Shown here piece after piece: positions 1 to 64,000 of a DNA stretch of 64,000 bases. The translations under genes and the position numbers were made by a program. The notes beneath the pieces were generated by a model. The model was not told the DNA's origin and searched no databases. It saw nothing but the letters and a program-made list of their open reading frames with translations. Origin of the DNA: a virus; IMG/VR virus record IMGVR_UViG_3300009182_000057, positions 1-64,000 of that record. One strand, written 5' to 3'. The stretch's first letter is position 1, and the number at the start of each line of letters is the position of its first letter.

Positions 1-1351
1 CAACTGGGTTAAGCAAGTCACCATTACCAGTGGTGTCGTTTCCATCTATTTGGCTAACGTGTATTTCATTGTCATAACCAGCAAGATTTAATGCTGATGT
101 AGAAGCATATGCACTATTCCAATAATTTGCAGAAAGGCTCAATGCATTAACTGTAGAAACAGCTTGATAACCTAAGTTCCAGTTTGCAGACAAAGAGGAT
201 ACTGTTAGATAAGTTGATTGCCAATTAGCACTTAAAGATGAAACAGTTGAAGCACTAGATTGCCAAACACCACTGACTGCTGGTGTTATATAGGCACTTC
301 CACCACCACCACTATTTCCCCATCCTCCAGAATTATAATATACAGTACTATAAACTGAATTCCAATTGCTTGAAGAAAGATTTAATGCTGTAGTAGAAGC
401 ATAAGCACTATTCCAATTCCCTGTTAAGCTATTAATAGCAGTATTAAAAACCAACTGGCTTGTCAGAGTATTTGTAAGAGTTAAAGGTGTTAAAAAACCA
501 GTTAAAGTATTAGTAATAGTTAAAGGAGTTAGTAATGATGAAGTACTTTGAAGTAAAGTATTAGTGGCAAAAGAACCAGAAGCGTTTTGATATGTTGTAG
601 CTATTGTATATGCAGTATTCCAATACGAACTAGAAAGATTTAAAAAATTAGTTGTAGAAACAGATCGATATGCTGAATTCCAATTAGCAGAATTAGAAGA
701 AAGTATAGTTAAAGAACCACTATTAGAATTAAAAGTAGTATAAACCGAATTCCAATTAGCACTTAAAGAAGATACGGTTGAATAAGTCGATTGCCAGTTA
801 GCACTTTGAGGTAAGCTGAAAGAAACTACGATTCCTCCGCTAACTAAAGAATAAGCAGTATTCCAATAAATAGAAGATAAAGCTAAAGCATTTGTTGTTG
901 ATACTGCTTGGTATCCCAAATTCCAATTAGTACTTAAAGATGAAACCGTCGAAGCACTAGATTGCCAAATACCACTAACAACTGGAGATATAGAACTACC
1001 ACCACCTCCACCTGTCCAGCCACCAGAATTAAAATTGACAACACTGTAAACACTATCCCAAGAACCGTATTTAGATAATACAAAATTATTTAAAATATTA
1101 AAAGCTGAAAGATTTGCTTTTAATAATAAAGCACTTAATGTTGCATTAGATATAGGTTTATCTAAATCTCTTGTATTATCTACTAGACCCAAACCTATAT
1201 CAAATTTAGTTAAATTAACAATTCCGTTTTGACCATTTACACTAATAACCCCTCCACCAGTATTAACGGTAATGGTTTGAGATGGTGTTTGCTGATTAAC
1301 AAAAATAGAATCACCTGCTGTGTTATCATTAATAACAATTTGATCGCTCAT
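1..1351 (-). CDS. Tail fibre protein, 3' part cut off by window edge
   Basis: The reading frame is open from an ATG at 1351 down to base 1 (450 codons seen) and continues outside the window. Residues about 35-70 carry the phage-fibre signature VNGQNGIVNLTKFDIGLGLV followed by DNT and DKPIS, a common N-terminal or stalk element. Most of the rest is a stalk of imperfect repeats rich in Ser, Asn and aromatic residues (SANWNS.Y type), with two long copies of a Gly-rich WTGGGGGSS-like spacer followed by SGIWQSSASTVSSLS. Near the window edge the sequence IHVSQIDGNDTTGNGD appears, which looks like the entry strand of a right-handed beta-helix, so an adhesin domain probably follows. The repeats resemble those of the 636-residue fibre at 39289. 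Function as a fibre is inferred from composition and motifs; the receptor cannot be told. It lies downstream of the small Ig-like gene and the portal gene on the same strand. Confidence 0.8.
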   Translation of the reverse strand, partial: MSDQIVINDNTAGDSIFVNQQTPSQTITVNTGGGVISVNGQNGIVNLTKFDIGLGLVDNTRDLDKPISNATLSALLLKANLSAFNILNNFVLSKYGSWDSVYSVVNFNSGGWTGGGGGSSISPVVSGIWQSSASTVSSLSTNWNLGYQAVSTTNALALSSIYWNTAYSLVSGGIVVSFSLPQSANWQSTYSTVSSLSANWNSVYTTFNSNSGSLTILSSNSANWNSAYRSVSTTNFLNLSSSYWNTAYTIATTYQNASGSFATNTLLQSTSSLLTPLTITNTLTGFLTPLTLTNTLTSQLVFNTAINSLTGNWNSAYASTTALNLSSSNWNSVYSTVYYNSGGWGNSGGGGSAYITPAVSGVWQSSASTVSSLSANWQSTYLTVSSLSANWNLGYQAVSTVNALSLSANYWNSAYASTSALNLAGYDNEIHVSQIDGNDTTGNGDLLNPV

Positions 1352-1353
1352 GA

Positions 1354-1695
1354 TTATAACCTTGTTACGTGACTAGTAATAGGCCAATTTCCTTCTAAAA
1401 ATGTTTTGACTTCTCCTCCAGAAAGTGATATTTTTAAATCATAGAGATAGGTAGCGGGAGGTAAATCTACTAAACGTGGTGGTATACTCAATACTCCAGA
1501 AATAGGAGCAGTAATAGTTATAGTATTATCTTTAGTACTAAAATCTATAAGAGAAGGTGCATCAATTTTAAATCTTACCTGCATTTTCGCTGTTGCGCCG
1601 GTAAGATTTAATGCAGATCCATTTCTAAAAATTGTAATACCAGAGATACCAGGCCAAGTATCTCCAGCTTTGTGGGCTGGAATATTATAAGTCAC
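1354..1695 (-). CDS. Small Ig-like baseplate/fibre-associated protein
   Basis: 113 residues, GTG start at 1695, ending 3 bases before the fibre gene start, so the two are probably co-transcribed. The pattern GDTWPGISGITIFRNGS, then NLTGATAKMQVRFK, and a C-terminus of the type GEVKTFLEGNWPITSHVTR is typical of small beta-sandwich domains found in baseplate-upper-protein (BppU-like) N-termini and in small proteins beside phage fibre genes. No signal peptide or membrane segment is visible. The role is inferred as an attachment or accessory protein for the neighbouring fibre. An alternative is a general structural protein of unknown place in the virion. The GTG start is supported by a GATAAATA box directly upstream and by absence of a better in-frame ATG. 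Confidence 0.55.
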   Translation of the reverse strand: MTYNIPAHKAGDTWPGISGITIFRNGSALNLTGATAKMQVRFKIDAPSLIDFSTKDNTITITAPISGVLSIPPRLVDLPPATYLYDLKISLSGGEVKTFLEGNWPITSHVTRL

Positions 1696-1700
1696 GATAA

Positions 1701-1708
1701 TATTTATC
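1701..1708 (-). promoter_or_regulatory. Late-promoter-like GATAAATA box
   Basis: Read on the minus strand the sequence is GATAAATA, close to the T4 late promoter consensus TATAAATA, five bases before the GTG of the 113-residue gene. The same type of box precedes many virion genes in this window. The very short distance to the start would leave almost no leader, so its promoter role is inference. Confidence 0.35.
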
Positions 1709-1732
1709 CCAAAAATAACTTAGAAAGTTATT

Positions 1733-3598
1733 TTAAGCTGTCTCTGCTTCAGGCGGTGTTTTTGTTCCGGCTTCTGGAGCTGTTGGGGTTGTTGTTCCGG
1801 CTTCTGGTGTTGCTTCTGGAGTTTCTTCTGGTGCTGTTTCTGGTGCACCACCTCCAAATGCTGGAATTTCACTTGCTGGTGTACCACCACCCCCCCCTCC
1901 TGCTGATTTCTTACCAGCTTCTGATCCTGCAGCTATGTTTTCTGCAGATTCAATATGCTCTCTCCAATTAGGACCATTATTTTCAATTTGATTAAGCTCC
2001 CATTTAAGAGCTGCATCTTTACGAAGCCATTCCATATTTTCACTAATCTTATTGTCTGAGAAATCAAGATAATGGCGCTGAGCAAAGGTTTTAGAAATAC
2101 TATCATTATTAGTTAAATCATTAAAATTCTTTTGCTTAAGTTCAAATAATTGTTGTTGACGAACTGCAAAGAAATTAGAAGGAGGATTAAAATCAAGATT
2201 AATATAAGACTCATGCATCTTAAGTTCTTTCCACCAACCTCTTAATTTTAAATGAGTAACAAATGCTTGCTTTAAACCTTGAGCAAATTGCTGTTGAAGG
2301 GAAATAATAAATTTAGCAAATCTTAATTCTTCTCTAAGAATTTCTGATCCATCCTTGAAAGGTTCATTAGGATTAAGTCTTGTAAGCGGCACTTTAAGAC
2401 TCTTATAAAGTTTATTAACGAAATACATTAAGTCATCTAATGTACCTAAATTTGCACCACCAGGTAATACTTCTACATCCGAACCAGACTCACCTTGTCT
2501 TCTTGCAAACCAATAAGAATCCAACATAGATTGTGGATTATAGATATTACCTGTATTGCTAGAAGTTGATGTATCATTATAAGTCTGTTTAGACCAATAT
2601 TGTTGCATGAGTTGTTTTACATAAGCTTCAGCTTTAGCTGGTGGCATATTACCAACATCAATTTTAAATTTAAGACGTTCTGGTGCCCTGACTAAGCGAT
2701 AGATAATAATCGAATCTTCTAAAAGAGAAAGTTGTTTATAAGCTCTACGACAATTTTCTAAGAAAGGAATTCTTATAGACATATCTTCATTCCATAAACC
2801 AGAATTAATATATGTAACTTGATTACCTTGCAATGTAACAAGTTGCTGTTGCAAAGAATTGGTGCTGATATTACTTTGCTGTTGTGAAAGAGCAGCTGCA
2901 GGATTATTTAAAAGATTTATAGGTTTTTGAAAAATAAAATTTTCTATAACATTATTTTGTACGTTATCGTATACAGGATTAATCAATTCTCCTGGAATAT
3001 TAAGAACTCCAATAATACCATAATCTTTCTTTTCGTTGTGTGTTACATTTTCAAAAAAGATCTCACCTTCTGTTAAAAGATGTCTGCAATAAGCCCTTCC
3101 TTTATGTTCTAAATCAAATACATTAATAAATTTTGCAAATTCTTTTTTTAATTCATTTTTTTCTTCATGCTGAAGATTTGAAAAATTAGAAAAATCTAAA
3201 TGAACAACTTCATTGTTTTCATCTTTAACAATAAATTCATCACATATTTCATCCAAGCAATCTGCAACTTCTGCAAATGCTGCCATACGACGATATTCTG
3301 CTAGACGTCTGATTTTATCCGTATCTATTTGAGCATATATGTAACGATGATAATTGTGATCAGAACCAAATCTGCCCGGATTATGATAATCATTATTCAT
3401 GTAAGGCCCGGTAAGAACGGACTGTTGCATGAGTCGTAACTCTGTACGCTTTGATAAACGATCAAAGAGTTCGTATTTAGGATTACCTACATCAGCATTT
3501 ACAGCTCCAGCTACATAAGGAAGTCTTTGTAGGATAGAACTAACAAAATTTCTACTAGCGTCTGGCACTCTATTAGCTGTGGGAAGAAGATCTGGCAT
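1733..3598 (-). CDS. gp20: Portal vertex protein (T4 gp20-like)
   Basis: 621 residues. The portal forms the dodecameric ring at one head vertex through which DNA is packaged and leaves. The central part matches T4 gp20 closely: SIIIYRLVRAPERLKF with IDVGNMPPAKAEAYVKQLM (about 294-330), SMLDSYWFARRQGESGSDVE, LPGGANLGTLDDL (about 375-387) and PFKDGSEILREELRF. T4 gp20 is 524 residues; the excess here is partly a Gln/Asn-rich insertion (about 230-255) and mostly a low-complexity tail from about residue 564, rich in Gly, Pro, Glu, Thr and Ala with ETPEATPEA-type repeats. That tail is not part of the conserved fold and may protrude from the ring; its purpose is unknown. The gene is transcribed away from the head operon at 13534-19144, unlike in T4 where 20 precedes 21. 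Family assignment is firm. Confidence 0.95.
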   Translation of the reverse strand: MPDLLPTANRVPDASRNFVSSILQRLPYVAGAVNADVGNPKYELFDRLSKRTELRLMQQSVLTGPYMNNDYHNPGRFGSDHNYHRYIYAQIDTDKIRRLAEYRRMAAFAEVADCLDEICDEFIVKDENNEVVHLDFSNFSNLQHEEKNELKKEFAKFINVFDLEHKGRAYCRHLLTEGEIFFENVTHNEKKDYGIIGVLNIPGELINPVYDNVQNNVIENFIFQKPINLLNNPAAALSQQQSNISTNSLQQQLVTLQGNQVTYINSGLWNEDMSIRIPFLENCRRAYKQLSLLEDSIIIYRLVRAPERLKFKIDVGNMPPAKAEAYVKQLMQQYWSKQTYNDTSTSSNTGNIYNPQSMLDSYWFARRQGESGSDVEVLPGGANLGTLDDLMYFVNKLYKSLKVPLTRLNPNEPFKDGSEILREELRFAKFIISLQQQFAQGLKQAFVTHLKLRGWWKELKMHESYINLDFNPPSNFFAVRQQQLFELKQKNFNDLTNNDSISKTFAQRHYLDFSDNKISENMEWLRKDAALKWELNQIENNGPNWREHIESAENIAAGSEAGKKSAGGGGGGTPASEIPAFGGGAPETAPEETPEATPEAGTTTPTAPEAGTKTPPEAETA

Positions 3599-3610
3599 GA
3601 TATTATTATC

Positions 3611-3619
3611 TATTTATTA
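3611..3619 (-). promoter_or_regulatory. Late-promoter-like AATAAATA box before portal gene
   Basis: Minus-strand TAATAAATA sits 12 bases before the portal ATG at 3598. It matches the box seen before other structural genes in this window and fits T4-type late transcription. It shares the short divergent intergenic region with a plus-strand TAAATA box at 3685. Confidence 0.4.
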
Positions 3620-3662
3620 TAGTTTACTTACTATCAACTTTCACCTATTATATAAAATACTT

Positions 3663-3681
3663 TAAAAGAAGGTTTCTTTTA
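3663..3681. other. Perfect 8-bp hairpin between divergent genes
   Basis: TAAAAGAA at 3663-3670 and TTCTTTTA at 3674-3681 pair perfectly around a three-base loop. It lies between the divergent portal and 114-residue genes and just upstream of the plus-strand TAAATA box. No T-run follows, so it is not an obvious terminator. Confidence 0.4.
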
Positions 3682-3683
3682 CC

Positions 3684-3690
3684 CTAAATA
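3684..3690 (+). promoter_or_regulatory. Late-promoter-like CTAAATA box
   Basis: CTAAATA ends 9 bases before the ATG at 3700. Similar to the T4 late promoter core; promoter function is inferred from recurrence of the box before virion genes. Confidence 0.35.
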
Positions 3691-3699
3691 AATTATATT

Positions 3700-4044
3700 A
3701 TGAGCAAATTTTTAGACTTAGTAAAAAATACTTATCCTTTATTAAACGAAGCTGAGGAAGTAGAAACACCAACTGAAACCCCTGAAACGCCAGCTCCTGT
3801 AGATGTTTCCAACAAAGAAGATTCAAAATTACCAAAAGAAGAAGATGTTGCTTTAAAGGTTCAATTAGTTGGATTAGCCAAAACAGCTTTATTCATAGAC
3901 AAAACACATTTAGAAGAGTCTAACCCCTCAGCTCGTACTATTATTAATGAAATTGCTCAACTTAACCCAATTGATTTAACTAATGTAGGTGAAGCTCAAA
4001 GATTATTAGAAGAATTAATAGCCTTGGTAGACATGCCTACCTAA
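3700..4044 (+). CDS. Small acidic protein with probable capsid-targeting N-terminus
   Basis: 114 residues, no recognised family. Residues 1-17 (MSKFLDLVKNTYPLLNE) form a likely amphipathic helix ending in Leu-Asn-Glu followed by Ala18. This has the form of the T4 prohead protease gp21 cleavage rule, (Leu/Ile)-x-Glu before Ala or Gly, and of the T4 capsid-targeting sequence of internal head proteins. Two other proteins in this window, at 5000 and 16743, have Leu-Asn-Glu at exactly the same residues. The middle (about 18-50) is acidic and Pro/Thr-rich and probably disordered; the C-terminal part looks helical. A role as an internal head protein packaged with the DNA is inference from the peptide and from the nearby portal gene. 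Alternative: an unrelated structural or regulatory protein. Confidence 0.7.
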   Translation: MSKFLDLVKNTYPLLNEAEEVETPTETPETPAPVDVSNKEDSKLPKEEDVALKVQLVGLAKTALFIDKTHLEESNPSARTIINEIAQLNPIDLTNVGEAQRLLEELIALVDMPT

Positions 4045-4058
4045 AATAGTGCATTAAA

Positions 4059-4081
4059 ACCCTATTGTGGTAAAGTAGGGT
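4059..4081 (+). promoter_or_regulatory. Hairpin next to start codon (ACCCTA/TAGGGT)
   Basis: ACCCTA at 4059-4064 and TAGGGT at 4076-4081 are perfect inverted repeats around an 11-base loop; the right arm touches the ATG at 4082. The stem would hide the region directly before the start in RNA, so it could modulate translation. No matching regulator is known here. Confidence 0.35.
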
Positions 4082-4357
4082 ATGAAAGAAGAGGTTTACA
4101 ACCTTAATAATTTAACTCATAATCAAATTAAATTGATTATAGAAGCTTTGCTTTATGCTGGTTCTGTTGATGTAAATAGTGCCTGGTATAAGAAAGACAT
4201 TGAACAAATAGTTGACCTTGCTATAAACTTAAGAAAATTAGCCAATAATATCCCTCTAAAAGAAATTTATGCTTTTGAAGAAGAATATCTTGATTCAACC
4301 ACAAAGAAAATACTTGATTATTTTCCTGAACTATTAGATAATAAACCCAATTTATGA
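4082..4357 (+). CDS. Hypothetical small protein
   Basis: 91 residues, acidic, predicted mostly helical from the spacing of Leu, Ile and Lys/Glu. I do not recognise a family. It overlaps the next gene by the four-base ATGA arrangement, so translation of the downstream kinase is probably coupled to it. The start is the first ATG after a possible hairpin. No membrane segment, signal peptide or metal-binding motif is visible. Confidence 0.65.
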   Translation: MKEEVYNLNNLTHNQIKLIIEALLYAGSVDVNSAWYKKDIEQIVDLAINLRKLANNIPLKEIYAFEEEYLDSTTKKILDYFPELLDNKPNL

Positions 4358-4983
4358 AAATATGCGTATCTGGAACCCAGTGTGTAGGTAAAAGCACATA
4401 TATCCAAGATTTTTTAAAGACTTGGCCAATGTATGAAACCCCTCAAAAATCTTATAGAGATGTAATTAAAGAAAAAAACCTTCCTCACAGCAATGAAGGC
4501 AATGAAGAGTCTCAAAAAATTATATTAGATCATCTTATTGATCAGGCTCAAGAATATTCTAAAAGTGATAATGTTATATTTGATAGATGCGTATTAGACA
4601 ATCTAGCATATTCTTCTTGGTTAAATCTTAATGGAAAAGTTTCAGACAAGTTTTTAGATGAATCTCGCATTATTGTTAGAGAAACACTAAGCATGTTTGA
4701 TATTATCTTTTACATACCTTTAACTAAAGCAGCACCAGTTGAATTAGTTGAAGATGGATTAAGAAATACAGATCCTTTGTTTAGAGAAGAAATAGATAAT
4801 ATCTTTAAAGTGTTCCAGCAATCATTCTTTCAGGGAGATGGTAGAATCTTTAAGAAAGGTGATTCAGCTCCTATTATTGACATTTACGGCAGTCCAGAAG
4901 AACGTATAGCTCTTACTAGTCTTTATATAACTAAAGAGGGTAAGCAGTATGGTGAAGAAGATACTCTAATTAAGCCCGCTTAA
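4354..4983 (+). CDS. P-loop nucleotide kinase-like ATPase (AAA_28/NadR-like)
   Basis: 209 residues. A Walker A motif GTQCVGKST lies at residues 7-15 and a kinase-type Asp-Arg (DRCVLDNLAYS) at 77-78, an arrangement shared by NadR-like ribosylnicotinamide kinases and small nucleoside or nucleotide kinases. A later block, FYIPL followed by EDGLRNTDPLFREEIDNIF, is also present as FYIPVEF...DGVRKEDEQFQKDIDNII in the protein at 19242, so the two are paralogues. Such proteins phosphorylate small molecules with ATP; the substrate here is unknown. Candidates are deoxynucleotides, including modified ones, or a nicotinamide-related substrate. The gene overlaps its upstream neighbour by ATGA. The fold call is firm, the specificity is not. 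Confidence 0.75.
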   Translation: MKICVSGTQCVGKSTYIQDFLKTWPMYETPQKSYRDVIKEKNLPHSNEGNEESQKIILDHLIDQAQEYSKSDNVIFDRCVLDNLAYSSWLNLNGKVSDKFLDESRIIVRETLSMFDIIFYIPLTKAAPVELVEDGLRNTDPLFREEIDNIFKVFQQSFFQGDGRIFKKGDSAPIIDIYGSPEERIALTSLYITKEGKQYGEEDTLIKPA

Positions 4984-4999
4984 TTGGTAAGTAAAAGAA

Positions 5000-5812
5000 A
5001 TGTCTAAATTTAACTTTCTCGTAGAAAATATGTTAGTTGATCTGAATGAGGGTCGTATTCCTAAATCTGCTCAATTTTCTAACATCGAATTAGATGCTTC
5101 TGCTTTTGCTGATAAATTAAAAGGCGGAGACATGAATGAGCTTATTGAAGCATGGTCAACCAAGAAATGGCTTGGTAATTTACCACAAGATAAGATAAGA
5201 GAAATTTTAAATAATTTAGCAGAGGATTTAACAGAATATCCCCCACGTTCTTATACAGAACTTTGGGCACAGATTGAAAGTAAAGTAAGAGAAGGGGTTC
5301 CTACTCGTAAAGATCTTGTTCAAAAGATGACAAGAGTTACAGCTAATCTTTTAACGGATCCATCTTTTGGATTAATTAAAACCGTAGAAGCACCAGCAGA
5401 AGAAAAACCTCAAGTAAATAAAGTCGCTTCCAATGATGAAGAAGAACTTTCAGATGTTGCAGAAAAAACTTTAGAATATGTTCGCCAAGCAGACGAGCCA
5501 TCTGAATATGCAGATGTTGTAAAGTATATTACAGGTTCTTTTGCTAAAGAAGAAAACGAAGCAGAAGATGTTATTAAAGAACTTATTTCTAAGAATCTAA
5601 TTGAAAAACAAGGTGATACATTAGTTCCTAAAGAAGAAACCGGTGCAGCTATCTTGGATACAGACGAAGAACCAATTGAAACCGGCGACAAAGAACATGA
5701 TAAGGAATTAGCAAGAGCAGCAGCATTAGAATATGATCCTGATGTAGAAGCTGCTTATCGCGAATATCTTTCATCAGATTATTCTTCAGATAACTACAAC
5801 TACGGAGATTGA
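5000..5812 (+). CDS. Probable internal head protein with capsid-targeting peptide
   Basis: 270 residues, acidic, no recognised family. The N-terminus MSKFNFLVENMLVDLNE ends at Glu17 and is followed by Gly18, matching the T4 gp21 cleavage rule, and it resembles residues 1-17 of the protein at 3700. Residues about 150-210 (AEKTLEYVRQADEPSEYADV, then VIKELISKNLIEKQGDTLV) look like a small winged-helix domain, so DNA binding inside the head is possible. The C-terminus is rich in Asp, Glu, Tyr and Ser. I infer a head-internal, possibly ejected, DNA-associated protein; the evidence is the peptide and the domain look, not homology. Alternative: a transcription-related protein. Confidence 0.7.
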   Translation: MSKFNFLVENMLVDLNEGRIPKSAQFSNIELDASAFADKLKGGDMNELIEAWSTKKWLGNLPQDKIREILNNLAEDLTEYPPRSYTELWAQIESKVREGVPTRKDLVQKMTRVTANLLTDPSFGLIKTVEAPAEEKPQVNKVASNDEEELSDVAEKTLEYVRQADEPSEYADVVKYITGSFAKEENEAEDVIKELISKNLIEKQGDTLVPKEETGAAILDTDEEPIETGDKEHDKELARAAALEYDPDVEAAYREYLSSDYSSDNYNYGD

Positions 5813-5843
5813 TATTTCCGGTAATTTATAATATACTATATAG

Positions 5844-6809
5844 GTGAGACAATTGCCTGGTAGTTATATTTTAAATAAGTTTTACACCTACTCAGGTGCT
5901 CCTGCTTATAATAAATTTACAAGCACTTACTATGCTTCTTGTCCTATATGTAGAGAAGGCAAAAGCTTTTTAAAGAAAAAAAGACTTTACTATTATCCTA
6001 CGAGTAACACCTTTTATTGTTTTAATTGTAGTAGATCCTGGCATGCTCTGGCTTGGATAGAAGCTGTATCTGGTATGTCTAGGGAGGAGATAGAAGCAGA
6101 AGTATTAAGCGGTAATACTTCTTTTGATATTACAGATAACTTAAAATATAACAATAAGATCAAAAAGAAACCCTTATCATCTTTACCTTTAGATTCTATT
6201 AATATTAGTGATCCGTTACAAAAACAATATTATGGGACTAATGTTTATTTTCAAAAAGCATTAGAATATATTACAGAAAGAAGATTAGATACAGCAGTTA
6301 ATAAAAGTTCATCCTATTATATAAGCCTTACAGATCATTTTCACAAGAACAGACTTTGTGTTCCTTATTATGATAGTGATAAGAAAATAGTATTTTACCA
6401 AACAAGATCTTTAGATGGCACAGAACCTAGATATCTTAATAAAGTTGGATATGACAAAACAGTTTTTGGTATAGATAGAATAGACACATCCTTAGATTAT
6501 TTGTTTTTGTTTGAAGGTCCTATGGATGCAATGTTTGTTAAAAATGGAATATCCGTAGCAGGATTAGTATTAACTGGAGAACAAGAAAAACAATTAGTAG
6601 AATTTCCGTTTTATGAAAAGATATGGGTACTAGACAATCCTCGCTTTGATGAAGCAGCAAAAGAAAATATCTTTAAGCTTATTTCTAATAAACAAAAAGT
6701 CTTTAAATGGCCTATTGATAAACCATATAAAGACTTTAATGAATGGTGTGTTAAAGAAAAGTTAGACGAAATAGATTATAAATTTATTTTACAAAATTTA
6801 TATTCTTAG
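5844..6809 (+). CDS. gp61: DNA primase (T4 gp61/DnaG-like)
   Basis: 321 residues (T4 gp61 has 342). The primase makes RNA primers for lagging-strand synthesis together with the replicative helicase. A zinc-binding motif is formed by Cys33, Cys36, Cys59 and Cys62 (CPIC and CFNC). The catalytic TOPRIM domain is visible as FLFEGPMDAMF near residues 221-231 (the Glu and Asp of the first motif) and VLDNPRFDEA near 262-271. The GTG start at 5844 gives an N-terminus of suitable length before the zinc finger; a TTG nine bases on is an alternative. The stop overlaps the stop of the convergent gene by four bases. No helicase gene (gp41) is in the window. Confidence 0.88.
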   Translation: MRQLPGSYILNKFYTYSGAPAYNKFTSTYYASCPICREGKSFLKKKRLYYYPTSNTFYCFNCSRSWHALAWIEAVSGMSREEIEAEVLSGNTSFDITDNLKYNNKIKKKPLSSLPLDSINISDPLQKQYYGTNVYFQKALEYITERRLDTAVNKSSSYYISLTDHFHKNRLCVPYYDSDKKIVFYQTRSLDGTEPRYLNKVGYDKTVFGIDRIDTSLDYLFLFEGPMDAMFVKNGISVAGLVLTGEQEKQLVEFPFYEKIWVLDNPRFDEAAKENIFKLISNKQKVFKWPIDKPYKDFNEWCVKEKLDEIDYKFILQNLYS

Positions 6810-7468
6810 GAAGTTAATGATTGCTCTGTGTCTCTTAATTTCTTAGGAGCTGTAATAATAAAGGAATTTAATACTTCCTTCAATTTATCTAATTCACCTG
6901 TTGTACGAGTAATATTATCAGAAGACTTACGCATGATACCACGAAGTAAGCTTCCTGCTTTATCATTATCTGATAAAAATTTATGCAATGATTCTATATT
7001 AGGATCATTTAACATAGCTGTAAATTCATCTAATTTGTGAGACCATTTTTCAATCTCTTCTATATTCTTAGTTGCAACCTCAGGTGGTACACCCTGTACC
7101 TCATAAGCATCCTTTGGGGTTTCTGGCTCAAGAGCTTTTTCAAAATCTTTTTTATTAGCTTCCGGAGAAAAATCATCCGGTGACTTTACCTCCGATGAAA
7201 CTTCTTCTTCATCTTTAATTTGTTCTGGCTCTTCGGCTTCAGCAATTAAAGCTCCTAAAAATCTACTAATGAAAGGTATATCAGTATTTTCATTATACCA
7301 AGCATTACACTCACCAACACAATTACCCCCACAATTACACATAGGTCTATAATTGCTATCTAAAATTCTCTTGACTTCTTTTTCAACTTTAGGATTTTTA
7401 GATGGTACGGTGGTCTTTACTCCGTATTTCTTTTTTAATTTAAATTTGACTTTCTTGGTGTTCTTCAT
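6806..7468 (-). CDS. Hypothetical protein with Cys cluster and gp21-type site
   Basis: 220 residues, the only minus-strand gene in this region. The N-terminal 40 residues are very basic (Lys-rich). A compact cysteine cluster follows at about 44-54 (CNCGGNCVGEC), which could bind a metal. At residues 75-78 the sequence IAEA matches the T4 gp21 cleavage rule (cut after Glu77). The remainder is acidic and mostly helical, with a likely coiled-coil C-terminal third. No family is recognised. If the site is cut, a basic Cys-containing peptide of 77 residues and an acidic helical protein would be made in the head; this is inference. The gene converges with the primase gene and has its own ATG about 25 bases from the divergent queC start. 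Confidence 0.7.
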   Translation of the reverse strand: MKNTKKVKFKLKKKYGVKTTVPSKNPKVEKEVKRILDSNYRPMCNCGGNCVGECNAWYNENTDIPFISRFLGALIAEAEEPEQIKDEEEVSSEVKSPDDFSPEANKKDFEKALEPETPKDAYEVQGVPPEVATKNIEEIEKWSHKLDEFTAMLNDPNIESLHKFLSDNDKAGSLLRGIMRKSSDNITRTTGELDKLKEVLNSFIITAPKKLRDTEQSLTS

Positions 7469-7492
7469 TAGAATATATACTATATTTACCTT

Positions 7493-8209
7493 ATGGATGT
7501 CAAAAAACCTAAATCAATTGTAATTTATAGTGGTGGACTAGATTCTACCTGTTTATTGTATAGAATTAATAAAGAATCAGATACATTAGCCTTAATCTTT
7601 AACTATGGTCAAAGACATTCTATAGAAATAGAAAGAGCCATAGATAATTGTATTAAATTAAATATACCTCACAAGGTATTAGATATATCATTCTTTAAGG
7701 ATATAGCATCTTCATCGGCTTTATTAGATTACAATAAAGAAATTCCCAACATTAAAGATATAGCAGGTCATGCTCAACCACCAACATATGTCCCTAACAG
7801 GAATATGATGTTTTTATCTATTGCCACAGCAGCTGCAGAATCAGCAGGAGCGGACAAGGTTTATTACGGTGCAGCGGAAGTAGACACTCATAGTGGTCAT
7901 TGGGATTGTTCATTAGATTTCTTAAAAAATATTAACCAGACCATTTCTCTTAATAGAGAACACCAGATTAGGATAGTAGCTCCTTATATTACCTTTTCTA
8001 AAGCTGATATTATTAAAGATGGAATAGCAAACGGTGTAGATTTTAAAAATACACATACGTGTTACAAAGGAGAAGAAATATCTTGTGGCACTTGTTCGTC
8101 TTGTGCTTCACGCATTCAAGGGTTTTTAGAAGCTGGATATATTGATCCTAAAGAATATGTAATATCAGATAAAATCCCATGGAAAAATTACAATTGCCAA
8201 GTCCTGTAA
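7493..8209 (+). CDS. queC: 7-cyano-7-deazaguanine synthase (QueC)
   Basis: 238 residues, the usual length of QueC. QueC turns 7-carboxy-7-deazaguanine into preQ0 with ATP and ammonia, via the amide (ADG). The PP-loop ATP-pyrophosphatase motif SGGLDST is at residues 13-19. The zinc site is complete: Cys190, Cys198, Cys201 and Cys204 in the pattern HTCY...CGTCSSC, followed by the family ending GFLEAGYIDP. Residues about 95-105 (PPTYVPNRN) are the expected substrate-pocket motif. In phages, QueC serves replacement of guanine in DNA by 7-deazaguanine derivatives that resist host nucleases. Here it heads a tightly packed gene set with a glycosyltransferase (31-base overlap), a glutamine amidotransferase and a DUF366 protein. 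A role in tRNA queuosine instead of DNA is possible but less likely in this context. Confidence 0.95.
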   Translation: MDVKKPKSIVIYSGGLDSTCLLYRINKESDTLALIFNYGQRHSIEIERAIDNCIKLNIPHKVLDISFFKDIASSSALLDYNKEIPNIKDIAGHAQPPTYVPNRNMMFLSIATAAAESAGADKVYYGAAEVDTHSGHWDCSLDFLKNINQTISLNREHQIRIVAPYITFSKADIIKDGIANGVDFKNTHTCYKGEEISCGTCSSCASRIQGFLEAGYIDPKEYVISDKIPWKNYNCQVL

Positions 8210-8862
8210 ATCATTATCACTTTGTTTGTGCTACACCTCTTTCTCAATATAAATTTGAGAAAAGTCAATTTAATTTATTTTTAGACAAATTTGCTTATAA
8301 AAATTATACAATTGTTTATAGTAACAAAGAAGGTCTTCCAAAGGTTTATAACAAATTTTTTACAGAAGACCATAAAGGCAAAAAAATTATCTTCATACAT
8401 GATGATGTATTAATTGAAGATCTTTTTTGGCAAGAAAAATTAGATATAGCTTTTGAAAAATATGACATAGTAGGATTAGCCGGGTCTAAAAAAATAGACA
8501 GATCTCGTCCTCCTGCTTGGCATTTAATGTCTAATAAAGAAGATATAGTAGGTGAAGTGGCACATGCTTATGAAGGTAAAACATGGACCACGGTTTTCGG
8601 ACCTACAGATTCGAGAGCTCTTGTATTAGATGGTCTTTTTATAGCAGTTGATGTAGATAAAGCATTATCTACCAACACTACATTTGATGAAGATTTTGAT
8701 TTTCATCATTATGACATTTCATTTTGTTTGAGAGCTAATAATAATAAATTAAAAATGGGTGTAGCACCTATTAAAGTAGTTCACTTTGGTTTAGGAGACA
8801 GTATGAATACTCCAGAGTGGAATTCTAGTGCCGCTAGATTCAACTTAAAGTATAATCAATAA
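8179..8862 (+). CDS. StrF-like family 2 glycosyltransferase
   Basis: 227 residues. The sequence fits the short GT-A family typified by the StrF domain (Glyco_tranf_2_5): FIHDDVLI with the metal/nucleotide-sugar acidic motif at His74-Asp75-Asp76, IVGLAGSKK, LVLDGLFIAV near 148-157, FDEDFDFHHYDISF near 169-182 and VVHFGLG near the end. Such enzymes transfer a sugar from a nucleotide sugar. It starts inside the end of queC (31-base overlap) and its stop is directly followed by the ATG of the amidotransferase, so it is translationally linked to both. I infer that the acceptor may be a modified base in phage DNA; this is not shown by the sequence. Alternatives are glycosylation of virion proteins or a host surface polymer. 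No membrane segment is visible. Confidence 0.8.
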   Translation: MEKLQLPSPVNHYHFVCATPLSQYKFEKSQFNLFLDKFAYKNYTIVYSNKEGLPKVYNKFFTEDHKGKKIIFIHDDVLIEDLFWQEKLDIAFEKYDIVGLAGSKKIDRSRPPAWHLMSNKEDIVGEVAHAYEGKTWTTVFGPTDSRALVLDGLFIAVDVDKALSTNTTFDEDFDFHHYDISFCLRANNNKLKMGVAPIKVVHFGLGDSMNTPEWNSSAARFNLKYNQ

Positions 8863-9519
8863 ATGTGTGGAATATATGGAAATTTAGATTACGCAGAATT
8901 TTATCGGCTTTACAAATTAAACCAATCTAGAGGAAGTTATAGCACTGGTTTTTTATTAACAGATATTGATGAATATGAGATAAAGAAAACTTCAGAAGAG
9001 ATATCTTATTATCCTATAGCTCAGAAAAATTATTATCTTGGCCACAACAGAGCACCTACTACTGATGAAAATGGAAAGGGATTAGTAGGATGCCATCCTT
9101 TCTCATATGGCGTTGCTATTGCAGCACATAACGGAATTATTTCTAATACTTTAGAATTAGAAAATGAATATAGAACAAAATTTGATGTAGATAGTCAATG
9201 GATACCTTATCTTTATGATTATTATGTTAAAAGAAATAATAATAAGCTAAGAGCATTTGAATTGACGTTGCTTGAAATAGACGGAACTTACGGTATTTGG
9301 TTATATGATGTAAATGAAAAAGTCACCTTTGTTTCAAGAAGTGATAATACGGTTTATTGGAATGATCAAAAGACTTCTTTTTCTTCTGTTAATGACGAAG
9401 AACATAAAAATTTAATGCCACAAGGAGCTATATATACAAAAGAATTTAATGAAATCTCATTTGTTGATATAAATGAGAATAACAGGTTGAATAAGAGACA
9501 GAAGTATTTTATTATATAA
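8863..9519 (+). CDS. Class II glutamine amidotransferase, stand-alone
   Basis: 218 residues. The N-terminal nucleophile is Cys2 (MCGIYG), exposed when Met is removed. Family motifs follow: RGSYSTGF near 23-30, GHNRAPTTD at 60-68 (Arg63) and AAHNGIISN at 88-95, as in the glutaminase domains of GlmS, PurF and asparagine synthetase. The enzyme frees ammonia from glutamine for a partner. There is no synthetase domain attached, so the partner must be another protein; QueC, two genes upstream, uses ammonia and is the obvious candidate. Known to me: some Campylobacter phages carry this domain fused to QueC (Gat-QueC) and make a 7-amido-7-deazaguanine in DNA. Here the two parts are separate. The gene begins immediately after the stop of the glycosyltransferase, fixing the Met-Cys start. 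Confidence 0.88.
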   Translation: MCGIYGNLDYAEFYRLYKLNQSRGSYSTGFLLTDIDEYEIKKTSEEISYYPIAQKNYYLGHNRAPTTDENGKGLVGCHPFSYGVAIAAHNGIISNTLELENEYRTKFDVDSQWIPYLYDYYVKRNNNKLRAFELTLLEIDGTYGIWLYDVNEKVTFVSRSDNTVYWNDQKTSFSSVNDEEHKNLMPQGAIYTKEFNEISFVDINENNRLNKRQKYFII

Positions 9520-9522
9520 GAC

Positions 9523-10095
9523 ATGAGTTATTTTAAACAAGATTATAATGGTGATTTGATTCACAAGAGATTTGGTTATGAATACTTTAAGAAGGATTAT
9601 GATCCTCTTGGTGTTATTATTGCATTCCGCGGCAACATGGATGTTACAGATAATTTAATTGATCTAGAAGACAAATTAAATAATGATTATATCTATTCAG
9701 AAGATGCTTTAAATTTCTGTTGGGAGATTCCAAATATTTGTCCTATTGGTGCAGTCTTCTTTCAAAGACTCTTTGCACGTTATATTGGAGATGAATTAGC
9801 CAACGGATATTACGGTAAATTTGAAGTTAAAGTAGATGGAGATGATATTATGATCCGTAAACCCGGAGATGAGGAATATGGAAAAGCTAGTGTTAGCATT
9901 ACTAAGGTTATTGATGGTAATGTAGCCATTGGTCATCTAGGCTTGAATATAAAAGCTGGTCCTAAAGCTCCTTCTTTTGCCTTTTCTCTTTTGTTGGATG
10001 ATGCAAATGCTTCTTATCTTACGAATAGAATTAAGGCAATTTTTCAAGAGACTATTAAAGATTGTTTTGTTGCTACTACAAAGGTAATCATTTAA
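9523..10095 (+). CDS. DUF366 family protein
   Basis: 190 residues, the normal length of DUF366 proteins, which are best known from archaea and some bacteria. Matching blocks are VIIAFRGNMDV near 31-41, LIDLEDKLNNDYIYSEDALNF near 45-65, RLFARYIGDELA, and the C-terminal pair KASVSITKV and GHLGLNIK. The biochemical function is not established as far as I know. Its place three bases after the amidotransferase gene and in the queC gene set suggests that it acts on a 7-deazaguanine precursor or the modified base; this is guilt by association. Its stop overlaps the next ATG (TAATG), so it is coupled to the following gene as well. Confidence 0.8.
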   Translation: MSYFKQDYNGDLIHKRFGYEYFKKDYDPLGVIIAFRGNMDVTDNLIDLEDKLNNDYIYSEDALNFCWEIPNICPIGAVFFQRLFARYIGDELANGYYGKFEVKVDGDDIMIRKPGDEEYGKASVSITKVIDGNVAIGHLGLNIKAGPKAPSFAFSLLLDDANASYLTNRIKAIFQETIKDCFVATTKVII

Positions 10096-10487
10096 TGGTT
10101 AAGAAAAATACTATAGATGGATTATTTCCTCTATTAGATTGGATTCTCAAAAAGAAGGGAAAGCTTCCTACAGATTTAAATTTACCAGGATCTTTCCTTA
10201 TCAATAGATGGCTATCTATGACAGACCCTTCTGTAGCTCAAATTGTAAATGCCACTTCTAATAGATGGATCAATAAAACAGAATTAGCTAAAGACAATCA
10301 TTCTATATATAAATTCTTTTATTTAGTATTACCTAAAACCATTAAAAAGATTTCTTATATTAAGAAATCAGGTAAGGAATATAATAATGAAGATGTTACA
10401 GATACAGCAACTTCTATGGAATGTTCAACTAAAGAAATAGAATTCTACAATAAAACCCTTGCAGAATTGAATGGAAAACTTAAATAA
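10095..10487 (+). CDS. Possible clamp-loader small subunit (gp62-like)
   Basis: About 130 residues from the ATG at 10095, which overlaps the preceding stop. The segment LPGSFLINRWLSMTDPSVAQ followed by FYKF-like and LPK..KKISYIKK blocks recalls the gp62-type clamp-loader A subunit of T4-like phages (pattern of an Asn-Arg, Leu-Ser stretch followed by a basic KISYIKK region). T4 gp62 is longer (187). In T4, gp62 with gp44 loads the sliding clamp gp45 onto DNA; gp44 is present at 21795. The similarity is modest and I give it as a possibility; otherwise this is a small basic protein of unknown role. An in-frame ATG at 10062 would overlap the DUF366 gene by 34 bases and is less likely. Confidence 0.5.
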   Translation: MVKKNTIDGLFPLLDWILKKKGKLPTDLNLPGSFLINRWLSMTDPSVAQIVNATSNRWINKTELAKDNHSIYKFFYLVLPKTIKKISYIKKSGKEYNNEDVTDTATSMECSTKEIEFYNKTLAELNGKLK

Positions 10488-10496
10488 CTTTAATAT

Positions 10497-10895
10497 ATGA
10501 CAATTGCTAGACCTCAACAAGAAGATAGAATCCACGGATTAGTTCAAATAGAAAATTACAAAAGTAATTCTTTAGAATTAGATGATTGGACTTTAACCAA
10601 AGTCATGGATGATATCATTATGGTTCAATACATAGACCTTAATGAAGACGGTACAGAAGTAAATCGTAATGGTATTTGGTTGCCTATCAATGCCGTCAAC
10701 CATGTTTGGAGAATCGGTAGAGTAGTCCTCGCTGGTCCTAATTGTAAAACTGTAAAGGAAGGAGATAATGTAGTATTCCCTAATGATAAGGGTATTCAGG
10801 TTTCAAGTATAAATGATCTGAAACACATTGTTTTCTTGAACGAAGCTCGCATCTTTGGTGTTTGCGAACCTAAAAAGAGCAAGAAAACTAAGTGA
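10497..10895 (+). CDS. GroES-like co-chaperonin (gp31 analogue)
   Basis: 132 residues. The layout fits the GroES/Cpn10 beta-barrel: an N-terminal strand (DDIIMVQYIDL), a mobile-loop-like stretch (NEDGTEVNRNGIWLPIN), then WRIGRVVLAGPNCKTVKEGD and NVVFPNDKGIQV, and a final ARIFGVCEP strand. GroES proteins cap the host GroEL ring; T4 gp31 does this so that the large capsid protein gp23 can fold. A phage-coded version fits the gp23-type capsid protein at 17696. T4 gp31 is 111 residues, so this one is somewhat longer, ending in a Lys-rich tail. It overlaps the next gene by GTGA. Confidence 0.78.
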   Translation: MTIARPQQEDRIHGLVQIENYKSNSLELDDWTLTKVMDDIIMVQYIDLNEDGTEVNRNGIWLPINAVNHVWRIGRVVLAGPNCKTVKEGDNVVFPNDKGIQVSSINDLKHIVFLNEARIFGVCEPKKSKKTK

Positions 10896-11275
10896 AGCTT
10901 TCTCTTGGTGGTTTAAAAAGTCTGTTAGAATCAAACGTCGTAGAAATTAAATTTGTACGACGAATGAAAGTAGCAGGTAGACCAGCCACTAGAAGAATGT
11001 TAGCAACACTTGATCGTGGAATATTAGATTCAAAATTAGGAAGAGAAATTTTAAATTTTAAACAACCAACACAGAGTCCAGCTTATAATGCTGTTTCAAA
11101 AGGTCTTTTAACTGTATGGGATATTTTTTTCCAAGATTGGAGAATGGTGCCTGTAACTAATTGTGAAGTAGTGTCAGTTGTACCATCTAAACCACCAGAA
11201 AAATTTTGGGAATATTTTAATAAAACAATAGGAAATATGGATGCAGCTCAGAAAGCAGCATTTATGGACAAATAA
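10892..11275 (+). CDS. Small protein with possible SH3-like fold
   Basis: 127 residues, GTG start overlapping the upstream stop. After a short N-terminal helix (LGGLKSLLE) comes VEIKFVRRMKVAGRPATRRM followed later by LLTVWDIFFQDWRMVP and NCEVVSVVPS, a layout that recalls the small Sm/SH3-like beta-barrel proteins of phages (WYL_2, formerly DUF2693). The resemblance is weak. The N-terminus also contains Leu-Leu-Glu before Ser14, compatible with a prohead protease site, but this could be chance. No function is assigned. Confidence 0.6.
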   Translation: MKLSLGGLKSLLESNVVEIKFVRRMKVAGRPATRRMLATLDRGILDSKLGREILNFKQPTQSPAYNAVSKGLLTVWDIFFQDWRMVPVTNCEVVSVVPSKPPEKFWEYFNKTIGNMDAAQKAAFMDK

Positions 11276-11276
11276 A

Positions 11277-11636
11277 ATGAGTATCAACGGAACAATTATA
11301 GAGGAAGCTTGTAAATTTCTTTTACAGAAAAAAGTGTCTTTAGAATTTGGCAATAAAATTTATAAACAAGGAAAACTTATTCTTTTTTATCAAAAGAATT
11401 TTTATATAATGTTTATAATGGATACACTTCGTAAGGAAAGAGAAAAAATTGAAATTCCTATTCCTTATGGAGTTGAAATCCATGAAGAAGATGATTTAAT
11501 ATATTTTGATTACAGAGTCAAAACATTAGCCAAACATGCACCAGAGATAGAAAATTATCTTCGAGTATATCCAAGTAAAACATCTAACAATAAATTTTGG
11601 GATTCCATTTTAACTATTAACGCTTCCAATGAATAA
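11277..11636 (+). CDS. Hypothetical protein
   Basis: 119 residues from the ATG at 11277, one base after the preceding stop; an upstream in-frame ATG at 11241 would overlap the previous gene and is not preferred. The sequence alternates short beta-like and charged helical stretches (KIYKQGKLILFYQKNFYIMF, IPIPYGVEIHEEDDLIYFDY). I do not recognise a family. It overlaps the next gene by eight bases, so it belongs to the same transcription unit as the helicase. Confidence 0.6.
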   Translation: MSINGTIIEEACKFLLQKKVSLEFGNKIYKQGKLILFYQKNFYIMFIMDTLRKEREKIEIPIPYGVEIHEEDDLIYFDYRVKTLAKHAPEIENYLRVYPSKTSNNKFWDSILTINASNE

Positions 11637-11874
11637 AACATTAGTATACAGTGTCTTTTCCGCAACCTACTATGAGGTTTTAGAATCAGACGTACCTTTA
11701 TTAGATATAGGCCAATTACCTCTTCTCAAGATGCCTAAGTCAAATTGTAATAAATGCCAAGGCAGAGGTCATTTAGGCAGGGATACACAAAATTATACAT
11801 ATGCAGTGTGTTCTTGCGTGAGAAAAGCAATTAACTTTGATATAATAAAGAGTGCAGAAATTACTAAGCTCTAA
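11629..11874 (+). CDS. Small zinc-finger-like protein
   Basis: 81 residues. Cysteines in CNKCQGRGHLGRD and CSCVRK form a pattern like half of a DnaJ-type zinc finger (Cys-x-x-Cys-x-Gly-x-Gly), so one zinc ion is likely bound. Proteins of this size with CxxCxGxGxxG are common in large phages, without known function. It overlaps the GTG start of the helicase by 23 bases, implying coupled translation. It may be an accessory factor of the helicase, but only context supports that. Confidence 0.6.
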   Translation: MNKTLVYSVFSATYYEVLESDVPLLDIGQLPLLKMPKSNCNKCQGRGHLGRDTQNYTYAVCSCVRKAINFDIIKSAEITKL

Positions 11875-13522
11875 ATATCTAGAAACCTTTTCAGGAACTC
11901 CAAGACCTCAACAGGAGGAAGCCTTGGAGAAAATAGATAAAGCATTTTCAGCAGGTAAGAAATATGTCATTGCATGTCTTCCTACAGGATCTGGTAAATC
12001 ACATATAGGAGTTGCAGTTGCAGCTTCTACAAAGAATGTAGATCAAGACCGTAAATCTATTTTAGAAAATTACGGTATATATAAAAGAGATCGTAATGGA
12101 GGTTATCTTTACGAAGAAGATTTTAATGATAAGCCTTCGTATGGAAGTTACATTTTAACAGTCACCCGATCTTTGCAAGATCAATACAAAGAACTCTTCA
12201 ATGACATTGTATTGGCCAAAGGAAAGAACAATTACAATTGTGATGTAGACAAGAATCTATCGGTTGACTTTGCTCCTTGCTTGTTCTCTGCTAATTTAAG
12301 AGAGGATTGCTTTAGTAAAAATAGGTGTCCTTATTACAAGACTAAGAATGAGGCACTCTTATCGCAATACTCAGTTTTAAATTATAGGTATCTTATTAGT
12401 CTTCCTCCTTATTTGAGAAGGAGAGAAGTATTTGTTTGTGATGAAGCTAGTCAGATAGAAGATGAATTGGTAGGTCAATATTCAGTTACGGTTCCTTATT
12501 CTTTCTTAGCAGCAGAGGATATACCATTTAAGAAATTAATATCAGACGATTCTGATGAAGCCGGAAGATGGTTACAAGATATTTATATTCTTCTTAAAGA
12601 TGAATTAGCAGATCTCAAACACAAAGTATCTTTGCTTTCTCAAAAGAACAATTCCTTTTCTGGTATTCAATTTAAACAGATGCAAAGACTTAGCAAGATG
12701 ACGGGAATGGTTAATACTATAGGAGACGTAGTAGAGTCATGGCATGAATGTGAATATATGGTCGAAAAGAAAGATTCAGAATCAGTTACATTTACACCTT
12801 ATGATATTAGACCATTAGCCAAGCGTATATTTGATTATGCGGATAAAGTTTTAATGATGTCTGCAACCATTAGTAACCCCAAAGAATTTGCTAAAAGTTT
12901 AGGCATTAAAGAAAATGAATTTGAATATATAGAAATTAAATCAACTTTCGAGGCACAGAAGTCACCTATATTTTGTTCCACAAAACACAATTTGTCTTAT
13001 TCTAATATGGCTAAGGATTTACCTAGAGTATTGGATTTAGCATTACAAATATGTGATAGTCACAAAGGAGAAAAGGGTATCATTCATACTCATACTAATC
13101 AAATCACTGAAGCTTTAAAGAAGAAAATAAGAAATCAAAAAAGACAATTTCTTTTTAGAGAAGTAGGTACCTCTAATGAAGATATTGTAAAAATTCATAA
13201 AGAAGAAATAGATACAGATTCAGTTTTAGTTAGCCCGTCACTAGATACTGGGTTAAGTTTAGATGGAGATTTAGGAAGATTTCAAATTATCATTAAAGCA
13301 CCTTATATGCCTCTTGGATCCAAACGTATTAAGAAAATGTTTGAAAAGAATAAAGAACATTATTCTATGAAGATGCTTGATTCTCTTATTCAGATGAGCG
13401 GTAGATGTACTAGATCTTCAGAAGATCATTCTATTACCTATATACTAGACGGGGTGGCAGTTAAAGCTGTTATGAATAATAAAAGGAATTTACCCAAACA
13501 CTTTTTAGATCGATTCCAGTAA
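11852..13522 (+). CDS. DinG/XPD-like superfamily 2 helicase with Fe-S cysteines
   Basis: 556 residues, GTG start. Walker A is LPTGSGKSH (43-51), preceded by a Q-motif-like RPQQEEAL at about 18-25. The Walker B box is CDEAS (196-200), a DEAH variant. Four cysteines between motifs I and II (Cys130, Cys143, Cys153, Cys159) match the 4Fe-4S cluster domain of XPD and DinG. Later motifs are LMMSATIS and, near the end, QMSGRCTRS (motif VI, with Arg). XPD/DinG helicases unwind DNA 5' to 3' in repair or recombination, and some phage forms act at forks or R-loops. Role in this phage is unknown. Length is shorter than bacterial DinG (about 700), so the Arch region may be reduced. Confidence 0.82.
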   Translation: MQKLLSSKYLETFSGTPRPQQEEALEKIDKAFSAGKKYVIACLPTGSGKSHIGVAVAASTKNVDQDRKSILENYGIYKRDRNGGYLYEEDFNDKPSYGSYILTVTRSLQDQYKELFNDIVLAKGKNNYNCDVDKNLSVDFAPCLFSANLREDCFSKNRCPYYKTKNEALLSQYSVLNYRYLISLPPYLRRREVFVCDEASQIEDELVGQYSVTVPYSFLAAEDIPFKKLISDDSDEAGRWLQDIYILLKDELADLKHKVSLLSQKNNSFSGIQFKQMQRLSKMTGMVNTIGDVVESWHECEYMVEKKDSESVTFTPYDIRPLAKRIFDYADKVLMMSATISNPKEFAKSLGIKENEFEYIEIKSTFEAQKSPIFCSTKHNLSYSNMAKDLPRVLDLALQICDSHKGEKGIIHTHTNQITEALKKKIRNQKRQFLFREVGTSNEDIVKIHKEEIDTDSVLVSPSLDTGLSLDGDLGRFQIIIKAPYMPLGSKRIKKMFEKNKEHYSMKMLDSLIQMSGRCTRSSEDHSITYILDGVAVKAVMNNKRNLPKHFLDRFQ

Positions 13523-13533
13523 GTATAAGACGA

Positions 13534-14340
13534 ATGCGTCTATATACTTTTAATTTTGAAATACAAACTTTATTAGAGCAATTTGTATCAGCTTTCAATG
13601 ATATCATCATTAAAAGATATGATAACAATAAAACTTTAACAAGTCCTACATCTGGAAATTATGTAAAATTTGTTTATGCCCCTAAACAAAGAGTATATGA
13701 AACCATAAACACTCCAGCACCTGGTGGTATTACATTACCTGTGGTTGCAGTTAATATAACAAGTGTTGCTAGAGATCAGGCAAGAGTCTTTAATAAGATA
13801 GAAGGATTCGTAGCCAATGCCGGATCTGGTTATTCTAATGGTCTAGTACAAAAAATACCCCAACCAGTACCAATAAACATAACAGTCAATATGACTATTA
13901 TAACAAAGTATCAAACAGATATGGATCAAATTATTAGTAATTTTATACCCTATTGTGATCCTTATATTATTATTTCTTGGAAGTTACCTTCATTTTCTAA
14001 AAACACAGAACCTTATGAATTGCGTTCTGAAGTATTATGGAACGGAACTGTTAATATGTCTTATCCAACAGAATTAAATAATAATCAAGCTCAGAGATTA
14101 ACAGCTGAAACATCTTTTACGATAAAAGGATGGTTGTTTAAGAAGATGGATGAAACCGTTAAGAAGATCTATACTATTGATACTAAATATATAGACCAAG
14201 AACCTACGGTTAAGCTTACACCAGCTCAAAACAACACAACAGCAGCTAATAACCAACCTATTGAAGGTTTTAATAAAGGTGATTTAGTATTCATTATTAA
14301 TAATAATAATGAAAATGATTCCATTTTTGTTAACATATAA
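13534..14340 (+). CDS. gp15: Proximal tail sheath stabiliser / tail terminator (gp15-like)
   Basis: 268 residues; T4 gp15 has 272. gp15 forms the hexameric ring that ends the tail tube and sheath and joins the tail to the neck. The order of conserved parts matches: an early FNDIIIKRYDN, then YVKFVYAPKQRVYETIN, a LPVVAVNITSVARD strand, PVPINITVNMTIITKYQTDM, DQIISNFIPYCDPYIIISW, and FTIKGWLFKKMD. Variation from T4 is in the loop after LPVVAV and in an Asn-rich C-terminus. It opens the neck/head operon (gp15, gp13, gp4, gp21, core, gp22, gp23). The gene starts 12 bases after the helicase. Confidence 0.85.
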   Translation: MRLYTFNFEIQTLLEQFVSAFNDIIIKRYDNNKTLTSPTSGNYVKFVYAPKQRVYETINTPAPGGITLPVVAVNITSVARDQARVFNKIEGFVANAGSGYSNGLVQKIPQPVPINITVNMTIITKYQTDMDQIISNFIPYCDPYIIISWKLPSFSKNTEPYELRSEVLWNGTVNMSYPTELNNNQAQRLTAETSFTIKGWLFKKMDETVKKIYTIDTKYIDQEPTVKLTPAQNNTTAANNQPIEGFNKGDLVFIINNNNENDSIFVNI

Positions 14341-14350
14341 ATTGTAATTG

Positions 14351-14358
14351 GATAAATA
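14351..14358 (+). promoter_or_regulatory. Late-promoter-like GATAAATA box
   Basis: GATAAATA lies seven bases before the ATG at 14366 of the neck gene. The box falls inside the extended frame that begins with TTG at 14348, which argues for the shorter ATG start. Function as promoter is inferred. Confidence 0.4.
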
Positions 14359-14365
14359 TATAATA

Positions 14366-15244
14366 ATGGATTCTGTAATACCAAATAATTTTCACGGATC
14401 ATTGACCTTTGCTCCTAAAGTCACTACATATGATCTTTTAGCTCAGAGAGTGAGAAGAGCTCTTGGAGAACCTTTAATCCAAGTAGAAGTTAGCAGTGAG
14501 CAAATGTATGAAAATATAGATTATGCATGTGAGTATTTTACTAAATTTGCTGGCACCACAGAAGAATTTTTAGTTTTTAGATCAGACTTATATGTTCCAG
14601 GTGTAGGTCTTCCTATCGGAAGAATGATGAATATCACACCACAAATGTATCAATCAGCTAATCCGGATTCGGCAACCGCTAGTCTTAGTGGCGGATGGGA
14701 TATGGATAGAAATGCTTATAGACCAGTTGTTGATGTATATTCTTTTGCAGAAGGTAATAATACAGGTATTAATACATTGTTTACTATTGAACATACAATA
14801 GCACAACAAGCTTATTTTGGTCATCTTTTAGGTAATGTTGGTTACGATTTAATAACTTGGCAAGCATTGAAGAGCTGGTTAGATACAAGAGATAAAGTTT
14901 TAGCTTTAACTCCTTATATAAGATTTGATGCTCATAATCAAGTATTAAAATTAATACCCGAGCCTCAAAGATTGCCCCCTTATTTTGGATTGGTTGGGTG
15001 TCATATGACTTTACCTATTAAAGACATCGTAAGTCAAATGTGGGTTTATAGATATGTATTAGCTTTAACAAAAATAAATGTAGCCCATGTGAGAAGCAAA
15101 TATGCTGGTACAAATATTTTTGGAGGACAGACAGTTAATGCCTCAGATCTTTTCAGACAAGGTGAAAAGGAAAAGGATGAATTAGAACAAGAGATTCAAA
15201 CCAAAATGGTTGACACTCTACCTCCCAAATTCTTCATTGGGTGA
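14366..15244 (+). CDS. gp13: Neck protein (gp13-like)
   Basis: 292 residues from ATG 14366. The N-terminal half has the pattern RRALGEPLIQVEVSSEQMYE with NIDYACEYF, typical of gp13-type head-completion/neck proteins in T4-like and other large phages (LG.P...VE...EQ...I..A...F). The C-terminal half has YRYVLALTKINVAHVRSKYA, a Gly-rich TNIFGGQTVN, and a charged helix EKEKDELEQEI, again seen in this family. gp13 with gp14 seals the portal vertex after packaging and accepts the tail. No gp14 is visible here. A TTG start at 14348 is possible but would place a TAAATA box inside the gene. It overlaps the next gene by GTGA. Confidence 0.7.
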   Translation: MDSVIPNNFHGSLTFAPKVTTYDLLAQRVRRALGEPLIQVEVSSEQMYENIDYACEYFTKFAGTTEEFLVFRSDLYVPGVGLPIGRMMNITPQMYQSANPDSATASLSGGWDMDRNAYRPVVDVYSFAEGNNTGINTLFTIEHTIAQQAYFGHLLGNVGYDLITWQALKSWLDTRDKVLALTPYIRFDAHNQVLKLIPEPQRLPPYFGLVGCHMTLPIKDIVSQMWVYRYVLALTKINVAHVRSKYAGTNIFGGQTVNASDLFRQGEKEKDELEQEIQTKMVDTLPPKFFIG

Positions 15245-15702
15245 AAATTCCAATTAAAAAGAAGAATAGAAATTTTCTTCAAGGAACTTTTATTCCAAAG
15301 AATCCAAACAAATATAAAGGTTCTTTACCAATTGTATATCGTTCATCTTTAGAATTAAAATGTTTTCGGTGGATGGATAATAATATTAATGTTATTACCT
15401 GGGGTTCTGAATCGGTAGTTATTCCTTATCAATCACCATTAGATGGAAGATTACATAGATATTTTGTTGACATTGTTGCTCTATTAAAAGACAAAGAAGG
15501 TATTTTTAAAAAAATATTAATAGAAATAAAACCTTCTAAATATGTAGCCAAACCAATTATTACTCCTAGAAAAAGTAAAAAAACAATTTTATTTGAACAA
15601 ACCCAATATATTCTTAATCAAGCTAAATGGGAAGCAGCAACCGCTTGGGCTAAAAACAAAGGTTATATATTTTTAATTATAACTGAAAAGGATTTAGTTT
15701 AG
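15241..15702 (+). CDS. gp4: Head completion protein, TnsA-like nuclease fold (gp4-like)
   Basis: 153 residues (T4 gp4 about 150), GTG start overlapping the gp13-like stop. Conserved blocks are QGTFIPKNPNKYKG, IVYRSSLELKCFRWMD, PYQSPLDGRLHRYFVDIVAL and KILIEIKPSKYVAKP. The acidic and basic residues Glu in SLELK, Asp in YFVDI and Glu/Lys in IEIK form the restriction-endonuclease-like (TnsA) catalytic set. In T4, gp4 is needed to finish the head before tail joining. Whether it cuts DNA in this phage is not known, but the catalytic residues look intact. Placement between neck protein and prohead protease fits. Confidence 0.85.
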   Translation: MKIPIKKKNRNFLQGTFIPKNPNKYKGSLPIVYRSSLELKCFRWMDNNINVITWGSESVVIPYQSPLDGRLHRYFVDIVALLKDKEGIFKKILIEIKPSKYVAKPIITPRKSKKTILFEQTQYILNQAKWEAATAWAKNKGYIFLIITEKDLV

Positions 15703-15721
15703 TGATTGTGCCGCTTTGAAG

Positions 15722-15729
15722 TATAAATA
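15722..15729 (+). promoter_or_regulatory. Late promoter TATAAATA
   Basis: A perfect T4 late promoter core TATAAATA, 17 bases before the ATG of the prohead protease gene. This spacing leaves room for a short leader and is among the most convincing cases in the window. Confidence 0.6.
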
Positions 15730-15746
15730 TTTCCAATAATATTATT

Positions 15747-16421
15747 ATGAGTCAAAACGTTTATAATCTTTTAGTTGAAGAACCTGTCTATGAAGTCAAA
15801 TATTTAATAGAAGAAAAAAACAGAAACACACCTTCTATCCTTCATATTGAAGGTGATTTTTTAATGGCTAATAAGCCTAATAAGAATAAGAGAGTTTATC
15901 CATTAGAAGAAATGGTTAAAGAGGTTAACCGTTATCAATCTGAAATGATTGAAACTAATAGAGCAACCGGTGAATTGAATCACCCTTCTTCTCCAGAAGT
16001 TAATTTAGAAAGAATATGTCATATGGTTACAGAGCTAAGACAAGAAGGAGATATTTTTAAAGGTAAGTCTAGAGTACTTTCCACACCTATGGGTCAAATT
16101 GTTCGTTCATTAATAATGGACGGAGTGCGTCTTGGTGTATCTAGTAGAGCATTAGGAGCTCTTACACCAGACGGTAATGGTACCAATAGAGTTTCAGATT
16201 TTAGATTAGTAGCAGTAGACGTTGTTGCTGATCCTTCAGTACCTTCTGCTTTTGTTAATGGTATATTAGAATCCAAGCAATGGATATTAAATGAGTACGG
16301 TCAATTTGCACCGACTTATGAAAATTTCGAAAAGAATATAGCATCTTTACCTAAAAAAATGTCAGATCAATATCTCAGAGAACAAGTCATTAATTTTATT
16401 AATGCATTAAAAACTCTTTAA
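15747..16421 (+). CDS. gp21: Prohead core protease (gp21-like)
   Basis: 224 residues; T4 gp21 has 212. It digests the scaffold and cuts N-terminal peptides from capsid and internal proteins during head maturation. The catalytic His is in GELNHPSSP (His79) and the Ser in LGVSSRALG (Ser132 or Ser133), both in strongly conserved context; RVLSTPMGQIVRSLIMDGVR and VAVDVVADPSVPSAFVNGI are also diagnostic. The N-terminus contains Leu-Val-Glu at residues 9-11, a possible self-cleavage site. Preceded by a perfect TATAAATA. It is the presumed enzyme acting on the Leu-Asn-Glu sites seen in the scaffold and in the small proteins at 3700 and 5000. Confidence 0.95.
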   Translation: MSQNVYNLLVEEPVYEVKYLIEEKNRNTPSILHIEGDFLMANKPNKNKRVYPLEEMVKEVNRYQSEMIETNRATGELNHPSSPEVNLERICHMVTELRQEGDIFKGKSRVLSTPMGQIVRSLIMDGVRLGVSSRALGALTPDGNGTNRVSDFRLVAVDVVADPSVPSAFVNGILESKQWILNEYGQFAPTYENFEKNIASLPKKMSDQYLREQVINFINALKTL

Positions 16422-16438
16422 TTTGTCACAGACAAGGG

Positions 16439-16448
16439 TAAATAAATA
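16439..16448 (+). promoter_or_regulatory. Late-promoter-like TAAATAAATA box
   Basis: Two overlapping TAAATA boxes end eight bases before the ATG at 16456 of the core protein. A small TTGTC-aca-GACAA stem lies just upstream (16424-16436). Promoter use is inferred. Confidence 0.45.
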
Positions 16449-16455
16449 ACATAAC

Positions 16456-16725
16456 ATGAGTATCCGTTCCGTAATTTCAAAATTCATAGCTCAGATTTGT
16501 GAAAAAGATTACAAGTCAGCTAACACAACTTTAGATACAATAGTATCTGAAAAGGTTAAGACTCGTATCAAGAGCACAGCTGAAAAGCAAAAAGCAAAGA
16601 AAGTCAGCAAAGACATTTCTAAGGAAGTTAAGAAAGGTCATCCACAAAAGCAAGCAGTTGCTATTGCCCTTTCAAAAGCTGGTGTAAAAAAAGGTGACAA
16701 AAAGGCCACCAAGAAGAGTAAGTAA
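16456..16725 (+). CDS. Small prohead core protein (gp67/gp68-like)
   Basis: 89 residues. The position between the prohead protease and the scaffold is where T4 has genes 67 and 68 relatives. The N-terminal part (MSIRSVISKFIAQI, then TTLDTIVSEKVKTRI) is like prohead core proteins of T4-like phages; the C-terminal part is very basic and holds GHPQKQAVAIALSKAG, a motif of small phage and bacterial proteins of unknown function, followed by a Lys-rich tail. I infer a core protein that may contact DNA. The family call rests mainly on position and the N-terminal pattern. Confidence 0.65.
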   Translation: MSIRSVISKFIAQICEKDYKSANTTLDTIVSEKVKTRIKSTAEKQKAKKVSKDISKEVKKGHPQKQAVAIALSKAGVKKGDKKATKKSK

Positions 16726-16742
16726 TTGCAACAATAAATTTT

Positions 16743-17624
16743 ATGGATCTTTCATCTATTCTCAAAAATATAGACAGTAATGTTTTAAATGAAGAAACAG
16801 CTACAGCTATTGCTGAGGCGTTTACAAGTGCAGTTGACGAAAAAGTCAATGCAAAAGTTTCTCTTGAATTAGAGAGTGCTCTTAGTAAACAAGATGAAGA
16901 GCATGCTTCTAAGTTAGAAAAGCTTTTAGAAGCTATTGATAATGATCACTCACAAAAATTAGAAACAGTTGTTGAGGCTATTAATTTAAGTCACACATCA
17001 AAGTTAGAAAAGCTTGTTTCTTATTATAGAGCAGCTCTTAATGAGAAAGCTGAAAGCTTTAGCAACAAGGTTGTTGAAGAGATCAGCAACTTCTTAGATC
17101 TTTATCTTGAGAAGGCAGTTCCACAAGTTCAATTAGATGAAGCAGTTGCTAATACAACAGCTAAGCAGCAACTTGAGCAAATCAAGAGCATCCTTGCTTT
17201 TGACCCGTCTTCGTTAAATGAAGATGTCAAGAGTCTCATTTCACAGGGAAAGGGTAAGATTGATGAGCTTCAAGCTCAACTCAATGAGTCCTATAATGAA
17301 AATTTAGCCCTCACCCAACAGCTTAACCATGCTAAGTCATCTCTTCTTTTAGAAGAAAAGACAAAGGGTATGCGTTCTGCTAAGAAGAATTTTATTACAA
17401 AAATATTGAGCGACAAGGCTCCTGAGTATATCTCGGAGAATTTTAACTATGTCGTTGAGATGTTCGAGAGAGAAGACAAAGAAACATCAGCAAGTCTCGT
17501 TGAAGAGGCTAAGCAAACTTCAGTATCTAAAGATGCTAAAGTACCAGCAGCTGTAATTTCAGAGTCAAAGAAAGAAGCTTATAGCCCAGTCTCCGGATAT
17601 CTTACAGCTTTAAAAGAGGCCTAA
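16743..17624 (+). CDS. gp22: Head scaffolding protein (gp22-like)
   Basis: 293 residues; T4 gp22 has 269. It builds the inner core on which the capsid assembles and is then destroyed by gp21. The sequence is Glu/Lys/Ala/Ser-rich and nearly all coiled coil, with a repeated HxSKLEKLLEAI element (about 52-100). Near the end comes the family signature EEKTKGMRSAKKNFITKIL followed by YISENFNYVVEMFERED. Residues 15-17 are Leu-Asn-Glu followed by Glu18; more L/I-x-E sites lie inside. It sits directly before the capsid gene, as in T4. The third-position bases begin to be more G/C-rich than in upstream genes. Confidence 0.92.
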   Translation: MDLSSILKNIDSNVLNEETATAIAEAFTSAVDEKVNAKVSLELESALSKQDEEHASKLEKLLEAIDNDHSQKLETVVEAINLSHTSKLEKLVSYYRAALNEKAESFSNKVVEEISNFLDLYLEKAVPQVQLDEAVANTTAKQQLEQIKSILAFDPSSLNEDVKSLISQGKGKIDELQAQLNESYNENLALTQQLNHAKSSLLLEEKTKGMRSAKKNFITKILSDKAPEYISENFNYVVEMFEREDKETSASLVEEAKQTSVSKDAKVPAAVISESKKEAYSPVSGYLTALKEA

Positions 17625-17640
17625 GCCGCTTTTACCGGTT

Positions 17641-17665
17641 GGAGAAGAGCAATTAAGCGCTTCCC
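17641..17665 (+). promoter_or_regulatory. Hairpin in the capsid gene leader
   Basis: GGAGAAGAGC (17641-17650) can pair with GCGCTTCCC (17657-17665) around AATTAA, with one bulged A and one mismatch. It is in the 71-base gap between scaffold and capsid genes, the longest gap in this operon. It could be an RNA-processing or stability element for the capsid message; no T-run follows. Confidence 0.35.
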
Positions 17666-17680
17666 GAATTCTATTCAAAT

Positions 17681-17695
17681 AGGAGAACTATAAAT
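17681..17695 (+). promoter_or_regulatory. Ribosome binding site of capsid gene with TATAAAT overlap
   Basis: AGGAGAA at 17681-17687, eight bases before the ATG, is the only strong Shine-Dalgarno sequence I found in the window. It is followed by TATAAAT (17689-17695), which with the A of the ATG makes a full TATAAATA. A transcript from that box would start inside the gene, so the box cannot be the promoter of the full capsid gene. Confidence 0.65.
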
Positions 17696-19144
17696 ATGAA
17701 CAATGTCAAACCAGCCCCTGGTTTCATCGATCGCTCCCGTGCCACTCAGCTCTTAGAGAAGTGGGCCCCTGTTCTTGATTACTCAAGTGACAAGGTTTCC
17801 CCAATCCAAGACGAGCATGCACGTCTTTCAACAGCAATGTTGATGGAAAACCAAGAGCGTTGGTGCTTAGAGGAAGCAGGTAATTCATATGCAGGTGGTG
17901 CCCTCGGTACCTCCTCATACGGATCAATCTACAATCCTCCAGGCTCCGTCACAACTAGTGATACATACGCAGCTAATGATGCGCGCTTACCAAAGGTATT
18001 AATCCCAATGGTTCGCCGTACATTCCCTGAGTTAATCACTAATGAGATCGTCGGTGTACAACCAATGAGCGGCCCGGTCGGACTCGCGTTCGCATTGCGT
18101 TATCGCTATGAGGCAGACAGTTTAGGTGCAAACGGCGTCGATGGATATCAAACAGGTGTTACAACAACAGCTGCTAATGGTGTTCCTCGTCAGTCCGATG
18201 GATCTGAACTTGGATACAACTACCTCGACACACGCTTCACTGGTACTTCAGCAACACAACTTTCCGGAAATTCCGACTTCGCCTTCGTAGGTGAAGATAA
18301 GGGTGTAGCTGCATTACTCAGTCAGTTTGAGTTGACAGGTAACATTCCACAGGTCACAGTAGAGTTCAGTAAGACAGCAGTTGAAGCCGGCACACGCCGT
18401 CTCGCAGCCCGCTGGTCTGTTGAGCTCGAACAGGATCTTAAGAACATGAACGGTCTCGATATCGACTCTGAATTAACAAATGCCATGAGCTATGAAATTC
18501 AAGCCGAAATCGATCGTGAAATGGTCATCAGAATGATCCAAACTGCTCTCAATGCCGGTTCCACAAACGGATATAGCTTCTGGTACGCAGCATCAGCCGA
18601 CGCACGTTGGCTCGGTGAGCGTAATCGTGACTTCTACAGCAAGGTAATCGTTCAAGCCAATCGTATTGCTATCCGCAATCGTCGTGGCAGCGCTAATTTC
18701 ATTATCGCTACACCAAAGGTTTGTGCTATCCTTGAGATGTTACCAGAGTTTCAATGGATGCCTGTAAACGGCAACATCAACACCCAACCAACTGGCATTG
18801 CCAAGGTTGGTACACTTGGTGGTCGTTTCACAGTCTACCGTGACACTCGTACAGACGCACAATTCCTCGCAGGAGCACGCAGTACAGCACTCGAGTACGC
18901 CCTCTTAGGTTACAAAGGCACAGAGTATTACGATACAGGTATCGTATACTGCCCATATATCCCTGTCATGATTCAGAGAACAGTCGGACCAAACGACTTC
19001 AGCCCACGCGTTGGGTTGATGACCCGTTATGGAGTCGTAGATTACATCTTCGGCGCTTCCCTCTACTATCACGTAATCATCGTTAGCGGATTGGGCACCT
19101 CTTTTGCCGGCGGCGCCAATGGCCAATCAACAATCTATATCTAA
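17696..19144 (+). CDS. gp23: Major capsid protein (gp23-like)
   Basis: 482 residues (T4 gp23 has 521). It forms the hexamers of the head shell. Homology is clear along the length: ATQLLEKWAPVLDYSSD, MVRRTFPELITNEIVGVQPM with SGPVGLAFALRYRYE, the block RRLAARWSVELEQDLKNMNG, and ANFIIATPKVCAILEM. A prohead-protease site is present as Leu58-Glu59-Glu60 before Ala61, aligned with the T4 gp23 cut after Glu65. Codon use is very different from its neighbours: G/C-ending codons are common and one sampled stretch near 18061 is about 60% GC. This fits selection for high expression. A strong Shine-Dalgarno precedes it and an intrinsic terminator follows. No separate gp24 vertex protein is visible. Confidence 0.97.
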   Translation: MNNVKPAPGFIDRSRATQLLEKWAPVLDYSSDKVSPIQDEHARLSTAMLMENQERWCLEEAGNSYAGGALGTSSYGSIYNPPGSVTTSDTYAANDARLPKVLIPMVRRTFPELITNEIVGVQPMSGPVGLAFALRYRYEADSLGANGVDGYQTGVTTTAANGVPRQSDGSELGYNYLDTRFTGTSATQLSGNSDFAFVGEDKGVAALLSQFELTGNIPQVTVEFSKTAVEAGTRRLAARWSVELEQDLKNMNGLDIDSELTNAMSYEIQAEIDREMVIRMIQTALNAGSTNGYSFWYAASADARWLGERNRDFYSKVIVQANRIAIRNRRGSANFIIATPKVCAILEMLPEFQWMPVNGNINTQPTGIAKVGTLGGRFTVYRDTRTDAQFLAGARSTALEYALLGYKGTEYYDTGIVYCPYIPVMIQRTVGPNDFSPRVGLMTRYGVVDYIFGASLYYHVIIVSGLGTSFAGGANGQSTIYI

Positions 19145-19167
19145 ACCATATAAATTGTAAGAAAGTT

Positions 19168-19204
19168 TTGCCTACCTTGATTGCTCGGGGTAGGCAATTT
19201 TTTT
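19168..19204 (+). terminator. Intrinsic terminator after capsid gene
   Basis: TTGCCTACC (19168-19176) pairs perfectly with GGTAGGCAA (19189-19197), a 9-bp stem with a 12-base loop, followed by seven T residues (19198-19204). It ends the head operon. It is the only textbook terminator in the window. Confidence 0.92.
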
Positions 19205-19241
19205 GCTTGTATTTTCCAATATATTGTTATATATTATACGT

Positions 19242-19787
19242 ATGAAATATGCATTAACAGGGTCTCATGGTGTTGGTAAGACTACTATTATCAACGAGCT
19301 ATGTGATTACCTAGAATTATCTAGAATTAAGCCTATTATTAATAGTAGTAATGCTCGTAAGATTATGCTTTCTGGCAGGACTATTAATGATTCTGGGGAT
19401 GATATTGTTCAGATGATTGTTGAATGTAGTCATGTTAGTAAATTTTGTGAAGATGATTGGTTTGCTGATCGTAGTGTTTTGGATGGGTATGCTTATACAA
19501 AGTATTTGCATAATCAGGGTAAAGTATCAAATGAAGTGATGAATGTAATTGAAAAATTAATGAGCACATTTGTTAAACTTTATGATAATATTTTTTATAT
19601 TCCAGTAGAATTTGATATGATTAAAGATGGTGTAAGAAAAGAAGACGAGCAATTCCAGAAAGATATAGATAATATTATATATAACACAATGATTAATAAT
19701 AATATTAGCTTTCATACTATAACAGGTTCTGTAGTAGAGAGAGTAGAAAAGATTAAAGGTATTATTCATCCTCACTTCGATTACTAA
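19242..19787 (+). CDS. P-loop nucleotide kinase-like ATPase (AAA_28/NadR-like), second copy
   Basis: 181 residues from ATG 19242. Walker A is GSHGVGKTT (7-15) and the kinase Asp-Arg is ADRSVLDGYAY (76-77). The block IFYIPVEFDMIKDGVRKEDE with DIDNII repeats the signature of the protein at 4354, so they are paralogues, though distant. Such proteins phosphorylate small molecules; the substrate is not known. The longer frame from TTG 19203 would begin within the T-run of the terminator and is rejected. It is the first gene after the terminator, so it must have its own promoter; the AT-rich stretch 19205-19240 could contain one, but I see no clear consensus. Confidence 0.75.
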   Translation: MKYALTGSHGVGKTTIINELCDYLELSRIKPIINSSNARKIMLSGRTINDSGDDIVQMIVECSHVSKFCEDDWFADRSVLDGYAYTKYLHNQGKVSNEVMNVIEKLMSTFVKLYDNIFYIPVEFDMIKDGVRKEDEQFQKDIDNIIYNTMINNNISFHTITGSVVERVEKIKGIIHPHFDY

Positions 19788-19788
19788 A

Positions 19789-20244
19789 TTGCAAACCTTT
19801 CTTCCTTATCCTGATTTTGCTAAGTCAGTTAAATGTCTAGACATGAGGCGTCTAGGTAAACAAAGAGCTGAAGTCTATGGATTACTTCGGTCTTTTGAAA
19901 TGGATCCAGAACAAGATAAGAAGCTTGGATTTAGAGATCCTAATAAATGGATGTGGTGGGGTCATTTTAATCAATTAATTGAATATGGTATAGCAGCTTG
20001 TGATGAATGGATCTCTCGCGGATATAAAGATACTTGCAGAGAGAAGATAGCAGCTTACAAGGATGTTTTTTCAAAGAATAATGAGCTTCCTTTTTGGTTT
20101 GGCAATGCTAAAGTACATTATTCGCATCAATGTGTTTTATTAAAAAAAGCTCCAGAACATTATAGTAGGCTTTTTCCATATGCAGATATTAACCAAGGTT
20201 ATATTTGGCCAGATTGTAGACATAACTTCTATTGGTATAAGTAA
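19789..20244 (+). CDS. Pyrimidine dimer DNA glycosylase-like protein (MSMEG_6728 type)
   Basis: 151 residues with a TTG start. The beginning MQTFLPYPDFAKSVKCLDMR with RLGKQRAE is the exact start pattern of the MSMEG_6728 type of the Pyr_excise family, which supports the TTG. Further conserved parts are DPNKWMWWGHFNQLIEYGIA and CDEWISRGYKDTCREKI. Family members are related to the T4 endonuclease V fold and are thought to act in DNA repair, but the activity of this subtype is not proven to my knowledge. The gene begins one base after the stop of the kinase gene and forms a unit with it and with the 149-residue gene that follows. Confidence 0.82.
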   Translation: MQTFLPYPDFAKSVKCLDMRRLGKQRAEVYGLLRSFEMDPEQDKKLGFRDPNKWMWWGHFNQLIEYGIAACDEWISRGYKDTCREKIAAYKDVFSKNNELPFWFGNAKVHYSHQCVLLKKAPEHYSRLFPYADINQGYIWPDCRHNFYWYK

Positions 20245-20250
20245 TAGATA

Positions 20251-20700
20251 ATGGATTTTAAGAGTTATTATAATTTGAACGAGAACGTAAACAAGTTTGA
20301 CATTAATTGGCAAATTGTTCGTACAGATGCTAGAGATATTAAAGATGTATCAGAAAAGATTTCTCATGTAATACATTTTTTAAATGATCATCCTACTAAA
20401 GAAAATTACGGAAGGGTTCACAATTGGCTTAGAATGACTAAGCTTGGTTATAAATCAGAGCCAGAAAAGGCCCAACAATTTGAACACGCCTTGGATCACA
20501 TAGAAAACAATAAAGAGAAATATAATTCTATAGAAGATCTCGGAGATATCTCTTCTATAGATTCCAATAAACTTTTAAAAGTTTATAAAGACTTAAAGAA
20601 AAGAAAATACGGTTTTCAAATTAAGACAGTGCCTAAAGCACATACAGACTTTCTTCAGCAATTAGAATTTGAATTAGAAAAGAGAAGAATAAAAATTTAA
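20251..20700 (+). CDS. Hypothetical protein with possible prohead-protease site
   Basis: 149 residues, mixed charge, mostly helical. The N-terminus MDFKSYYNLNENVNKFD contains Leu9-Asn10-Glu11, like the Leu-Asn-Glu motif of the probable internal head proteins, but the next residue is Asn, which is not the preferred Ala/Gly. A central block NYGRVHNWLRMTKLGYK looks conserved-type, but I cannot name the family. It follows the glycosylase-like gene by six bases. Role unknown. Confidence 0.65.
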   Translation: MDFKSYYNLNENVNKFDINWQIVRTDARDIKDVSEKISHVIHFLNDHPTKENYGRVHNWLRMTKLGYKSEPEKAQQFEHALDHIENNKEKYNSIEDLGDISSIDSNKLLKVYKDLKKRKYGFQIKTVPKAHTDFLQQLEFELEKRRIKI

Positions 20701-20708
20701 TTTTTGTG

Positions 20709-20737
20709 TTTTATTATTACACTAGCTAATAATAAAA
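20709..20737. terminator. AT-only hairpin between convergent genes
   Basis: TTTTATTATTA (20709-20719) and TAATAATAAAA (20727-20737) form a perfect 11-bp stem with loop CACTAGC. It lies between two convergent genes (stops at 20700 and 20771), where a two-way terminator is expected. Neither side has a clean T-run after the stem, so this may only be an RNA end-stabilising hairpin. Confidence 0.45.
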
Positions 20738-20770
20738 TCACAACCAGATAAAAAATTGATTCTATAGCAC

Positions 20771-21244
20771 TCACAAGTCAGGATCTGAATCCTGTATTAA
20801 CTCTACTTTATCCCTCTTATTTTTGTCATATAATTTTGACATTATTTCATCCCTAGTTGCTATGAGCACATTAGTGGTAGGAGGTTTTATATTCTTGGCA
20901 GCAGATACTTCCATCTGTTTAATTTCTATATTATTTTTAATCTGCTTATTTTGCATATTAATTTTATTCAAAGAATCTAAAGCTTTGGTAGTTGCATTAA
21001 TTAAAGAAGCTAAAGCTGCTATCTCTTGTGGATTTTGTCCGGTAATGACTATATCCTTTAAAGAATTAACAGCATCTAAACTAGCTTCTATATTTTCTGT
21101 AGCCTTCTTAATAACATATTCATTCATGTTATCATCATTAACCTCCGGAAGAGGAGTTTCTGATGGAACTACTTGATTATTAGAAGGTACTGAATCAGCT
21201 CGCAATTGCTCAACAATTGCATCTATCTCATTATTTGATTCCAT
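20771..21244 (-). CDS. gp16: Terminase small subunit (gp16-like)
   Basis: 157 residues; T4 gp16 has 164. Small terminase forms a ring that regulates the packaging motor gp17 and helps select DNA. The layout is that of gp16: disordered acidic N-terminus, two long helices (ATENIEASLDAVNSLKDIVI, then EIAALASLINATTKALDSLN continuing with KINMQNKQI) and the C-terminal signature NVLIATRDEIMSKLYD, which corresponds to the T4 segment ATVFMGSPTELMDEI. The large subunit is not in this window. The gene is alone on the minus strand between plus-strand genes. Confidence 0.72.
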   Translation of the reverse strand: MESNNEIDAIVEQLRADSVPSNNQVVPSETPLPEVNDDNMNEYVIKKATENIEASLDAVNSLKDIVITGQNPQEIAALASLINATTKALDSLNKINMQNKQIKNNIEIKQMEVSAAKNIKPPTTNVLIATRDEIMSKLYDKNKRDKVELIQDSDPDL

Positions 21245-21310
21245 GTTGAATTATTATACAAATATCTTACTATTATACTTATGGAGCTTCTCAGATATTT
21301 CCATGTTGAA
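21239..21310. repeat. 12-bp direct repeat, 60 bases apart
   Basis: TTCCATGTTGAA occurs at 21239-21250 and again at 21299-21310. The first copy covers the minus-strand start codon of the small terminase gene. The second supplies TTGAAA for a possible promoter of the dUTPase gene. It may be a binding site or the trace of a small duplication. Confidence 0.5.
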
Positions 21311-21333
21311 AAAAGTCTAATGTATTTTATTAT
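21306..21333 (+). promoter_or_regulatory. Possible sigma-70-type promoter of dUTPase gene
   Basis: TTGAAA (21306-21311), a 16-base spacer and TATTAT (21328-21333) lie directly upstream of the dUTPase ATG at 21340. Consensus match is fair and the leader would be very short. No TAAATA box is present, which fits an early or middle gene. Confidence 0.35.
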
Positions 21334-21339
21334 AGTCAT

Positions 21340-21795
21340 ATGAATGAAGAACCTTTTAAGTTAGAACCAATAAGAATACATTTTATAAAAACACATCCAG
21401 ATGCAATTCTTCCATCTAAGAAGAATATAAATGATACCGGATATGATCTTTCTTCCGTTGAAGAAGTAGTAGTACCAGCTAAAGGGTCAGCAGTTGTTCC
21501 TACGGGATTACAAGTAGCAAAGACAGAAAGAGGTTTATGGTATTTAATTCTTCCTCGTTCAGGTATGGGATTTAAACACAGCATACAACCACATTTAGGA
21601 GTTATAGATAATGAATATAGAGGTGATTTAGGAGTTAAGCTTTACAACTTTTCTGATGTTGATTACAAGGTAAACAAAGGTGATAGAGTAGCTCAAATTG
21701 CTTACTTCCCATTACTTTGCATAGAACCTACATGGGCAACAGAAACAGACGAAACTTCTCGCGGAGCTAATGGATTTGGTAGCTCAGGCTTCTAA
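21340..21795 (+). CDS. dut: dUTP diphosphatase (dUTPase)
   Basis: 151 residues, a trimeric dUTPase type. It splits dUTP to dUMP and pyrophosphate, keeping uracil out of phage DNA and feeding dTMP synthesis. All five motifs are visible: DTGYDLSS (32-39), LPRSGMGFK (71-79), GVIDNEYRGD (87-96, with the catalytic Asp90), GDRVAQI (114-120) and RGANGFGSSGF (141-151). It overlaps the next gene, the clamp loader, by TAATG, so both are co-expressed. The first motif has Thr instead of the usual Ala (AGYDL), a mild variation. Confidence 0.95.
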   Translation: MNEEPFKLEPIRIHFIKTHPDAILPSKKNINDTGYDLSSVEEVVVPAKGSAVVPTGLQVAKTERGLWYLILPRSGMGFKHSIQPHLGVIDNEYRGDLGVKLYNFSDVDYKVNKGDRVAQIAYFPLLCIEPTWATETDETSRGANGFGSSGF

Positions 21796-22730
21796 TGAGT
21801 AATCATTACGAAACACTTTGGGTTGAGCGCTACAGACCCAAGACATTAAAAGACATTATTCTCACAGAAGAGAATAGAGAACATTTTAATACTATCGGAG
21901 AAGATACACCTAATATTCTTTTTCACGGATCTCCTGGTACTGGTAAAAGTACCTTAGCTAAGATTATTGTTATTGATATTTTAAAATGTCAATATCTTTA
22001 TATTAATGCTTCGGATGAAAGTGGTATTGATACTATTAGAAATAAAGTTATTAGCTTTGCTCAGACCCGTTCAGTAGATGGAAAGAAGAAAGTAGTAATA
22101 TTAGAAGAGGCTGATGGTCTTACAGGTGATGCATTACGTATTCTTCGCAATGTCATGGAAGAATATGTAGATACTACTCGATTTATTCTTACAGCCAATT
22201 ATCTCAATAAAATAATTGAGCCTATTAGATCGCGTTGTATGCTTTTTAAATTACAACCAGACTTAGTAGGATGTGTTACTAGAGTTGTAGAGATTTTAAA
22301 GAAAGAAAATATCAAGGTCGATGCTAATACTTCTAAAAGACTAGCTGAATTTACTACAGATAGGTATCCAGACCTTAGACGTATTATTAATGATCTACAA
22401 AGGTTTTCTGTATCAGGTTCTTTAGTTATTCCAGAAGACGATCAGATATCAGATTTGGCATCTTATATTATTAAAGGATTAGCAGTTTCTAAGACATCTT
22501 CTTTAGATCTTAGAAAGAAAGTTATTGAATCAGAAAAGTTATTCAATAGTGACTACCAATTGCTTTTAAAGCAAATGTTTGATTATGTCTATGATTCAGG
22601 TTTAACAGAGAAGGAGAAGAAGATTCTCCTCATAGACATAGGTGAATATATGTATAGAGATAATTTCGTATTAGATCACGAAATTAATTTCTTCTGCTGT
22701 TTACTGGCTATAGAAGCTTCGTTTAATTAA
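21795..22730 (+). CDS. gp44: Clamp loader large subunit (gp44-like)
   Basis: 311 residues; T4 gp44 has 319. An AAA+ ATPase that with gp62 opens the sliding clamp and loads it on primed DNA. Visible are the RFC-like start LWVERYRPKTLKDIIL, Walker A GSPGTGKST (45-53), a Walker B variant VVILEEADGLT, the sensor-1 stretch RFILTANY and the RFC-box PIRSRCMLFKL. In T4-like phages the clamp also activates late transcription, so this gene ties replication to the TAAATA promoters. The stop overlaps the stop of the convergent gene by four bases. The clamp gp45 is not in this window. Confidence 0.93.
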   Translation: MSNHYETLWVERYRPKTLKDIILTEENREHFNTIGEDTPNILFHGSPGTGKSTLAKIIVIDILKCQYLYINASDESGIDTIRNKVISFAQTRSVDGKKKVVILEEADGLTGDALRILRNVMEEYVDTTRFILTANYLNKIIEPIRSRCMLFKLQPDLVGCVTRVVEILKKENIKVDANTSKRLAEFTTDRYPDLRRIINDLQRFSVSGSLVIPEDDQISDLASYIIKGLAVSKTSSLDLRKKVIESEKLFNSDYQLLLKQMFDYVYDSGLTEKEKKILLIDIGEYMYRDNFVLDHEINFFCCLLAIEASFN

Positions 22731-23293
22731 ACGTAACGCTTTTCCTTAGCAGGAGAAGCTGGAATAGAAGTATTCTTCTTAGGTAAAGAATCATCCGTAG
22801 GACGATTGTTTAGAATATCAAAATCATTCTTTAATTCTGTAGCCTTTGAATCACCAATAGGACGCTCATACTTGTTAGGAACACCTTGAACTGGTGGTAA
22901 ATTGTTACCGAAATTTAATACTTCAACATATTCATAATTGCCCGGCACAGTGAATTCATTGAATTCTGTAGGCCATTGTAATGTACGAGGATCTGTTTTT
23001 AAAGTTAATAAGATATCAGAACCACCAGCTAAATCATTAGCATCTTTAGAACTAGCATTTGTTGAATTGCTTGAAACTTCGTGAATAAAGAAAAAGGTTT
23101 CTGGATTGGATTCTAAGATACCTTTAATCCATTGATCGAATACACCATCTCTCTGATATCTCTCTTTATAGAAATTTGACTTGAAAAAAGCTGGTGTAAG
23201 CTTCACTGGGGAATTAGTGCGAAAACCCCCATTAGAAAAATGGGAAAATGCCTTTTCGCATAATGTTTGGAATTTGTTGAATTTTTGACTCAT
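22727..23293 (-). CDS. Hypothetical protein, possibly virion-associated
   Basis: 188 residues on the minus strand, between the clamp loader and baseplate genes. The N-terminus MSQKFNKFQTLCEKAF with GGFRTNSPVKL suggests a short helix followed by a beta domain; the middle has ETFFFIHEVSS and DILLTLKTDPRTLQWP; the last 50 residues look disordered (Pro, Ser, Asn, Lys). I do not recognise a family. It is convergent with gp44 (four-base stop overlap) and divergent from gp25. Confidence 0.65.
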   Translation of the reverse strand: MSQKFNKFQTLCEKAFSHFSNGGFRTNSPVKLTPAFFKSNFYKERYQRDGVFDQWIKGILESNPETFFFIHEVSSNSTNASSKDANDLAGGSDILLTLKTDPRTLQWPTEFNEFTVPGNYEYVEVLNFGNNLPPVQGVPNKYERPIGDSKATELKNDFDILNNRPTDDSLPKKNTSIPASPAKEKRYV

Positions 23294-23311
23294 AGATATT
23301 GTATGTTAGAC

Positions 23312-23318
23312 CTAAATA
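23312..23318 (+). promoter_or_regulatory. Late-promoter-like CTAAATA box before gp25
   Basis: CTAAATA ends 12 bases before the ATG at 23331 of the first gene of the baseplate block. It is the natural place for a late promoter driving the tail operon. Confidence 0.45.
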
Positions 23319-23330
23319 TTTACCTCCGAC

Positions 23331-23837
23331 ATGGCAACTATTTACCTAGATAATTTAATTAATCCCCGCCAAACTCAGTATTCCACCACTTTACCTTCAA
23401 AAGAACCAGTAAAAGTGATGTCTGTTTATACAGATTTGCATTTAGATTTGACTATGGCTAAAAATGTCGGAATAGGATTGAACCCTCAAACCTCTAATGA
23501 TATTCAAGTAGATAATGATGTAGCAGCTATAACAAATTCTTTACGCAACATATTCACAACTATACCAGGACAAAAGATATTATCACCTTCCTTTGGTTCT
23601 AATTTGAATCAATATCTTTTTGAAAAGGTAGACAATATCAGAGGTAAAATTATAGGCAATGATATATTAAGAGCAATAACCACCTTTGAACCTAGGGTCT
23701 CTATAGTAAATATAGAAGTATATCCGTTACCAGACCAATTGATGTATCACGTAATACTCATATATAAATTAGCAGGTAATAACAATATATTTAAAACTCC
23801 TATGAAAATATTTTCCAATAACATTCAAATATTATGA
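23331..23837 (+). CDS. gp25: Baseplate wedge protein (gp25-like)
   Basis: 168 residues; T4 gp25 has 132, so about 35 residues extra at the N-terminus. gp25 is the conserved lysozyme-like-fold wedge core that initiates sheath assembly on the baseplate. The family part begins near residue 40 (LDLTMAKNVG) and has the typical DVAAITNSLRNIFTTIPGQK, SPSFGSNLNQYLFE and EPRVSIVNIEVYP. It overlaps the next gene (gp6-like) by four bases, as expected for subunits that form one wedge. Confidence 0.9.
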   Translation: MATIYLDNLINPRQTQYSTTLPSKEPVKVMSVYTDLHLDLTMAKNVGIGLNPQTSNDIQVDNDVAAITNSLRNIFTTIPGQKILSPSFGSNLNQYLFEKVDNIRGKIIGNDILRAITTFEPRVSIVNIEVYPLPDQLMYHVILIYKLAGNNNIFKTPMKIFSNNIQIL

Positions 23838-25630
23838 GCAATGACCCTTTTAATTCCAATTCTTATGTAGCCTTTGATGGAACAAGCATCAGAGATTTAA
23901 TCATTAGTAAATTAAATCAAGGTCAAGTTTTTACGGATCAAAATTATCAAGGATCCAATCTATCAGCTTTAATAGATATCATAGGATATAGTTTTAGTAC
24001 CTTATTATTTTATCTTAATAAGACTTCTTCGGAATCCATGTTTACAGAATCTCAACTTTATGAGAACATGAATAGAATTGTAAAATTATTAAGTTATAAT
24101 CCAGTTGGAAGACTTGGCCAAAATGTTCCTTTTACAATTAAAACATCTGAATATATTACTTCTGGAAATTACACCATACCTAGATATAGCAATATAACCG
24201 TAGGTAATAATATATATTCTTTTAATCACGATATTAATTTTACAAAATATACAGATTTAGCTGAAACCATTTCCGATATAGCAAATACCCATTTAATATA
24301 TCAAGGAGGATTTCAAGAATATCCTCTTTATACTGCTTTTGGTATAGATAATGAAATAATATATCTATCATTGCCTCCGAATGTTAATGTAGATCACTTT
24401 AACATTTTTGTATATGTAAAACCTTTTGACACTGGACACTGGGAAGATTGGACAAGAGCTTCTGAATTATTCCTTTATAATGCAACTGATTCTGTTTATG
24501 AAGTAAGATTTAATTCTAATAAAAATTATGAAATTAAATTTGGTAATGATGTTAATGGGCGTAAATTAAAAACCGGAGATCAGATTCAAATATTTTATCT
24601 CAGTATTGATAAAAATGCAGCTGGCATAGGACCCAATGCTTTAAACAACACTCCTATAGTTGCTTATAATTCTAAAATTTATAATGAAATAATGTCAGAC
24701 ATTATTGTTAATCAAAAGTTTTTAACAACTCAACAATTAAGCCAAACCTTGATTAATAATGAATATCCTTCTACAGTTTATTCCGAAGAAGAAAATGTAG
24801 ATAGCATAAGAGCAAATGCTCCTCAAGCATTTAGATCTCAATATAGATTAGTTACGACTACAGATTATGAATCTTATGTAAGATCCAATTATTCTAATTT
24901 CTTATCAGATTTAAAATTAATAAACAACGATGATTATTTAAAAGGTCATATCAAGTATCTATATAATATAGGACTTAATGAACCTCAAAAAGAAAATAGA
25001 GTATTAATAAATCAAATTAATTTTGCCAATAGTTGTAATTTTAATAATCTTTATTTGTATATGGTACCTAGTAGTAATTTGCAAGAGTATCTTTCTTCTC
25101 CTCAAAAAGAAATAATTCTAAACGGATTAAATTCAAATAAGACTTTGACTTCACAAATAGTTCCAATGGATCCGGTATATATGTATTTGGATTTTTATGT
25201 AGCTAATCCAAATATTACTCCAAGTCCTAAAGATTTAAATAATTGCCAATTAATAATAACTAAAAATCGAAATACAAGAAGAGCTGATTCAGCCATTCTT
25301 GCTGATGTTCTTAGAGTATTCTCTTCTAATTTTAATAGAGTAGCTAACAATCTCGGACAATCAATTGATTTATATCAATTGTCTACAAACATTTTAAATA
25401 TTGACGGAGTATCACGTATACAAACTTACAGAAAAGATACGGACACTTACGTAGAAGGTATTTCCGTATTGTTGTGGAATAATACATATCCAGAAAACGA
25501 TTCTCAAGTTTATAGTCAAAATATAACTTTAGATTATTTTAAATTTCCTATATTCAATAACATAGATAATCTAACTTCTAGAATCGTTGTAAAAGAAATC
25601 ACTGGAGCAATTAAAGCTGCAGACTTTTAA
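23834..25630 (+). CDS. gp6: Baseplate wedge protein (gp6-like)
   Basis: 598 residues; T4 gp6 has 660. gp6 forms the continuous ring of the baseplate. Conserved pieces: an early QGSNLSALIDIIGYSFSTLL with SESMFTESQLYENM, the strand-rich NYTIPRYSNITVGN region, a loop with FNSNKNYEIKFGNDVNGRKL near residue 230, and the hallmark ALNNTPIVAYN... to RANAPQAFRSQYRLVTTTDY followed by ESYV, shared with phage J-type baseplate proteins. The C-terminal third contains NFNRVANNLGQSIDLYQLS. Overlaps gp25 by ATGA. Confidence 0.9.
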   Translation: MSNDPFNSNSYVAFDGTSIRDLIISKLNQGQVFTDQNYQGSNLSALIDIIGYSFSTLLFYLNKTSSESMFTESQLYENMNRIVKLLSYNPVGRLGQNVPFTIKTSEYITSGNYTIPRYSNITVGNNIYSFNHDINFTKYTDLAETISDIANTHLIYQGGFQEYPLYTAFGIDNEIIYLSLPPNVNVDHFNIFVYVKPFDTGHWEDWTRASELFLYNATDSVYEVRFNSNKNYEIKFGNDVNGRKLKTGDQIQIFYLSIDKNAAGIGPNALNNTPIVAYNSKIYNEIMSDIIVNQKFLTTQQLSQTLINNEYPSTVYSEEENVDSIRANAPQAFRSQYRLVTTTDYESYVRSNYSNFLSDLKLINNDDYLKGHIKYLYNIGLNEPQKENRVLINQINFANSCNFNNLYLYMVPSSNLQEYLSSPQKEIILNGLNSNKTLTSQIVPMDPVYMYLDFYVANPNITPSPKDLNNCQLIITKNRNTRRADSAILADVLRVFSSNFNRVANNLGQSIDLYQLSTNILNIDGVSRIQTYRKDTDTYVEGISVLLWNNTYPENDSQVYSQNITLDYFKFPIFNNIDNLTSRIVVKEITGAIKAADF

Positions 25631-25637
25631 TTGACAT

Positions 25638-28600
25638 ATGTCTGCCTTTATTAAAATAAGTCCATCTAATTTTGGATATACTCATACAACTTCTTTATCC
25701 TTTTATCCGGATAACTATACCATAGCAAATTATACAGATTTTGTTTGGTCATTTGGAGATAATACAAATTCTTTAGATATAACACCAACTCATATATATC
25801 AAAGTTCTGGAAAATTTAATGTCCAATTATATGCAACGGATCCATATGGTAATTCTGTATTTTTAACATCTAGTGTAAACATAAATGGAATTTTAAGTGA
25901 TAGAGATATTGGATATGCCAATGCAACTAATTTTAATTTTTCAATAGATCCAAATTATGCTAAAATATACAAAGCTGTATTATGGAATTTTGGAGATGGA
26001 GAAACTAGTCGTAATCCCTTTCCTTCTCATCAATATAAGACTCCAGGCAAATATAATGTTTACGCATCTGTTTATACAAATTCAGGAGGCTCTTATACCT
26101 ATAGCAAGCAAATAGAAGTTAATTTATTTTTAAATGAATCTATATATTTTGACATAATACCACCTCCTACGTTTGCTGGACACTTAAATCGCTATCCTTT
26201 TAAAATTAATATAACATCTTCAGACACCGGAGACCATTATATTGATCTAGGTTCTCAATTCTCTAAGTCTTATCAATATCAAGAACCAGAAAACAATTGG
26301 TCATTTTTAAGACCACAATGGAAATTTTTAGATCTAGATGGTAATCAAATTAATTCTATCAAAACTCAAGATACTATTATTAAAATTGATGATTCTGGAA
26401 ATATAAACCCTAATGGTTATGTAATAGGAGTCACTGGTACTGCTCAATTCTATTTTGTAGATGATCTTTATAACTCAGATTTATATCTACAAAAACAACC
26501 GTATAGTACTATTATAGCAACTCTACAAACTAGTGCTATAAGATCTATACATGACTCTTTAAATTCAGACAAGAAAACCCCAAGTTATTCTAATAGTCTA
26601 GCTTCTGTAACTCTTCCACATATATTCTCTTGGAGAGAACCAGATTATATTAGAATTTCCCAAAACGGAATAAATCCTATTTCTAATATTAGATTTATAG
26701 GACAACAAAATCCTATATTGATTGATTTTGGTTTTAACAAAATTTTCATAAATGATGATTTAATAGATGGTAATGGTGTCAAAACATCATCAGAATTTGA
26801 ATTTCCAAATTATGTACCGTTTGATGATACAACAATGTTTGATCTTTTTAGTTCTACTAAAATACCAGTTTCTTTATCTGCTTATGATTTAAATGGAACA
26901 GAATTAGATTTTGTATATAGTCCATCAGCTATAAAATTTAATTTTAAAGACAAAGATGGATTTAAAACTGGCGGATATTATAAGGGATCATTTGTTAATA
27001 AAAATAGCAGTATTGATTGTTATATTGAAGGAAGTGGATATTTTCCTATTCCAGATGTATCATCCAAATACATAAGTCCAGTACTTTGGATTTCTAATCC
27101 TATGGCTGGTATGATGGGGACTGCACAATATTATTATAATAAAGGAGTTTCTGCAGTAACTTTAAATTATTTAGATAAAGTCCATGTTAACAGCTTTAAT
27201 TTGCCTATTATAGAATCTTTTAACGACGATACATTTTTTACAACTAATACCTTTGCAGTTTCTGGATTTCACGGAGTGTCTAATATAGCAGCATTACCGG
27301 GCCCATCTTACCATGCTTGGATGGTTGATTCTGAATTAAACAAATTATACAGAGTAAATTCTATTGGTGATATTTTAATAGATATAGATTTAAATGCGGT
27401 TTTAACTAAACTTAAATATAGTTCTATACCAGCTCCAAATTTTCTTATCCCTGATCAAGTATCTCCTATGGGAATAGCATTGGATAGTCAAAAAAATATA
27501 TGGGTAGCTTTTCATGACACCCCTTATGTATTTAAATTTGATAATTTAGGAAATTATATTACCTATACAAATTTTAATAATATAGAAAATGTTGAGAATC
27601 CTAGATTTATAGAATGGTGGAGAGATCAATCAGATGCATATTCCATTTCTATGGCAACTGATGATAATTATCCAATTCAACCTACATTCATAGAGACTGA
27701 TTTAAATGACAATGTATGGGTTACTTATTCTAATCCATTTAGTGGATGGTTGGTAAAATATCTATCTTCTGGTAATATATTAAATTCCGTACAATATGAT
27801 GCTTATGTATCTCCTTTAGAAATAGTTTGTGATAACACAAATAACATTTGGGTTTGTACAGATCTAGCTCTTGGAGGAGGCTATTTAGAAAAAAGAGACA
27901 CCAACGGTGTTTTATTGACTTCATACGGACCATTTGCTGGTATTAACCATTTAACTTTAGATGTAAATCAAAATCCTTGGTTTACATTTAGTTATCAATG
28001 GGCTGGAATTATAAACTCCCAGACTGGAGAATTTTCTTCTATTAATGTAACAGATAATAGTTATTCTGATAAAATACCAGATTGGTTTTATCCAGATTAT
28101 AATACAGAAGAAACTGCTTTAGAAGGTATTACATCAGATATTTTAGGTAAAATCTATATTATAAATTCTATAGAAAATAAAGTATTTGTTATAAATTCTT
28201 CTACTCAAGTAATAGAAGACAGATTTAGATTAAACCCTAAAGGTTTTGTATATACATTAAGTGCTGAAAAAGCTCCTACTCAATTAGAATACAATCCTTG
28301 GAGTAAGTCTGCTAAAGCCGTTGGTGACTGGTCTGGGTTTAGGTGGATTAATAAATATCAAGCTCTAGATTACAATGATAGTTCTTATATAAATTATAAT
28401 GGAGTAACTTACAAGGCTATTTCTGGAACAACATTACCTAACAATATATCATTCTACCCTCCAAATTATTATGATATTTTTAAAATAAATGAAAATTTTG
28501 ATTTAGGTGAACAAATGAAATCTTTAGCTTTCATGCCATCATTATTAGAAAGTGAAAATTTATTTAATTTCTTAAAGGATATATACGGTCAAGCACCGTT

Positions 28601-29315
28601 TAAACACGATGACTTAGGTGTATTAACTTATGAAAAGATTGCAAATTTTGTATCTAATCAATCCGATGTTGATACCTGTGATGTAGATTCTTTATATGAT
28701 TTAGCTGCATCTGTTGATATGAATAGTGATGATTTTAGATTAAATTTTCCTTTAGCAATTAAGAGAGCTATGAATGTTCTTAGTGTAAATCAAAGCAGAT
28801 TATTTGGCGGAGAAATGGATGATTCTCTTAATTTTAATTCTTATAACAAATATCATAATTTTAATAGAGGTGAGTTATTATCCTCTCTTTCTTATTCTGT
28901 AACAGCAGGTACACCAGTTTTACTCAAATCAAAATCTTTAAATTCTTATAAATTAATACCAACTGGTCAATTACATCTGAATCCAGATGACGTAGAAGAT
29001 TATAATTTAATATCTTTAAACAAAAAGGGTAATGAAAATTATAGCTTAGATATTTTAGCTTATTCTCTTAATTTAGGAAATGATTGGCAAAGTTTTTATG
29101 AATTTTATGAATTCTTACCATCTCAAAATATTATCAATACCGATAATATTATAGATTGGGGTAATTTTAATGTAAACAAACAAAATTATATACAATTCTT
29201 AAAAAACCAAGAAGTAGGCGATTACCCGGATTCATATCTTGAATGGGATACCGATAATGGAATGATGGAATTTATTTTTACATATTTATTTTATAAAGGT
29301 TTAGGGTTTATTTAA
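25638..29315 (+). CDS. Large baseplate protein with PKD domains and beta-propeller
   Basis: 1225 residues. Residues about 5-85 and 90-165 are two PKD (Ig-like) domains with the signature WSFGDN and WNFGDGE and the following SSGKFNVQLYA / TPGKYNVYASV strands. Residues about 547-860 form a beta-propeller of the NHL/Vgb type, seen as repeated units such as MGIALDSQKNIWVAFHD, FIETDLNDNVWVTYS, VCDNTNNIWVCTD and LTLDVNQNPWFTFS. The C-terminal 280 residues are helical and may dock to the baseplate wedge. Position after gp6 suggests the place of T4 gp7 or gp8, but I cannot align it to either. No signal peptide. Function as a virion component is inferred; the propeller could bind glycan or another tail protein. 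Confidence 0.72.
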   Translation: MSAFIKISPSNFGYTHTTSLSFYPDNYTIANYTDFVWSFGDNTNSLDITPTHIYQSSGKFNVQLYATDPYGNSVFLTSSVNINGILSDRDIGYANATNFNFSIDPNYAKIYKAVLWNFGDGETSRNPFPSHQYKTPGKYNVYASVYTNSGGSYTYSKQIEVNLFLNESIYFDIIPPPTFAGHLNRYPFKINITSSDTGDHYIDLGSQFSKSYQYQEPENNWSFLRPQWKFLDLDGNQINSIKTQDTIIKIDDSGNINPNGYVIGVTGTAQFYFVDDLYNSDLYLQKQPYSTIIATLQTSAIRSIHDSLNSDKKTPSYSNSLASVTLPHIFSWREPDYIRISQNGINPISNIRFIGQQNPILIDFGFNKIFINDDLIDGNGVKTSSEFEFPNYVPFDDTTMFDLFSSTKIPVSLSAYDLNGTELDFVYSPSAIKFNFKDKDGFKTGGYYKGSFVNKNSSIDCYIEGSGYFPIPDVSSKYISPVLWISNPMAGMMGTAQYYYNKGVSAVTLNYLDKVHVNSFNLPIIESFNDDTFFTTNTFAVSGFHGVSNIAALPGPSYHAWMVDSELNKLYRVNSIGDILIDIDLNAVLTKLKYSSIPAPNFLIPDQVSPMGIALDSQKNIWVAFHDTPYVFKFDNLGNYITYTNFNNIENVENPRFIEWWRDQSDAYSISMATDDNYPIQPTFIETDLNDNVWVTYSNPFSGWLVKYLSSGNILNSVQYDAYVSPLEIVCDNTNNIWVCTDLALGGGYLEKRDTNGVLLTSYGPFAGINHLTLDVNQNPWFTFSYQWAGIINSQTGEFSSINVTDNSYSDKIPDWFYPDYNTEETALEGITSDILGKIYIINSIENKVFVINSSTQVIEDRFRLNPKGFVYTLSAEKAPTQLEYNPWSKSAKAVGDWSGFRWINKYQALDYNDSSYINYNGVTYKAISGTTLPNNISFYPPNYYDIFKINENFDLGEQMKSLAFMPSLLESENLFNFLKDIYGQAPFKHDDLGVLTYEKIANFVSNQSDVDTCDVDSLYDLAASVDMNSDDFRLNFPLAIKRAMNVLSVNQSRLFGGEMDDSLNFNSYNKYHNFNRGELLSSLSYSVTAGTPVLLKSKSLNSYKLIPTGQLHLNPDDVEDYNLISLNKKGNENYSLDILAYSLNLGNDWQSFYEFYEFLPSQNIINTDNIIDWGNFNVNKQNYIQFLKNQEVGDYPDSYLEWDTDNGMMEFIFTYLFYKGLGFI

Positions 29316-29353
29316 AAGGGGAAATTTGAATTTTCTTCATAATTATTATAGAC

Positions 29354-32300
29354 ATGGCAGATTATACTATAACAAAACAAGGCAATTGGCCGGAAGAGTA
29401 TTATAATATAGTACCAAACTACTATAATAGTGTTATAGTTGGATTAAGTGCCTTACAAGCTGAAAATCTTTTTAGATTCGTTAATAATCCTATTAGTGAT
29501 ATTAACAAAGTTCTCAATGTCTATAATCAAATTGATTTTAACTATGGTCCTGCTGTTCAATATTTTATAGATCCGGATAATAGTTTAACAAAAATTACAT
29601 CCTTTATAGATAATAATACCTTTACATGGAAACCATCTTCTTTAAGAAAATATAATGTTGGCCCGGTTTTTAATTATTTTTCAATTAATTTTGGCCCACA
29701 AGATTTACAAACAAAAGATGATATAACTTCAAAATTAAATTATAAGTCTTATTCTTTATATCCGCAAAAACTTTTTCTTTACCCAATAGCTTTATCTAGT
29801 GATGGAACTTCTTTTTATTTAAGAACGTCAACTGTTTTTTTAAATGATACTACATTCTTTTTTAATTCTTCATCAGCAGAACAAGACGCTTATAACAGAC
29901 ATTTAGCATATACAACTTCAAAACCTTCAGTTACCAGTGTACGCAATAATAGCATTTCTTTTAATTTATTGTATAGTTTATCTGCATCAAAAAATATAGC
30001 TATTAATCCGGTTATTAAATTTACAGAAAATTATAATCCTGTAACTTTAAACATTTTATTAGAACCAAACAAAACCAATTTAAGAGCCGACTCTATATTT
30101 ACTAAATTTAATAACACAGCTTTTTATGGAGACAAAGCTAATAATATCGGACAAGATTATCCAGAAGAAACCCCAAATTTAAAACATGGTTTTAGATCTT
30201 CTTTTATTCATAATCTTAATTTAGAATCACCTAACACGACTACATTCCAATTAATCCAAAGTGGTATTAATACAGATTTGACCTTAGAAGATATTTCTAA
30301 TTGTATTTTATCTGCTTCTATAAATTTAAGTACTACTAATCTAAAATATAAAAGTCTATATTATTTAGATGCTAATAGAAATCCTGTAAATATTCTTCAA
30401 GGAGTTCCAGAAAAAAGTGTACAAGTAAAATACGTAGCAGAATCTCCTTATCATTTTGATGCAACATCACCGGTTTATAACAATCAAACAACTTTAAGAA
30501 GTGCTTCTGGTCTTAATGATTTTAATGCATTTATTTCGGATGGTACTACACCATTTGATAATATGATATGGAAAATTCCATATTCACCACATTATTATAC
30601 TTTTAAAACTGCTTTTTCTAGTGCCAATTTTAAAGGAGTTAATGACGTAACTAATTTAAATTTTTCTCTTTCTTCTTGGACTACACGATCTACAATTTCA
30701 TCTATTTATCTATCCTCTTGTTTATCTTCTAATTTTAATATTTTAAATTTGGATTTACCAACATTTGCACCAAGTGATTATATTTCTTTAAATGTTATAG
30801 ATTTATCATCTTCTAATGCTTATCTATTAAATCATGTATATTGTTATTATGGCTCAAATTTAGATTTGCAATATGATTTAGTTAATTCTCCCTTTGTACC
30901 TACCACTCAAGCTCCTCAATTTTTATTAATTTATGACCCGTCATCTCACGGAGAAATTGATTTAACCTTTAGAACATCTTTAAGTAGTACAATTTTTAAT
31001 TATAGATCTGATTGTACAACCGCTAATGTATTGAAATTTGGTCAAGGGATTGTTCAAGGTAATCCTGGATATCCCATATCTTTAAAAGTATTGCAAGAAG
31101 AACAAAATAAAATTGTTTTAGATTGTTCAGACTTAGTTGTATTTCCAAATTTTCCTGCCAGAGATTTAACTAACTCTTTAATATCTTGGAATTTTACTTC
31201 AACATCACCTCTTTCTTCTAGAGTATCTTTACAATCTGTAGATCAATCTGGTAGAGTTGTTTCAACTATTAGTCCTAATAGTGCCATAAGATTTAACAGC
31301 TCCACTTGGACAATTGCCGTGTCTGGATATGGACCAGATACAACTACAATAATTTTATCTTCTCAAAAATATAACGAAACTGCCAAAGCAATTACTAATC
31401 CAAATCTATTTGATTATTTATCTGAAGGAAAATTTCAAGTTGGATTGTTATCAGCTTTTAATGCCAATAGAATTACAAATATATCATTAACAGCTGCAGT
31501 GCCTATTAAAGGCACATTATACAATATACCCCAAGATATTCCTATGTATTGGACCTGGAGTTATGACGGCGTTATATATGATTCTCAAAAAGTTTCACCC
31601 GTCACAGCATATGACCTTTTCAATAATATATACAAAGGCTCAAATAATTTTTCAAATAATTTAAGCGGCATAAATTTTTCTATAAGTTTAAGCTCTTCTT
31701 TAAATGCCTTCAATGATCATTATCTTAGTTTATCAGCTATATCTCATTACAAAAATAACAATGTTTTAGGTACATTAAATCTAACAATTAAAGATCATCC
31801 AGATAATAGTATATATAATACATATTTTAATACAACATATCAAGATAGAACTTCTTTAATTTTAGCAAACGCCAATGATAAAAATGTTGTTACTCGTCCG
31901 CAAGAAAATTTAAATAATTATGCTTTTTATGGTAATACAAATGTATTACCCAAGATTAGTGCTTCTTCTTTTAAATGGTCTATAGCTAATGATTTAGGAT
32001 ATTATTATTCCTTATCTTCTACAAAATTTAGTGATATATCAAGTATTAAACATTCCATACAAAATGGAGCTAGAACTACAAGAATAGGTTTAAGTGCTTA
32101 TGATGCTACTATTCCTGGATGGAATATTGCTCACAACATTAAATCTCACACAACAATTTATACAATTCCAAGTAGTGAATTTTTCACACCTACAAAATTT
32201 ATTGTATATCCACCTTACACCTGGCGACAAGGCAATAGTGGTTTAATAACTATATTAGATGGCTCTAATTTTACATTAGCGCAAGCTCCTACAGCTTATA

Positions 32301-35215
32301 GATATACAAAGACTTCTTCGCAACCTTTTTATCTTTCTGCTAACAAGGTAGCAATTTCTTATGAATATACATATGGATCTGATCAAATTTTCTTAGCTGC
32401 TAATTCTTCTAATAATTTTTCTGCAAGTATTCCATATGATCGCAATAACCAAGAAATATATTCCCTATCCGGCATAAGTTTATCTTTATCTGCTTTTAAT
32501 GGGATGTTTCCCAAAGTCAATGGTTTGACTTATTATGGTTTAACGAGCAATGGAAGTTTGACCGGGTCCTATACAGGTAATTTTGCTATAACGTCTCAAA
32601 CAATTCCAGCTAGAAATGCTATATATGGTTCAACTAGTGCTTTAAGTGCTTTTTACCAAAACCCTCGACTTGTAGATTTTCAAACAATGACATTGAGAGC
32701 TTCGGCTGTAGACACTGCCATTGTTTTTGACTACAATACTGTAACACAATTAGGAGTACAATTTACACCTATTACCGCTATTAATTTAGAAGACAATCTT
32801 TTTGTCGGAGTATTACAAACTTTAACACCAGCAAATTCTTCTAATAGCCCTGTTAGATCAACTCAAGATTTTAATAAAGGAGTAGTTACATATACTTTAT
32901 CTTCTAAAGAAGGTGGATGGCTTGGTCATATTGATGTACCAGCTGTTAATGGCTTGTATGATTTATTTATTTTAAACGTAGGAGACGCTTCTATACCGTT
33001 TAATGTAAGTCCTTATAAATTTAATTCTTTAGTATTAACAGCCAGTGCTACAGTTCCAATTTCTATACCTTCTAGTACATTTAACGGATATACAACAGCT
33101 CAATATTCTGGAAGTAGAGACTTGTGGAGTACAATATATCAAGTAATTTCATCAGAAAGACATTCTTTAGTAGCATATAGTACTAGTGTAAAACCAGAAA
33201 TATATCTTTCATCTTATTATGCTTTAACCGGAGACTCTATAAGAATAGAATTTGAAACTCCAGAATTGGCAAAAGAAATTGAAAATGTAGAAATTGTATC
33301 TTACAATATATATTTCGGTGATGGATTATCTGCCCAACATTTAATAAATGATGTTGTATATCACTCTTATGATTCCAAAGGAGTTTACATACTTTCTTAT
33401 GATGTAAATTATAATAATGGTCTCACTCGTAGCTTTACGTTACAACAACATCCTATAACAGTTTTTAATAGATGGCCAACATATAACCAGTCTGAAATAC
33501 GTTTATTGTCTGAAGCTCAACTTACATTGCCTTGGACACTAGATCAAATTTATATACAACCTAATGAATTCGGTGAAGCTGATATATTCAATACATCTAT
33601 TAGCCGTCTTAATGATAATCTAACATATCTAAAAAATAATATACAAACCATTAACACGGATGCTCCTACATTGTATTATGGTTGGCTTGGATGTAATACA
33701 AAAGATTTAGCAAGAGGCATACAATGGCATACTTTAGATTTCCATAATTTACATTATAATAATACAAATTATGCTACTTCTAACGGATTTTCTTATTTTT
33801 CAAATATAAGAGACTTCGTAGAAACAGATAATGAAATACTAGTGTTAGATGGTAAAAATTTAAGAGCATTTTCTGCGGCTAAAATACCAACGGAAATAAT
33901 ATTTGATAATAATCTCCAAATTAAACAATTATTAGTCAATCCAGTGTCTATAGATTATGACGGAGATAATAACAATTTATATTTGGTAGATAACTATAAA
34001 AACAAAGTTTATAAATTTAATTTAAGTTTTGATTACATATCAGAAATTAATATTCAATTGGCTGTTGGTGGATTTGGTACTATAAACGATTCTAATAAAT
34101 TTAATGCCCCTTCTGAAGTATTGTATAGCAATGATAATGTATTTGTTTTGGATTACGGTAATCGTTGTGTCAAACAATATACTCAAGATTTAAATTGGAT
34201 TTATACATATTACACAGAAGAATTTGCAACCAATATACCTTCTAATATAGCCATACACCCTACAACGACATTACCTTATGTTGCCACAAACAATTACAAA
34301 ATTTATGTATTTGATCACATGGGATCAGTTGTGAGTAATTTTACTTTATACGAAGCTAGAACAGAAGGTCATAAAATAGTCAAAATTTTATTTGATCAAG
34401 GAGGCGATTTCTTTTATGTTGTAACAACAAAAAATATATTTAAATATTCTATTGTAGGTACTTTTATATCTATAGTAAACATTCCTTATGGAAGTTTAAA
34501 TAATTCTAATGGAGCTATATTAAATTACACATCTGGAAAATATTTTTCTCATAGATCTTTATCTTTTTCAACAAATAATAGTATAATAAGATGTCAGGAT
34601 ATAGTAACTTTATTCAAAGTTGGAGAAGGTCTTCCTTATGAATATTGGACAGAAGATCAATTACTAGTAGGTAGAGATGAATTTGCTCAAGACATAGTTT
34701 ATAATAGAACATTTACTCGATTAGTCCAAAATATTAAATCTTTTAGAAATACAATGGATTCTCGTTTTATTATAGCAACAGAACAGACTCCTTATGGAAC
34801 TGTAAGGTATTTTGCCAAATCACCAATAGCCGTTGCTAGTAGACCAATATTTTCAAGTGATATAGAAAATGAAACAATAAAAGTAGGCGTTAATGAATTT
34901 AATGTGCCTCAAGTTATTAATAGAGAATTGAAAAAAATATATGAAGCTTTACAATATTTAACTGGATATCTTTCTATTACAGATGTTAGACTTTTGAGCG
35001 GAATTAATACTGGATGCACGGATCCATTTTGTTGGTCCTGGAAATCTATGTCTTGTTACAACCTCTCTTTACCTGTAGTAAGAATATGTAATATCAACCC
35101 TATTACCTATGCAGAATTAGAGTCTTCTTATCCAAGCACTTATGTATATGCCCCTTCTAATACTTGGGGATCTGCTACGTCACATTGTTGTGATCAAAAT
35201 GTCAGTCCAATTTGA
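29354..35215 (+). CDS. Giant baseplate/tail protein with propeller
   Basis: 1953 residues. The N-terminus (WPEEYYNIVPNYYNSVIVGL) resembles that of a docking module; most of residues 100-1300 is Ser/Asn/Thr-rich beta sequence in many Ig-like units that I cannot name. About residues 1315-1355 there is a PKD-like unit (YNIYFGDGLSAQH, then HSYDSKGVYILSYDV). Residues about 1480-1755 form an NHL-type propeller (YLVDNYKNKVYKFN, VFVLDYGNRCVKQYT, YKIYVFDHMGSV). The last 70 residues are cysteine-rich (CTDPFCWSWKSMSC and SHCCDQN). The protein very likely is part of the baseplate periphery or a tail fibre base. A single uninterrupted gene of this size in the tail block makes any non-virion role unlikely. 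Confidence 0.7.
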   Translation: MADYTITKQGNWPEEYYNIVPNYYNSVIVGLSALQAENLFRFVNNPISDINKVLNVYNQIDFNYGPAVQYFIDPDNSLTKITSFIDNNTFTWKPSSLRKYNVGPVFNYFSINFGPQDLQTKDDITSKLNYKSYSLYPQKLFLYPIALSSDGTSFYLRTSTVFLNDTTFFFNSSSAEQDAYNRHLAYTTSKPSVTSVRNNSISFNLLYSLSASKNIAINPVIKFTENYNPVTLNILLEPNKTNLRADSIFTKFNNTAFYGDKANNIGQDYPEETPNLKHGFRSSFIHNLNLESPNTTTFQLIQSGINTDLTLEDISNCILSASINLSTTNLKYKSLYYLDANRNPVNILQGVPEKSVQVKYVAESPYHFDATSPVYNNQTTLRSASGLNDFNAFISDGTTPFDNMIWKIPYSPHYYTFKTAFSSANFKGVNDVTNLNFSLSSWTTRSTISSIYLSSCLSSNFNILNLDLPTFAPSDYISLNVIDLSSSNAYLLNHVYCYYGSNLDLQYDLVNSPFVPTTQAPQFLLIYDPSSHGEIDLTFRTSLSSTIFNYRSDCTTANVLKFGQGIVQGNPGYPISLKVLQEEQNKIVLDCSDLVVFPNFPARDLTNSLISWNFTSTSPLSSRVSLQSVDQSGRVVSTISPNSAIRFNSSTWTIAVSGYGPDTTTIILSSQKYNETAKAITNPNLFDYLSEGKFQVGLLSAFNANRITNISLTAAVPIKGTLYNIPQDIPMYWTWSYDGVIYDSQKVSPVTAYDLFNNIYKGSNNFSNNLSGINFSISLSSSLNAFNDHYLSLSAISHYKNNNVLGTLNLTIKDHPDNSIYNTYFNTTYQDRTSLILANANDKNVVTRPQENLNNYAFYGNTNVLPKISASSFKWSIANDLGYYYSLSSTKFSDISSIKHSIQNGARTTRIGLSAYDATIPGWNIAHNIKSHTTIYTIPSSEFFTPTKFIVYPPYTWRQGNSGLITILDGSNFTLAQAPTAYRYTKTSSQPFYLSANKVAISYEYTYGSDQIFLAANSSNNFSASIPYDRNNQEIYSLSGISLSLSAFNGMFPKVNGLTYYGLTSNGSLTGSYTGNFAITSQTIPARNAIYGSTSALSAFYQNPRLVDFQTMTLRASAVDTAIVFDYNTVTQLGVQFTPITAINLEDNLFVGVLQTLTPANSSNSPVRSTQDFNKGVVTYTLSSKEGGWLGHIDVPAVNGLYDLFILNVGDASIPFNVSPYKFNSLVLTASATVPISIPSSTFNGYTTAQYSGSRDLWSTIYQVISSERHSLVAYSTSVKPEIYLSSYYALTGDSIRIEFETPELAKEIENVEIVSYNIYFGDGLSAQHLINDVVYHSYDSKGVYILSYDVNYNNGLTRSFTLQQHPITVFNRWPTYNQSEIRLLSEAQLTLPWTLDQIYIQPNEFGEADIFNTSISRLNDNLTYLKNNIQTINTDAPTLYYGWLGCNTKDLARGIQWHTLDFHNLHYNNTNYATSNGFSYFSNIRDFVETDNEILVLDGKNLRAFSAAKIPTEIIFDNNLQIKQLLVNPVSIDYDGDNNNLYLVDNYKNKVYKFNLSFDYISEINIQLAVGGFGTINDSNKFNAPSEVLYSNDNVFVLDYGNRCVKQYTQDLNWIYTYYTEEFATNIPSNIAIHPTTTLPYVATNNYKIYVFDHMGSVVSNFTLYEARTEGHKIVKILFDQGGDFFYVVTTKNIFKYSIVGTFISIVNIPYGSLNNSNGAILNYTSGKYFSHRSLSFSTNNSIIRCQDIVTLFKVGEGLPYEYWTEDQLLVGRDEFAQDIVYNRTFTRLVQNIKSFRNTMDSRFIIATEQTPYGTVRYFAKSPIAVASRPIFSSDIENETIKVGVNEFNVPQVINRELKKIYEALQYLTGYLSITDVRLLSGINTGCTDPFCWSWKSMSCYNLSLPVVRICNINPITYAELESSYPSTYVYAPSNTWGSATSHCCDQNVSPI

Positions 35216-35221
35216 TAAATA
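35214..35221 (+). promoter_or_regulatory. Late-promoter-like GATAAATA box
   Basis: GATAAATA overlaps the preceding stop (TGA) and ends nine bases before the ATG at 35231 of the RCC1-tipped fibre. The TGATAAATA context partly reflects the stop codon, so the match is weaker evidence. Confidence 0.35.
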
Positions 35222-35230
35222 TTATTACTA

Positions 35231-38200
35231 ATGAGACCCATATCAAAATATCACCGCCAGAATCACCATACCTATACTTCAGATACTAATCCTGATGCGG
35301 GTCACGATCCTATAGCTAGTTATGATAATCCGTTTAGAGGTGATTTCGTATTAACAGGTGCTCTTAGTGCTATAGTTCCTCCAACTAGTGCCTATGCTGC
35401 AGTTTTCTTAGGTAGTAATGTTGGTGTAGGAACCGGTTCTCCTAATCAATTATTAACTGTTGCGGGAAATGTAAGTGCTTCTGGAGATTTAAACGTGGAT
35501 GGAGATTTAGCTTTACAAGGTAGTTTTTTAACTAATTCCGATTTAAGAGCTAATAAAAATCTTTTTGTAACTAATAACATATATGGCCTAGGTAGTTTAA
35601 GTGTCTCACAAGGAGCTTCAATTTCCAGGGCATTAACCGTAACTGCAACCGCTTCAGCATATACTTCTAGTTTCATGGGAGCTAATGTGGGTATAGCAAC
35701 AATAGTTCCAAAATACCCATTACACGTTAATGGTAATACTTGGACTCAAGGCAATGCGTATGTAACTGGAAATCTTTTCCTTAGTGGCGGTGTTATTTCA
35801 AGTACAACGGAAATGATTAGTAGCAGGGGATTAGACATTGTAAATTATAGTGGATCAACGACAACATTAATGCTTAGACAAAGTGGTTATCAACCAATGT
35901 TTGTGGCAATGGCACAAGCTGCAACTGCTTTTTATATAGACGGAGATGTTACTGGAGGATTTGTTGGCATTGGTTGCACTGCTCCTAATGCAAATTTAAC
36001 TGTAAATGGAAATATTAGTTCTAGTTCTACTATTTGGACTACGATTTTATCAGCTAATGGTATAAATCTAGTTAATGGACAAGCCAATGATTTTAAAAGT
36101 CCTTCTATTTTTATTGGAGAAAATTTAAATAATTCTATTTCTGGATTTAATATAAAATACGATGAATTAGTAGATAAACTTGTTGTTACAACGGTGTTTG
36201 GAACCACACCAAGTATTTCATCTATAGTAATAACCAACACATCTAATATTGGTATAAATACGCCAAATCCAAATGCAGTTTTAACAATCAATGGAGATAT
36301 CAGTGCCAATAATCGTATTATAGCTGGTTATAATAATTCAGCATCTAATTGCTCTAGCGTGTTAGGTGGTTGTAATAATAATGCAGATGGTGCTAATTCT
36401 TTCATTGGTGGCGGTGTAACAAATTTATCAAACGGAACTCATTCCGTTGTATTAGGTGGCTGTATAAATTGTTCTCCTGGAGATTCTTCATCAGTAACTG
36501 GTGGAAAATTAAATTGTGCCACAGGAAATTTTTCACATATAGGCGGCGGCTGTTCTAACGTATCTAGTGGTTGTTATGCCGCATTAGGAGGAGGGTTTGA
36601 TAGTACAGCTTCTGGTAATTATTCCTTTGTAGGAAGTGGATATCAAAATACAGCTTCTGGTAAGAATACATCCGTAGTAGGAGGCAAAGCCAATACTGCA
36701 TCAGCTTGTTATTCATTTATTGCTGGTGGTAATAGTAATACTTCTGCTTATTGCAATACATTTATTTTAGGATCTAATTTAACTGCAAGTAGTAAAGATT
36801 ACACATATGTTAATAATATCAGTTCTCAAGGAGCTGTGTGTGGAACTTATTACGGTGATGGATCTTTATTAACTGGTATTCATGCTTGTGGAAGTCCCTT
36901 TACAACTGGTAGCACTTTATCTTCTATAAAACCATTTGATGGATGTAATTGTGTTACTGCTGCTGGTTGTTTCTCTTCTATAGGTGGAGGGCGTTGTAAT
37001 TGTATATCTCAAACGCATTCAACAATCAGTGGTGGATATAATAATAAAATAGCAAATGCTTGTTCTGTTATTGCTGGTGGTCGCTTGAATTGTATTACTT
37101 CAACTTATTCATTCATTGGAGGTGGTATATCTAACAGAGCAGACGGTTCTACCAATGCCATCATAGGTGGATCTAATAATTGTGCCACTTCAGACGCGGG
37201 TAATTCTTTTATTGGTGGCGGATATTATAATATAGTGGATGCCAATTATACAGTAATTGGTGGTGGAACAAATAATTGCACAGGTTGCACAAGCTCTGTT
37301 GTAGCCGGCGGATCAATCAATTGTGCAATGGGTTGTTTCTCTATAGTGGCAGGAGGATGTAGCAATACAGCAAATCAAAACTATACTGGTATTTTAGGTG
37401 GATGTTGCAATACTACAAATCATCAAAATACATTTATCTTAGGTTCTAACTTAACAACAGCACAAGCAAATTACACTTATGTAAATAATTTAAGTTCTCA
37501 GGGCAACATTGTAGCTCGAACTTTAACTGTTAATAAAGACATTAATGTCACTGGATTTGTTAAGAATAGACCTCGCAAGGCTATGGTGAGTGGTACCGTA
37601 AGAGCTATCTTCATTAAAACTGGAGGAACTGGATATGGCTCTGCTCCTAATGTTTCTATAAGCGCACCGACAGATACAACAGACACAGAACAAGCAACAG
37701 CACACGCAATAATTCAGAATGGAAAAGTTGTTAATATAGTAATAGATAACCCGGGTAGAGGATATTTAGAAGACCCTACAATAAACATAGTTGGCGGCGG
37801 CGGTGGAGGTGCTGCAGCATTCGCAATAGCTACAATTGGTGGACATGCTTATTATAATAATAGATATAGTCATGCAACTGGAATTTTAGGAGAAGCATCT
37901 TCTCAAACAGATCAAACTAGATTATATGTAGCTGGATTTAATTACTACGGCAGTTTACCTACAGGATATTACGGAACAAGTTATAATTCATCACCAGTTT
38001 CTGTAGCTATAAGTGATAGTGATCTTAATGTAAATGAAATTGTAAAATATTGGATGCCTGGTGATCGTATGTATGTTTTAGATTCAACTGGTACATTATG
38101 GGGAACTGGTATAAACGTCCATGGAGAATTGGGAGTAGGAACTACAATACATCAAACAAGTTTTCAAAAAATTTCAGTCGGTGGTCTTCCTGTTGTAAAA

Positions 38201-39253
38201 TTCTCTTGCTCTGGTGATGGTGATAGACAGAATTTAGTATCTTGTATAGCCATGACCTCTAACGGTCAAATATGGACTTGGGGATACAATGGATGGGGTC
38301 AGTTAGGATCCGGAAATAATGTAGCCGTTTCCATTCCAACGGTTAGAAGTAGTTTAGGAACTGATAATATCAATGTATTCATGAATAGTAATCAGTGGGT
38401 ATCATCGTCATTCGTATTAAAAGCAGATGGCACTGTTCAATCTTGTGGATATGGTGATTGGGGACAACTTGGTCGTGGTGATTTTACTTCTAAATCAACA
38501 TTCGGACCAGTATTAAAAGCTGCTCTTACAAATTTAACAAATGTCAAAGAAATACACGGCAATAATGGAGGAGCCGGTGCTCGAGGACAAACATATTTCT
38601 TATGTAATGATGGTACCTTATGGGGTACAGGTGATAACCAATATGGTTTCTTAGGTTTAAATGTTATTGGAAATAAACAATACGCAACTCAGATAACTAG
38701 TTTAGGTACAACTGTTCAAAAATTTAGAACAACTAATGTACCCGGAGGGCACCCTTCTAGCTATGCTTATGTTGGTACTAAGATATATAGTTGGGGCTGG
38801 AATAACTATGGTCAATTAGGAGACGCTTCTAATACAGACAGAGCCTACCCTTCACAAGTATATGCGCCTGGTATTTACTCTAACGGTCCTAGTCTAACAT
38901 ATGTTTCAACTGCGTTAAATTTTTCATTCTCCGATATCAAAGATATAATAGCTAAAACTTATGGGTTTGCAATATTAACAACAGACGGAAGAGTTTATGC
39001 TTGTGGTTATAATGGTTATGGTCAAACAGGGCAAAGTACAAATTTCTCTTCTCATAATAGATTATTATATGTAAGAACTCCTAATGACGATGCAGCCTCT
39101 GTAGCATTTTATGGATCTTCTTCTTACTTGACTCTTAGTATCATTACAAGAGAAGGAAGAGTTTATAATTGTGGTTACAATGGCCATGGAGAAGTCGGAA
39201 TAGGCGATACTTCAAATCAGTATTTCTCTCCAGTTGAAGTTTATAGATTTTAA
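35231..39253 (+). CDS. Tail fibre with YadA-like repeats and C-terminal RCC1 propeller
   Basis: 1340 residues. The N-terminal third has fibre units of the type VGVGTGSPNQLLTVAGNVSA and IGINTPNPNAVLTINGDISA, at least four copies, known from many phage fibres. Residues about 367-530 and 573-750 are YadA-head-like repeats of about 15 residues (SFIGGGVTN, SVVLGGCIN, FSHIGGGCSN and so on), unusually rich in Cys. A Gly-rich linker follows (VGGGGGGAAAF near 855). Residues about 897-1337 form an RCC1-type seven-bladed propeller: IWTWGYNGWGQLGSG, VQSCGYGDWGQLGRG, LWGTGDNQYGFLG, IYSWGWNNYGQLGD, VYACGYNGYGQTGQ and VYNCGYNGHGEVGIG. The tip domain is probably the receptor-binding or partner-binding part. 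Fibre identity is firm from the modules; the ligand is unknown. Confidence 0.85.
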   Translation: MRPISKYHRQNHHTYTSDTNPDAGHDPIASYDNPFRGDFVLTGALSAIVPPTSAYAAVFLGSNVGVGTGSPNQLLTVAGNVSASGDLNVDGDLALQGSFLTNSDLRANKNLFVTNNIYGLGSLSVSQGASISRALTVTATASAYTSSFMGANVGIATIVPKYPLHVNGNTWTQGNAYVTGNLFLSGGVISSTTEMISSRGLDIVNYSGSTTTLMLRQSGYQPMFVAMAQAATAFYIDGDVTGGFVGIGCTAPNANLTVNGNISSSSTIWTTILSANGINLVNGQANDFKSPSIFIGENLNNSISGFNIKYDELVDKLVVTTVFGTTPSISSIVITNTSNIGINTPNPNAVLTINGDISANNRIIAGYNNSASNCSSVLGGCNNNADGANSFIGGGVTNLSNGTHSVVLGGCINCSPGDSSSVTGGKLNCATGNFSHIGGGCSNVSSGCYAALGGGFDSTASGNYSFVGSGYQNTASGKNTSVVGGKANTASACYSFIAGGNSNTSAYCNTFILGSNLTASSKDYTYVNNISSQGAVCGTYYGDGSLLTGIHACGSPFTTGSTLSSIKPFDGCNCVTAAGCFSSIGGGRCNCISQTHSTISGGYNNKIANACSVIAGGRLNCITSTYSFIGGGISNRADGSTNAIIGGSNNCATSDAGNSFIGGGYYNIVDANYTVIGGGTNNCTGCTSSVVAGGSINCAMGCFSIVAGGCSNTANQNYTGILGGCCNTTNHQNTFILGSNLTTAQANYTYVNNLSSQGNIVARTLTVNKDINVTGFVKNRPRKAMVSGTVRAIFIKTGGTGYGSAPNVSISAPTDTTDTEQATAHAIIQNGKVVNIVIDNPGRGYLEDPTINIVGGGGGGAAAFAIATIGGHAYYNNRYSHATGILGEASSQTDQTRLYVAGFNYYGSLPTGYYGTSYNSSPVSVAISDSDLNVNEIVKYWMPGDRMYVLDSTGTLWGTGINVHGELGVGTTIHQTSFQKISVGGLPVVKFSCSGDGDRQNLVSCIAMTSNGQIWTWGYNGWGQLGSGNNVAVSIPTVRSSLGTDNINVFMNSNQWVSSSFVLKADGTVQSCGYGDWGQLGRGDFTSKSTFGPVLKAALTNLTNVKEIHGNNGGAGARGQTYFLCNDGTLWGTGDNQYGFLGLNVIGNKQYATQITSLGTTVQKFRTTNVPGGHPSSYAYVGTKIYSWGWNNYGQLGDASNTDRAYPSQVYAPGIYSNGPSLTYVSTALNFSFSDIKDIIAKTYGFAILTTDGRVYACGYNGYGQTGQSTNFSSHNRLLYVRTPNDDAASVAFYGSSSYLTLSIITREGRVYNCGYNGHGEVGIGDTSNQYFSPVEVYRF
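36340..37420 (+). repeat. Tandem YadA-head-like repeat region in fibre gene
   Basis: About 45-48-base degenerate units encode G(G)G-x-x-N-x-A/S-x-G repeats in two blocks separated by about 120 bases. The DNA copies are too diverged for simple slippage but could recombine. They encode a beta-roll stalk. Confidence 0.7.
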
Positions 39254-39274
39254 ATCATAACTTAAATTTTTTTG

Positions 39275-39282
39275 AATAAATA
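39275..39282 (+). promoter_or_regulatory. Late-promoter-like AATAAATA box
   Basis: AATAAATA ends six bases before the ATG at 39289. It follows a run of T residues (39265-39273). Promoter use is inferred. Confidence 0.4.
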
Positions 39283-39288
39283 TATTAT

Positions 39289-41199
39289 ATGCCTGATATT
39301 ACCTCCGATAGAGTAAAATTAATTGTAAGCTTATACAATTCTGATCCATTAAACGGTACGGAACAAACCGCTATAGCTCAGGCTGGAATTACAAAAAAGA
39401 CTTCTATAGCAGATATAGGAATTTATACTAAAACTTTAGATTATGCCACTTGGGTTTATGCCAACACAGCTGGTGTAGCTATAATGGAATCATTAACTGG
39501 CAATTGGAATAGTGTTTATAGTTCTGTAGTAGGTGCTAGTGGTGGATGGAATTATGCTTATAATAATTTCATGGCTCCTTATACATATGTTACAAATTTA
39601 ACATCTAATAAGGATATATTAAGCCCTCACATCACTTTAGGTACACCTATGTCAGCAAAATATGTTGATTATTCTCCTTTAAATATAATTGATGCCAGTA
39701 CACTTTCTGTATTTGGTTCTATACAAAATACAGTACCTAGTGCTAGTGCAAGTAGTGATTTGTATATAGCAAATGATACTGGCTTAGATTATTTGGATAT
39801 TGGTGTCAATAGTAGTCAATATGATGGTACTAGATATAGTCCAGCATTTGATATTGTAAAGGCTAATGATTCATATGTTTATACATTGACTGCTAATTTA
39901 GCTGTCGGTACTGGTACAGCTTATGGAGATCTTCTTCTTTTCACAGGAGGCACTCAGGCTTCCAATGAAAGAATGAGAGTAACTTCTACAGGAAACATAG
40001 GCATAGGTACTTCAACTCCTAGCAGTAGACTTTCTGTTGTAGGTGATATTAGTTCTAATGGAATTATTACAGATCTAAAAGGAAATAGTAATAATTGGAA
40101 TAGTGTTTATAGTAAAGTTAATTCCACAAGTGCTAATTGGGATTCTGTTTATAGTTCCTATAATGGAGCTAGCGGCAAATATGAATCCGTTTATAGTAAA
40201 GTTAATACAACAAGTGCTAATTGGGATTCTGTTTATAGTTATGTAAATGCCAATACTGGTAATTGGAATTCTGTTTATACTTCTTATAATAGTGTTAGTG
40301 GCAAACATGAATCCGTTTATAGCTATGTAAATGCTAATACAGCCAACTGGAATAGTATATCATTCTTACAATCTGCTTCTGCTAATAATGCTTCTGTTTA
40401 TAGTAAAGTTAATACAACAAGTGCCAATTGGAGTGATGTTTATGATTATGTAAATGCTAATAAGGTCAATTGGAATTCTACATATTTTGGAGCATCTGCA
40501 TCAGCTGATGTATATAGTGCTGTAAGTTCTCTAAGTGGTAGTTGGAGTTCTGTTTATAGCAAAGTAAGTTCTACAAGTGCCAATTGGAGTTCTGTTTATA
40601 GCTATGTAAATGCCAACACAGGTAACTGGAATAGTATATCTTTCTTACAATCTGCTTCTGCTAATAATGCATCTGTCTATAGTAAAGTTAATTCTGCAAG
40701 TGCTAACTGGGATTCTGTTTATAGTTATGTAAACCCTAACACCGCTAATTGGAATAGTATATCATTTTTACAATCAGCTTCTGCTAACAATGCCTCTGTT
40801 TATAGTAAAGTCAATAATACAAGTGCCAATTGGGTAGATACAAGAACAACTGTACAATCATTTAGTACACAATGGATAGGCAATGTTCTAGCGCCTCTTA
40901 ATATTCAATCTGGAACCTCTTATACATTTTCAACTAATGATTCAGGATATACGATTTGTTCCACAAACCTAACAACTGGTTTGACAGCTTCCGTAGGTAC
41001 TGGAACATATCCAGACGGATTCCAAGTTACTTTATTACAACTCGGTACACAAAGAATTGCTCTATCTGGAGGTACTAATGGTATAACTATTAATCAAGCA
41101 GATGGGTTATTGAAAACAAATAAACAATATTCAGCAGCAACTTTACTTTATGCTGGTTCTACTGGTGGATGGATCTTATTTGGTGACCTAGGAGCTTAA
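39289..41199 (+). CDS. Tail fibre with NWxSVYS stalk repeats
   Basis: 636 residues. Residues about 225-250 contain IGIGTSTPSSRLSVVGDIS, a common phage fibre unit. From about 265 to 520 the protein is a stalk of repeats with the core ANWDSVYSYVNANTGNW, repeated at least fifteen times in variants. The last 110 residues (TSYTFSTNDSGYTICS, GFQVTLLQLGTQRIALSG, GGWILFGDL) match a widespread C-terminal fibre domain that ends in a Trp-containing strand. The stalk is related to that of the fibre cut off at the left edge of the window. It follows the RCC1 fibre after 35 bases and is followed by a 41-residue small gene. Confidence 0.85.
   Translation: MPDITSDRVKLIVSLYNSDPLNGTEQTAIAQAGITKKTSIADIGIYTKTLDYATWVYANTAGVAIMESLTGNWNSVYSSVVGASGGWNYAYNNFMAPYTYVTNLTSNKDILSPHITLGTPMSAKYVDYSPLNIIDASTLSVFGSIQNTVPSASASSDLYIANDTGLDYLDIGVNSSQYDGTRYSPAFDIVKANDSYVYTLTANLAVGTGTAYGDLLLFTGGTQASNERMRVTSTGNIGIGTSTPSSRLSVVGDISSNGIITDLKGNSNNWNSVYSKVNSTSANWDSVYSSYNGASGKYESVYSKVNTTSANWDSVYSYVNANTGNWNSVYTSYNSVSGKHESVYSYVNANTANWNSISFLQSASANNASVYSKVNTTSANWSDVYDYVNANKVNWNSTYFGASASADVYSAVSSLSGSWSSVYSKVSSTSANWSSVYSYVNANTGNWNSISFLQSASANNASVYSKVNSASANWDSVYSYVNPNTANWNSISFLQSASANNASVYSKVNNTSANWVDTRTTVQSFSTQWIGNVLAPLNIQSGTSYTFSTNDSGYTICSTNLTTGLTASVGTGTYPDGFQVTLLQLGTQRIALSGGTNGITINQADGLLKTNKQYSAATLLYAGSTGGWILFGDLGA
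40090..40840 (+). repeat. Tandem stalk repeats (NWxSVYS units)
   Basis: Near-identical units of 33-42 bases encode the ANWDSVYS stalk. Several units are close to identical at DNA level (the stretch encoding NWNSISFLQSASANNASVYS appears three times), so copy number could change by recombination. Confidence 0.8.
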
Positions 41200-41200
41200 T

Positions 41201-41326
41201 ATGTTAAGAAATATAAGTTTTGGTATAGATGCATTATTGCAGCTTAAATCTAGATTTTTTCTTTTATTAACTCCTAGTGGTTCTGGATACCTTCTTCAAG
41301 AAGATGGTTCTAAGATAATACTTTAA
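41201..41326 (+). CDS. 41-residue small protein between fibre genes
   Basis: A short frame, ATG 41201 to TAA 41326, begins one base after the fibre stop and ends four bases before the next ATG, filling the only gap in this gene run. The product MLRNISFGIDALLQLKSRFF continues as LLLTPSGSGYLLQEDGSKII plus Leu. The SGYLLQEDGSKIIL ending is like short ILLEDG-type endings of phage tail proteins. It could be a small virion or fibre-chaperone protein. Evidence is the exact fit between neighbours and the recognisable ending; no family name is known to me. Confidence 0.6.
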   Translation: MLRNISFGIDALLQLKSRFFLLLTPSGSGYLLQEDGSKIIL

Positions 41327-41330
41327 AGAT

Positions 41331-42656
41331 ATGGCAGAATTAAGAATAATAAATTTACCATACAATACAAATCCATCTTCTTCTGACATATTACCAGTTA
41401 TAAAAGTTAGTGATGGATCTACTACCAAAGTTACAATTGCCAATGCCGTTGCGTCCTTAAGTAGTTTACCTTTACAAGCAGCAAATTATGTTTATGTACC
41501 AATTACCAACAATGCGGTTACTAACGGGAATAATCTTATAGCGGCATATACTTCAGCCAAGACTTTAACTCCTAATGGATCTTCATTAAGTTCTACAAAT
41601 AGAGTTTCTATTATTGTCCCACCGGGCAAATATGATTTAGGAACTTCTTTTCTTACTCTCGATACAGAGTATATAGATTTGATTGGATTAACCAAAGAAG
41701 CTAGTCATGTTATTATAACATCAGCATCCATAGGTCAAACCATAAACCAAACTGCTAATGACGTCCGTTGTATAGGGTTTACAGTTAAAAATACTAGTGC
41801 GTTTGAAGCTTATGCATTTTCTAGTAATTTAAATTTAGCTTACTGTGAAAATATAATTTTCGGTTCTATTTATGCTGGTGTTTTATCTGGCACATTTAAA
41901 AATTGTACATCTACAACTCTTAATTATCCAAATGGTGCTTATTGTGCATATGGCGGATCTGCTGCTGGTAAATTTATAAATTGTAATGGAATAAATTCTC
42001 AACTATTGAGCGGTGGGTTTGCAGGAATAAGTGGCACCGCTCCTGGAATTTTTATTAATTGCACAGGCTCTAATACTGGAGGTAATGGTGGTGGATTTGT
42101 TGGCAATGCTGGAGATGCTTCAGGAACATTTACTAATTGTAAAGGATTCCACACTGGAAGTAATCTTGGTGCTGGGGGATTTACAGGTTATGGCGGTTAC
42201 GCTTCTGGAATATTTATTAATTGTATCGGAAAAAGTGAAGCAAACAACTTCGGTGGGGGATTTGCTGGTCGTTATGGCTATGCTTCTGGTACATTTATAA
42301 ATTGTACTGGTACAAATACTGGAGATAATGGTGGTGGATTCGTTGGCACTGCTGGTATTGCTTCTGGAACATTTACTAATTGTATAGGAAAAAATACTGG
42401 TTATGCTGGTGGTGGATTTGTAGGAGCAAGTGGCTCGGCTAGTGGAACTTTTACCAATAGTTTAGGGATTGATGAGACATCAGGAGGAGGTGGTATTGGT
42501 GGTTATACTTCAATCATAAAAGGGCGTTTTATTAATTGTAAATTATTATATGACACAAATTTTCCAACTCTTACGAATTCCGGAGATTCAACCAAACCAG
42601 CTTGTTATATAAATTGTTTAGATAATTCCGGCAAACTAGTTAATGGGAGTGCTTAA
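41331..42656 (+). CDS. Beta-helix adhesin, paralogue 1 of 3
   Basis: 441 residues. The N-terminal 45 residues (LRIINLPYNTNPSSSDILPV, then TTKVTIANAVASL) are a docking module common on phage fibres. Residues about 85-165 are shared with the two following genes (LDTEYIDLIGL, INQTANDVRCIGFTVKN). From about 185 to 410 there are about eight units with the core SGTFTNCKG followed by GGGFVG, which should fold as a right-handed beta-helix (pectate-lyase-like or filamentous). The end is CYINCLDNSGKLVNGSA. No catalytic residues of a known lyase are apparent. It is probably a trimeric side fibre or spike. Confidence 0.78.
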   Translation: MAELRIINLPYNTNPSSSDILPVIKVSDGSTTKVTIANAVASLSSLPLQAANYVYVPITNNAVTNGNNLIAAYTSAKTLTPNGSSLSSTNRVSIIVPPGKYDLGTSFLTLDTEYIDLIGLTKEASHVIITSASIGQTINQTANDVRCIGFTVKNTSAFEAYAFSSNLNLAYCENIIFGSIYAGVLSGTFKNCTSTTLNYPNGAYCAYGGSAAGKFINCNGINSQLLSGGFAGISGTAPGIFINCTGSNTGGNGGGFVGNAGDASGTFTNCKGFHTGSNLGAGGFTGYGGYASGIFINCIGKSEANNFGGGFAGRYGYASGTFINCTGTNTGDNGGGFVGTAGIASGTFTNCIGKNTGYAGGGFVGASGSASGTFTNSLGIDETSGGGGIGGYTSIIKGRFINCKLLYDTNFPTLTNSGDSTKPACYINCLDNSGKLVNGSA

Positions 42657-42667
42657 TAAGTAGATTT

Positions 42668-44815
42668 ATGGCAGATACAAAAATATCTAATTTAACTTTA
42701 AATTCAATACCATCTCCTGCAGATATATTACCTATTGTTAATAATAATGTAACCAAAAAGATTTCTTTATCAGACGCTTTTAGTATTTCCGCATTCGGTA
42801 GTAAAACAAATTATAATTTATTAGTAATTTCCAATAATAATATATCTAATGGAACTAAACTTTTAAATGCTTATGCAACAGCCAAAACTCAAACTCCTAA
42901 TGGTTTACCTTTAAGTTCTTCTAATCGATTTGTAATTATTCTTCCACCAGCTAATTATGATTTAGGATCCTCTTCTTTAAATTTAGATACACAATATATA
43001 GACATAGTAGGATTTACTAGAGATCCTAAAGGTACTATTATAACATCTTCTAATTCATCTAGAACTATAAATCAAACTGCTAATGATGTTCGTTGTGTTG
43101 GATTCTCAACAAATAATACAGCACTTACAAACGGTACAGGGGTTATTTTAAATAGTAATTTAAATTTAGCATATTATGAAAATATAATTTTTAATTCTAT
43201 ATCTTCAGATATTTTATCAGGTACATTTAAAAATTGTACAAGTAATAATTGGGATATTGGTATAGCTTCTGGAATTTTTACAGACTGTATTGGTATAAAT
43301 TCCATCGGATTATCTGGAGGTTTTACGCGTAATGGTGGTATCATATCTGGTTTATTTACTAATTGCACTGGCTCTAATACTGATACTGGTTTTAAAGGAG
43401 GTGGATTTGCCGGATCTAGTGGAAGTTGTAATGGTACATTTATTAATTGCACTGGAATAAATACAGCAAATTATGGTGGAGGGTTTGCAGGAAGCTCCAG
43501 TACATCTTCTGGTACATTTATAGATTGCACTGGTTCAAATAACGACTCAGCAACTTATGGCGGTGGATTTGCCGGATGGTATGGAATAATTTCGGGAACT
43601 TTTTATAATTGTAAAGGTTCTAATAACGGAGCTCAAGGCGGTGGTTTTATTGGACTATATGGTACATTAAATAGCAATTGTTATAATTGTATAGCATCTA
43701 ACTCTTACGATGCATCTAGTGATTGGGGTGGATATAGTTCTTCAATTTCTGGAACATTTTTTAATTGTACTGGTAGTATAGGTAACACCGTAAAAGGTCG
43801 TTTTATAAATCATAAAACTACATATTCTTCTTTTCCATCTTTGGTTAATGGTTTTTATATTAATTGTTTAGATGGTTCGGGTAATATTGTTAATGGAAGC
43901 AATACATCTCCTTATACTATTAGTTACCTATTAATAGGCGGAGGAGGTGGCGGAGGTTCTTCAGGAGGAGGCGGAGCCGGTGGAGTTATAAGTGGAACTA
44001 CTACATTAAATTATGGGACAAGCTATGGTGCAACAATTGGTGCCGGTGGTGCCGGTGGTGTTTTTATTCAAGGTGCTTCTTCTTATCAAGGTAAAGGCAC
44101 CCTAGGACAAAACTCATCTTTTGGCAATTTAGTAGCATATGGCGGAGGTACCGGAGGACCAACCAGAAACAGTAATTCTTCATCCGCTGATCTAGCAAGT
44201 AAGGGTAGTGGTGGTGGAGCAGGTGGTGGTATTATTGCTGATGCTCAAGGCCTTATTTATCCTGGTGGAAATAGTGTTGTTGCATCGCGACAAGGTAATG
44301 ATGGAGGATCATCTGGTAATATTATTTACAGTCCTGGAGGAGGAGGAGGAGGTGCTGGTGCTGCTGGAGGAGACGCCAATGGTGGCGGTCCTGGTGGTAC
44401 TGGTGGTGCTGGTATAGTAAATCCAATTTTAGGTTCTAAAGTAGGTGTATTAGTAAATGGAGCTTATTGGATTGGCGGTGGCGGCGGTGGTGGTACTAAT
44501 TTTACTGACAATCTTGGAAACGGGGTAGCAGCTGCCGCAGGTACTGGGGGGATTGGTGGCGGTGGTTCTGGTGGATATGGAAAAGCAACTAATGCTAGTG
44601 TAGGAAAAGATGGCGTTCCAAATTCAGGTGGTGGTGGTGGTGGTGGAGCAGGAAATTACTCCGCCACTATTGGTGGGTCAGGTGGATCCGGAGCTGTTGT
44701 ACTTTCTATACCTACGGACTATTATAGCGGAATCACAACTGGTTCTCCAAGAGTAACTGTAGTTGGATCTAATACAATATTAGAATTTTTAAATTCAGGA
44801 ACTTATTACGCTTAA
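42668..44815 (+). CDS. Beta-helix adhesin with glycine-rich C-terminal domain, paralogue 2 of 3
   Basis: 715 residues. The first about 410 follow paralogue 1: docking module (DTKISNLTLNSIPSPADILP), shared middle (LDTQYIDIVGFTRD, INQTANDVRCVGF) and repeated SGTFINCTG / GGGFAG beta-helix units ending in YINCLDGSGNIVNGS. It then adds about 300 residues of glycine-rich domain (YLLIGGGGGGGSSGGGGAGG to the end), with repeated GAGG and GGGGGGG stretches. The same module occurs in the proteins at 55058 and 57853. Such Gly-rich domains sit at fibre tips in other phages. It is therefore a fusion of an existing adhesin and a mobile tip module. Confidence 0.78.
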   Translation: MADTKISNLTLNSIPSPADILPIVNNNVTKKISLSDAFSISAFGSKTNYNLLVISNNNISNGTKLLNAYATAKTQTPNGLPLSSSNRFVIILPPANYDLGSSSLNLDTQYIDIVGFTRDPKGTIITSSNSSRTINQTANDVRCVGFSTNNTALTNGTGVILNSNLNLAYYENIIFNSISSDILSGTFKNCTSNNWDIGIASGIFTDCIGINSIGLSGGFTRNGGIISGLFTNCTGSNTDTGFKGGGFAGSSGSCNGTFINCTGINTANYGGGFAGSSSTSSGTFIDCTGSNNDSATYGGGFAGWYGIISGTFYNCKGSNNGAQGGGFIGLYGTLNSNCYNCIASNSYDASSDWGGYSSSISGTFFNCTGSIGNTVKGRFINHKTTYSSFPSLVNGFYINCLDGSGNIVNGSNTSPYTISYLLIGGGGGGGSSGGGGAGGVISGTTTLNYGTSYGATIGAGGAGGVFIQGASSYQGKGTLGQNSSFGNLVAYGGGTGGPTRNSNSSSADLASKGSGGGAGGGIIADAQGLIYPGGNSVVASRQGNDGGSSGNIIYSPGGGGGGAGAAGGDANGGGPGGTGGAGIVNPILGSKVGVLVNGAYWIGGGGGGGTNFTDNLGNGVAAAAGTGGIGGGGSGGYGKATNASVGKDGVPNSGGGGGGGAGNYSATIGGSGGSGAVVLSIPTDYYSGITTGSPRVTVVGSNTILEFLNSGTYYA

Positions 44816-44818
44816 ATA
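44812..44818 (+). promoter_or_regulatory. TTAAATA box before third adhesin
   Basis: TTAAATA overlaps the preceding stop codon and ends six bases before the ATG at 44825. Weak because the stop codon provides part of the match. Confidence 0.25.
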
Positions 44819-44824
44819 TAACAT

Positions 44825-46141
44825 ATGGCTAATACAACTATTATAGATTTACCAACACTTACATCTCCTACAGCAGATGATGTGTTTCCAGTTGTTAATG
44901 ACGATATAACAAAAAAAATCTCTTTAATAGATGCTCTCAATACTACAAGTATAGCTACTACAACACCCAACTTTGTATATGTAACAACTAGTGATAATGT
45001 AATAACAAATGGGACTAATCTTCTTAAAGCTTATACAAAAGCCAAAACATTATCTCCAAATGGATTACCTTTAAGTTCTTCTAATAGAGCAACATTAATA
45101 TTAATGCCTGGGACTTATGACCTCGGTTCTTTCTCTTTAAATTTAGATACTCAATATGTAGATGTAGTAGGATTCTCTAGGGATGCTAGTCATGTTAATA
45201 TTATTTCTAATAATAGTGACCAAACTATAAATCAATCTGCTAATGATATTCGTTGTATAGGATTCACAATCAAAAATAATGGTTCTGGAATAAGTGCTAT
45301 TGTTGGAAGTAATTTTACTAACTTATACTGGGAAAATATAATTTTTGATATGTTATATTCTTTTAATGTTTCTGGAACATTTGTTAATTGCTCTGGAACT
45401 AATTCAAAAAATGGTCAAGGGTCTTTTGGTGGTAATTTAATTGGAACTTTTATTAATTGTTCTGGATCAAACATAGGAAATAATGGAGGAGCTGGTGGAT
45501 TTGCTGGAAGTAGTGCAATTTTATCTGGAACATTTACCAATTGCAAAGGCATAAGTTCTGGTAGTAATAGTGGAGGTGGATTTGCTGGAAGTGGTTCTAC
45601 TTTATCTGGAACATTTACTAATTGTTCGGGGTCAAATTCTTGTGATAATGGTGGAGGTGGATTTGGTGGTGATAATTCCATTATACAAAATGCAGTCTTT
45701 ACTAATTGTTCTGGGAGCAACAGTGGTAGTGGAGGTGGCGGATTTGTTGGAATTAATGGTGGAGTGTCTGATAGTATTTTTTATAATTGTCAGGGGTTTA
45801 ATTATGGATTAGCTGGTGGTGGATTTGTTGGTAAATTATCAATTTCTATTGCTGGAACTTTTTATAATTGCACTGGTTCCAATACTGCTACTTGGGGTGG
45901 AGGTTTCTTTGGATATCAAACTAGTAATAATGCTTATTTAAATGCTTGTAAAGGATCTAGCTCTGTTTCTGATGGATATGCTATAAGCGGTTATTTAAGC
46001 AACTACAAAGGCCAATATATTAATTGTATTGTTTCTGATCAGAATTTACCAACATTAACAAATTCCAGAGACCTAGGTAATCCAGCTTGTTTTGTTAATT
46101 GTATAGACTTGTATAATAGACTTGTAAACGGAAGCGCTTAA
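44825..46141 (+). CDS. Beta-helix adhesin, paralogue 3 of 3
   Basis: 438 residues, same plan as the gene at 41331: docking module (NTTIIDLPTLTSPTADDVFP, then TKKISLIDALN), shared middle (LDTQYVDVVGFSRDASH, INQSANDIRCIGFTIKN), about eight SGTFTNCSG / GGGFAG beta-helix units, and an ending CFVNCIDLYNRLVNGSA almost the same as paralogue 1. Differences lie in the turn loops of the repeats, where ligand contacts would be expected. The three genes form a tandem array likely arisen by duplication. Confidence 0.78.
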   Translation: MANTTIIDLPTLTSPTADDVFPVVNDDITKKISLIDALNTTSIATTTPNFVYVTTSDNVITNGTNLLKAYTKAKTLSPNGLPLSSSNRATLILMPGTYDLGSFSLNLDTQYVDVVGFSRDASHVNIISNNSDQTINQSANDIRCIGFTIKNNGSGISAIVGSNFTNLYWENIIFDMLYSFNVSGTFVNCSGTNSKNGQGSFGGNLIGTFINCSGSNIGNNGGAGGFAGSSAILSGTFTNCKGISSGSNSGGGFAGSGSTLSGTFTNCSGSNSCDNGGGGFGGDNSIIQNAVFTNCSGSNSGSGGGGFVGINGGVSDSIFYNCQGFNYGLAGGGFVGKLSISIAGTFYNCTGSNTATWGGGFFGYQTSNNAYLNACKGSSSVSDGYAISGYLSNYKGQYINCIVSDQNLPTLTNSRDLGNPACFVNCIDLYNRLVNGSA

Positions 46142-46149
46142 TATAAATA
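46142..46149 (+). promoter_or_regulatory. Late promoter TATAAATA
   Basis: Perfect TATAAATA, nine bases before the ATG at 46159. Confidence 0.55.
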
Positions 46150-46158
46150 TATAATAAC

Positions 46159-46482
46159 ATGGAAGAAAAAGATTTTACTCTTAGAGACGGTAAGTGGGTT
46201 CAAAGAACATATGCTCAACCTACACCTCAACAACAATTAATTCTTAATACAGCAACTAATTCAGAAGGAGAAATAAATCCAGAAGTTTTAGAAGTATTTA
46301 AAGAAATTCAAAAAACTCAATTTATAGCTGCTTCTAAAGAAGATGCCGCTAGATTACAAGAAATATATGATGCAAATTATTTAGCCGGTTCAGACCACAT
46401 AGATGTTGATATTACTCTCCCAGACGGAAGAGGTATCATAAATTGTCGCTCTGGTCTAGAACATAAACAAATTAGATTCTAA
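46159..46482 (+). CDS. Hypothetical protein in fibre block
   Basis: 107 residues, charged, with a Gln/Pro-rich stretch (QPTPQQQLIL), a helical middle and an ending DVDITLPDGRGIINCRSGLE. I do not recognise a family. Its stop overlaps the next ATG (TAATG). The short length and position between fibre genes suggest a fibre-assembly or connector protein, but nothing in the sequence proves it. A perfect TATAAATA precedes it. Confidence 0.65.
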   Translation: MEEKDFTLRDGKWVQRTYAQPTPQQQLILNTATNSEGEINPEVLEVFKEIQKTQFIAASKEDAARLQEIYDANYLAGSDHIDVDITLPDGRGIINCRSGLEHKQIRF

Positions 46483-47387
46483 TGGATACACTTTATAACA
46501 CAACTATTATTGAAACCAATGGAGTAAGATCCATAGCGGGTGGTGGTACTGGAGCATCAACAGCTTCTAATGCTTTGAAAAGTTTATTAAGTGCCACTAA
46601 TATTAACGTTGGCATAGCAACAGGAGCAACAACACCTAGCAGAGCTTTAACAGTCAATGGTGAATTTTTAGCAACGGGCAATGTTTATGGAGATAATGCT
46701 ACTTTCACAACTGGTACATTCACAACATCTGTTACATCTCCATCTATAAGTTCTACTAAATTATTTTTTGGAACCGGCAATCAAATGGTACTATCAGACG
46801 GTTTTGTAACCAATAATGCAGGTAATGGTCCTAATACATTATCATTAAATTTTAACAATGGAGTTTATATGGGTCTTAGTGGTAATAGTTCTTTATATGC
46901 TTTAGGAGTTCCGAAGTTTTATACCATACTTTCTCCGGTGCCAACATTATTAAATATATCAGTTTCACCATTACCATTTTTTAATGCCTTATATCCTACA
47001 ATAGATTATTTAACTCCAGATTCTGTTTATGAAATAGAATATAGTTTATATTTTTATAAAAATACAGCAGGAATTGTAACATATCAGCTATCAGCTAGTA
47101 ATACACTTAATTTAATATCTTCTCAATATTATCAAGGTCCACCGACCGGTGTAGCAGCTGTAGGCAATGCAGCTTCTGCAGGAGTTTTAGCAACGTCTAA
47201 AAATTCAGTAAACCTACCAGGAACAGTATCTTTAACAACTTCTGTTTCTCATAATGCTTTTATTAAAGCATTAGTAAAAACCTCAGGCCTCGCTTCCAAT
47301 ATAGTCCTTAATGTTTTTGTTAACCAAGGTGGAGGCACTTTAGATCCTTTACCAGGTAGTTATAGAAAGATAACAAAAATTACATAA
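46482..47387 (+). CDS. Tail fibre protein
   Basis: 301 residues. The N-terminal half has fibre elements: IAGGGTGASTASNALKSLL (the GGTGA(S/T)T element common in phage fibres) and VGIATGATTPSRALTVNGEF. The C-terminal half is a beta domain (YEIEYSLYFYKNTAGIVTYQ, SVSHNAFIKALVKTSG) with alternating hydrophobic pattern, probably a globular tip. The type of ligand is not indicated. Coupled by TAATG with the preceding small gene and followed six bases later by the propeller gene, perhaps forming one fibre. Confidence 0.75.
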   Translation: MDTLYNTTIIETNGVRSIAGGGTGASTASNALKSLLSATNINVGIATGATTPSRALTVNGEFLATGNVYGDNATFTTGTFTTSVTSPSISSTKLFFGTGNQMVLSDGFVTNNAGNGPNTLSLNFNNGVYMGLSGNSSLYALGVPKFYTILSPVPTLLNISVSPLPFFNALYPTIDYLTPDSVYEIEYSLYFYKNTAGIVTYQLSASNTLNLISSQYYQGPPTGVAAVGNAASAGVLATSKNSVNLPGTVSLTTSVSHNAFIKALVKTSGLASNIVLNVFVNQGGGTLDPLPGSYRKITKIT

Positions 47388-47392
47388 TTGTT

Positions 47393-48397
47393 ATGGCAAC
47401 TTTAACAACAACAAATGTAAATGTTAATTGGGTAAAAGCTACATCATTTCCTCAATATCCCTGGAATGCTCCTTCATATGGTAATAAAAAATTTGTTGCT
47501 GTTACTAGTGATGGTACGAATTCATATTCGGTTTATACAGAAGATGGATTGACCGGAACAACAGCAGCTATGCCAGCTACTCAGTCCGCAGTGACTTGGA
47601 ATTTTACGGCATTTGGTAATGGAAGATTTGTTGCTATAGGTACTAAACCCAATAATACTACTCAATTTTGTGCATATTCCACAGATAATGCAGCTACTTG
47701 GACAGCTGGTGGAAATTTATATAACGTTAATACATATATATCATTAGGATTTGCCAGTACTAGATTTATAGCAACAGCGGGTACTGGCTATCAATGGACA
47801 TCATATTCTAATGATGGGGTTACCTGGACCGCGGGAGGAAATTTGCCTACAATCGTAGAAGCTAAAGGTTCAGCATATGGCAATGGCAGATATATGATAA
47901 TTCCTGATGCCAGTAATGGTGTTAGTGGTAATGTTGTTTATACAGATAACGAAGGGGCTACCTGGTCTCAAGGAGGACTTCTTCCTGGTGGGTCATATCC
48001 GAACATTAGGTATTGGAGAGGATTAAGTTATGGAAGAGGTAAATTCGTAGCTATATGTTCTTTGGGAGGCCTTCCAGCATATTCAATTGACGGCGGATTG
48101 ACTTGGCAGGATGGAAAAATATATGGAGATGATAATAGTAGTTTAAACCTTACATCATTAACTTACGGCAATGGTATATTTTTAGCACATTCATTTAACG
48201 GTAGCACTGGAATGTACTCTTACGATGGTATAAATTGGATTAAGGTTAATCTAGCTAGTGGCGGATATGGCTCTGTAATTTATGGTAATGGTAGATTTGT
48301 AGTTTTTAATGGCTTTAATGCTCCCTATAACCCAGCATATATATTAGACAATAATTTAGCTTGTGCATTTACACCTACCATTTCTGTAATTAATTAA
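47393..48397 (+). CDS. Asp-box (BNR-like) beta-propeller protein
   Basis: 334 residues, nearly all one propeller. Asp-box-like units occur as YSTDNAATWTAGG, YSNDGVTWTAGG, YTDNEGATWSQGG, YSIDGGLTWQDG and YSYDGINWIKV, each about 50-60 residues apart and alternating with a second repeat of the type YGNGRFVAIG. Asp boxes are found in sialidases and other glycan-binding propellers. The catalytic Arg triad and Tyr of sialidases are not recognisable, so binding is more likely than hydrolysis. Position among fibre genes suggests a tip or accessory adhesin. Confidence 0.78.
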   Translation: MATLTTTNVNVNWVKATSFPQYPWNAPSYGNKKFVAVTSDGTNSYSVYTEDGLTGTTAAMPATQSAVTWNFTAFGNGRFVAIGTKPNNTTQFCAYSTDNAATWTAGGNLYNVNTYISLGFASTRFIATAGTGYQWTSYSNDGVTWTAGGNLPTIVEAKGSAYGNGRYMIIPDASNGVSGNVVYTDNEGATWSQGGLLPGGSYPNIRYWRGLSYGRGKFVAICSLGGLPAYSIDGGLTWQDGKIYGDDNSSLNLTSLTYGNGIFLAHSFNGSTGMYSYDGINWIKVNLASGGYGSVIYGNGRFVVFNGFNAPYNPAYILDNNLACAFTPTISVIN

Positions 48398-48409
48398 TAG
48401 GTATAATAA

Positions 48410-49228
48410 ATGAATTCGCAAGAAATACTGTTGTCATTAACTGGTGGCTTATCGGCTGGAATAGAAGGTTCTAGAGCCATTCCATATTTATTAGCTGACG
48501 AAACGTATGCTGGTATTGAATTTGGTAATTCTACAACAAGAGGTACATTATGTGCCAAATATATTGCTTTAGATTATACAGCAGCAAGTACTTATATAAT
48601 TAATAATTTTGGACCTACAACTATAACATTCAACCCTTCCGCCATAAAATTACCTAATAAGATTAATAGAATTGTTTGGAGTTTTAATGACGGTAGTCCA
48701 GATATAGTAAAAAGTTTTTATTATGCTCCTACTTCTTCAGACACATCAAAATTGCCTTATCCAGATGAACCAGGAGATCCTAGAAATTTTACTATAACAA
48801 AAACATTTGCTACATCAGAATATTTTAATAAAACATTTACAGCTCAGGCTCAAGTATATCAATTAGGCAAACCCGATTTCGTGGATATTTTTTATATAAT
48901 AAATATTATAGCACCGAACATGGATGGTTTAAATAGTGGTTTCTTTGAGGAAATGCATTTAGTATCAACTAAAATGTTTGGACCCAATGATGACATTCTT
49001 TATGTATTTGAAACCAAAAATCCAAAATACATAGTACCTATGTTGGTTAATTGGCATGAAATTCCTAAAGCACCACTAGCAGATACAAATATAAAAGTAA
49101 TACACAGAAGACCTTATAGATTATTACAGCCTTATGAATTAGATAGTTTGAATTTAAACCCTCAAATCAGGGTGATAGATTTTGTACCTTCATCTAATAA
49201 AGCAGGGGATAAAGGAGCATTATTATGA
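48410..49228 (+). CDS. Tail protein with PKD-like segment
   Basis: 272 residues. A PKD-like strand INRIVWSFNDGSPDIVKSFY lies near residues 85-105; the rest has beta character, with a C-terminal part rich in conserved-looking turns (NWHEIPKAPLADTNIKVIHR). No family recognised beyond the PKD likeness. It overlaps the next gene by ATGA, so the two products are probably made together. Its place in the fibre block argues for a virion protein. Confidence 0.62.
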   Translation: MNSQEILLSLTGGLSAGIEGSRAIPYLLADETYAGIEFGNSTTRGTLCAKYIALDYTAASTYIINNFGPTTITFNPSAIKLPNKINRIVWSFNDGSPDIVKSFYYAPTSSDTSKLPYPDEPGDPRNFTITKTFATSEYFNKTFTAQAQVYQLGKPDFVDIFYIINIIAPNMDGLNSGFFEEMHLVSTKMFGPNDDILYVFETKNPKYIVPMLVNWHEIPKAPLADTNIKVIHRRPYRLLQPYELDSLNLNPQIRVIDFVPSSNKAGDKGALL

Positions 49229-49938
49229 GTATATTTAGTAGTGAATATAATAACGGAGAATTATGGTTGAGAACCTTAAACGGGAAAATAGAAGCATCTA
49301 ATAAAATTCTATCGGCTGTATATGCAAAATACCAAGATGTTAATCCTACATTCTATAGAGAATTAAATACAAATAATATTTCTAAGTTTGATATATTTTA
49401 TGATGTAATATATGTCGAAACAGAAACTGGGTTTATTTTTGAAAAAATAAAAGTTAATACAGATGGAATTATTGTACCGTTCCAAAACAATAGTTCTTTT
49501 AATAAAATATCCCAGGTACCTATAGATTATTGGTTTGATGAAACAAATTTTAAAATTTATTTTGTTACTATAAGATCTGGTATTCAACAAATTAAAACAG
49601 CTATAGAAGAAGCGACTTTTGATTTTTATATAACTATAACCGAATATGATTGTAAAGATGGAGAAATATATTTGGCATTTAATAGCCATATAACAATACC
49701 ACTTTTAGGAGCAAATAATTGGGGTGGTGATAAAGCTAATTTAGAAAAACCAAAAATTTGTTATAATAGAGATACCAAGCGATATAATGTATCTTTCGTT
49801 GTTAGAAATAATGCATATGTTTTAGGCCTTTTGAGTTTAAATTTTGTTAACCATAAAGAATTTACTTTAGAAACATTAAATGCTCTTCTCCCATTTGCAA
49901 ATAATTTTGGTCAATACAAAATAACAAACCTGCTTTGA
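49225..49938 (+). CDS. Hypothetical tail-block protein
   Basis: 237 residues, beta-rich, no recognised family. The sequence contains repeated aromatic, acidic strands (FDIFYDVIYVETETGFIFEK, YWFDETNFKIYFVTI). Overlaps its upstream neighbour by ATGA. No signal or membrane segment. Function unknown; virion role is inferred from the neighbours. Confidence 0.62.
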   Translation: MSIFSSEYNNGELWLRTLNGKIEASNKILSAVYAKYQDVNPTFYRELNTNNISKFDIFYDVIYVETETGFIFEKIKVNTDGIIVPFQNNSSFNKISQVPIDYWFDETNFKIYFVTIRSGIQQIKTAIEEATFDFYITITEYDCKDGEIYLAFNSHITIPLLGANNWGGDKANLEKPKICYNRDTKRYNVSFVVRNNAYVLGLLSLNFVNHKEFTLETLNALLPFANNFGQYKITNLL

Positions 49939-49955
49939 AAACAAAGATTTTACAC

Positions 49956-49961
49956 TAAATA
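49956..49961 (+). promoter_or_regulatory. TAAATA box
   Basis: ACTAAATA ends six bases before the ATG at 49968. The short distance suggests a nearly leaderless message if it is a promoter. Confidence 0.3.
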
Positions 49962-49967
49962 TTGATA

Positions 49968-52900
49968 ATGGTAAGTGTAAATCTATATACAAATTTATCT
50001 ACAGTTAATTGTAACCCTGTAAAATTTTCTATTTTAGGCAACCAATTTACAACAAGCCCTACTCCAATTATTTTTAGTAATGGATTAAGAGCTAATGTTG
50101 ATGAATTTCTTAGTAATTGTATTAGTTTTACAACTAATAACAAAACCGGATTATTTCTAACCGATACTAAAAAGGCTTCCGAATTTTTAACAGATGATTT
50201 AAAACCAAAAGATACTGGTCTGTTAACAGAAATAGATAGTCCGGTTATTGGTCAAAGTTTAATTAAAAGTCCAGTAGCAGATCATAATTTAGAATTATTA
50301 ACGTTAATAAAAGTACAAGACAATTATCAATGGGCTGTAACTGGTGTTTCTTCTTTTAATCAAAATGATGTATTTAGATTTGTATTTCAACCAGATAATT
50401 CTGTAATAGTAGAATCTGTAAAAACCAAATATCTTCTTACAAGTCTTTTTGAAGGATTTAATGGTCTTATATTTCACCCAGTAATTACACCTATTTTAAG
50501 TGCTAAAAATTTCTATATAGATGCTCAAAGATTTGATTATGCATTAGGACCAGACACTATTAGTTTATTTAGAATTAATGATGATTTATTATTACCTCGT
50601 TTTGAACAAGCTGTTGTAAAATTTAGTAATAATTTTTATGGATTAAGTTCTTTAGCTTATCTTACATCTGCCTATAAATTTCCAAAAGAAGCATCTCTTA
50701 ATTTTATTTCATACAAAGAAAAACCATCTCTCAATAGTGATGTTAAAGATAGCTTTTTAGTAAAATATAAAGTTAATCCTTTAAATAATCAAAATACATT
50801 AACTTTAGATTTAAGTACTATAAACTCTCAATACTCTCAAAATTATTTAGGAATATTTCCTCCAGAGTATTATATACAAACAACACAAGGAGTAACTTAT
50901 CCGTTAGCTCTACATGGTCTTAAAAATTATCAAACACCAGAATACAATTATAGCTTTGGTCTAGAATACGTTCAGGGTCAAAAAGGAATCAGAAGAAAAT
51001 ATGAAAACGTGTATTCCGGAACTAACCAAGATAAAGGATTAGATAATGTTTATCTAGGTTTTACTTCAGACACTATTGAAATGGATTTTCCGCCTGATAA
51101 AGATAGTCCATTTTATTTTGGCCCTACATCAAAAAGAATACCTTTAAGTTCTTCCGGTCTTATTGAAGATGGTGCTATTCCAGGTGAGACTCCATTTGCT
51201 TCTGATAGAATTTATATCAAGCTTCAAGATTATTCTGAAAAAATACCAGACTCCCCTCAGCCTCCTTCTATTACTCGCTATAGTAATACTTGGTTATGTT
51301 CTTGGTTATCTGGTAGTATGGATGGGAATAAAGTATGGATGGATAGATATTATAACCCAGCATACTACACAATTGATCAAGCTCTATCTACTAAATTGAT
51401 GGTATATCACGATAGATTAAATACGACAGAAAATTATACATTTGATATGCCGTCGCAAATGTATTTAGAACCTGGAGTTTTATATCGTTATTTTCATACA
51501 GGAAAAGAAAATAGATTAAATTATATTCAACATCTTTCTTCTAATTCTATTTTACAAGTAACTAAATGGGATTCTTCTCCTTTAATGGATGAGTCACCTA
51601 ATCAAGGTGAAGGTATATTATATTTTAATAAAGAATCTAATTTATTAGGTGATAGTTTAAATTTAGATGGAACTAATCACGTTCTTTTTCCAGCCACTAC
51701 AGAATTGTTATCCCAAAACCAATTAACTGTTTCTATGTGGTTGAATACAGAAGACTGGCAGAATATGTCTGGAAAACAAATATTTGGTAATTATTATGAT
51801 AGTGGATTTGGTCTTATAAATGAAGGATCTTTAACAACCCCAATTATTACCTTAGTAGATAGTAATGATACTTCCAATTACAAAAATAAAATATACAATC
51901 TAAATTATAGATTTTCAAATTTAGAAAATTTAACTGCCCAAAATATATCTTTTTCTAAGGGCAATAAAATAGTTCAAAGGTTGATAGATTATACCTATTG
52001 GGTTTTTGATACAAAAGGTTTGGCTGGAATTAAATATGATATTAACAATCAACCACTATTTCAAACTAATAATATATTAAATGCTAAAACTCATTTAGTT
52101 AATTCATTAAGTTCTATATCTCAAATAGAAACAGACAAATACGAAAACTTATATATATTTGATAATGTTACAAAAAATTATGTAGTTTTAGACACAAACG
52201 GTAATTACAAATCTAACGGTTCTTTATCCAAAGATGTTAATTCTATTCAAATAGATTTAAATGGAAACATAATATCTTGTTTCGGTTTACAATCTGCTGT
52301 AGATAACCAAAACAATATATGGGAAATAATTGGTGGTAATCTTTATAGGAATAAAGCAATATTTGGAAATATAGGTTATGTGCAGCAAATAAGTTTTGAT
52401 GCAGACAATTATATTTGGGTATTACACGGACAAGATAGTTTGACTAAAATAAACGTTTTAAATAATCAAATAATATTTTCAAAAAGATTAGGAAAATATT
52501 CTACATTACCTCCTGATCCTTGTTTTGATTATACAAAACAAACAAGATTTATGAATTTTGTAAGAGTGCCTAAAGATAGTAATTCAGATCCTTGTAATAC
52601 GACTTTGGTATCAACTGAAGATCGACTCATATTGGTAGACCTGAATGATGACAATATATACACTATCAACAGTAGCGGGAATATTATAACTAAATTAAAT
52701 CTTGTAGGATTAACTAATAATTTAAATGTTAATATGTTTTCTTTTGGAGATTTTACAGGATATCAATATCTTAGAAAATATGCTAGTATTAATAAACAAT
52801 TAAGTTGGAAACTTAAATTAGCTACACCTAACGGTAAAAACCCAAGCCCTTCTGTTAATATAAAAATATTACCTTATGACATTAATAATTTAAGTCCTGG

Positions 52901-53432
52901 GTGGCATCATTTTACTTTGGCATTTGATGGTGTCAATGGAACAATCAAAGCTTATTTAGATTCTGTTCAACAAGGCGATACTGTTACATTCTCTCCACAC
53001 GTTTACCAATTATATTATATATACAGAACATCTTTATTATTAGGTTGTGAAACTATACAAAATACAACTTTAAATGATATTATAGCCATAGATAATGGTT
53101 ACAAATTTACTGGACAAGTTGCAGAATTAAGACTTTATAATAAGTCTTTAACTCAAGGAGAAATAGAACAATTATATTTTTCATCTAAACACGCCGCAGA
53201 TGATAGGTCTCTATTGTGGAATATGTCTGTAGGTGAGAGAAGTTATATAGAACAAATCAAACACTGGTATAAAATGCAATTACCTGGCAGTAAAAGTAAA
53301 TATTATAACATTAATATACATAATTTAAATGTTCCAGATCAAGTTAAACAAATAATAGAAAATGGCATCAAGAACAATTTAAATAAAATAGCACCTACTA
53401 ATACTTCTTTATACAAAATTAATTGGAAATAA
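49968..53432 (+). CDS. Large tail protein: jelly-roll domain with inserted propeller
   Basis: 1154 residues from ATG 49968 (a TTG six bases upstream is less likely). The first about 550 residues are beta-rich and unnamed. A concanavalin/LamG-like jelly roll begins near 560 (LNLDGTNHVLFPATTELLS, LTVSMWLNTEDW) and ends near 977-1070 (LSPGWHHFTLAFDGVNGTIK, GQVAELRLYNKSLTQGEIEQ). Between them, about residues 716-910, is an NHL-like propeller (IETDKYENLYIFDN, VDNQNNIWEIIGG, ISFDADNYIWVLHG). The jelly roll thus carries a whole propeller as an insertion. Both folds are typical glycan binders. The C-terminal 80 residues are helical, with a basic region, possibly for assembly. Confidence 0.72.
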   Translation: MVSVNLYTNLSTVNCNPVKFSILGNQFTTSPTPIIFSNGLRANVDEFLSNCISFTTNNKTGLFLTDTKKASEFLTDDLKPKDTGLLTEIDSPVIGQSLIKSPVADHNLELLTLIKVQDNYQWAVTGVSSFNQNDVFRFVFQPDNSVIVESVKTKYLLTSLFEGFNGLIFHPVITPILSAKNFYIDAQRFDYALGPDTISLFRINDDLLLPRFEQAVVKFSNNFYGLSSLAYLTSAYKFPKEASLNFISYKEKPSLNSDVKDSFLVKYKVNPLNNQNTLTLDLSTINSQYSQNYLGIFPPEYYIQTTQGVTYPLALHGLKNYQTPEYNYSFGLEYVQGQKGIRRKYENVYSGTNQDKGLDNVYLGFTSDTIEMDFPPDKDSPFYFGPTSKRIPLSSSGLIEDGAIPGETPFASDRIYIKLQDYSEKIPDSPQPPSITRYSNTWLCSWLSGSMDGNKVWMDRYYNPAYYTIDQALSTKLMVYHDRLNTTENYTFDMPSQMYLEPGVLYRYFHTGKENRLNYIQHLSSNSILQVTKWDSSPLMDESPNQGEGILYFNKESNLLGDSLNLDGTNHVLFPATTELLSQNQLTVSMWLNTEDWQNMSGKQIFGNYYDSGFGLINEGSLTTPIITLVDSNDTSNYKNKIYNLNYRFSNLENLTAQNISFSKGNKIVQRLIDYTYWVFDTKGLAGIKYDINNQPLFQTNNILNAKTHLVNSLSSISQIETDKYENLYIFDNVTKNYVVLDTNGNYKSNGSLSKDVNSIQIDLNGNIISCFGLQSAVDNQNNIWEIIGGNLYRNKAIFGNIGYVQQISFDADNYIWVLHGQDSLTKINVLNNQIIFSKRLGKYSTLPPDPCFDYTKQTRFMNFVRVPKDSNSDPCNTTLVSTEDRLILVDLNDDNIYTINSSGNIITKLNLVGLTNNLNVNMFSFGDFTGYQYLRKYASINKQLSWKLKLATPNGKNPSPSVNIKILPYDINNLSPGWHHFTLAFDGVNGTIKAYLDSVQQGDTVTFSPHVYQLYYIYRTSLLLGCETIQNTTLNDIIAIDNGYKFTGQVAELRLYNKSLTQGEIEQLYFSSKHAADDRSLLWNMSVGERSYIEQIKHWYKMQLPGSKSKYYNINIHNLNVPDQVKQIIENGIKNNLNKIAPTNTSLYKINWK

Positions 53433-53433
53433 T

Positions 53434-54252
53434 ATGGCAGACCTCGACACACTTTTTACTAAAATAGACCAGACGTGTTCTAACATATTTTTGTTAGATG
53501 AAAATTTGTGTCTGTCTAATTCTTTAAAAGTTATTAATACCAACGTAGTCAATCTTAGTACTTCTATAAACTATATTCAAACCACATCAAATTATTTAAA
53601 TAAAGTCTATACTCTTTTTTCTAATAATAGTGCAGCTTGGATAGAAGCAAGTAATAATGTGGCTTATACTTCTGCTACTTGGATCCAAGATTTTAAAACT
53701 GTAACATCTTTAAGTGGTACTTGGGCTAATGAATTTGCTCTATACTACAATACGTTATTTGAAATTCAAGACTGGAAAACTAATAATGTAACATATTCAA
53801 CAAACAACATCCTTAATTGGTTAAATGTTAATTTTCCCGTATCAAATTTTACAGTCAATCAAATTGTTTCTGTTTATGTAAATCTTTACGAAAATTATCA
53901 ATTTGATTTAGCAAGTGGATTTAAAGCTTCATATACTCATGACTGCCACGTACCGAATGGTGGAGGCACAGTAACTTGTAATGGTCAATGTGGAAGACCT
54001 AGCAGAGGATGCAACCACCACGGAGGTAAAGCTGGTAAAGGTGGTTGTACCAATGCTTATGATGGATGTAGTGTTACTGTAACTGGAGGAGCTAATGTTA
54101 CTTGTACTTGCCCAGGTTATGGTGGCAAAACTTTAAAAATACCATCTGATGGATCTTCTTATAATTATTATGTCACGGATAGATTCTGTGCAAAATCTGT
54201 AAGAGTAAGATACAAGTATAATAATCGATCTTCGTCTTGGAGTAAAATATAA
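53434..54252 (+). CDS. Fibre-like protein with cysteine-rich tip
   Basis: 272 residues. The N-terminus (LFTKIDQTCSNIFLLDENLC) and a stalk with NSAAWIEASNNVAYTSATW units resemble the fibre stalks upstream. From about 168 to 255 there are about a dozen cysteines in HDCHVPNGGGTVTCNGQCGR, GCNHHGGKAGKGGCTNAY and CTCPGYGGKTL, with His as well, so a metal-bound or disulphide-linked tip is likely. No known domain is recognised. Overlaps the next gene by TAATG. The following protein has a similar plan. Confidence 0.7.
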   Translation: MADLDTLFTKIDQTCSNIFLLDENLCLSNSLKVINTNVVNLSTSINYIQTTSNYLNKVYTLFSNNSAAWIEASNNVAYTSATWIQDFKTVTSLSGTWANEFALYYNTLFEIQDWKTNNVTYSTNNILNWLNVNFPVSNFTVNQIVSVYVNLYENYQFDLASGFKASYTHDCHVPNGGGTVTCNGQCGRPSRGCNHHGGKAGKGGCTNAYDGCSVTVTGGANVTCTCPGYGGKTLKIPSDGSSYNYYVTDRFCAKSVRVRYKYNNRSSSWSKI

Positions 54253-55061
54253 TGAGCTACACATTTTTCAATATACCAACTTCTTATTCCATAGGAGATT
54301 CTTTATCAACAGTAAATTTGAATTACGAAACTTTGGATACTTGGATTGGATCGGTACAATTAAGTGCTCAAAATCTTTGGAAACCTCTTGTTGAATACTA
54401 TCAAGTTAAAAGTATTTTATTTAAAAATGCTGCAGCAATTGGTACATTGTGGAAACCTTCTTGGGATAATTGTGTGACTCAAGTTCAAATTAATAGTGCT
54501 AAATGGTTAGAACCTGTAGTAGTTTTTTATCCAGTAGTATTAACTGGTACAGATTTAGCTGTAGAAGGATTTGTAACGTCTCGATCCATAGAACAAGCTA
54601 CTGTAGCACCTACAACAGAAAAAAAAATAACCAAATGGCTTAATGATAATTTTTCAGCAAATTCCGGTCTTGGCGGATCAACAGCATATATAGAAAATCA
54701 AATAGCTTATGTTTATGCTTTAAAACAAGAATCATCTACGCCCATATCAACTGTAAGATTATTACAAGATACCGGAGCTTGTTCTACTAATGATGTAACT
54801 ATTACAACATATTGTACTAATCACTATAGTGGTTATGTATATTGCAGTAATGGAGACTTTAATTGCAATGGACAATCTAATGGATGTAATCAATCGGCTA
54901 CCTGCCCATGTAGTTACCCTCAAACCGGTACTCACTATTATAATCCAGTTATTAGAGCTTATTTAAATTTTAATTATTCTAATAATTATGAATCATCTAA
55001 TATATCTTGTTTAGTGTATATAATGCAAAACTGTAAATGGATATACAGCACACAAATATGA
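54252..55061 (+). CDS. Fibre-like protein with cysteine-rich tip, second copy
   Basis: 269 residues. The N-terminal SIGDSLSTVNLNYETLDTWI motif is shared with the next protein (VGDSIAKHNYNLLSLDT). A helical stalk with Trp-containing units (LWKPLVEYYQ, LWKPSWDNC, KWLEPVVVFYP) follows. The C-terminal third is Cys-rich (TTYCTNHYSGYVYCSNGDFN, CNGQSNGCNQSATCPCS). Together with the gene upstream it looks like a diverged duplicate with different stalk. The tip could be stabilised by metal or disulphides outside the cell. Overlaps the next gene by ATGA. Confidence 0.7.
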   Translation: MSYTFFNIPTSYSIGDSLSTVNLNYETLDTWIGSVQLSAQNLWKPLVEYYQVKSILFKNAAAIGTLWKPSWDNCVTQVQINSAKWLEPVVVFYPVVLTGTDLAVEGFVTSRSIEQATVAPTTEKKITKWLNDNFSANSGLGGSTAYIENQIAYVYALKQESSTPISTVRLLQDTGACSTNDVTITTYCTNHYSGYVYCSNGDFNCNGQSNGCNQSATCPCSYPQTGTHYYNPVIRAYLNFNYSNNYESSNISCLVYIMQNCKWIYSTQI

Positions 55062-56620
55062 GAACATTAACCTTAGAAATTAAAAGAGAAGAATGTGTTG
55101 GTGATTCTATAGCCAAACATAATTACAATTTATTATCTCTCGATACAACCGTATGTAATTTATCTTCAGATATTTATAAAAAAAATAACATCTTGACTTG
55201 GTTTAATGATATATCCGCCAATTCTACGATTTATAATAAAATGGCATTAGATTTTTCTAACGATGCTGTGGAAAAATATAATATAAATCACACGTCTATT
55301 AGTACATTAAGTTCATATTGGCATACTTCAGATTTTACAGTTCAATATGAACATAACAATTATAACTCAGACAGTTTTAATAATGCTAGTGATGGTTCTA
55401 TAGTCAATGCCTACACCCTCAGTACAACTATAGATACTATACAAACTAATTCTTTAAATTATTTAAATACGAATTTCCCACCAACCAATTATAATATCGG
55501 TTCTATGGTTAATGTTGTTGTTTTTATATACAATGTATTACTAGATAAATCTACAAATAATAATTCTTCTATTTGTTATATACCAACAGAACCTTCCACC
55601 AGTTTAAACGTAGGGTCCGGAGCAAATGCTTCTAATATTTTAGCTGATGCCCGTATAGACGATTATACAGTTCATTATACATATACTTCTTCCCCAAATC
55701 CTCTTGGTGGTGATAATAATAGTATTTCAATATTGACTCCTTCTGGTTCCACTTATATAACGAATAACGCAAACATACGCACAGCCGCAGCGTCTCCTAC
55801 TTCACCTTCTTATAATATTCGTTATTTGAGTGAAACATTTACTTCATCTGGATCTTGGACAGTTCCAGCTGGTGTTTCATCTGTAACGGTTTTTGCGGTT
55901 GGAGGTGGTGGATCTGGAGGATCTTATAATGCAAATGGTGGATATGCTGGTGGTGGTGGTGGTGGTGGTATTTCTTCTGGCAAAGTTGACGTGACACCTG
56001 GTAGCGTAATAAATTATACCGTAGGAGCTGGTGGTATTGGTTCTATATCAAGTTCTGGGGCAACCGGAGCTGGTGGCAATACTACATTTGGTAATATAAT
56101 AGCTTATGGAGGTCAAGCTGGTACTGGATCAGCAAATGGCGGAGGAGGTATACCTGGTACTGGAAACTATGCGACTGGTGGTGTAGGAGGTGGAGATCAA
56201 CGAGACGGAGCAGCAGGACCTATATATGACGGAACTCAATATTCTGGTGGTGGTGGTGGACGTATATCAGGCAGAGGCGGTCTAGGTGGTGGTGGAGATC
56301 ATAATGTAAGTGGATTTTTCTACGGAGCTGGTGGAGGTGGATCTGATGATGTGCGTACAACCGGAGGAGTTATTGGTAATGGTTATTCCGGTTTGCTTGT
56401 TATCTCATATGCCGTGTATACAGCAACTTCTGTTACAATTGCATCAAATGCAACAACAACAGCTCCAGCTCCAGCTTCTTATGCAGCTGGTTCATCTTAT
56501 TATAGAACTATATTAGTTGATTTTACTCACCAAGAAATGCAAGTAGCAAAAGTTTATACTTTAAAATATATTCAGCAAAATAATACCTGGATTTATACCG
56601 GCGCAACAATTAGTAATTAA
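55058..56620 (+). CDS. Fibre protein with glycine-rich domain
   Basis: 520 residues from ATG 55058, which overlaps the upstream stop (ATGA); an in-frame ATG at 55037 is an alternative. The N-terminus has the same GDS...LDT motif as its neighbour. Residues about 265-460 begin with SGSWTVPAGVSSVTVFAVGG and form a glycine-rich domain (GGYAGGGGGGG, GGGGGRISGRGGLGGGG). The WTVPAGV-type entry is the usual start of the Gly-rich domain found on phage fibres. The last 70 residues (FTHQEMQVAKVYTLKYIQQN) end in a domain that the neighbours also have (short, Trp-containing). Confidence 0.72.
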   Translation: MRTLTLEIKREECVGDSIAKHNYNLLSLDTTVCNLSSDIYKKNNILTWFNDISANSTIYNKMALDFSNDAVEKYNINHTSISTLSSYWHTSDFTVQYEHNNYNSDSFNNASDGSIVNAYTLSTTIDTIQTNSLNYLNTNFPPTNYNIGSMVNVVVFIYNVLLDKSTNNNSSICYIPTEPSTSLNVGSGANASNILADARIDDYTVHYTYTSSPNPLGGDNNSISILTPSGSTYITNNANIRTAAASPTSPSYNIRYLSETFTSSGSWTVPAGVSSVTVFAVGGGGSGGSYNANGGYAGGGGGGGISSGKVDVTPGSVINYTVGAGGIGSISSSGATGAGGNTTFGNIIAYGGQAGTGSANGGGGIPGTGNYATGGVGGGDQRDGAAGPIYDGTQYSGGGGGRISGRGGLGGGGDHNVSGFFYGAGGGGSDDVRTTGGVIGNGYSGLLVISYAVYTATSVTIASNATTTAPAPASYAAGSSYYRTILVDFTHQEMQVAKVYTLKYIQQNNTWIYTGATISN

Positions 56621-56977
56621 ATGTTAGCTCTTTTTAATAAAAATAAACAATTAATAGGATATGCTCCTAATATTTTAGAAGATAATAGTTTTCAAGGATA
56701 TCTCAAAGAAATACCTCTAGAATTTTCAAACCTAAAAGAGTGGCATTGGGAAGGAGATTTTGATAATGGTAAAATGGTATCTAATAGGAAAATAATCGAA
56801 TTGGACAATGAAGCTAAGGCGCTTAAAGAAATAATAGAAAAGTATCCTCTAGGTATTCAAATAACTAATATTATAAGACAATTGCATTTAATATCTAAAA
56901 ATGCCAATCTTTTTAATAATGATTTTAAAGAAATGAGTACAGACGTACTAGATATTTTATCAAAATATAATAAATAA
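56621..56977 (+). CDS. Hypothetical protein, possible fibre assembly role
   Basis: 118 residues, beginning right after the preceding stop. The first half (LFNKNKQLIGYAPNILEDNS, then WHWEGDFDNG) is like a short beta domain found at the start of some phage fibre-associated proteins; the second half is helical. No family recognised. Its placement after three fibre-like genes would fit a chaperone or connector, but this is inference only. Confidence 0.62.
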   Translation: MLALFNKNKQLIGYAPNILEDNSFQGYLKEIPLEFSNLKEWHWEGDFDNGKMVSNRKIIELDNEAKALKEIIEKYPLGIQITNIIRQLHLISKNANLFNNDFKEMSTDVLDILSKYNK

Positions 56978-56982
56978 AATAA

Positions 56983-57393
56983 ATGAAACACCCAAAACTA
57001 AGATTAAGAAATGCTGAAGGTTTGGGAGATATTGTAGCATGTATTTTACATTCTAAGTTTATAGGTATTATAACTCATTTTATAACAGGAAAAGATAAAC
57101 CTTGCCAAACTTGCTCTCAAAGAGCATATGCTTTAAACGTTTTATTTCCTATAAAGGTTTGGAGATTAAGATTTAAAGATAGAGAAAGTTTTTTAATATC
57201 TTTAAAAAAAGAATATGATGAATATAATCTTAATAATCATATTGAGATTAAAAAACCAGCTCCTGAGGAACCAGAACCCATAAATATTGAAAAGCCAAAG
57301 ATGGAAACTATTACAGGATATAACTTAATATCTAGTTCAGATGAATCAATAGGAGAACATTTAGTAAGAGTTCAAATCTTTAAAAGAAAATAA
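56983..57393 (+). CDS. Hypothetical protein with CxxC motif
   Basis: 136 residues. The segment AEGLGDIVACILHSKFIGII and then KPCQTCSQRAYALNVLFPIK contains a Cys-x-x-Cys-x-x-Arg motif followed by a Leu-Asn-x-Leu-x-Pro, a pattern met in small proteins of several tailed phages without known function. The C-terminal part is Pro/Glu-rich and then beta (HLVRVQIFKRK). One metal ion might be bound with a partner protein. Function unknown. Confidence 0.62.
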   Translation: MKHPKLRLRNAEGLGDIVACILHSKFIGIITHFITGKDKPCQTCSQRAYALNVLFPIKVWRLRFKDRESFLISLKKEYDEYNLNNHIEIKKPAPEEPEPINIEKPKMETITGYNLISSSDESIGEHLVRVQIFKRK

Positions 57394-57394
57394 T

Positions 57395-57856
57395 ATGGAA
57401 GTAGAAATTATTAAAATAAAATCAGAAGGTGTGTCTCTTGATCCAACGAGACAATTCGGAGTTACATTAAAGAAGATTCATTCTTCCATTCACCTATTAC
57501 ATTGGTATGCAGCAGATATTAATGTTCATGAAATTCTCGGAGATCTTTATGAGACTCTAGATGGTTTATTTGACAAACTCCAAGAAGAAATAATTGGTAC
57601 ATCAAGAATTCAAAATTCATTATTTCCTAGTATTAATTCAAATATAAATTTAGAAGACATAAATCAATACAAGGGAGATGCAGAGGATATTTTATCTAAT
57701 TATAAAAAGATAAATGAATTTACACAAAACCTATTAACTTCTTTAGAGTTCAATAATTATGTAACCACTGTAAAGTCTGGTATCAATAATACCAAGGAAG
57801 ATATTCTTTCTGCTTTTAATAAAGCAAATTATCTTCTTTCTTTAGTTAATCTTTAA
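57395..57856 (+). CDS. Ferritin-like/Dps-like helical protein (DUF5856-like)
   Basis: 153 residues, nearly all helical. The core HSSIHLLHWYAADINVHEIL with GDLYETLDGLFDKLQEEI has the His, Asp and Glu spacing of Dps-type mini-ferritins (HW..., H-x4-D, E), seen also in the phage DUF5856 family. Dps proteins bind iron and protect DNA; the phage family is not characterised to my knowledge. His36, His45, Asp50 and Glu64 are candidate iron ligands. It ends the plus-strand tail block and overlaps the stop of the convergent giant gene by four bases. Confidence 0.6.
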   Translation: MEVEIIKIKSEGVSLDPTRQFGVTLKKIHSSIHLLHWYAADINVHEILGDLYETLDGLFDKLQEEIIGTSRIQNSLFPSINSNINLEDINQYKGDAEDILSNYKKINEFTQNLLTSLEFNNYVTTVKSGINNTKEDILSAFNKANYLLSLVNL

Positions 57857-60800
57857 TAAAGATTATATTTGTTGTTGAGATACTTCTCAACATTTAGTCT
57901 CTCTTCTGTTGAGAGAGCTCTATTATAAAAAAGAATTTCAGACACTTTACAAGGTGTTGATAGACTATTTTGTACATAACAACCAACCCAGAATCCACCA
58001 GTAGAAAATAAAGGAGCATCAAAATTTAATCCGGTATCAGCTTTTACTAAAGTTCCTTTATTGTCAGCGTATAATTTACCGTTTATAAATGCTTGAGCAT
58101 AAGGTTGATTGAAGACTGCTTCAAACATATAACGGCTTGAAGTTGGAGGATAGAATCCGGGCACATAACCATAATAGTCTGTCAACTCAATTTCATATAA
58201 AGTTGTAGGATATGTAGATGCCACTGGAGTTAGAGTAAGACCAGAAGTAGGTTGTTGCCATAATATTTTAATATAACCATTAGATCCATTTCCTCCAAAA
58301 GTATTAACTGTAGACAACGGACCACCACCACCACCACCGCTACCATACCCTACACCACTCAACCCGTTTAGATATGATTTATTAGAACCATCTCCTCCAC
58401 CACCCAAGCCACCCAAGCCACCCAAAGAATTAGATTGAGATCCACCACCACCACCAGCTCCAAAATAGGTATTCTCTGATAAAAAGTAATATCCATCTAC
58501 ACCGTTTAAAGCATTAAAATCAATTGTTCCAAAAGCACCTCCAGAAGATCCATATGATAAAGTACCTGATCCACCCAATACCATAGTTCCATTAAAGATA
58601 GCAGAACCTAAACCACCACCAGACCCCCCAAAAGCTGTTAAAGAACCAAAATAACTTGCTACACCAGGATTACCAGCACTTCCACTCAGTCCTAAACCGC
58701 CACTACCTACTTTAAGAGGAATTGTAGAACCTGGAGCAATATTTATTACTGTATAAGATATACCACCACCACCGCCTCCTTGACCACCAGCATCAGATGT
58801 ATTACTACCGCCACCAGCTCCACCTCCGCCGATTACTAAAGCAGTAATGGAAGTAACTCTTGAGGGAACTGTAAAACTATTATTACCTGTACTAGACCAA
58901 TATAGAGATTGGACAGCCCACATATTATAAGGCAATTCTTCTACTGATGATAGATACTCTGTAGTAGCAACTTTTGTAGGCCATCCTTGATTGTTACCAA
59001 AGTCAAAAACAAAATCCCCATATCTTTGTCCGAAGGCTAAAGAACCTTTTGTAACATAATTTTGATCTAAGGCACTCACATATTGACCGAAAGATGCCAT
59101 TACTTGATAATTTTTATAAGCATAATCATTTTCTATATTTTCATAAGAACCTATTATGAACATAGTAGCTGTAGCAAAATTTAAATTAAAAGCATTAGTA
59201 AAATTACTGGTAGAATTAAAGTATATACTATGGATATTATTTTCTATTTGTAAAATAGGTGTTCCACTTATAGCAACAAGATTATTATTTTTACCACTAC
59301 GATCCATCCATTTTAAGACATTAGATCCGTGTTCAGCTTGAATATCATCTAGAAGACCGCTAGAAGCTATTTGATTAATAGTTCCTCTATCAGCTGAGAA
59401 CCACATATATAAACCATCTACGTCTACTGGAGAGAATGGTTTATATATACCATAATCATTTCCGTATATATCTGTTCTCCAATTATCTAATTTTCCTTTA
59501 TTTGTTAGTAATTTTTCTTTTCTTAAAGCATATTGTTCAGCTGGTAATTCCTGTCTGAAGGTAAGTGGATATTCTTTTGAATTATTCCAAGTACCTGGAA
59601 TAGCTGGTGTCCAAAATTCAAACACATCCGTTTGTCTCGATAGCCCATAATGATTTTTACCATATACTTCATAACTGGTTTGATATGGTGTAAGCTTTTG
59701 ATTTTCTAAAGTATTAATAATAACACCACCTTTAGAAGCAGAACTATAAGGTTCCATCATCCATTTATTAGTTATATTTGTAATCTTGGTTGGACTTATT
59801 TGATCCTTTTTAGTTAGACCTCTATTTCTAGGACCAAACTTTTCTAAATCTAAAAACATTCTTTCAGCACTTATTGAATCTATATATGTTAAAGATTCAT
59901 TATCTAATTTTATTGAATAACCCTTTCCTCTATAAAAAGGAGTTCCTAATTTTTCTGGCAATAGATATTCCCCGACTTGCTTATCACTAACTGCTTGAGA
60001 AGGAAAAGAAACTGTTGCTACAGTTGGGTAGTGAACATTATCTAAATGAGCATATGGTTCATTTGGTTGTATAGCTACTCCAGTGTGATAGGTCACAAAG
60101 CTCTTTAAACATCTATTTAAATAATAAAGATCTTGAGTGTAGTTAAAACCGTTTCTAGCATAATAATTGTAATATGCTGGTTTAAAAGAAGAATAACTTT
60201 CTAATGTTAGATAGCTTGGTAAATTAGTATCTTCTATAATCTCGTCTAATTTACCTGATCTTAAGAAATCCTGTAAGTTGGAATAATCTTCTTTGAAAGT
60301 CAATTGTTTCCAATTATAAGAAGATAAAGAAACACCAAAGTTTAAGGGCTCTGACCAAACAAGCGAATCTTTATTGTTTCTTACATATTGTATGTTATCT
60401 CCTGTATTAAAAATTAAAGATGAAATTTCTGGTTGATGTAAAGGAGTATAGTCATTAAAGAATCTTACATGACCACCAAAAGCATTGACCCCTTTAAAGA
60501 AATTATAATTAGAATCTGGTGACGTATATACTTTACCCCAGAAAGGTTTGCCTCCATAGGGATCACCTAAAGCCGATGCTGTGAAATAACTATTGTCATA
60601 ATCCCAACCATCTAATTTTACATTTACGGTAAATGAAATACTAGGAGTTATAAAAGATGCATTAATAATTGCAGCTGTATAATTAACAGCTGATCGGTGT
60701 ACATATGTTAAATAATCTCCTGGAGTTATTATCATATCTGATAATTCATTAGTAGCCGACCAATTTCCATTAACGTCTCTTATAGCCTTGTACCAAGTAG

Positions 60801-63800
60801 GTCTAACAGAAATTGTATTACCTAATTTCATAGAAATGTATTCTGCAAAAGAATTTTCATCTCCATCTCCAGATACTAGATATCTTTGTAAATCAAAATA
60901 ATCTGCCATGTTGGATGACATGGATTTTACAGTATCGTCAAAATAAGAACGTTCTCCTATATTGACTCCATATATTTCTATTTTATCATTTTTTAAATCC
61001 AATGCTATTGATGCTGCATCATCAAATGGGCGTAAAGCAAAATGGCTCTTGTTTCTGTAAAGTGTTTCTTCTCCGTCACTGAATATTAATATTTTCTTTT
61101 TTCCGTTTTGAGGAATGTTTTGAGGTGTACCTAATTTGTGAGTTTGTTGATAAATGTAATAACCAAGGTTGTTACAGAGACTAGCTAAATAAGCATTACT
61201 ATTATTAATTTTAGTATCATTAGTAACGACTCTAGTATCTAAAATATTTTGAGCTAATAATAAAGCGTCTGATATATCTGTTTGATTTACTGCTGGATCT
61301 TTTGATACTTGTAATTGATCAACAAAAAGTTCTAAAGCACTAAAATTTTTCGTCAACCAACTCAAACGAGAAGCTACACTACCAAAAGCTATAACAGATA
61401 TTTGAACTTGATTTTTATTGTTATTTAAAATTTTATCTATAGTTGTTGTAACTATATTTTTAACTTTACTTAAACTATATGATTGAGACTTACTAACGTC
61501 TATCATTATAACTAAATCATAAACTTCAGAACTAGAATACAAACCATTTACATTTTTATAAGCATAATTAGAAACAAAATAAGGTGCAACATTACCACTA
61601 GATTTATCAGTTCTTAATGAGGATCTGTAATAGGTATAACGCTTACCGGTTTTTAATATGAAAGAAGCTCCTGTACCCGTCCTCCAATAACCTTTGCCCC
61701 ATCCTACTTGTTTATCTCCTCCAGTTATTTTGTAATAACTAAATTGAGGGCTATTATATACGTCCAACCCTCTAGTATCCTTCCAAGTATTAGTTGCAAA
61801 ATCAACTCCGTAACCCTCTGGATCAGCAAAAAGATAATCAGCCATTCCATTATAATCTCTTAAATTATTTCCCTCATGACCTATTGGAGAATATTGTACA
61901 GACTTACAAGTACATTTAGTCCAAGAATCTAAACTATTGATAGGATTTACATTTTGATAATCTTGATCTTTATAATAATTGTGTGGATAATTTTTACCAT
62001 ATTGACAATTAGGTAAATGCTCTACATACTTAAATACCTCGTCGGCTGGAGTATCTGGATCCATCCAAACAAAAGAAACTTTATCTGATCCGTTTACTTT
62101 AAAAGAACAAGAATTCTGAACTGGTCCATCTATATAAGTAGCACATTTTGTAGCCGGTGTATCATATATTTGTATAGCACCTTTTAGAGCATCTAAATTT
62201 GTTATTGATCCTGCTCCTAGCCAAGCAGCTTCCATTGGATCTCCACCTCGGTTATTTAATTTATATATTACATCTGAATCAGAAAAATTAAATCCAGCCA
62301 CAGCTCCGACCATAGCATAACTTGGATTAATATTTCCTAAGATAATTGGCAAACAACAATCTTCTTTAATTGTAATAGGCAAATTATCAGAACTGGTAAC
62401 AAAGGTTTGTATAGGCCAGTGAATATTATTAGCTCCTAAAGCGATTGGTAAATCTGTTCTTTGGAATTTAAATAAATATGATTGATCTATTACACCGTTA
62501 TTAATTTCACTATAAATAGGTAAAGAAGCTTCTTGTTTTGTTTTCTTTATTATATTATCTGCTTCTGGAGAAAATTCTGAAGCATATGCTCCCGAATCTA
62601 TTAAAGTTGTTTGATTGATGTAAATTGAATTACTAGAAGTATTAGGCAAAGAAAAAGAATAATAATCACTTAACAATTTAACTTTTGATTGTGTAGCAAG
62701 TTTATCTATACCTTCGTTAATAGTATCATCTATAGCATATCCTTGGAATGTTAATTCTTTAGAAGATATTTTAATACCAGGGAAAGGAAATATAAAATCT
62801 CTAGTAGAAGCTCCATTTATATTAACAACTATATTCAAGTCTTGTCTTTCTGTGTGTGGTCCTTGCAACCAAGCTCCTTCGACAATACCGTTTTTATCTG
62901 TAAAAATTAAATCTGAATTGGTATAATTGGTTCCTCCAGTGGCACTTGAAGAAACAAAATTAGAATTATTAATGTATACTGGATCTAAATTGTTATTGAA
63001 AATATCATTATTTAATATTTTATTTCCGCTTGGCCAATAGAACCAATTATTACCTTGCTCAAATTTTAAATTTAAAACAACATCAGGTATATTAACATCT
63101 TCCAATCTTACAGCAGTTAAACCATAAACCGGTTCTCCAAGGTATTTGGTCGAAGCATGTATTTCATTATAAACCAAATTAGTAGCAAAGGAAGATAAAG
63201 AAACTGTTGATAATGATGGAGTATTTAAAACATAATCTTTAAAAATATTTGATAAAGGTGTATCAGCTACTCTTGGTAAAAGCTTTGTAGAAATAATTGT
63301 ATTGATCTCTTCTTCATTTAAACCTTCTAAAGGAAATGTATTTGATAAAGAATTTATATCTAGATATTGATTTATATTAACAGAAGGGTCTGAATCAAAA
63401 TATGATTGAGTATCATGTAATTCTTCTAATTCAATAAAGAAATTGTCTTTTACAGCAGAAAGATCTGGGAAGTAATTTATTAAAGGTGAAGCTGGTACTT
63501 GGGTAATAGAATTTTTTGTATTGGTAAATCCTCTTAAAACATATTCATAAAGTAATTTTTCTAAACCCTCATTGGAACCTACTAAATTATATTTTAACTT
63601 TGCTCTCTTAACGTTTTCTCTTTTGTTTTGTAAAACTGTGGCTATCTGTCTTAATTTCTTAGCAAAGAAAGGAATTGCATAAATTAAATTTTCGTCACTA
63701 TTATAATCTATATTTCTTAAGAAAGGGTCTTGGGTTTCAGCATTTGCAAATAAGAAACTAAGATCTTTAGCTAATTGTATAAATTGTTGCTTTACACTAT

Positions 63801-63966
63801 CTTTTACAATTTTTTTGTCTTGAAGTTGTTTCTTATACCAGCTTTGGACATATTCTAAATAAGCTTCTTGAGCATTTTCTGGTATTAATGCATCTTGATA
63901 CTCTATCCAGTCTTTGTAAGGTAGAGGGGCTTGTGTATTTAAAGATACACTAGATGTCATGGCCAT
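57853..63966 (-). CDS. Giant tail protein with vWA, glycine-rich and jelly-roll domains
   Basis: 2037 residues on the minus strand. The N-terminal about 150 residues are helical (YLEYVQSWYKKQLQDKK, FAKKLRQIATVLQNKRENVK) and look like a baseplate docking module. Several beta domains follow. A von Willebrand A domain spans about 818-1070 with a complete MIDAS set: DVSKSQS (Asp about 825), the Thr in QTDISDALLLA (about 895) and Asp in IFSDGEE (about 960). A jelly-roll (LamG/ConA-like) domain starts near 1512 (VDVDGLYMWFSADRG) and ends at 1922-2036 (CKVSEILFYNRALSTEERLN), interrupted at about 1698-1902 by a glycine-rich domain of the same type as in 42668 and 55058. There are Cys pairs near 560 and 710. 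I infer a tail tip or fibre protein; MIDAS suggests metal-dependent binding. Start ATG 63966; a second ATG lies six bases on. Confidence 0.75.
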   Translation of the reverse strand: MAMTSSVSLNTQAPLPYKDWIEYQDALIPENAQEAYLEYVQSWYKKQLQDKKIVKDSVKQQFIQLAKDLSFLFANAETQDPFLRNIDYNSDENLIYAIPFFAKKLRQIATVLQNKRENVKRAKLKYNLVGSNEGLEKLLYEYVLRGFTNTKNSITQVPASPLINYFPDLSAVKDNFFIELEELHDTQSYFDSDPSVNINQYLDINSLSNTFPLEGLNEEEINTIISTKLLPRVADTPLSNIFKDYVLNTPSLSTVSLSSFATNLVYNEIHASTKYLGEPVYGLTAVRLEDVNIPDVVLNLKFEQGNNWFYWPSGNKILNNDIFNNNLDPVYINNSNFVSSSATGGTNYTNSDLIFTDKNGIVEGAWLQGPHTERQDLNIVVNINGASTRDFIFPFPGIKISSKELTFQGYAIDDTINEGIDKLATQSKVKLLSDYYSFSLPNTSSNSIYINQTTLIDSGAYASEFSPEADNIIKKTKQEASLPIYSEINNGVIDQSYLFKFQRTDLPIALGANNIHWPIQTFVTSSDNLPITIKEDCCLPIILGNINPSYAMVGAVAGFNFSDSDVIYKLNNRGGDPMEAAWLGAGSITNLDALKGAIQIYDTPATKCATYIDGPVQNSCSFKVNGSDKVSFVWMDPDTPADEVFKYVEHLPNCQYGKNYPHNYYKDQDYQNVNPINSLDSWTKCTCKSVQYSPIGHEGNNLRDYNGMADYLFADPEGYGVDFATNTWKDTRGLDVYNSPQFSYYKITGGDKQVGWGKGYWRTGTGASFILKTGKRYTYYRSSLRTDKSSGNVAPYFVSNYAYKNVNGLYSSSEVYDLVIMIDVSKSQSYSLSKVKNIVTTTIDKILNNNKNQVQISVIAFGSVASRLSWLTKNFSALELFVDQLQVSKDPAVNQTDISDALLLAQNILDTRVVTNDTKINNSNAYLASLCNNLGYYIYQQTHKLGTPQNIPQNGKKKILIFSDGEETLYRNKSHFALRPFDDAASIALDLKNDKIEIYGVNIGERSYFDDTVKSMSSNMADYFDLQRYLVSGDGDENSFAEYISMKLGNTISVRPTWYKAIRDVNGNWSATNELSDMIITPGDYLTYVHRSAVNYTAAIINASFITPSISFTVNVKLDGWDYDNSYFTASALGDPYGGKPFWGKVYTSPDSNYNFFKGVNAFGGHVRFFNDYTPLHQPEISSLIFNTGDNIQYVRNNKDSLVWSEPLNFGVSLSSYNWKQLTFKEDYSNLQDFLRSGKLDEIIEDTNLPSYLTLESYSSFKPAYYNYYARNGFNYTQDLYYLNRCLKSFVTYHTGVAIQPNEPYAHLDNVHYPTVATVSFPSQAVSDKQVGEYLLPEKLGTPFYRGKGYSIKLDNESLTYIDSISAERMFLDLEKFGPRNRGLTKKDQISPTKITNITNKWMMEPYSSASKGGVIINTLENQKLTPYQTSYEVYGKNHYGLSRQTDVFEFWTPAIPGTWNNSKEYPLTFRQELPAEQYALRKEKLLTNKGKLDNWRTDIYGNDYGIYKPFSPVDVDGLYMWFSADRGTINQIASSGLLDDIQAEHGSNVLKWMDRSGKNNNLVAISGTPILQIENNIHSIYFNSTSNFTNAFNLNFATATMFIIGSYENIENDYAYKNYQVMASFGQYVSALDQNYVTKGSLAFGQRYGDFVFDFGNNQGWPTKVATTEYLSSVEELPYNMWAVQSLYWSSTGNNSFTVPSRVTSITALVIGGGGAGGGSNTSDAGGQGGGGGGISYTVINIAPGSTIPLKVGSGGLGLSGSAGNPGVASYFGSLTAFGGSGGGLGSAIFNGTMVLGGSGTLSYGSSGGAFGTIDFNALNGVDGYYFLSENTYFGAGGGGGSQSNSLGGLGGLGGGGDGSNKSYLNGLSGVGYGSGGGGGGPLSTVNTFGGNGSNGYIKILWQQPTSGLTLTPVASTYPTTLYEIELTDYYGYVPGFYPPTSSRYMFEAVFNQPYAQAFINGKLYADNKGTLVKADTGLNFDAPLFSTGGFWVGCYVQNSLSTPCKVSEILFYNRALSTEERLNVEKYLNNKYNLY

Positions 63967-64000
63967 AAGTTAAAATACTTATAATAAACGCCTTTATATT

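Follow-up and report, generated by a model that had tools for sequence, protein, structure and literature searches.

A candidate dispersed 7-deazaguanine DNA-modification pathway, with separate QueC and amidotransferase proteins and a DUF366 partner, in a T4-like phage and its relatives

A stretch of 64,000 nucleotides (positions 1 to 64,000 of IMG/VR record IMGVR_UViG_3300009182_000057; here, the window) contains part of what is very probably a pathway, encoded by the phage, for exchanging guanine in its DNA for a 7-deazaguanine derivative, with a DUF366 protein as one of its members and a neighboring glycosyltransferase (GT) as a separate function. Its purpose is presumably resistance to host restriction, against which 7-deazaguanine in place of guanine shields a phage; the pathway type is already known, and the DUF366 partner would be new.

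Four genes follow one another on the plus strand: a QueC-family enzyme (7493..8209; PF06508), the GT (8179..8862; PF13712, with an invariant HDD), a stand-alone class II glutamine amidotransferase (GAT; 8863..9519; GATase_6, PF13522), and a DUF366 protein with a biotin/lipoate-protein-ligase fold (9523..10095; PF04017). All four are open reading frames with Pfam matches at the coordinates given in an earlier note on this DNA, and the block was confirmed to be real at this place. That note had described overlaps or gaps of 0 to 3 bases, which is correct for the GT/GAT (0 bases) and GAT/DUF366 (3 bases) junctions and incorrect for QueC and the GT, which overlap by 31 bases. The arrangement is not due to chance, since the same block was found again in divergent contigs and its genes are under purifying selection. 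Indeed, comparison with relative L009 (proteins 70 to 86% identical; dS near saturation) gave dN and dS values of 0.081 and 1.039 for QueC, 0.233 and 1.298 for the GT, 0.178 and 1.311 for the GAT, and 0.098 and 1.371 for DUF366.

The QueC-family protein matched PF06508 with an E value of 1.9e-57 and TIGR00364 with 176.8 bits, above the cut-off of 150.3. According to the available part of PMC13329287, canonical QueC (cluster 1) is characterized by the motifs SGGxDS, YxQxHxxE, VPxRN, and YPDC and by a zinc site of the form C(x)8CxxCxxC, and Tyr131 of the YPDC motif is essential in E. coli QueC. The first three motifs are present in the window protein as SGGLDS, YGQRHSIE, and VPNRN. The earlier note had reported an intact PP-loop and intact zinc cysteines; the PP-loop and all four C-terminal cysteines are present, but the latter are spaced C(x)7CxxCxxC and not C(x)8CxxCxxC. 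Moreover, YPDC is replaced by HWDC, the WD being found in 16/16 IMG/VR rows and in Vibrio phage nt-1, and because of this replacement the product of the enzyme may differ here. Judged by its sequence, the window protein is a member of the PF06508 QueC family and a candidate preQ0 synthase. Like Cap9 of type IV CBASS and QatC, a QueC-family enzyme could also attach a deazaguanine to a protein, and the genes would then serve as an immune or counter-immune protein modification. Such an activity is known among QueC-family enzymes (PMC13329287, available part), and residues 126 to 207 matched Cap9 locally (9nto; E value of 9.3e-9), with a weak match to QatC (E value of 1.5e-4). However, the QueC match is full length, with TIGR00364 above its cut-off, and QueC co-varies with FolE2, QueD, QueE, and DpdA, so that protein conjugation appears most improbable.

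The GAT matched GATase_6 with an E value of 3.4e-7 and 30.8 bits (cut-off of 27). Cys2, R23-G24, N90-G91, and D110 were invariant in 15/15 alignment rows, and the window GAT has the class II catalytic residues Cys2, R23, N90-G91, and D110, whose roles we assume after GlmS. GAT and QueC are two separate genes in the window and not a single Gat-QueC polypeptide. The earlier note had considered the combination of such a split pair with an added sugar new; the split pair itself also occurs in nt-1 (of the KVP40-like type), where QueC is followed, with a one-base overlap, by a separate GAT that belongs to the same family (phrog_12378). nt-1 shares FolE and QueD as well, although it uses DpdA2 (phrog_10773) and has no DUF366. 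In the available part of PMC6884629, nt-1 is credited with an ArcS homolog and no separate GAT is named. At a second genomic place, the GAT was found less than 2 kb from QueC in G013, G015, G016, and G018. This shows that QueC and the amidotransferase are separate polypeptides in phages only distantly related to each other. The fused Gat-QueC that the note had placed in Campylobacter phages was not found there: CP220 QueC is a stand-alone 219-amino-acid protein, and an amidotransferase match was obtained in 51 phage records, none of them of a Campylobacter phage. Enterobacteria phage 9g likewise combines a GAT with QueC, but as one fused protein, which the same part of PMC6884629 ties to archaeosine in DNA and which, with DpdA, led to dG+ in plasmid DNA.

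We then considered the remaining pathway genes. The earlier note had proposed a search of the rest of the genome for dpdA, folE, queD, and queE; this gave nothing on the window contig and was successful in relatives. QueC is the only precursor gene on the contig, and no DpdA, QueD, QueE, FolE, or FolE2 was detected on it, on the near-identical 107-kb record G001, or on the 112-kb record G002. DNA polymerase, RecA, and ThyX matches are likewise missing from all three, which are thus fragments; the window contig is a 69-kb piece of the genome of an uncultured T4-like phage, and we infer that the window phage itself carries the genes that are missing from its fragment. Among the relatives, QueD was found in 9/13 records (nt-1 included), QueE in 5 of the 6 QueC-positive records tested (G001 being the one without it), and FolE2 in 11/34 records, with FolE instead in G015 and G016. 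The precursor set of GTP cyclohydrolase, QueD, QueE, and QueC is present, for example, in G004, G006, G013, G016, and G031. A phyletic profile was obtained from five related, hand-picked genomes by comparing the 207 ORFs of G004 with the QueC-positive relatives G006 and G031 and the QueC-negative phages G020 and G022. Eight of the 207 ORFs were common to G006 and G031 and absent from G020 and G022, namely, FolE2, QueD, QueE, QueC, GAT, a DpdA-like protein, DUF366, and a small zinc finger protein. G020 and G022 keep the order dnaB-like, RecA, ThyX, DNA polymerase, with no QueD or DpdA in between. Thus, in the genomes compared, DUF366 is present or absent together with six pathway genes at several loci, with no change in the order of the landmark genes. 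From the joint presence of FolE2, QueD, QueE, QueC, GAT, and the DpdA-like protein, the group therefore looks like it has a complete, dispersed 7-deazaguanine DNA-modification pathway, in support of the pathway with a split QueC/amidotransferase pair that the note had put forward.

The inserting enzyme was said to be outside the window, and indeed the whole 69-kb contig had no PF01702 tRNA-guanine transglycosylase (TGT) or DpdA-like match. The note would have counted the lack of any DpdA-like enzyme, together with evidence of action on tRNA, against DNA modification; in the relatives, a TGT/DpdA-fold protein was found in 10/18 records, which amount to 7 distinct phages, the pairs G003/G004, G008/G009, and G013/G014 each consisting of near-copies. 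This protein is 35% identical to CP220 gp056 at 98% coverage (hhalign probability of 100%) and 39% identical to a Flavobacterium phage immuto protein annotated as DNA guanine transglycosylase (DpdA). We take the assignment of CP220 gp056 and the name DpdA3 to be those of Cui et al. 2023. The predicted model superposed on TGT 2z1x with a Z score of 17.3 and on the solved DpdA 7ui4 with a Z score of 17.0 (rmsd of 3.0 and 232 aligned residues in both cases). No sequence alignment was obtained by hhalign to 9g DpdA or nt-1 DpdA2, and the profile gave no useful match to the sequences of solved structures. DpdA2 of the nt-1 type (phrog_10773) was present in 0/12 records besides nt-1. Speaking against the pathway, no DpdA-like match was found in some QueC-bearing records, namely, G016, which at 99 kb includes DNA polymerase and RecA, and likewise G017 and G018.

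The genes might only make more queuosine precursor available to the tRNA of host or phage, leaving the DNA unmodified. Precursor supply is what the available part of PMC6884629 proposes for phages that have the pathway and lack DpdA, which would suit a contig without a transglycosylase; moreover, TGT and DpdA have a common fold, so that the fold alone cannot separate DNA from tRNA as a substrate. However, the transglycosylase of the relatives is homologous both to the annotated immuto enzyme and to proteins of Campylobacter phages, for which extensive modification by dADG is reported (PMC6884629, available part), its gene lies between DNA polymerase and ThyX in G004 and G006, and a tRNA TGT (PF01702) was found in 0/20 records. 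We thus regard a role in tRNA as highly unlikely. The dADG-type Campylobacter phages (CP220, Firehammervirus) share the homologous gp056, QueC, QueD, and a GTP cyclohydrolase gene with the group and, besides the stand-alone QueC and the lack of GAT matches, differ from it in having no DUF366 match. Immuto resembles the group in its DpdA homolog and its annotated QueC, QueD, QueE, and FolE, and differs from it by an annotated QueF and, again, by the lack of a DUF366 match.

For replacement of guanine in phage DNA, the chemistry and step order that we infer for these observed genes, homologies, folds, and joint presences and absences would begin with FolE2 (or FolE), QueD, and QueE, which would produce 7-carboxy-7-deazaguanine (CDG). 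QueC would adenylate CDG and use ammonia supplied from glutamine by the adjacent stand-alone GAT, yielding 7-amido-7-deazaguanine or going further, to preQ0 or the amidine. A DpdA3-type transglycosylase, whose gene lies in another part of the genome, would then exchange this product for guanine in DNA. The final base is most likely 7-amido- or amidino-7-deazaguanine.

The GT matched Glyco_tranf_2_5 (PF13712, a family of the GT-A class) with an E value of 3.9e-11 and 43.5 bits (cut-off of 27); no match was found in 50,697 phage records. The earlier note had suggested that it adds a sugar to the 7-deazaguanine, which would create a new glycosylated base. In line with this, QueC, GAT, or DpdA lies less than 150 bases from the GT at 28/80 GT loci, 7 of which read DpdA-GT-DUF366; the GT stands beside the GAT at two different genomic places; and a nucleotide-sugar epimerase (L015) or a GNAT protein (G013) adjoins it at some loci. 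However, 46/80 loci have no pathway gene in the available stretch (13 of 74 dereplicated rows being too short to judge), and the pathway label changes at least four times on the GT tree, which was quickly built and whose branches are long and forks weak. Moreover, the GT does not occur only with the base-making pathway: QueC, DpdA, DUF366, and FolE2 were each found in 0/11 records that were chosen for a GT without pathway neighbors and searched whole. Since the GT does not track the pathway in these 11 GT-only records, a sugar on the 7-deazaguanine base is unsupported, and we consider it unlikely. The GT would be a local neighbor with a separate function that shares the operon, rather than an obligate pathway component. 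A T4-type hydroxymethylcytosine or ThyA-like source of its substrate was rejected, as T4 gp42, gp56, and beta-GT and immuto ThyA gave no tblastn match at an E value of 1e-3 in nine sets, including two GT-only phages, in single-sequence queries that a distant homolog could escape.

DUF366 was identified by PF04017 (E value of 5.5e-20; 72.1 bits, curated cut-off of 29.9), and G106-D107-D108 and K121 were invariant in 30/30 alignment rows. Its biotin protein ligase fold was recovered against BirA 8fi3 (Z score of 13.4, rmsd of 3.2, 157 aligned residues). In biotin protein ligase, the biotinyl-AMP loop has the motif GRGRxGR; judged by eye, none was present in the 30-row alignment. QueC was found in 16 of 17 DUF366-bearing IMG/VR records. 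Contigs with DUF366 only were not retained as phages without QueC, because QueC was found elsewhere in those searched, except G019. The 131-kb record G034 has a DUF366 match below the cut-off and FolE2, without QueC or DpdA, which counts against the pathway. The single DUF366 match in 50,697 phage records, MaAM05, was set aside since its surroundings look bacterial, and a scan of genome contigs gave 29 candidates, of which 0 were confirmed. Among the open-access papers listed for DUF366, none dealt with deazaguanine by its title, and among those listed for PF04017, PH1223, or 2DDZ, none dealt with this family by its title. By its co-occurrence with the six pathway genes in the genomes compared, DUF366 appears to belong to the 7-deazaguanine pathway as a new, previously unlinked partner, probably to adenylate the base or its precursor or to carry out an acyl-type reaction on it. 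In a tentative and rather doubtful extension, DUF366 would be an enzyme resembling biotin/lipoate ligases that uses ATP to activate a carboxylate and couple it to the 7-amido- or amidino-7-deazaguanine that QueC/GAT and DpdA3 had placed in DNA, or that activates CDG itself. The result would be a new DNA hypermodification, a 7-deazaguanine carrying an acyl or aminoacyl group, and in some phages the neighboring GT may add a sugar to it. If true, this would assign a first role to DUF366 and define a new class of DNA-modifying enzyme.

The sequence of DUF366 alone gave no useful match to those of solved structures; its profile detected Pyrococcus horikoshii 2ddz (E value of 1.3e-6), which also matched structurally with a Z score of 20.9. 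2ddz is of the same family and fold but is archaeal and titled a protein of unknown function, whereas the phage DUF366 is tied to the deazaguanine pathway; this link would offer a function that can be tested for a family whose structure has been solved but not explained. DUF366 was also present in two methanogen control genomes.

Bases 1-64000 of a 69,071-base IMG/VR virus record make up the window, in which the protein encoded at 17696-19144 matched gp23-type major capsid proteins of cyanophages and marine viruses at 34-36% among the matches listed; thus, no close cultured relative was found. The four ORFs were present where the earlier note had placed them (QueC, 7493-8209; glycosyltransferase GT, 8179-8862; amidotransferase GAT, 8863-9519; DUF366, 9523-10095; all on the plus strand). 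Each scored above its Pfam cut-off, and comparison with the relative L009 indicated purifying selection on all four genes. The junctions, said to be 0 to 3 bases, measured 0 for GT/GAT and 3 for GAT/DUF366, but QueC and GT overlap by 31 bases. The window contig and G001, practically one phage (69 kb and 107 kb), both stop some 7.5 kb before QueC on its upstream side, pointing either to an assembly break that recurs or to a true end of the genome. A conserved gene with no assigned function (6806-7468, minus strand) lies between primase and QueC in the subgroup of the window, and a same-placed ORF was seen upstream of GT in the pathway-free loci inspected.

Scans of viral contigs returned 9 QueC loci and 445 stretches encoding DUF366, 80 of which were kept. 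The order QueC-GT-GAT-DUF366 was common to the near relatives of the window, and other loci read QueC-GAT-GT-DUF366. At locus L015, GAT was separated from GT by a nucleotide-sugar epimerase (8296-9309). We observed at L007 both an ORF between QueC and GT matching the homing-endonuclease family phrog_314 (7902-8606) and an ORF of no assigned identity directly after DUF366 (10540-11235). A second subgroup had QueC, GAT and GT close to the genes for RecA and DNA polymerase; QueC was separated from GAT by one or two further genes, and DUF366 remained beside o10497, its downstream neighbour in the window, which we read as GroES-like. In this subgroup, GAT and GT shared a 4-base overlap (G015, G016 and G018) or were separated by a GNAT acetyltransferase (G013); the GNAT insertion beside GT was located at 7502-7975 of L142. 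Of 18 records, 17 had a PF06508 match: Vibrio phage nt-1 and all but one of the 17 DUF366-bearing IMG/VR records, the exception being a 43.6-kb fragment, G019.

We compared the 207 ORFs of at least 60 amino acids in the relative G004, some of them surely spurious, with two genomes encoding QueC (G006 and G031) and two lacking it (G020, 212 kb; G022, 203 kb) at a threshold of E 1e-4. Eight ORFs were found in G006 and G031 and absent from G020 and G022, namely, FolE2, QueD, a DpdA-like protein, QueE, QueC, GAT, DUF366 and an 86-aa DksA/TraR-type zinc finger, a count that is not a probability since the five genomes are related and were hand-picked. Another 73 were present in all four compared genomes. 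In G004 and G006, QueD and DpdA are located between the dnaB-like, RecA, ThyX and DNA polymerase genes, an order that G020 and G022 retain without QueD and DpdA. No piece of G020 or G022 carried QueE; in G022 the next gene had no QueE alongside it, and the G020 piece stops at that point. That seven genes are missing at several distinct positions, although the landmark genes are kept, speaks for a single shared function rather than for gaps in the assemblies. It is very probable that this uncultured phage group encodes a 7-deazaguanine DNA-modification pathway of known type, scattered over the genome and with its full gene set seen in relatives, in which QueC and the amidotransferase form a split pair and DUF366 is a new constant partner. 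Three exceptions may be fragments: G034 (131 kb) carried FolE2 and a DUF366 at 17.2 bits, below the cut-off, with no QueC or DpdA, and G035 (56 kb) and G036 (48 kb) carried DpdA with no QueC, FolE2 or Pfam-level DUF366, a divergent DUF366 being detected in both by phage-built profiles. The zinc finger (L110, 9516-9776) was the sole QueC-tracking gene outside the pathway.

The 286- to 292-aa DpdA-like protein of G004 and G006, encoded between DNA polymerase and ThyX, resembled phrog_19058, a family without assigned function, and was found in 10 of 18 records, representing seven distinct phages. Two of three such proteins scanned matched the tRNA-guanine transglycosylase (TGT) model TIGR00449 very weakly (E 0.003 and 0.08). 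The G006 protein shared 35% identity over 98% with Campylobacter phage CP220 gp056, which we take to be DpdA3 in the naming of Cui et al. 2023, and 39% with a Flavobacterium phage immuto protein annotated as DNA guanine transglycosylase, DpdA. Moreover, hhalign of a seven-row alignment against gp056 gave a probability of 100%. In a structure search, an AlphaFold2 model (pLDDT 88.2) hit TGT 5utj at E 1.1e-8 as well as 7ui4, a DpdA of solved structure, at E 5.4e-5, and a second comparison returned 2z1x (Z 17.3) and 7ui4 (Z 17.0), each at rmsd 3.0 over 232 aligned residues. Asp55, Asp86, Gln119 and Asp234 were invariant in 7/7 rows; they succeed one another as the residues of the TGT active site do and are the putative equivalents of those residues. 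No sequence alignment to Enterobacteria phage 9g DpdA or nt-1 DpdA2 was obtained.

Regarding the precursor genes, 9 of 13 records had QueD (PF01242), among them nt-1. Homologs of a radical SAM protein that is QueE-like and resembles phrog_2076 (3.2e-44) were located in G004, G006, G013, G015 and G016, and that of G031 was 30% identical to the G004 protein. The GTP cyclohydrolase was FolE2 (PF02649, E 2.9e-64) in 11 of 34 records and FolE instead in G015, G016 and nt-1. Of the genes that the earlier note proposed to search for, dpdA-like, queD and queE genes were found in relatives such as G004 and G006, with FolE2 as the GTP cyclohydrolase. On the window contig, G001 (107 kb) and G002 (112 kb) none of these was found, and QueC was the only precursor gene seen. 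These three also gave no match to DNA polymerase, ThyX or RecA, indicating that they lack the region keeping DpdA, QueD and QueE in G004 and G006. Since G002 is the third record of this subgroup to show QueC alone among precursor genes, our confidence in the pathway reading, still high, was slightly lowered. A second QueD-like PTPS gene in G006 (L097, 13267-13815), distant from the first, outscored G004 QueD on TIGR03367.

GAT residues Cys2, Arg23, Asn90-Gly91 and Asp110 were invariant in 15/15 rows, including nt-1 ORF392, which overlaps QueC by one base and belongs to phrog_12378, a family also matched by the window GAT (E 8.4e-8). The phage amidotransferases named in the excerpted text of PMC6884629 are ArcS, QueF-L (or QueF) and fused Gat-QueC, a separate GAT not being among them there. 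In QueC, the Tyr of the motif YPDC was examined by mutation in PMC13329287. The window QueC reads HWDC at this position; WD was found in 16/16 IMG/VR rows and nt-1, whereas QueC of CP220, 9g and immuto reads PD. His or Asn replaces the Tyr in 10 of the 16 IMG/VR rows, and G013, G015, G016 and G018 keep only the first of four zinc cysteines. Given these departures, the QueC/GAT product may stop at the amide, proceed to the amidine or differ from both. Second-subgroup QueC reads YWDG (L142, 10536-11288; L134, 8476-9225; L135, 7190-7933; L136, 8246-8992), and the immuto protein annotated QueC also misses the zinc cysteines.

The DUF366 model (pLDDT 90.3) was closest to 2ddz (Z 20.9), followed by biotin protein ligases (8fi3 BirA, Z 13.4, rmsd 3.2, 157 aligned), and resembled LipB 1w66 (Z 11.0). 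Gly-Asp-Asp (106-108) and Lys121 were invariant in 30/30 rows, an alignment in which the GRGRxGR loop of biotin ligases was not seen. From the second Asp to Lys there are 13 residues in the window protein and 7 in 2ddz, the latter being the spacing of the mutated residues D104 and K111 in Pyrococcus horikoshii biotin ligase, to which the Asp and Lys of DUF366 are presumably equivalent. The modeled fold would fit an ATP-dependent acyl or carboxylate-activating step. Among 14 control genomes, PF04017 occurred in two, both methanogens.

GT is a PF13712 protein with an HDD motif invariant in 13/13 rows; at E 1e-3, none of 50,697 phage records matched it. We kept 80 loci of at least 557 relatives: 28 had QueC, GAT or DpdA within 150 bases, 6 had DUF366 alone within that distance, and 46 showed no pathway gene in the locus sequence examined. 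Local packing, strongest in seven loci with DpdA-GT-DUF366, favours a link to the pathway, but retention of GT without the pathway opposes an obligate role. QueC, DpdA, DUF366 and FolE2 were each found in 0 of 11 GT records without pathway neighbours (75-212 kb, chosen for length and searched whole). A tree of 74 rows, built by a quick method, had long branches and weak support at many forks; forms linked to the pathway were interleaved with free ones, with at least four changes. Since GT is retained without the pathway and its forms interleave, we place it outside the core mechanism; the sugar addition suggested earlier is disfavoured as an obligate step and unproven. No T4-type hydroxymethylation genes that would explain another DNA target of GT were found. 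The one phage record matched by DUF366, L003 (MW495066, named Microcystis phage MaAM05), has secDF, glyS, fabI, fliM and pomA among its annotated genes and looks bacterial rather than phage.
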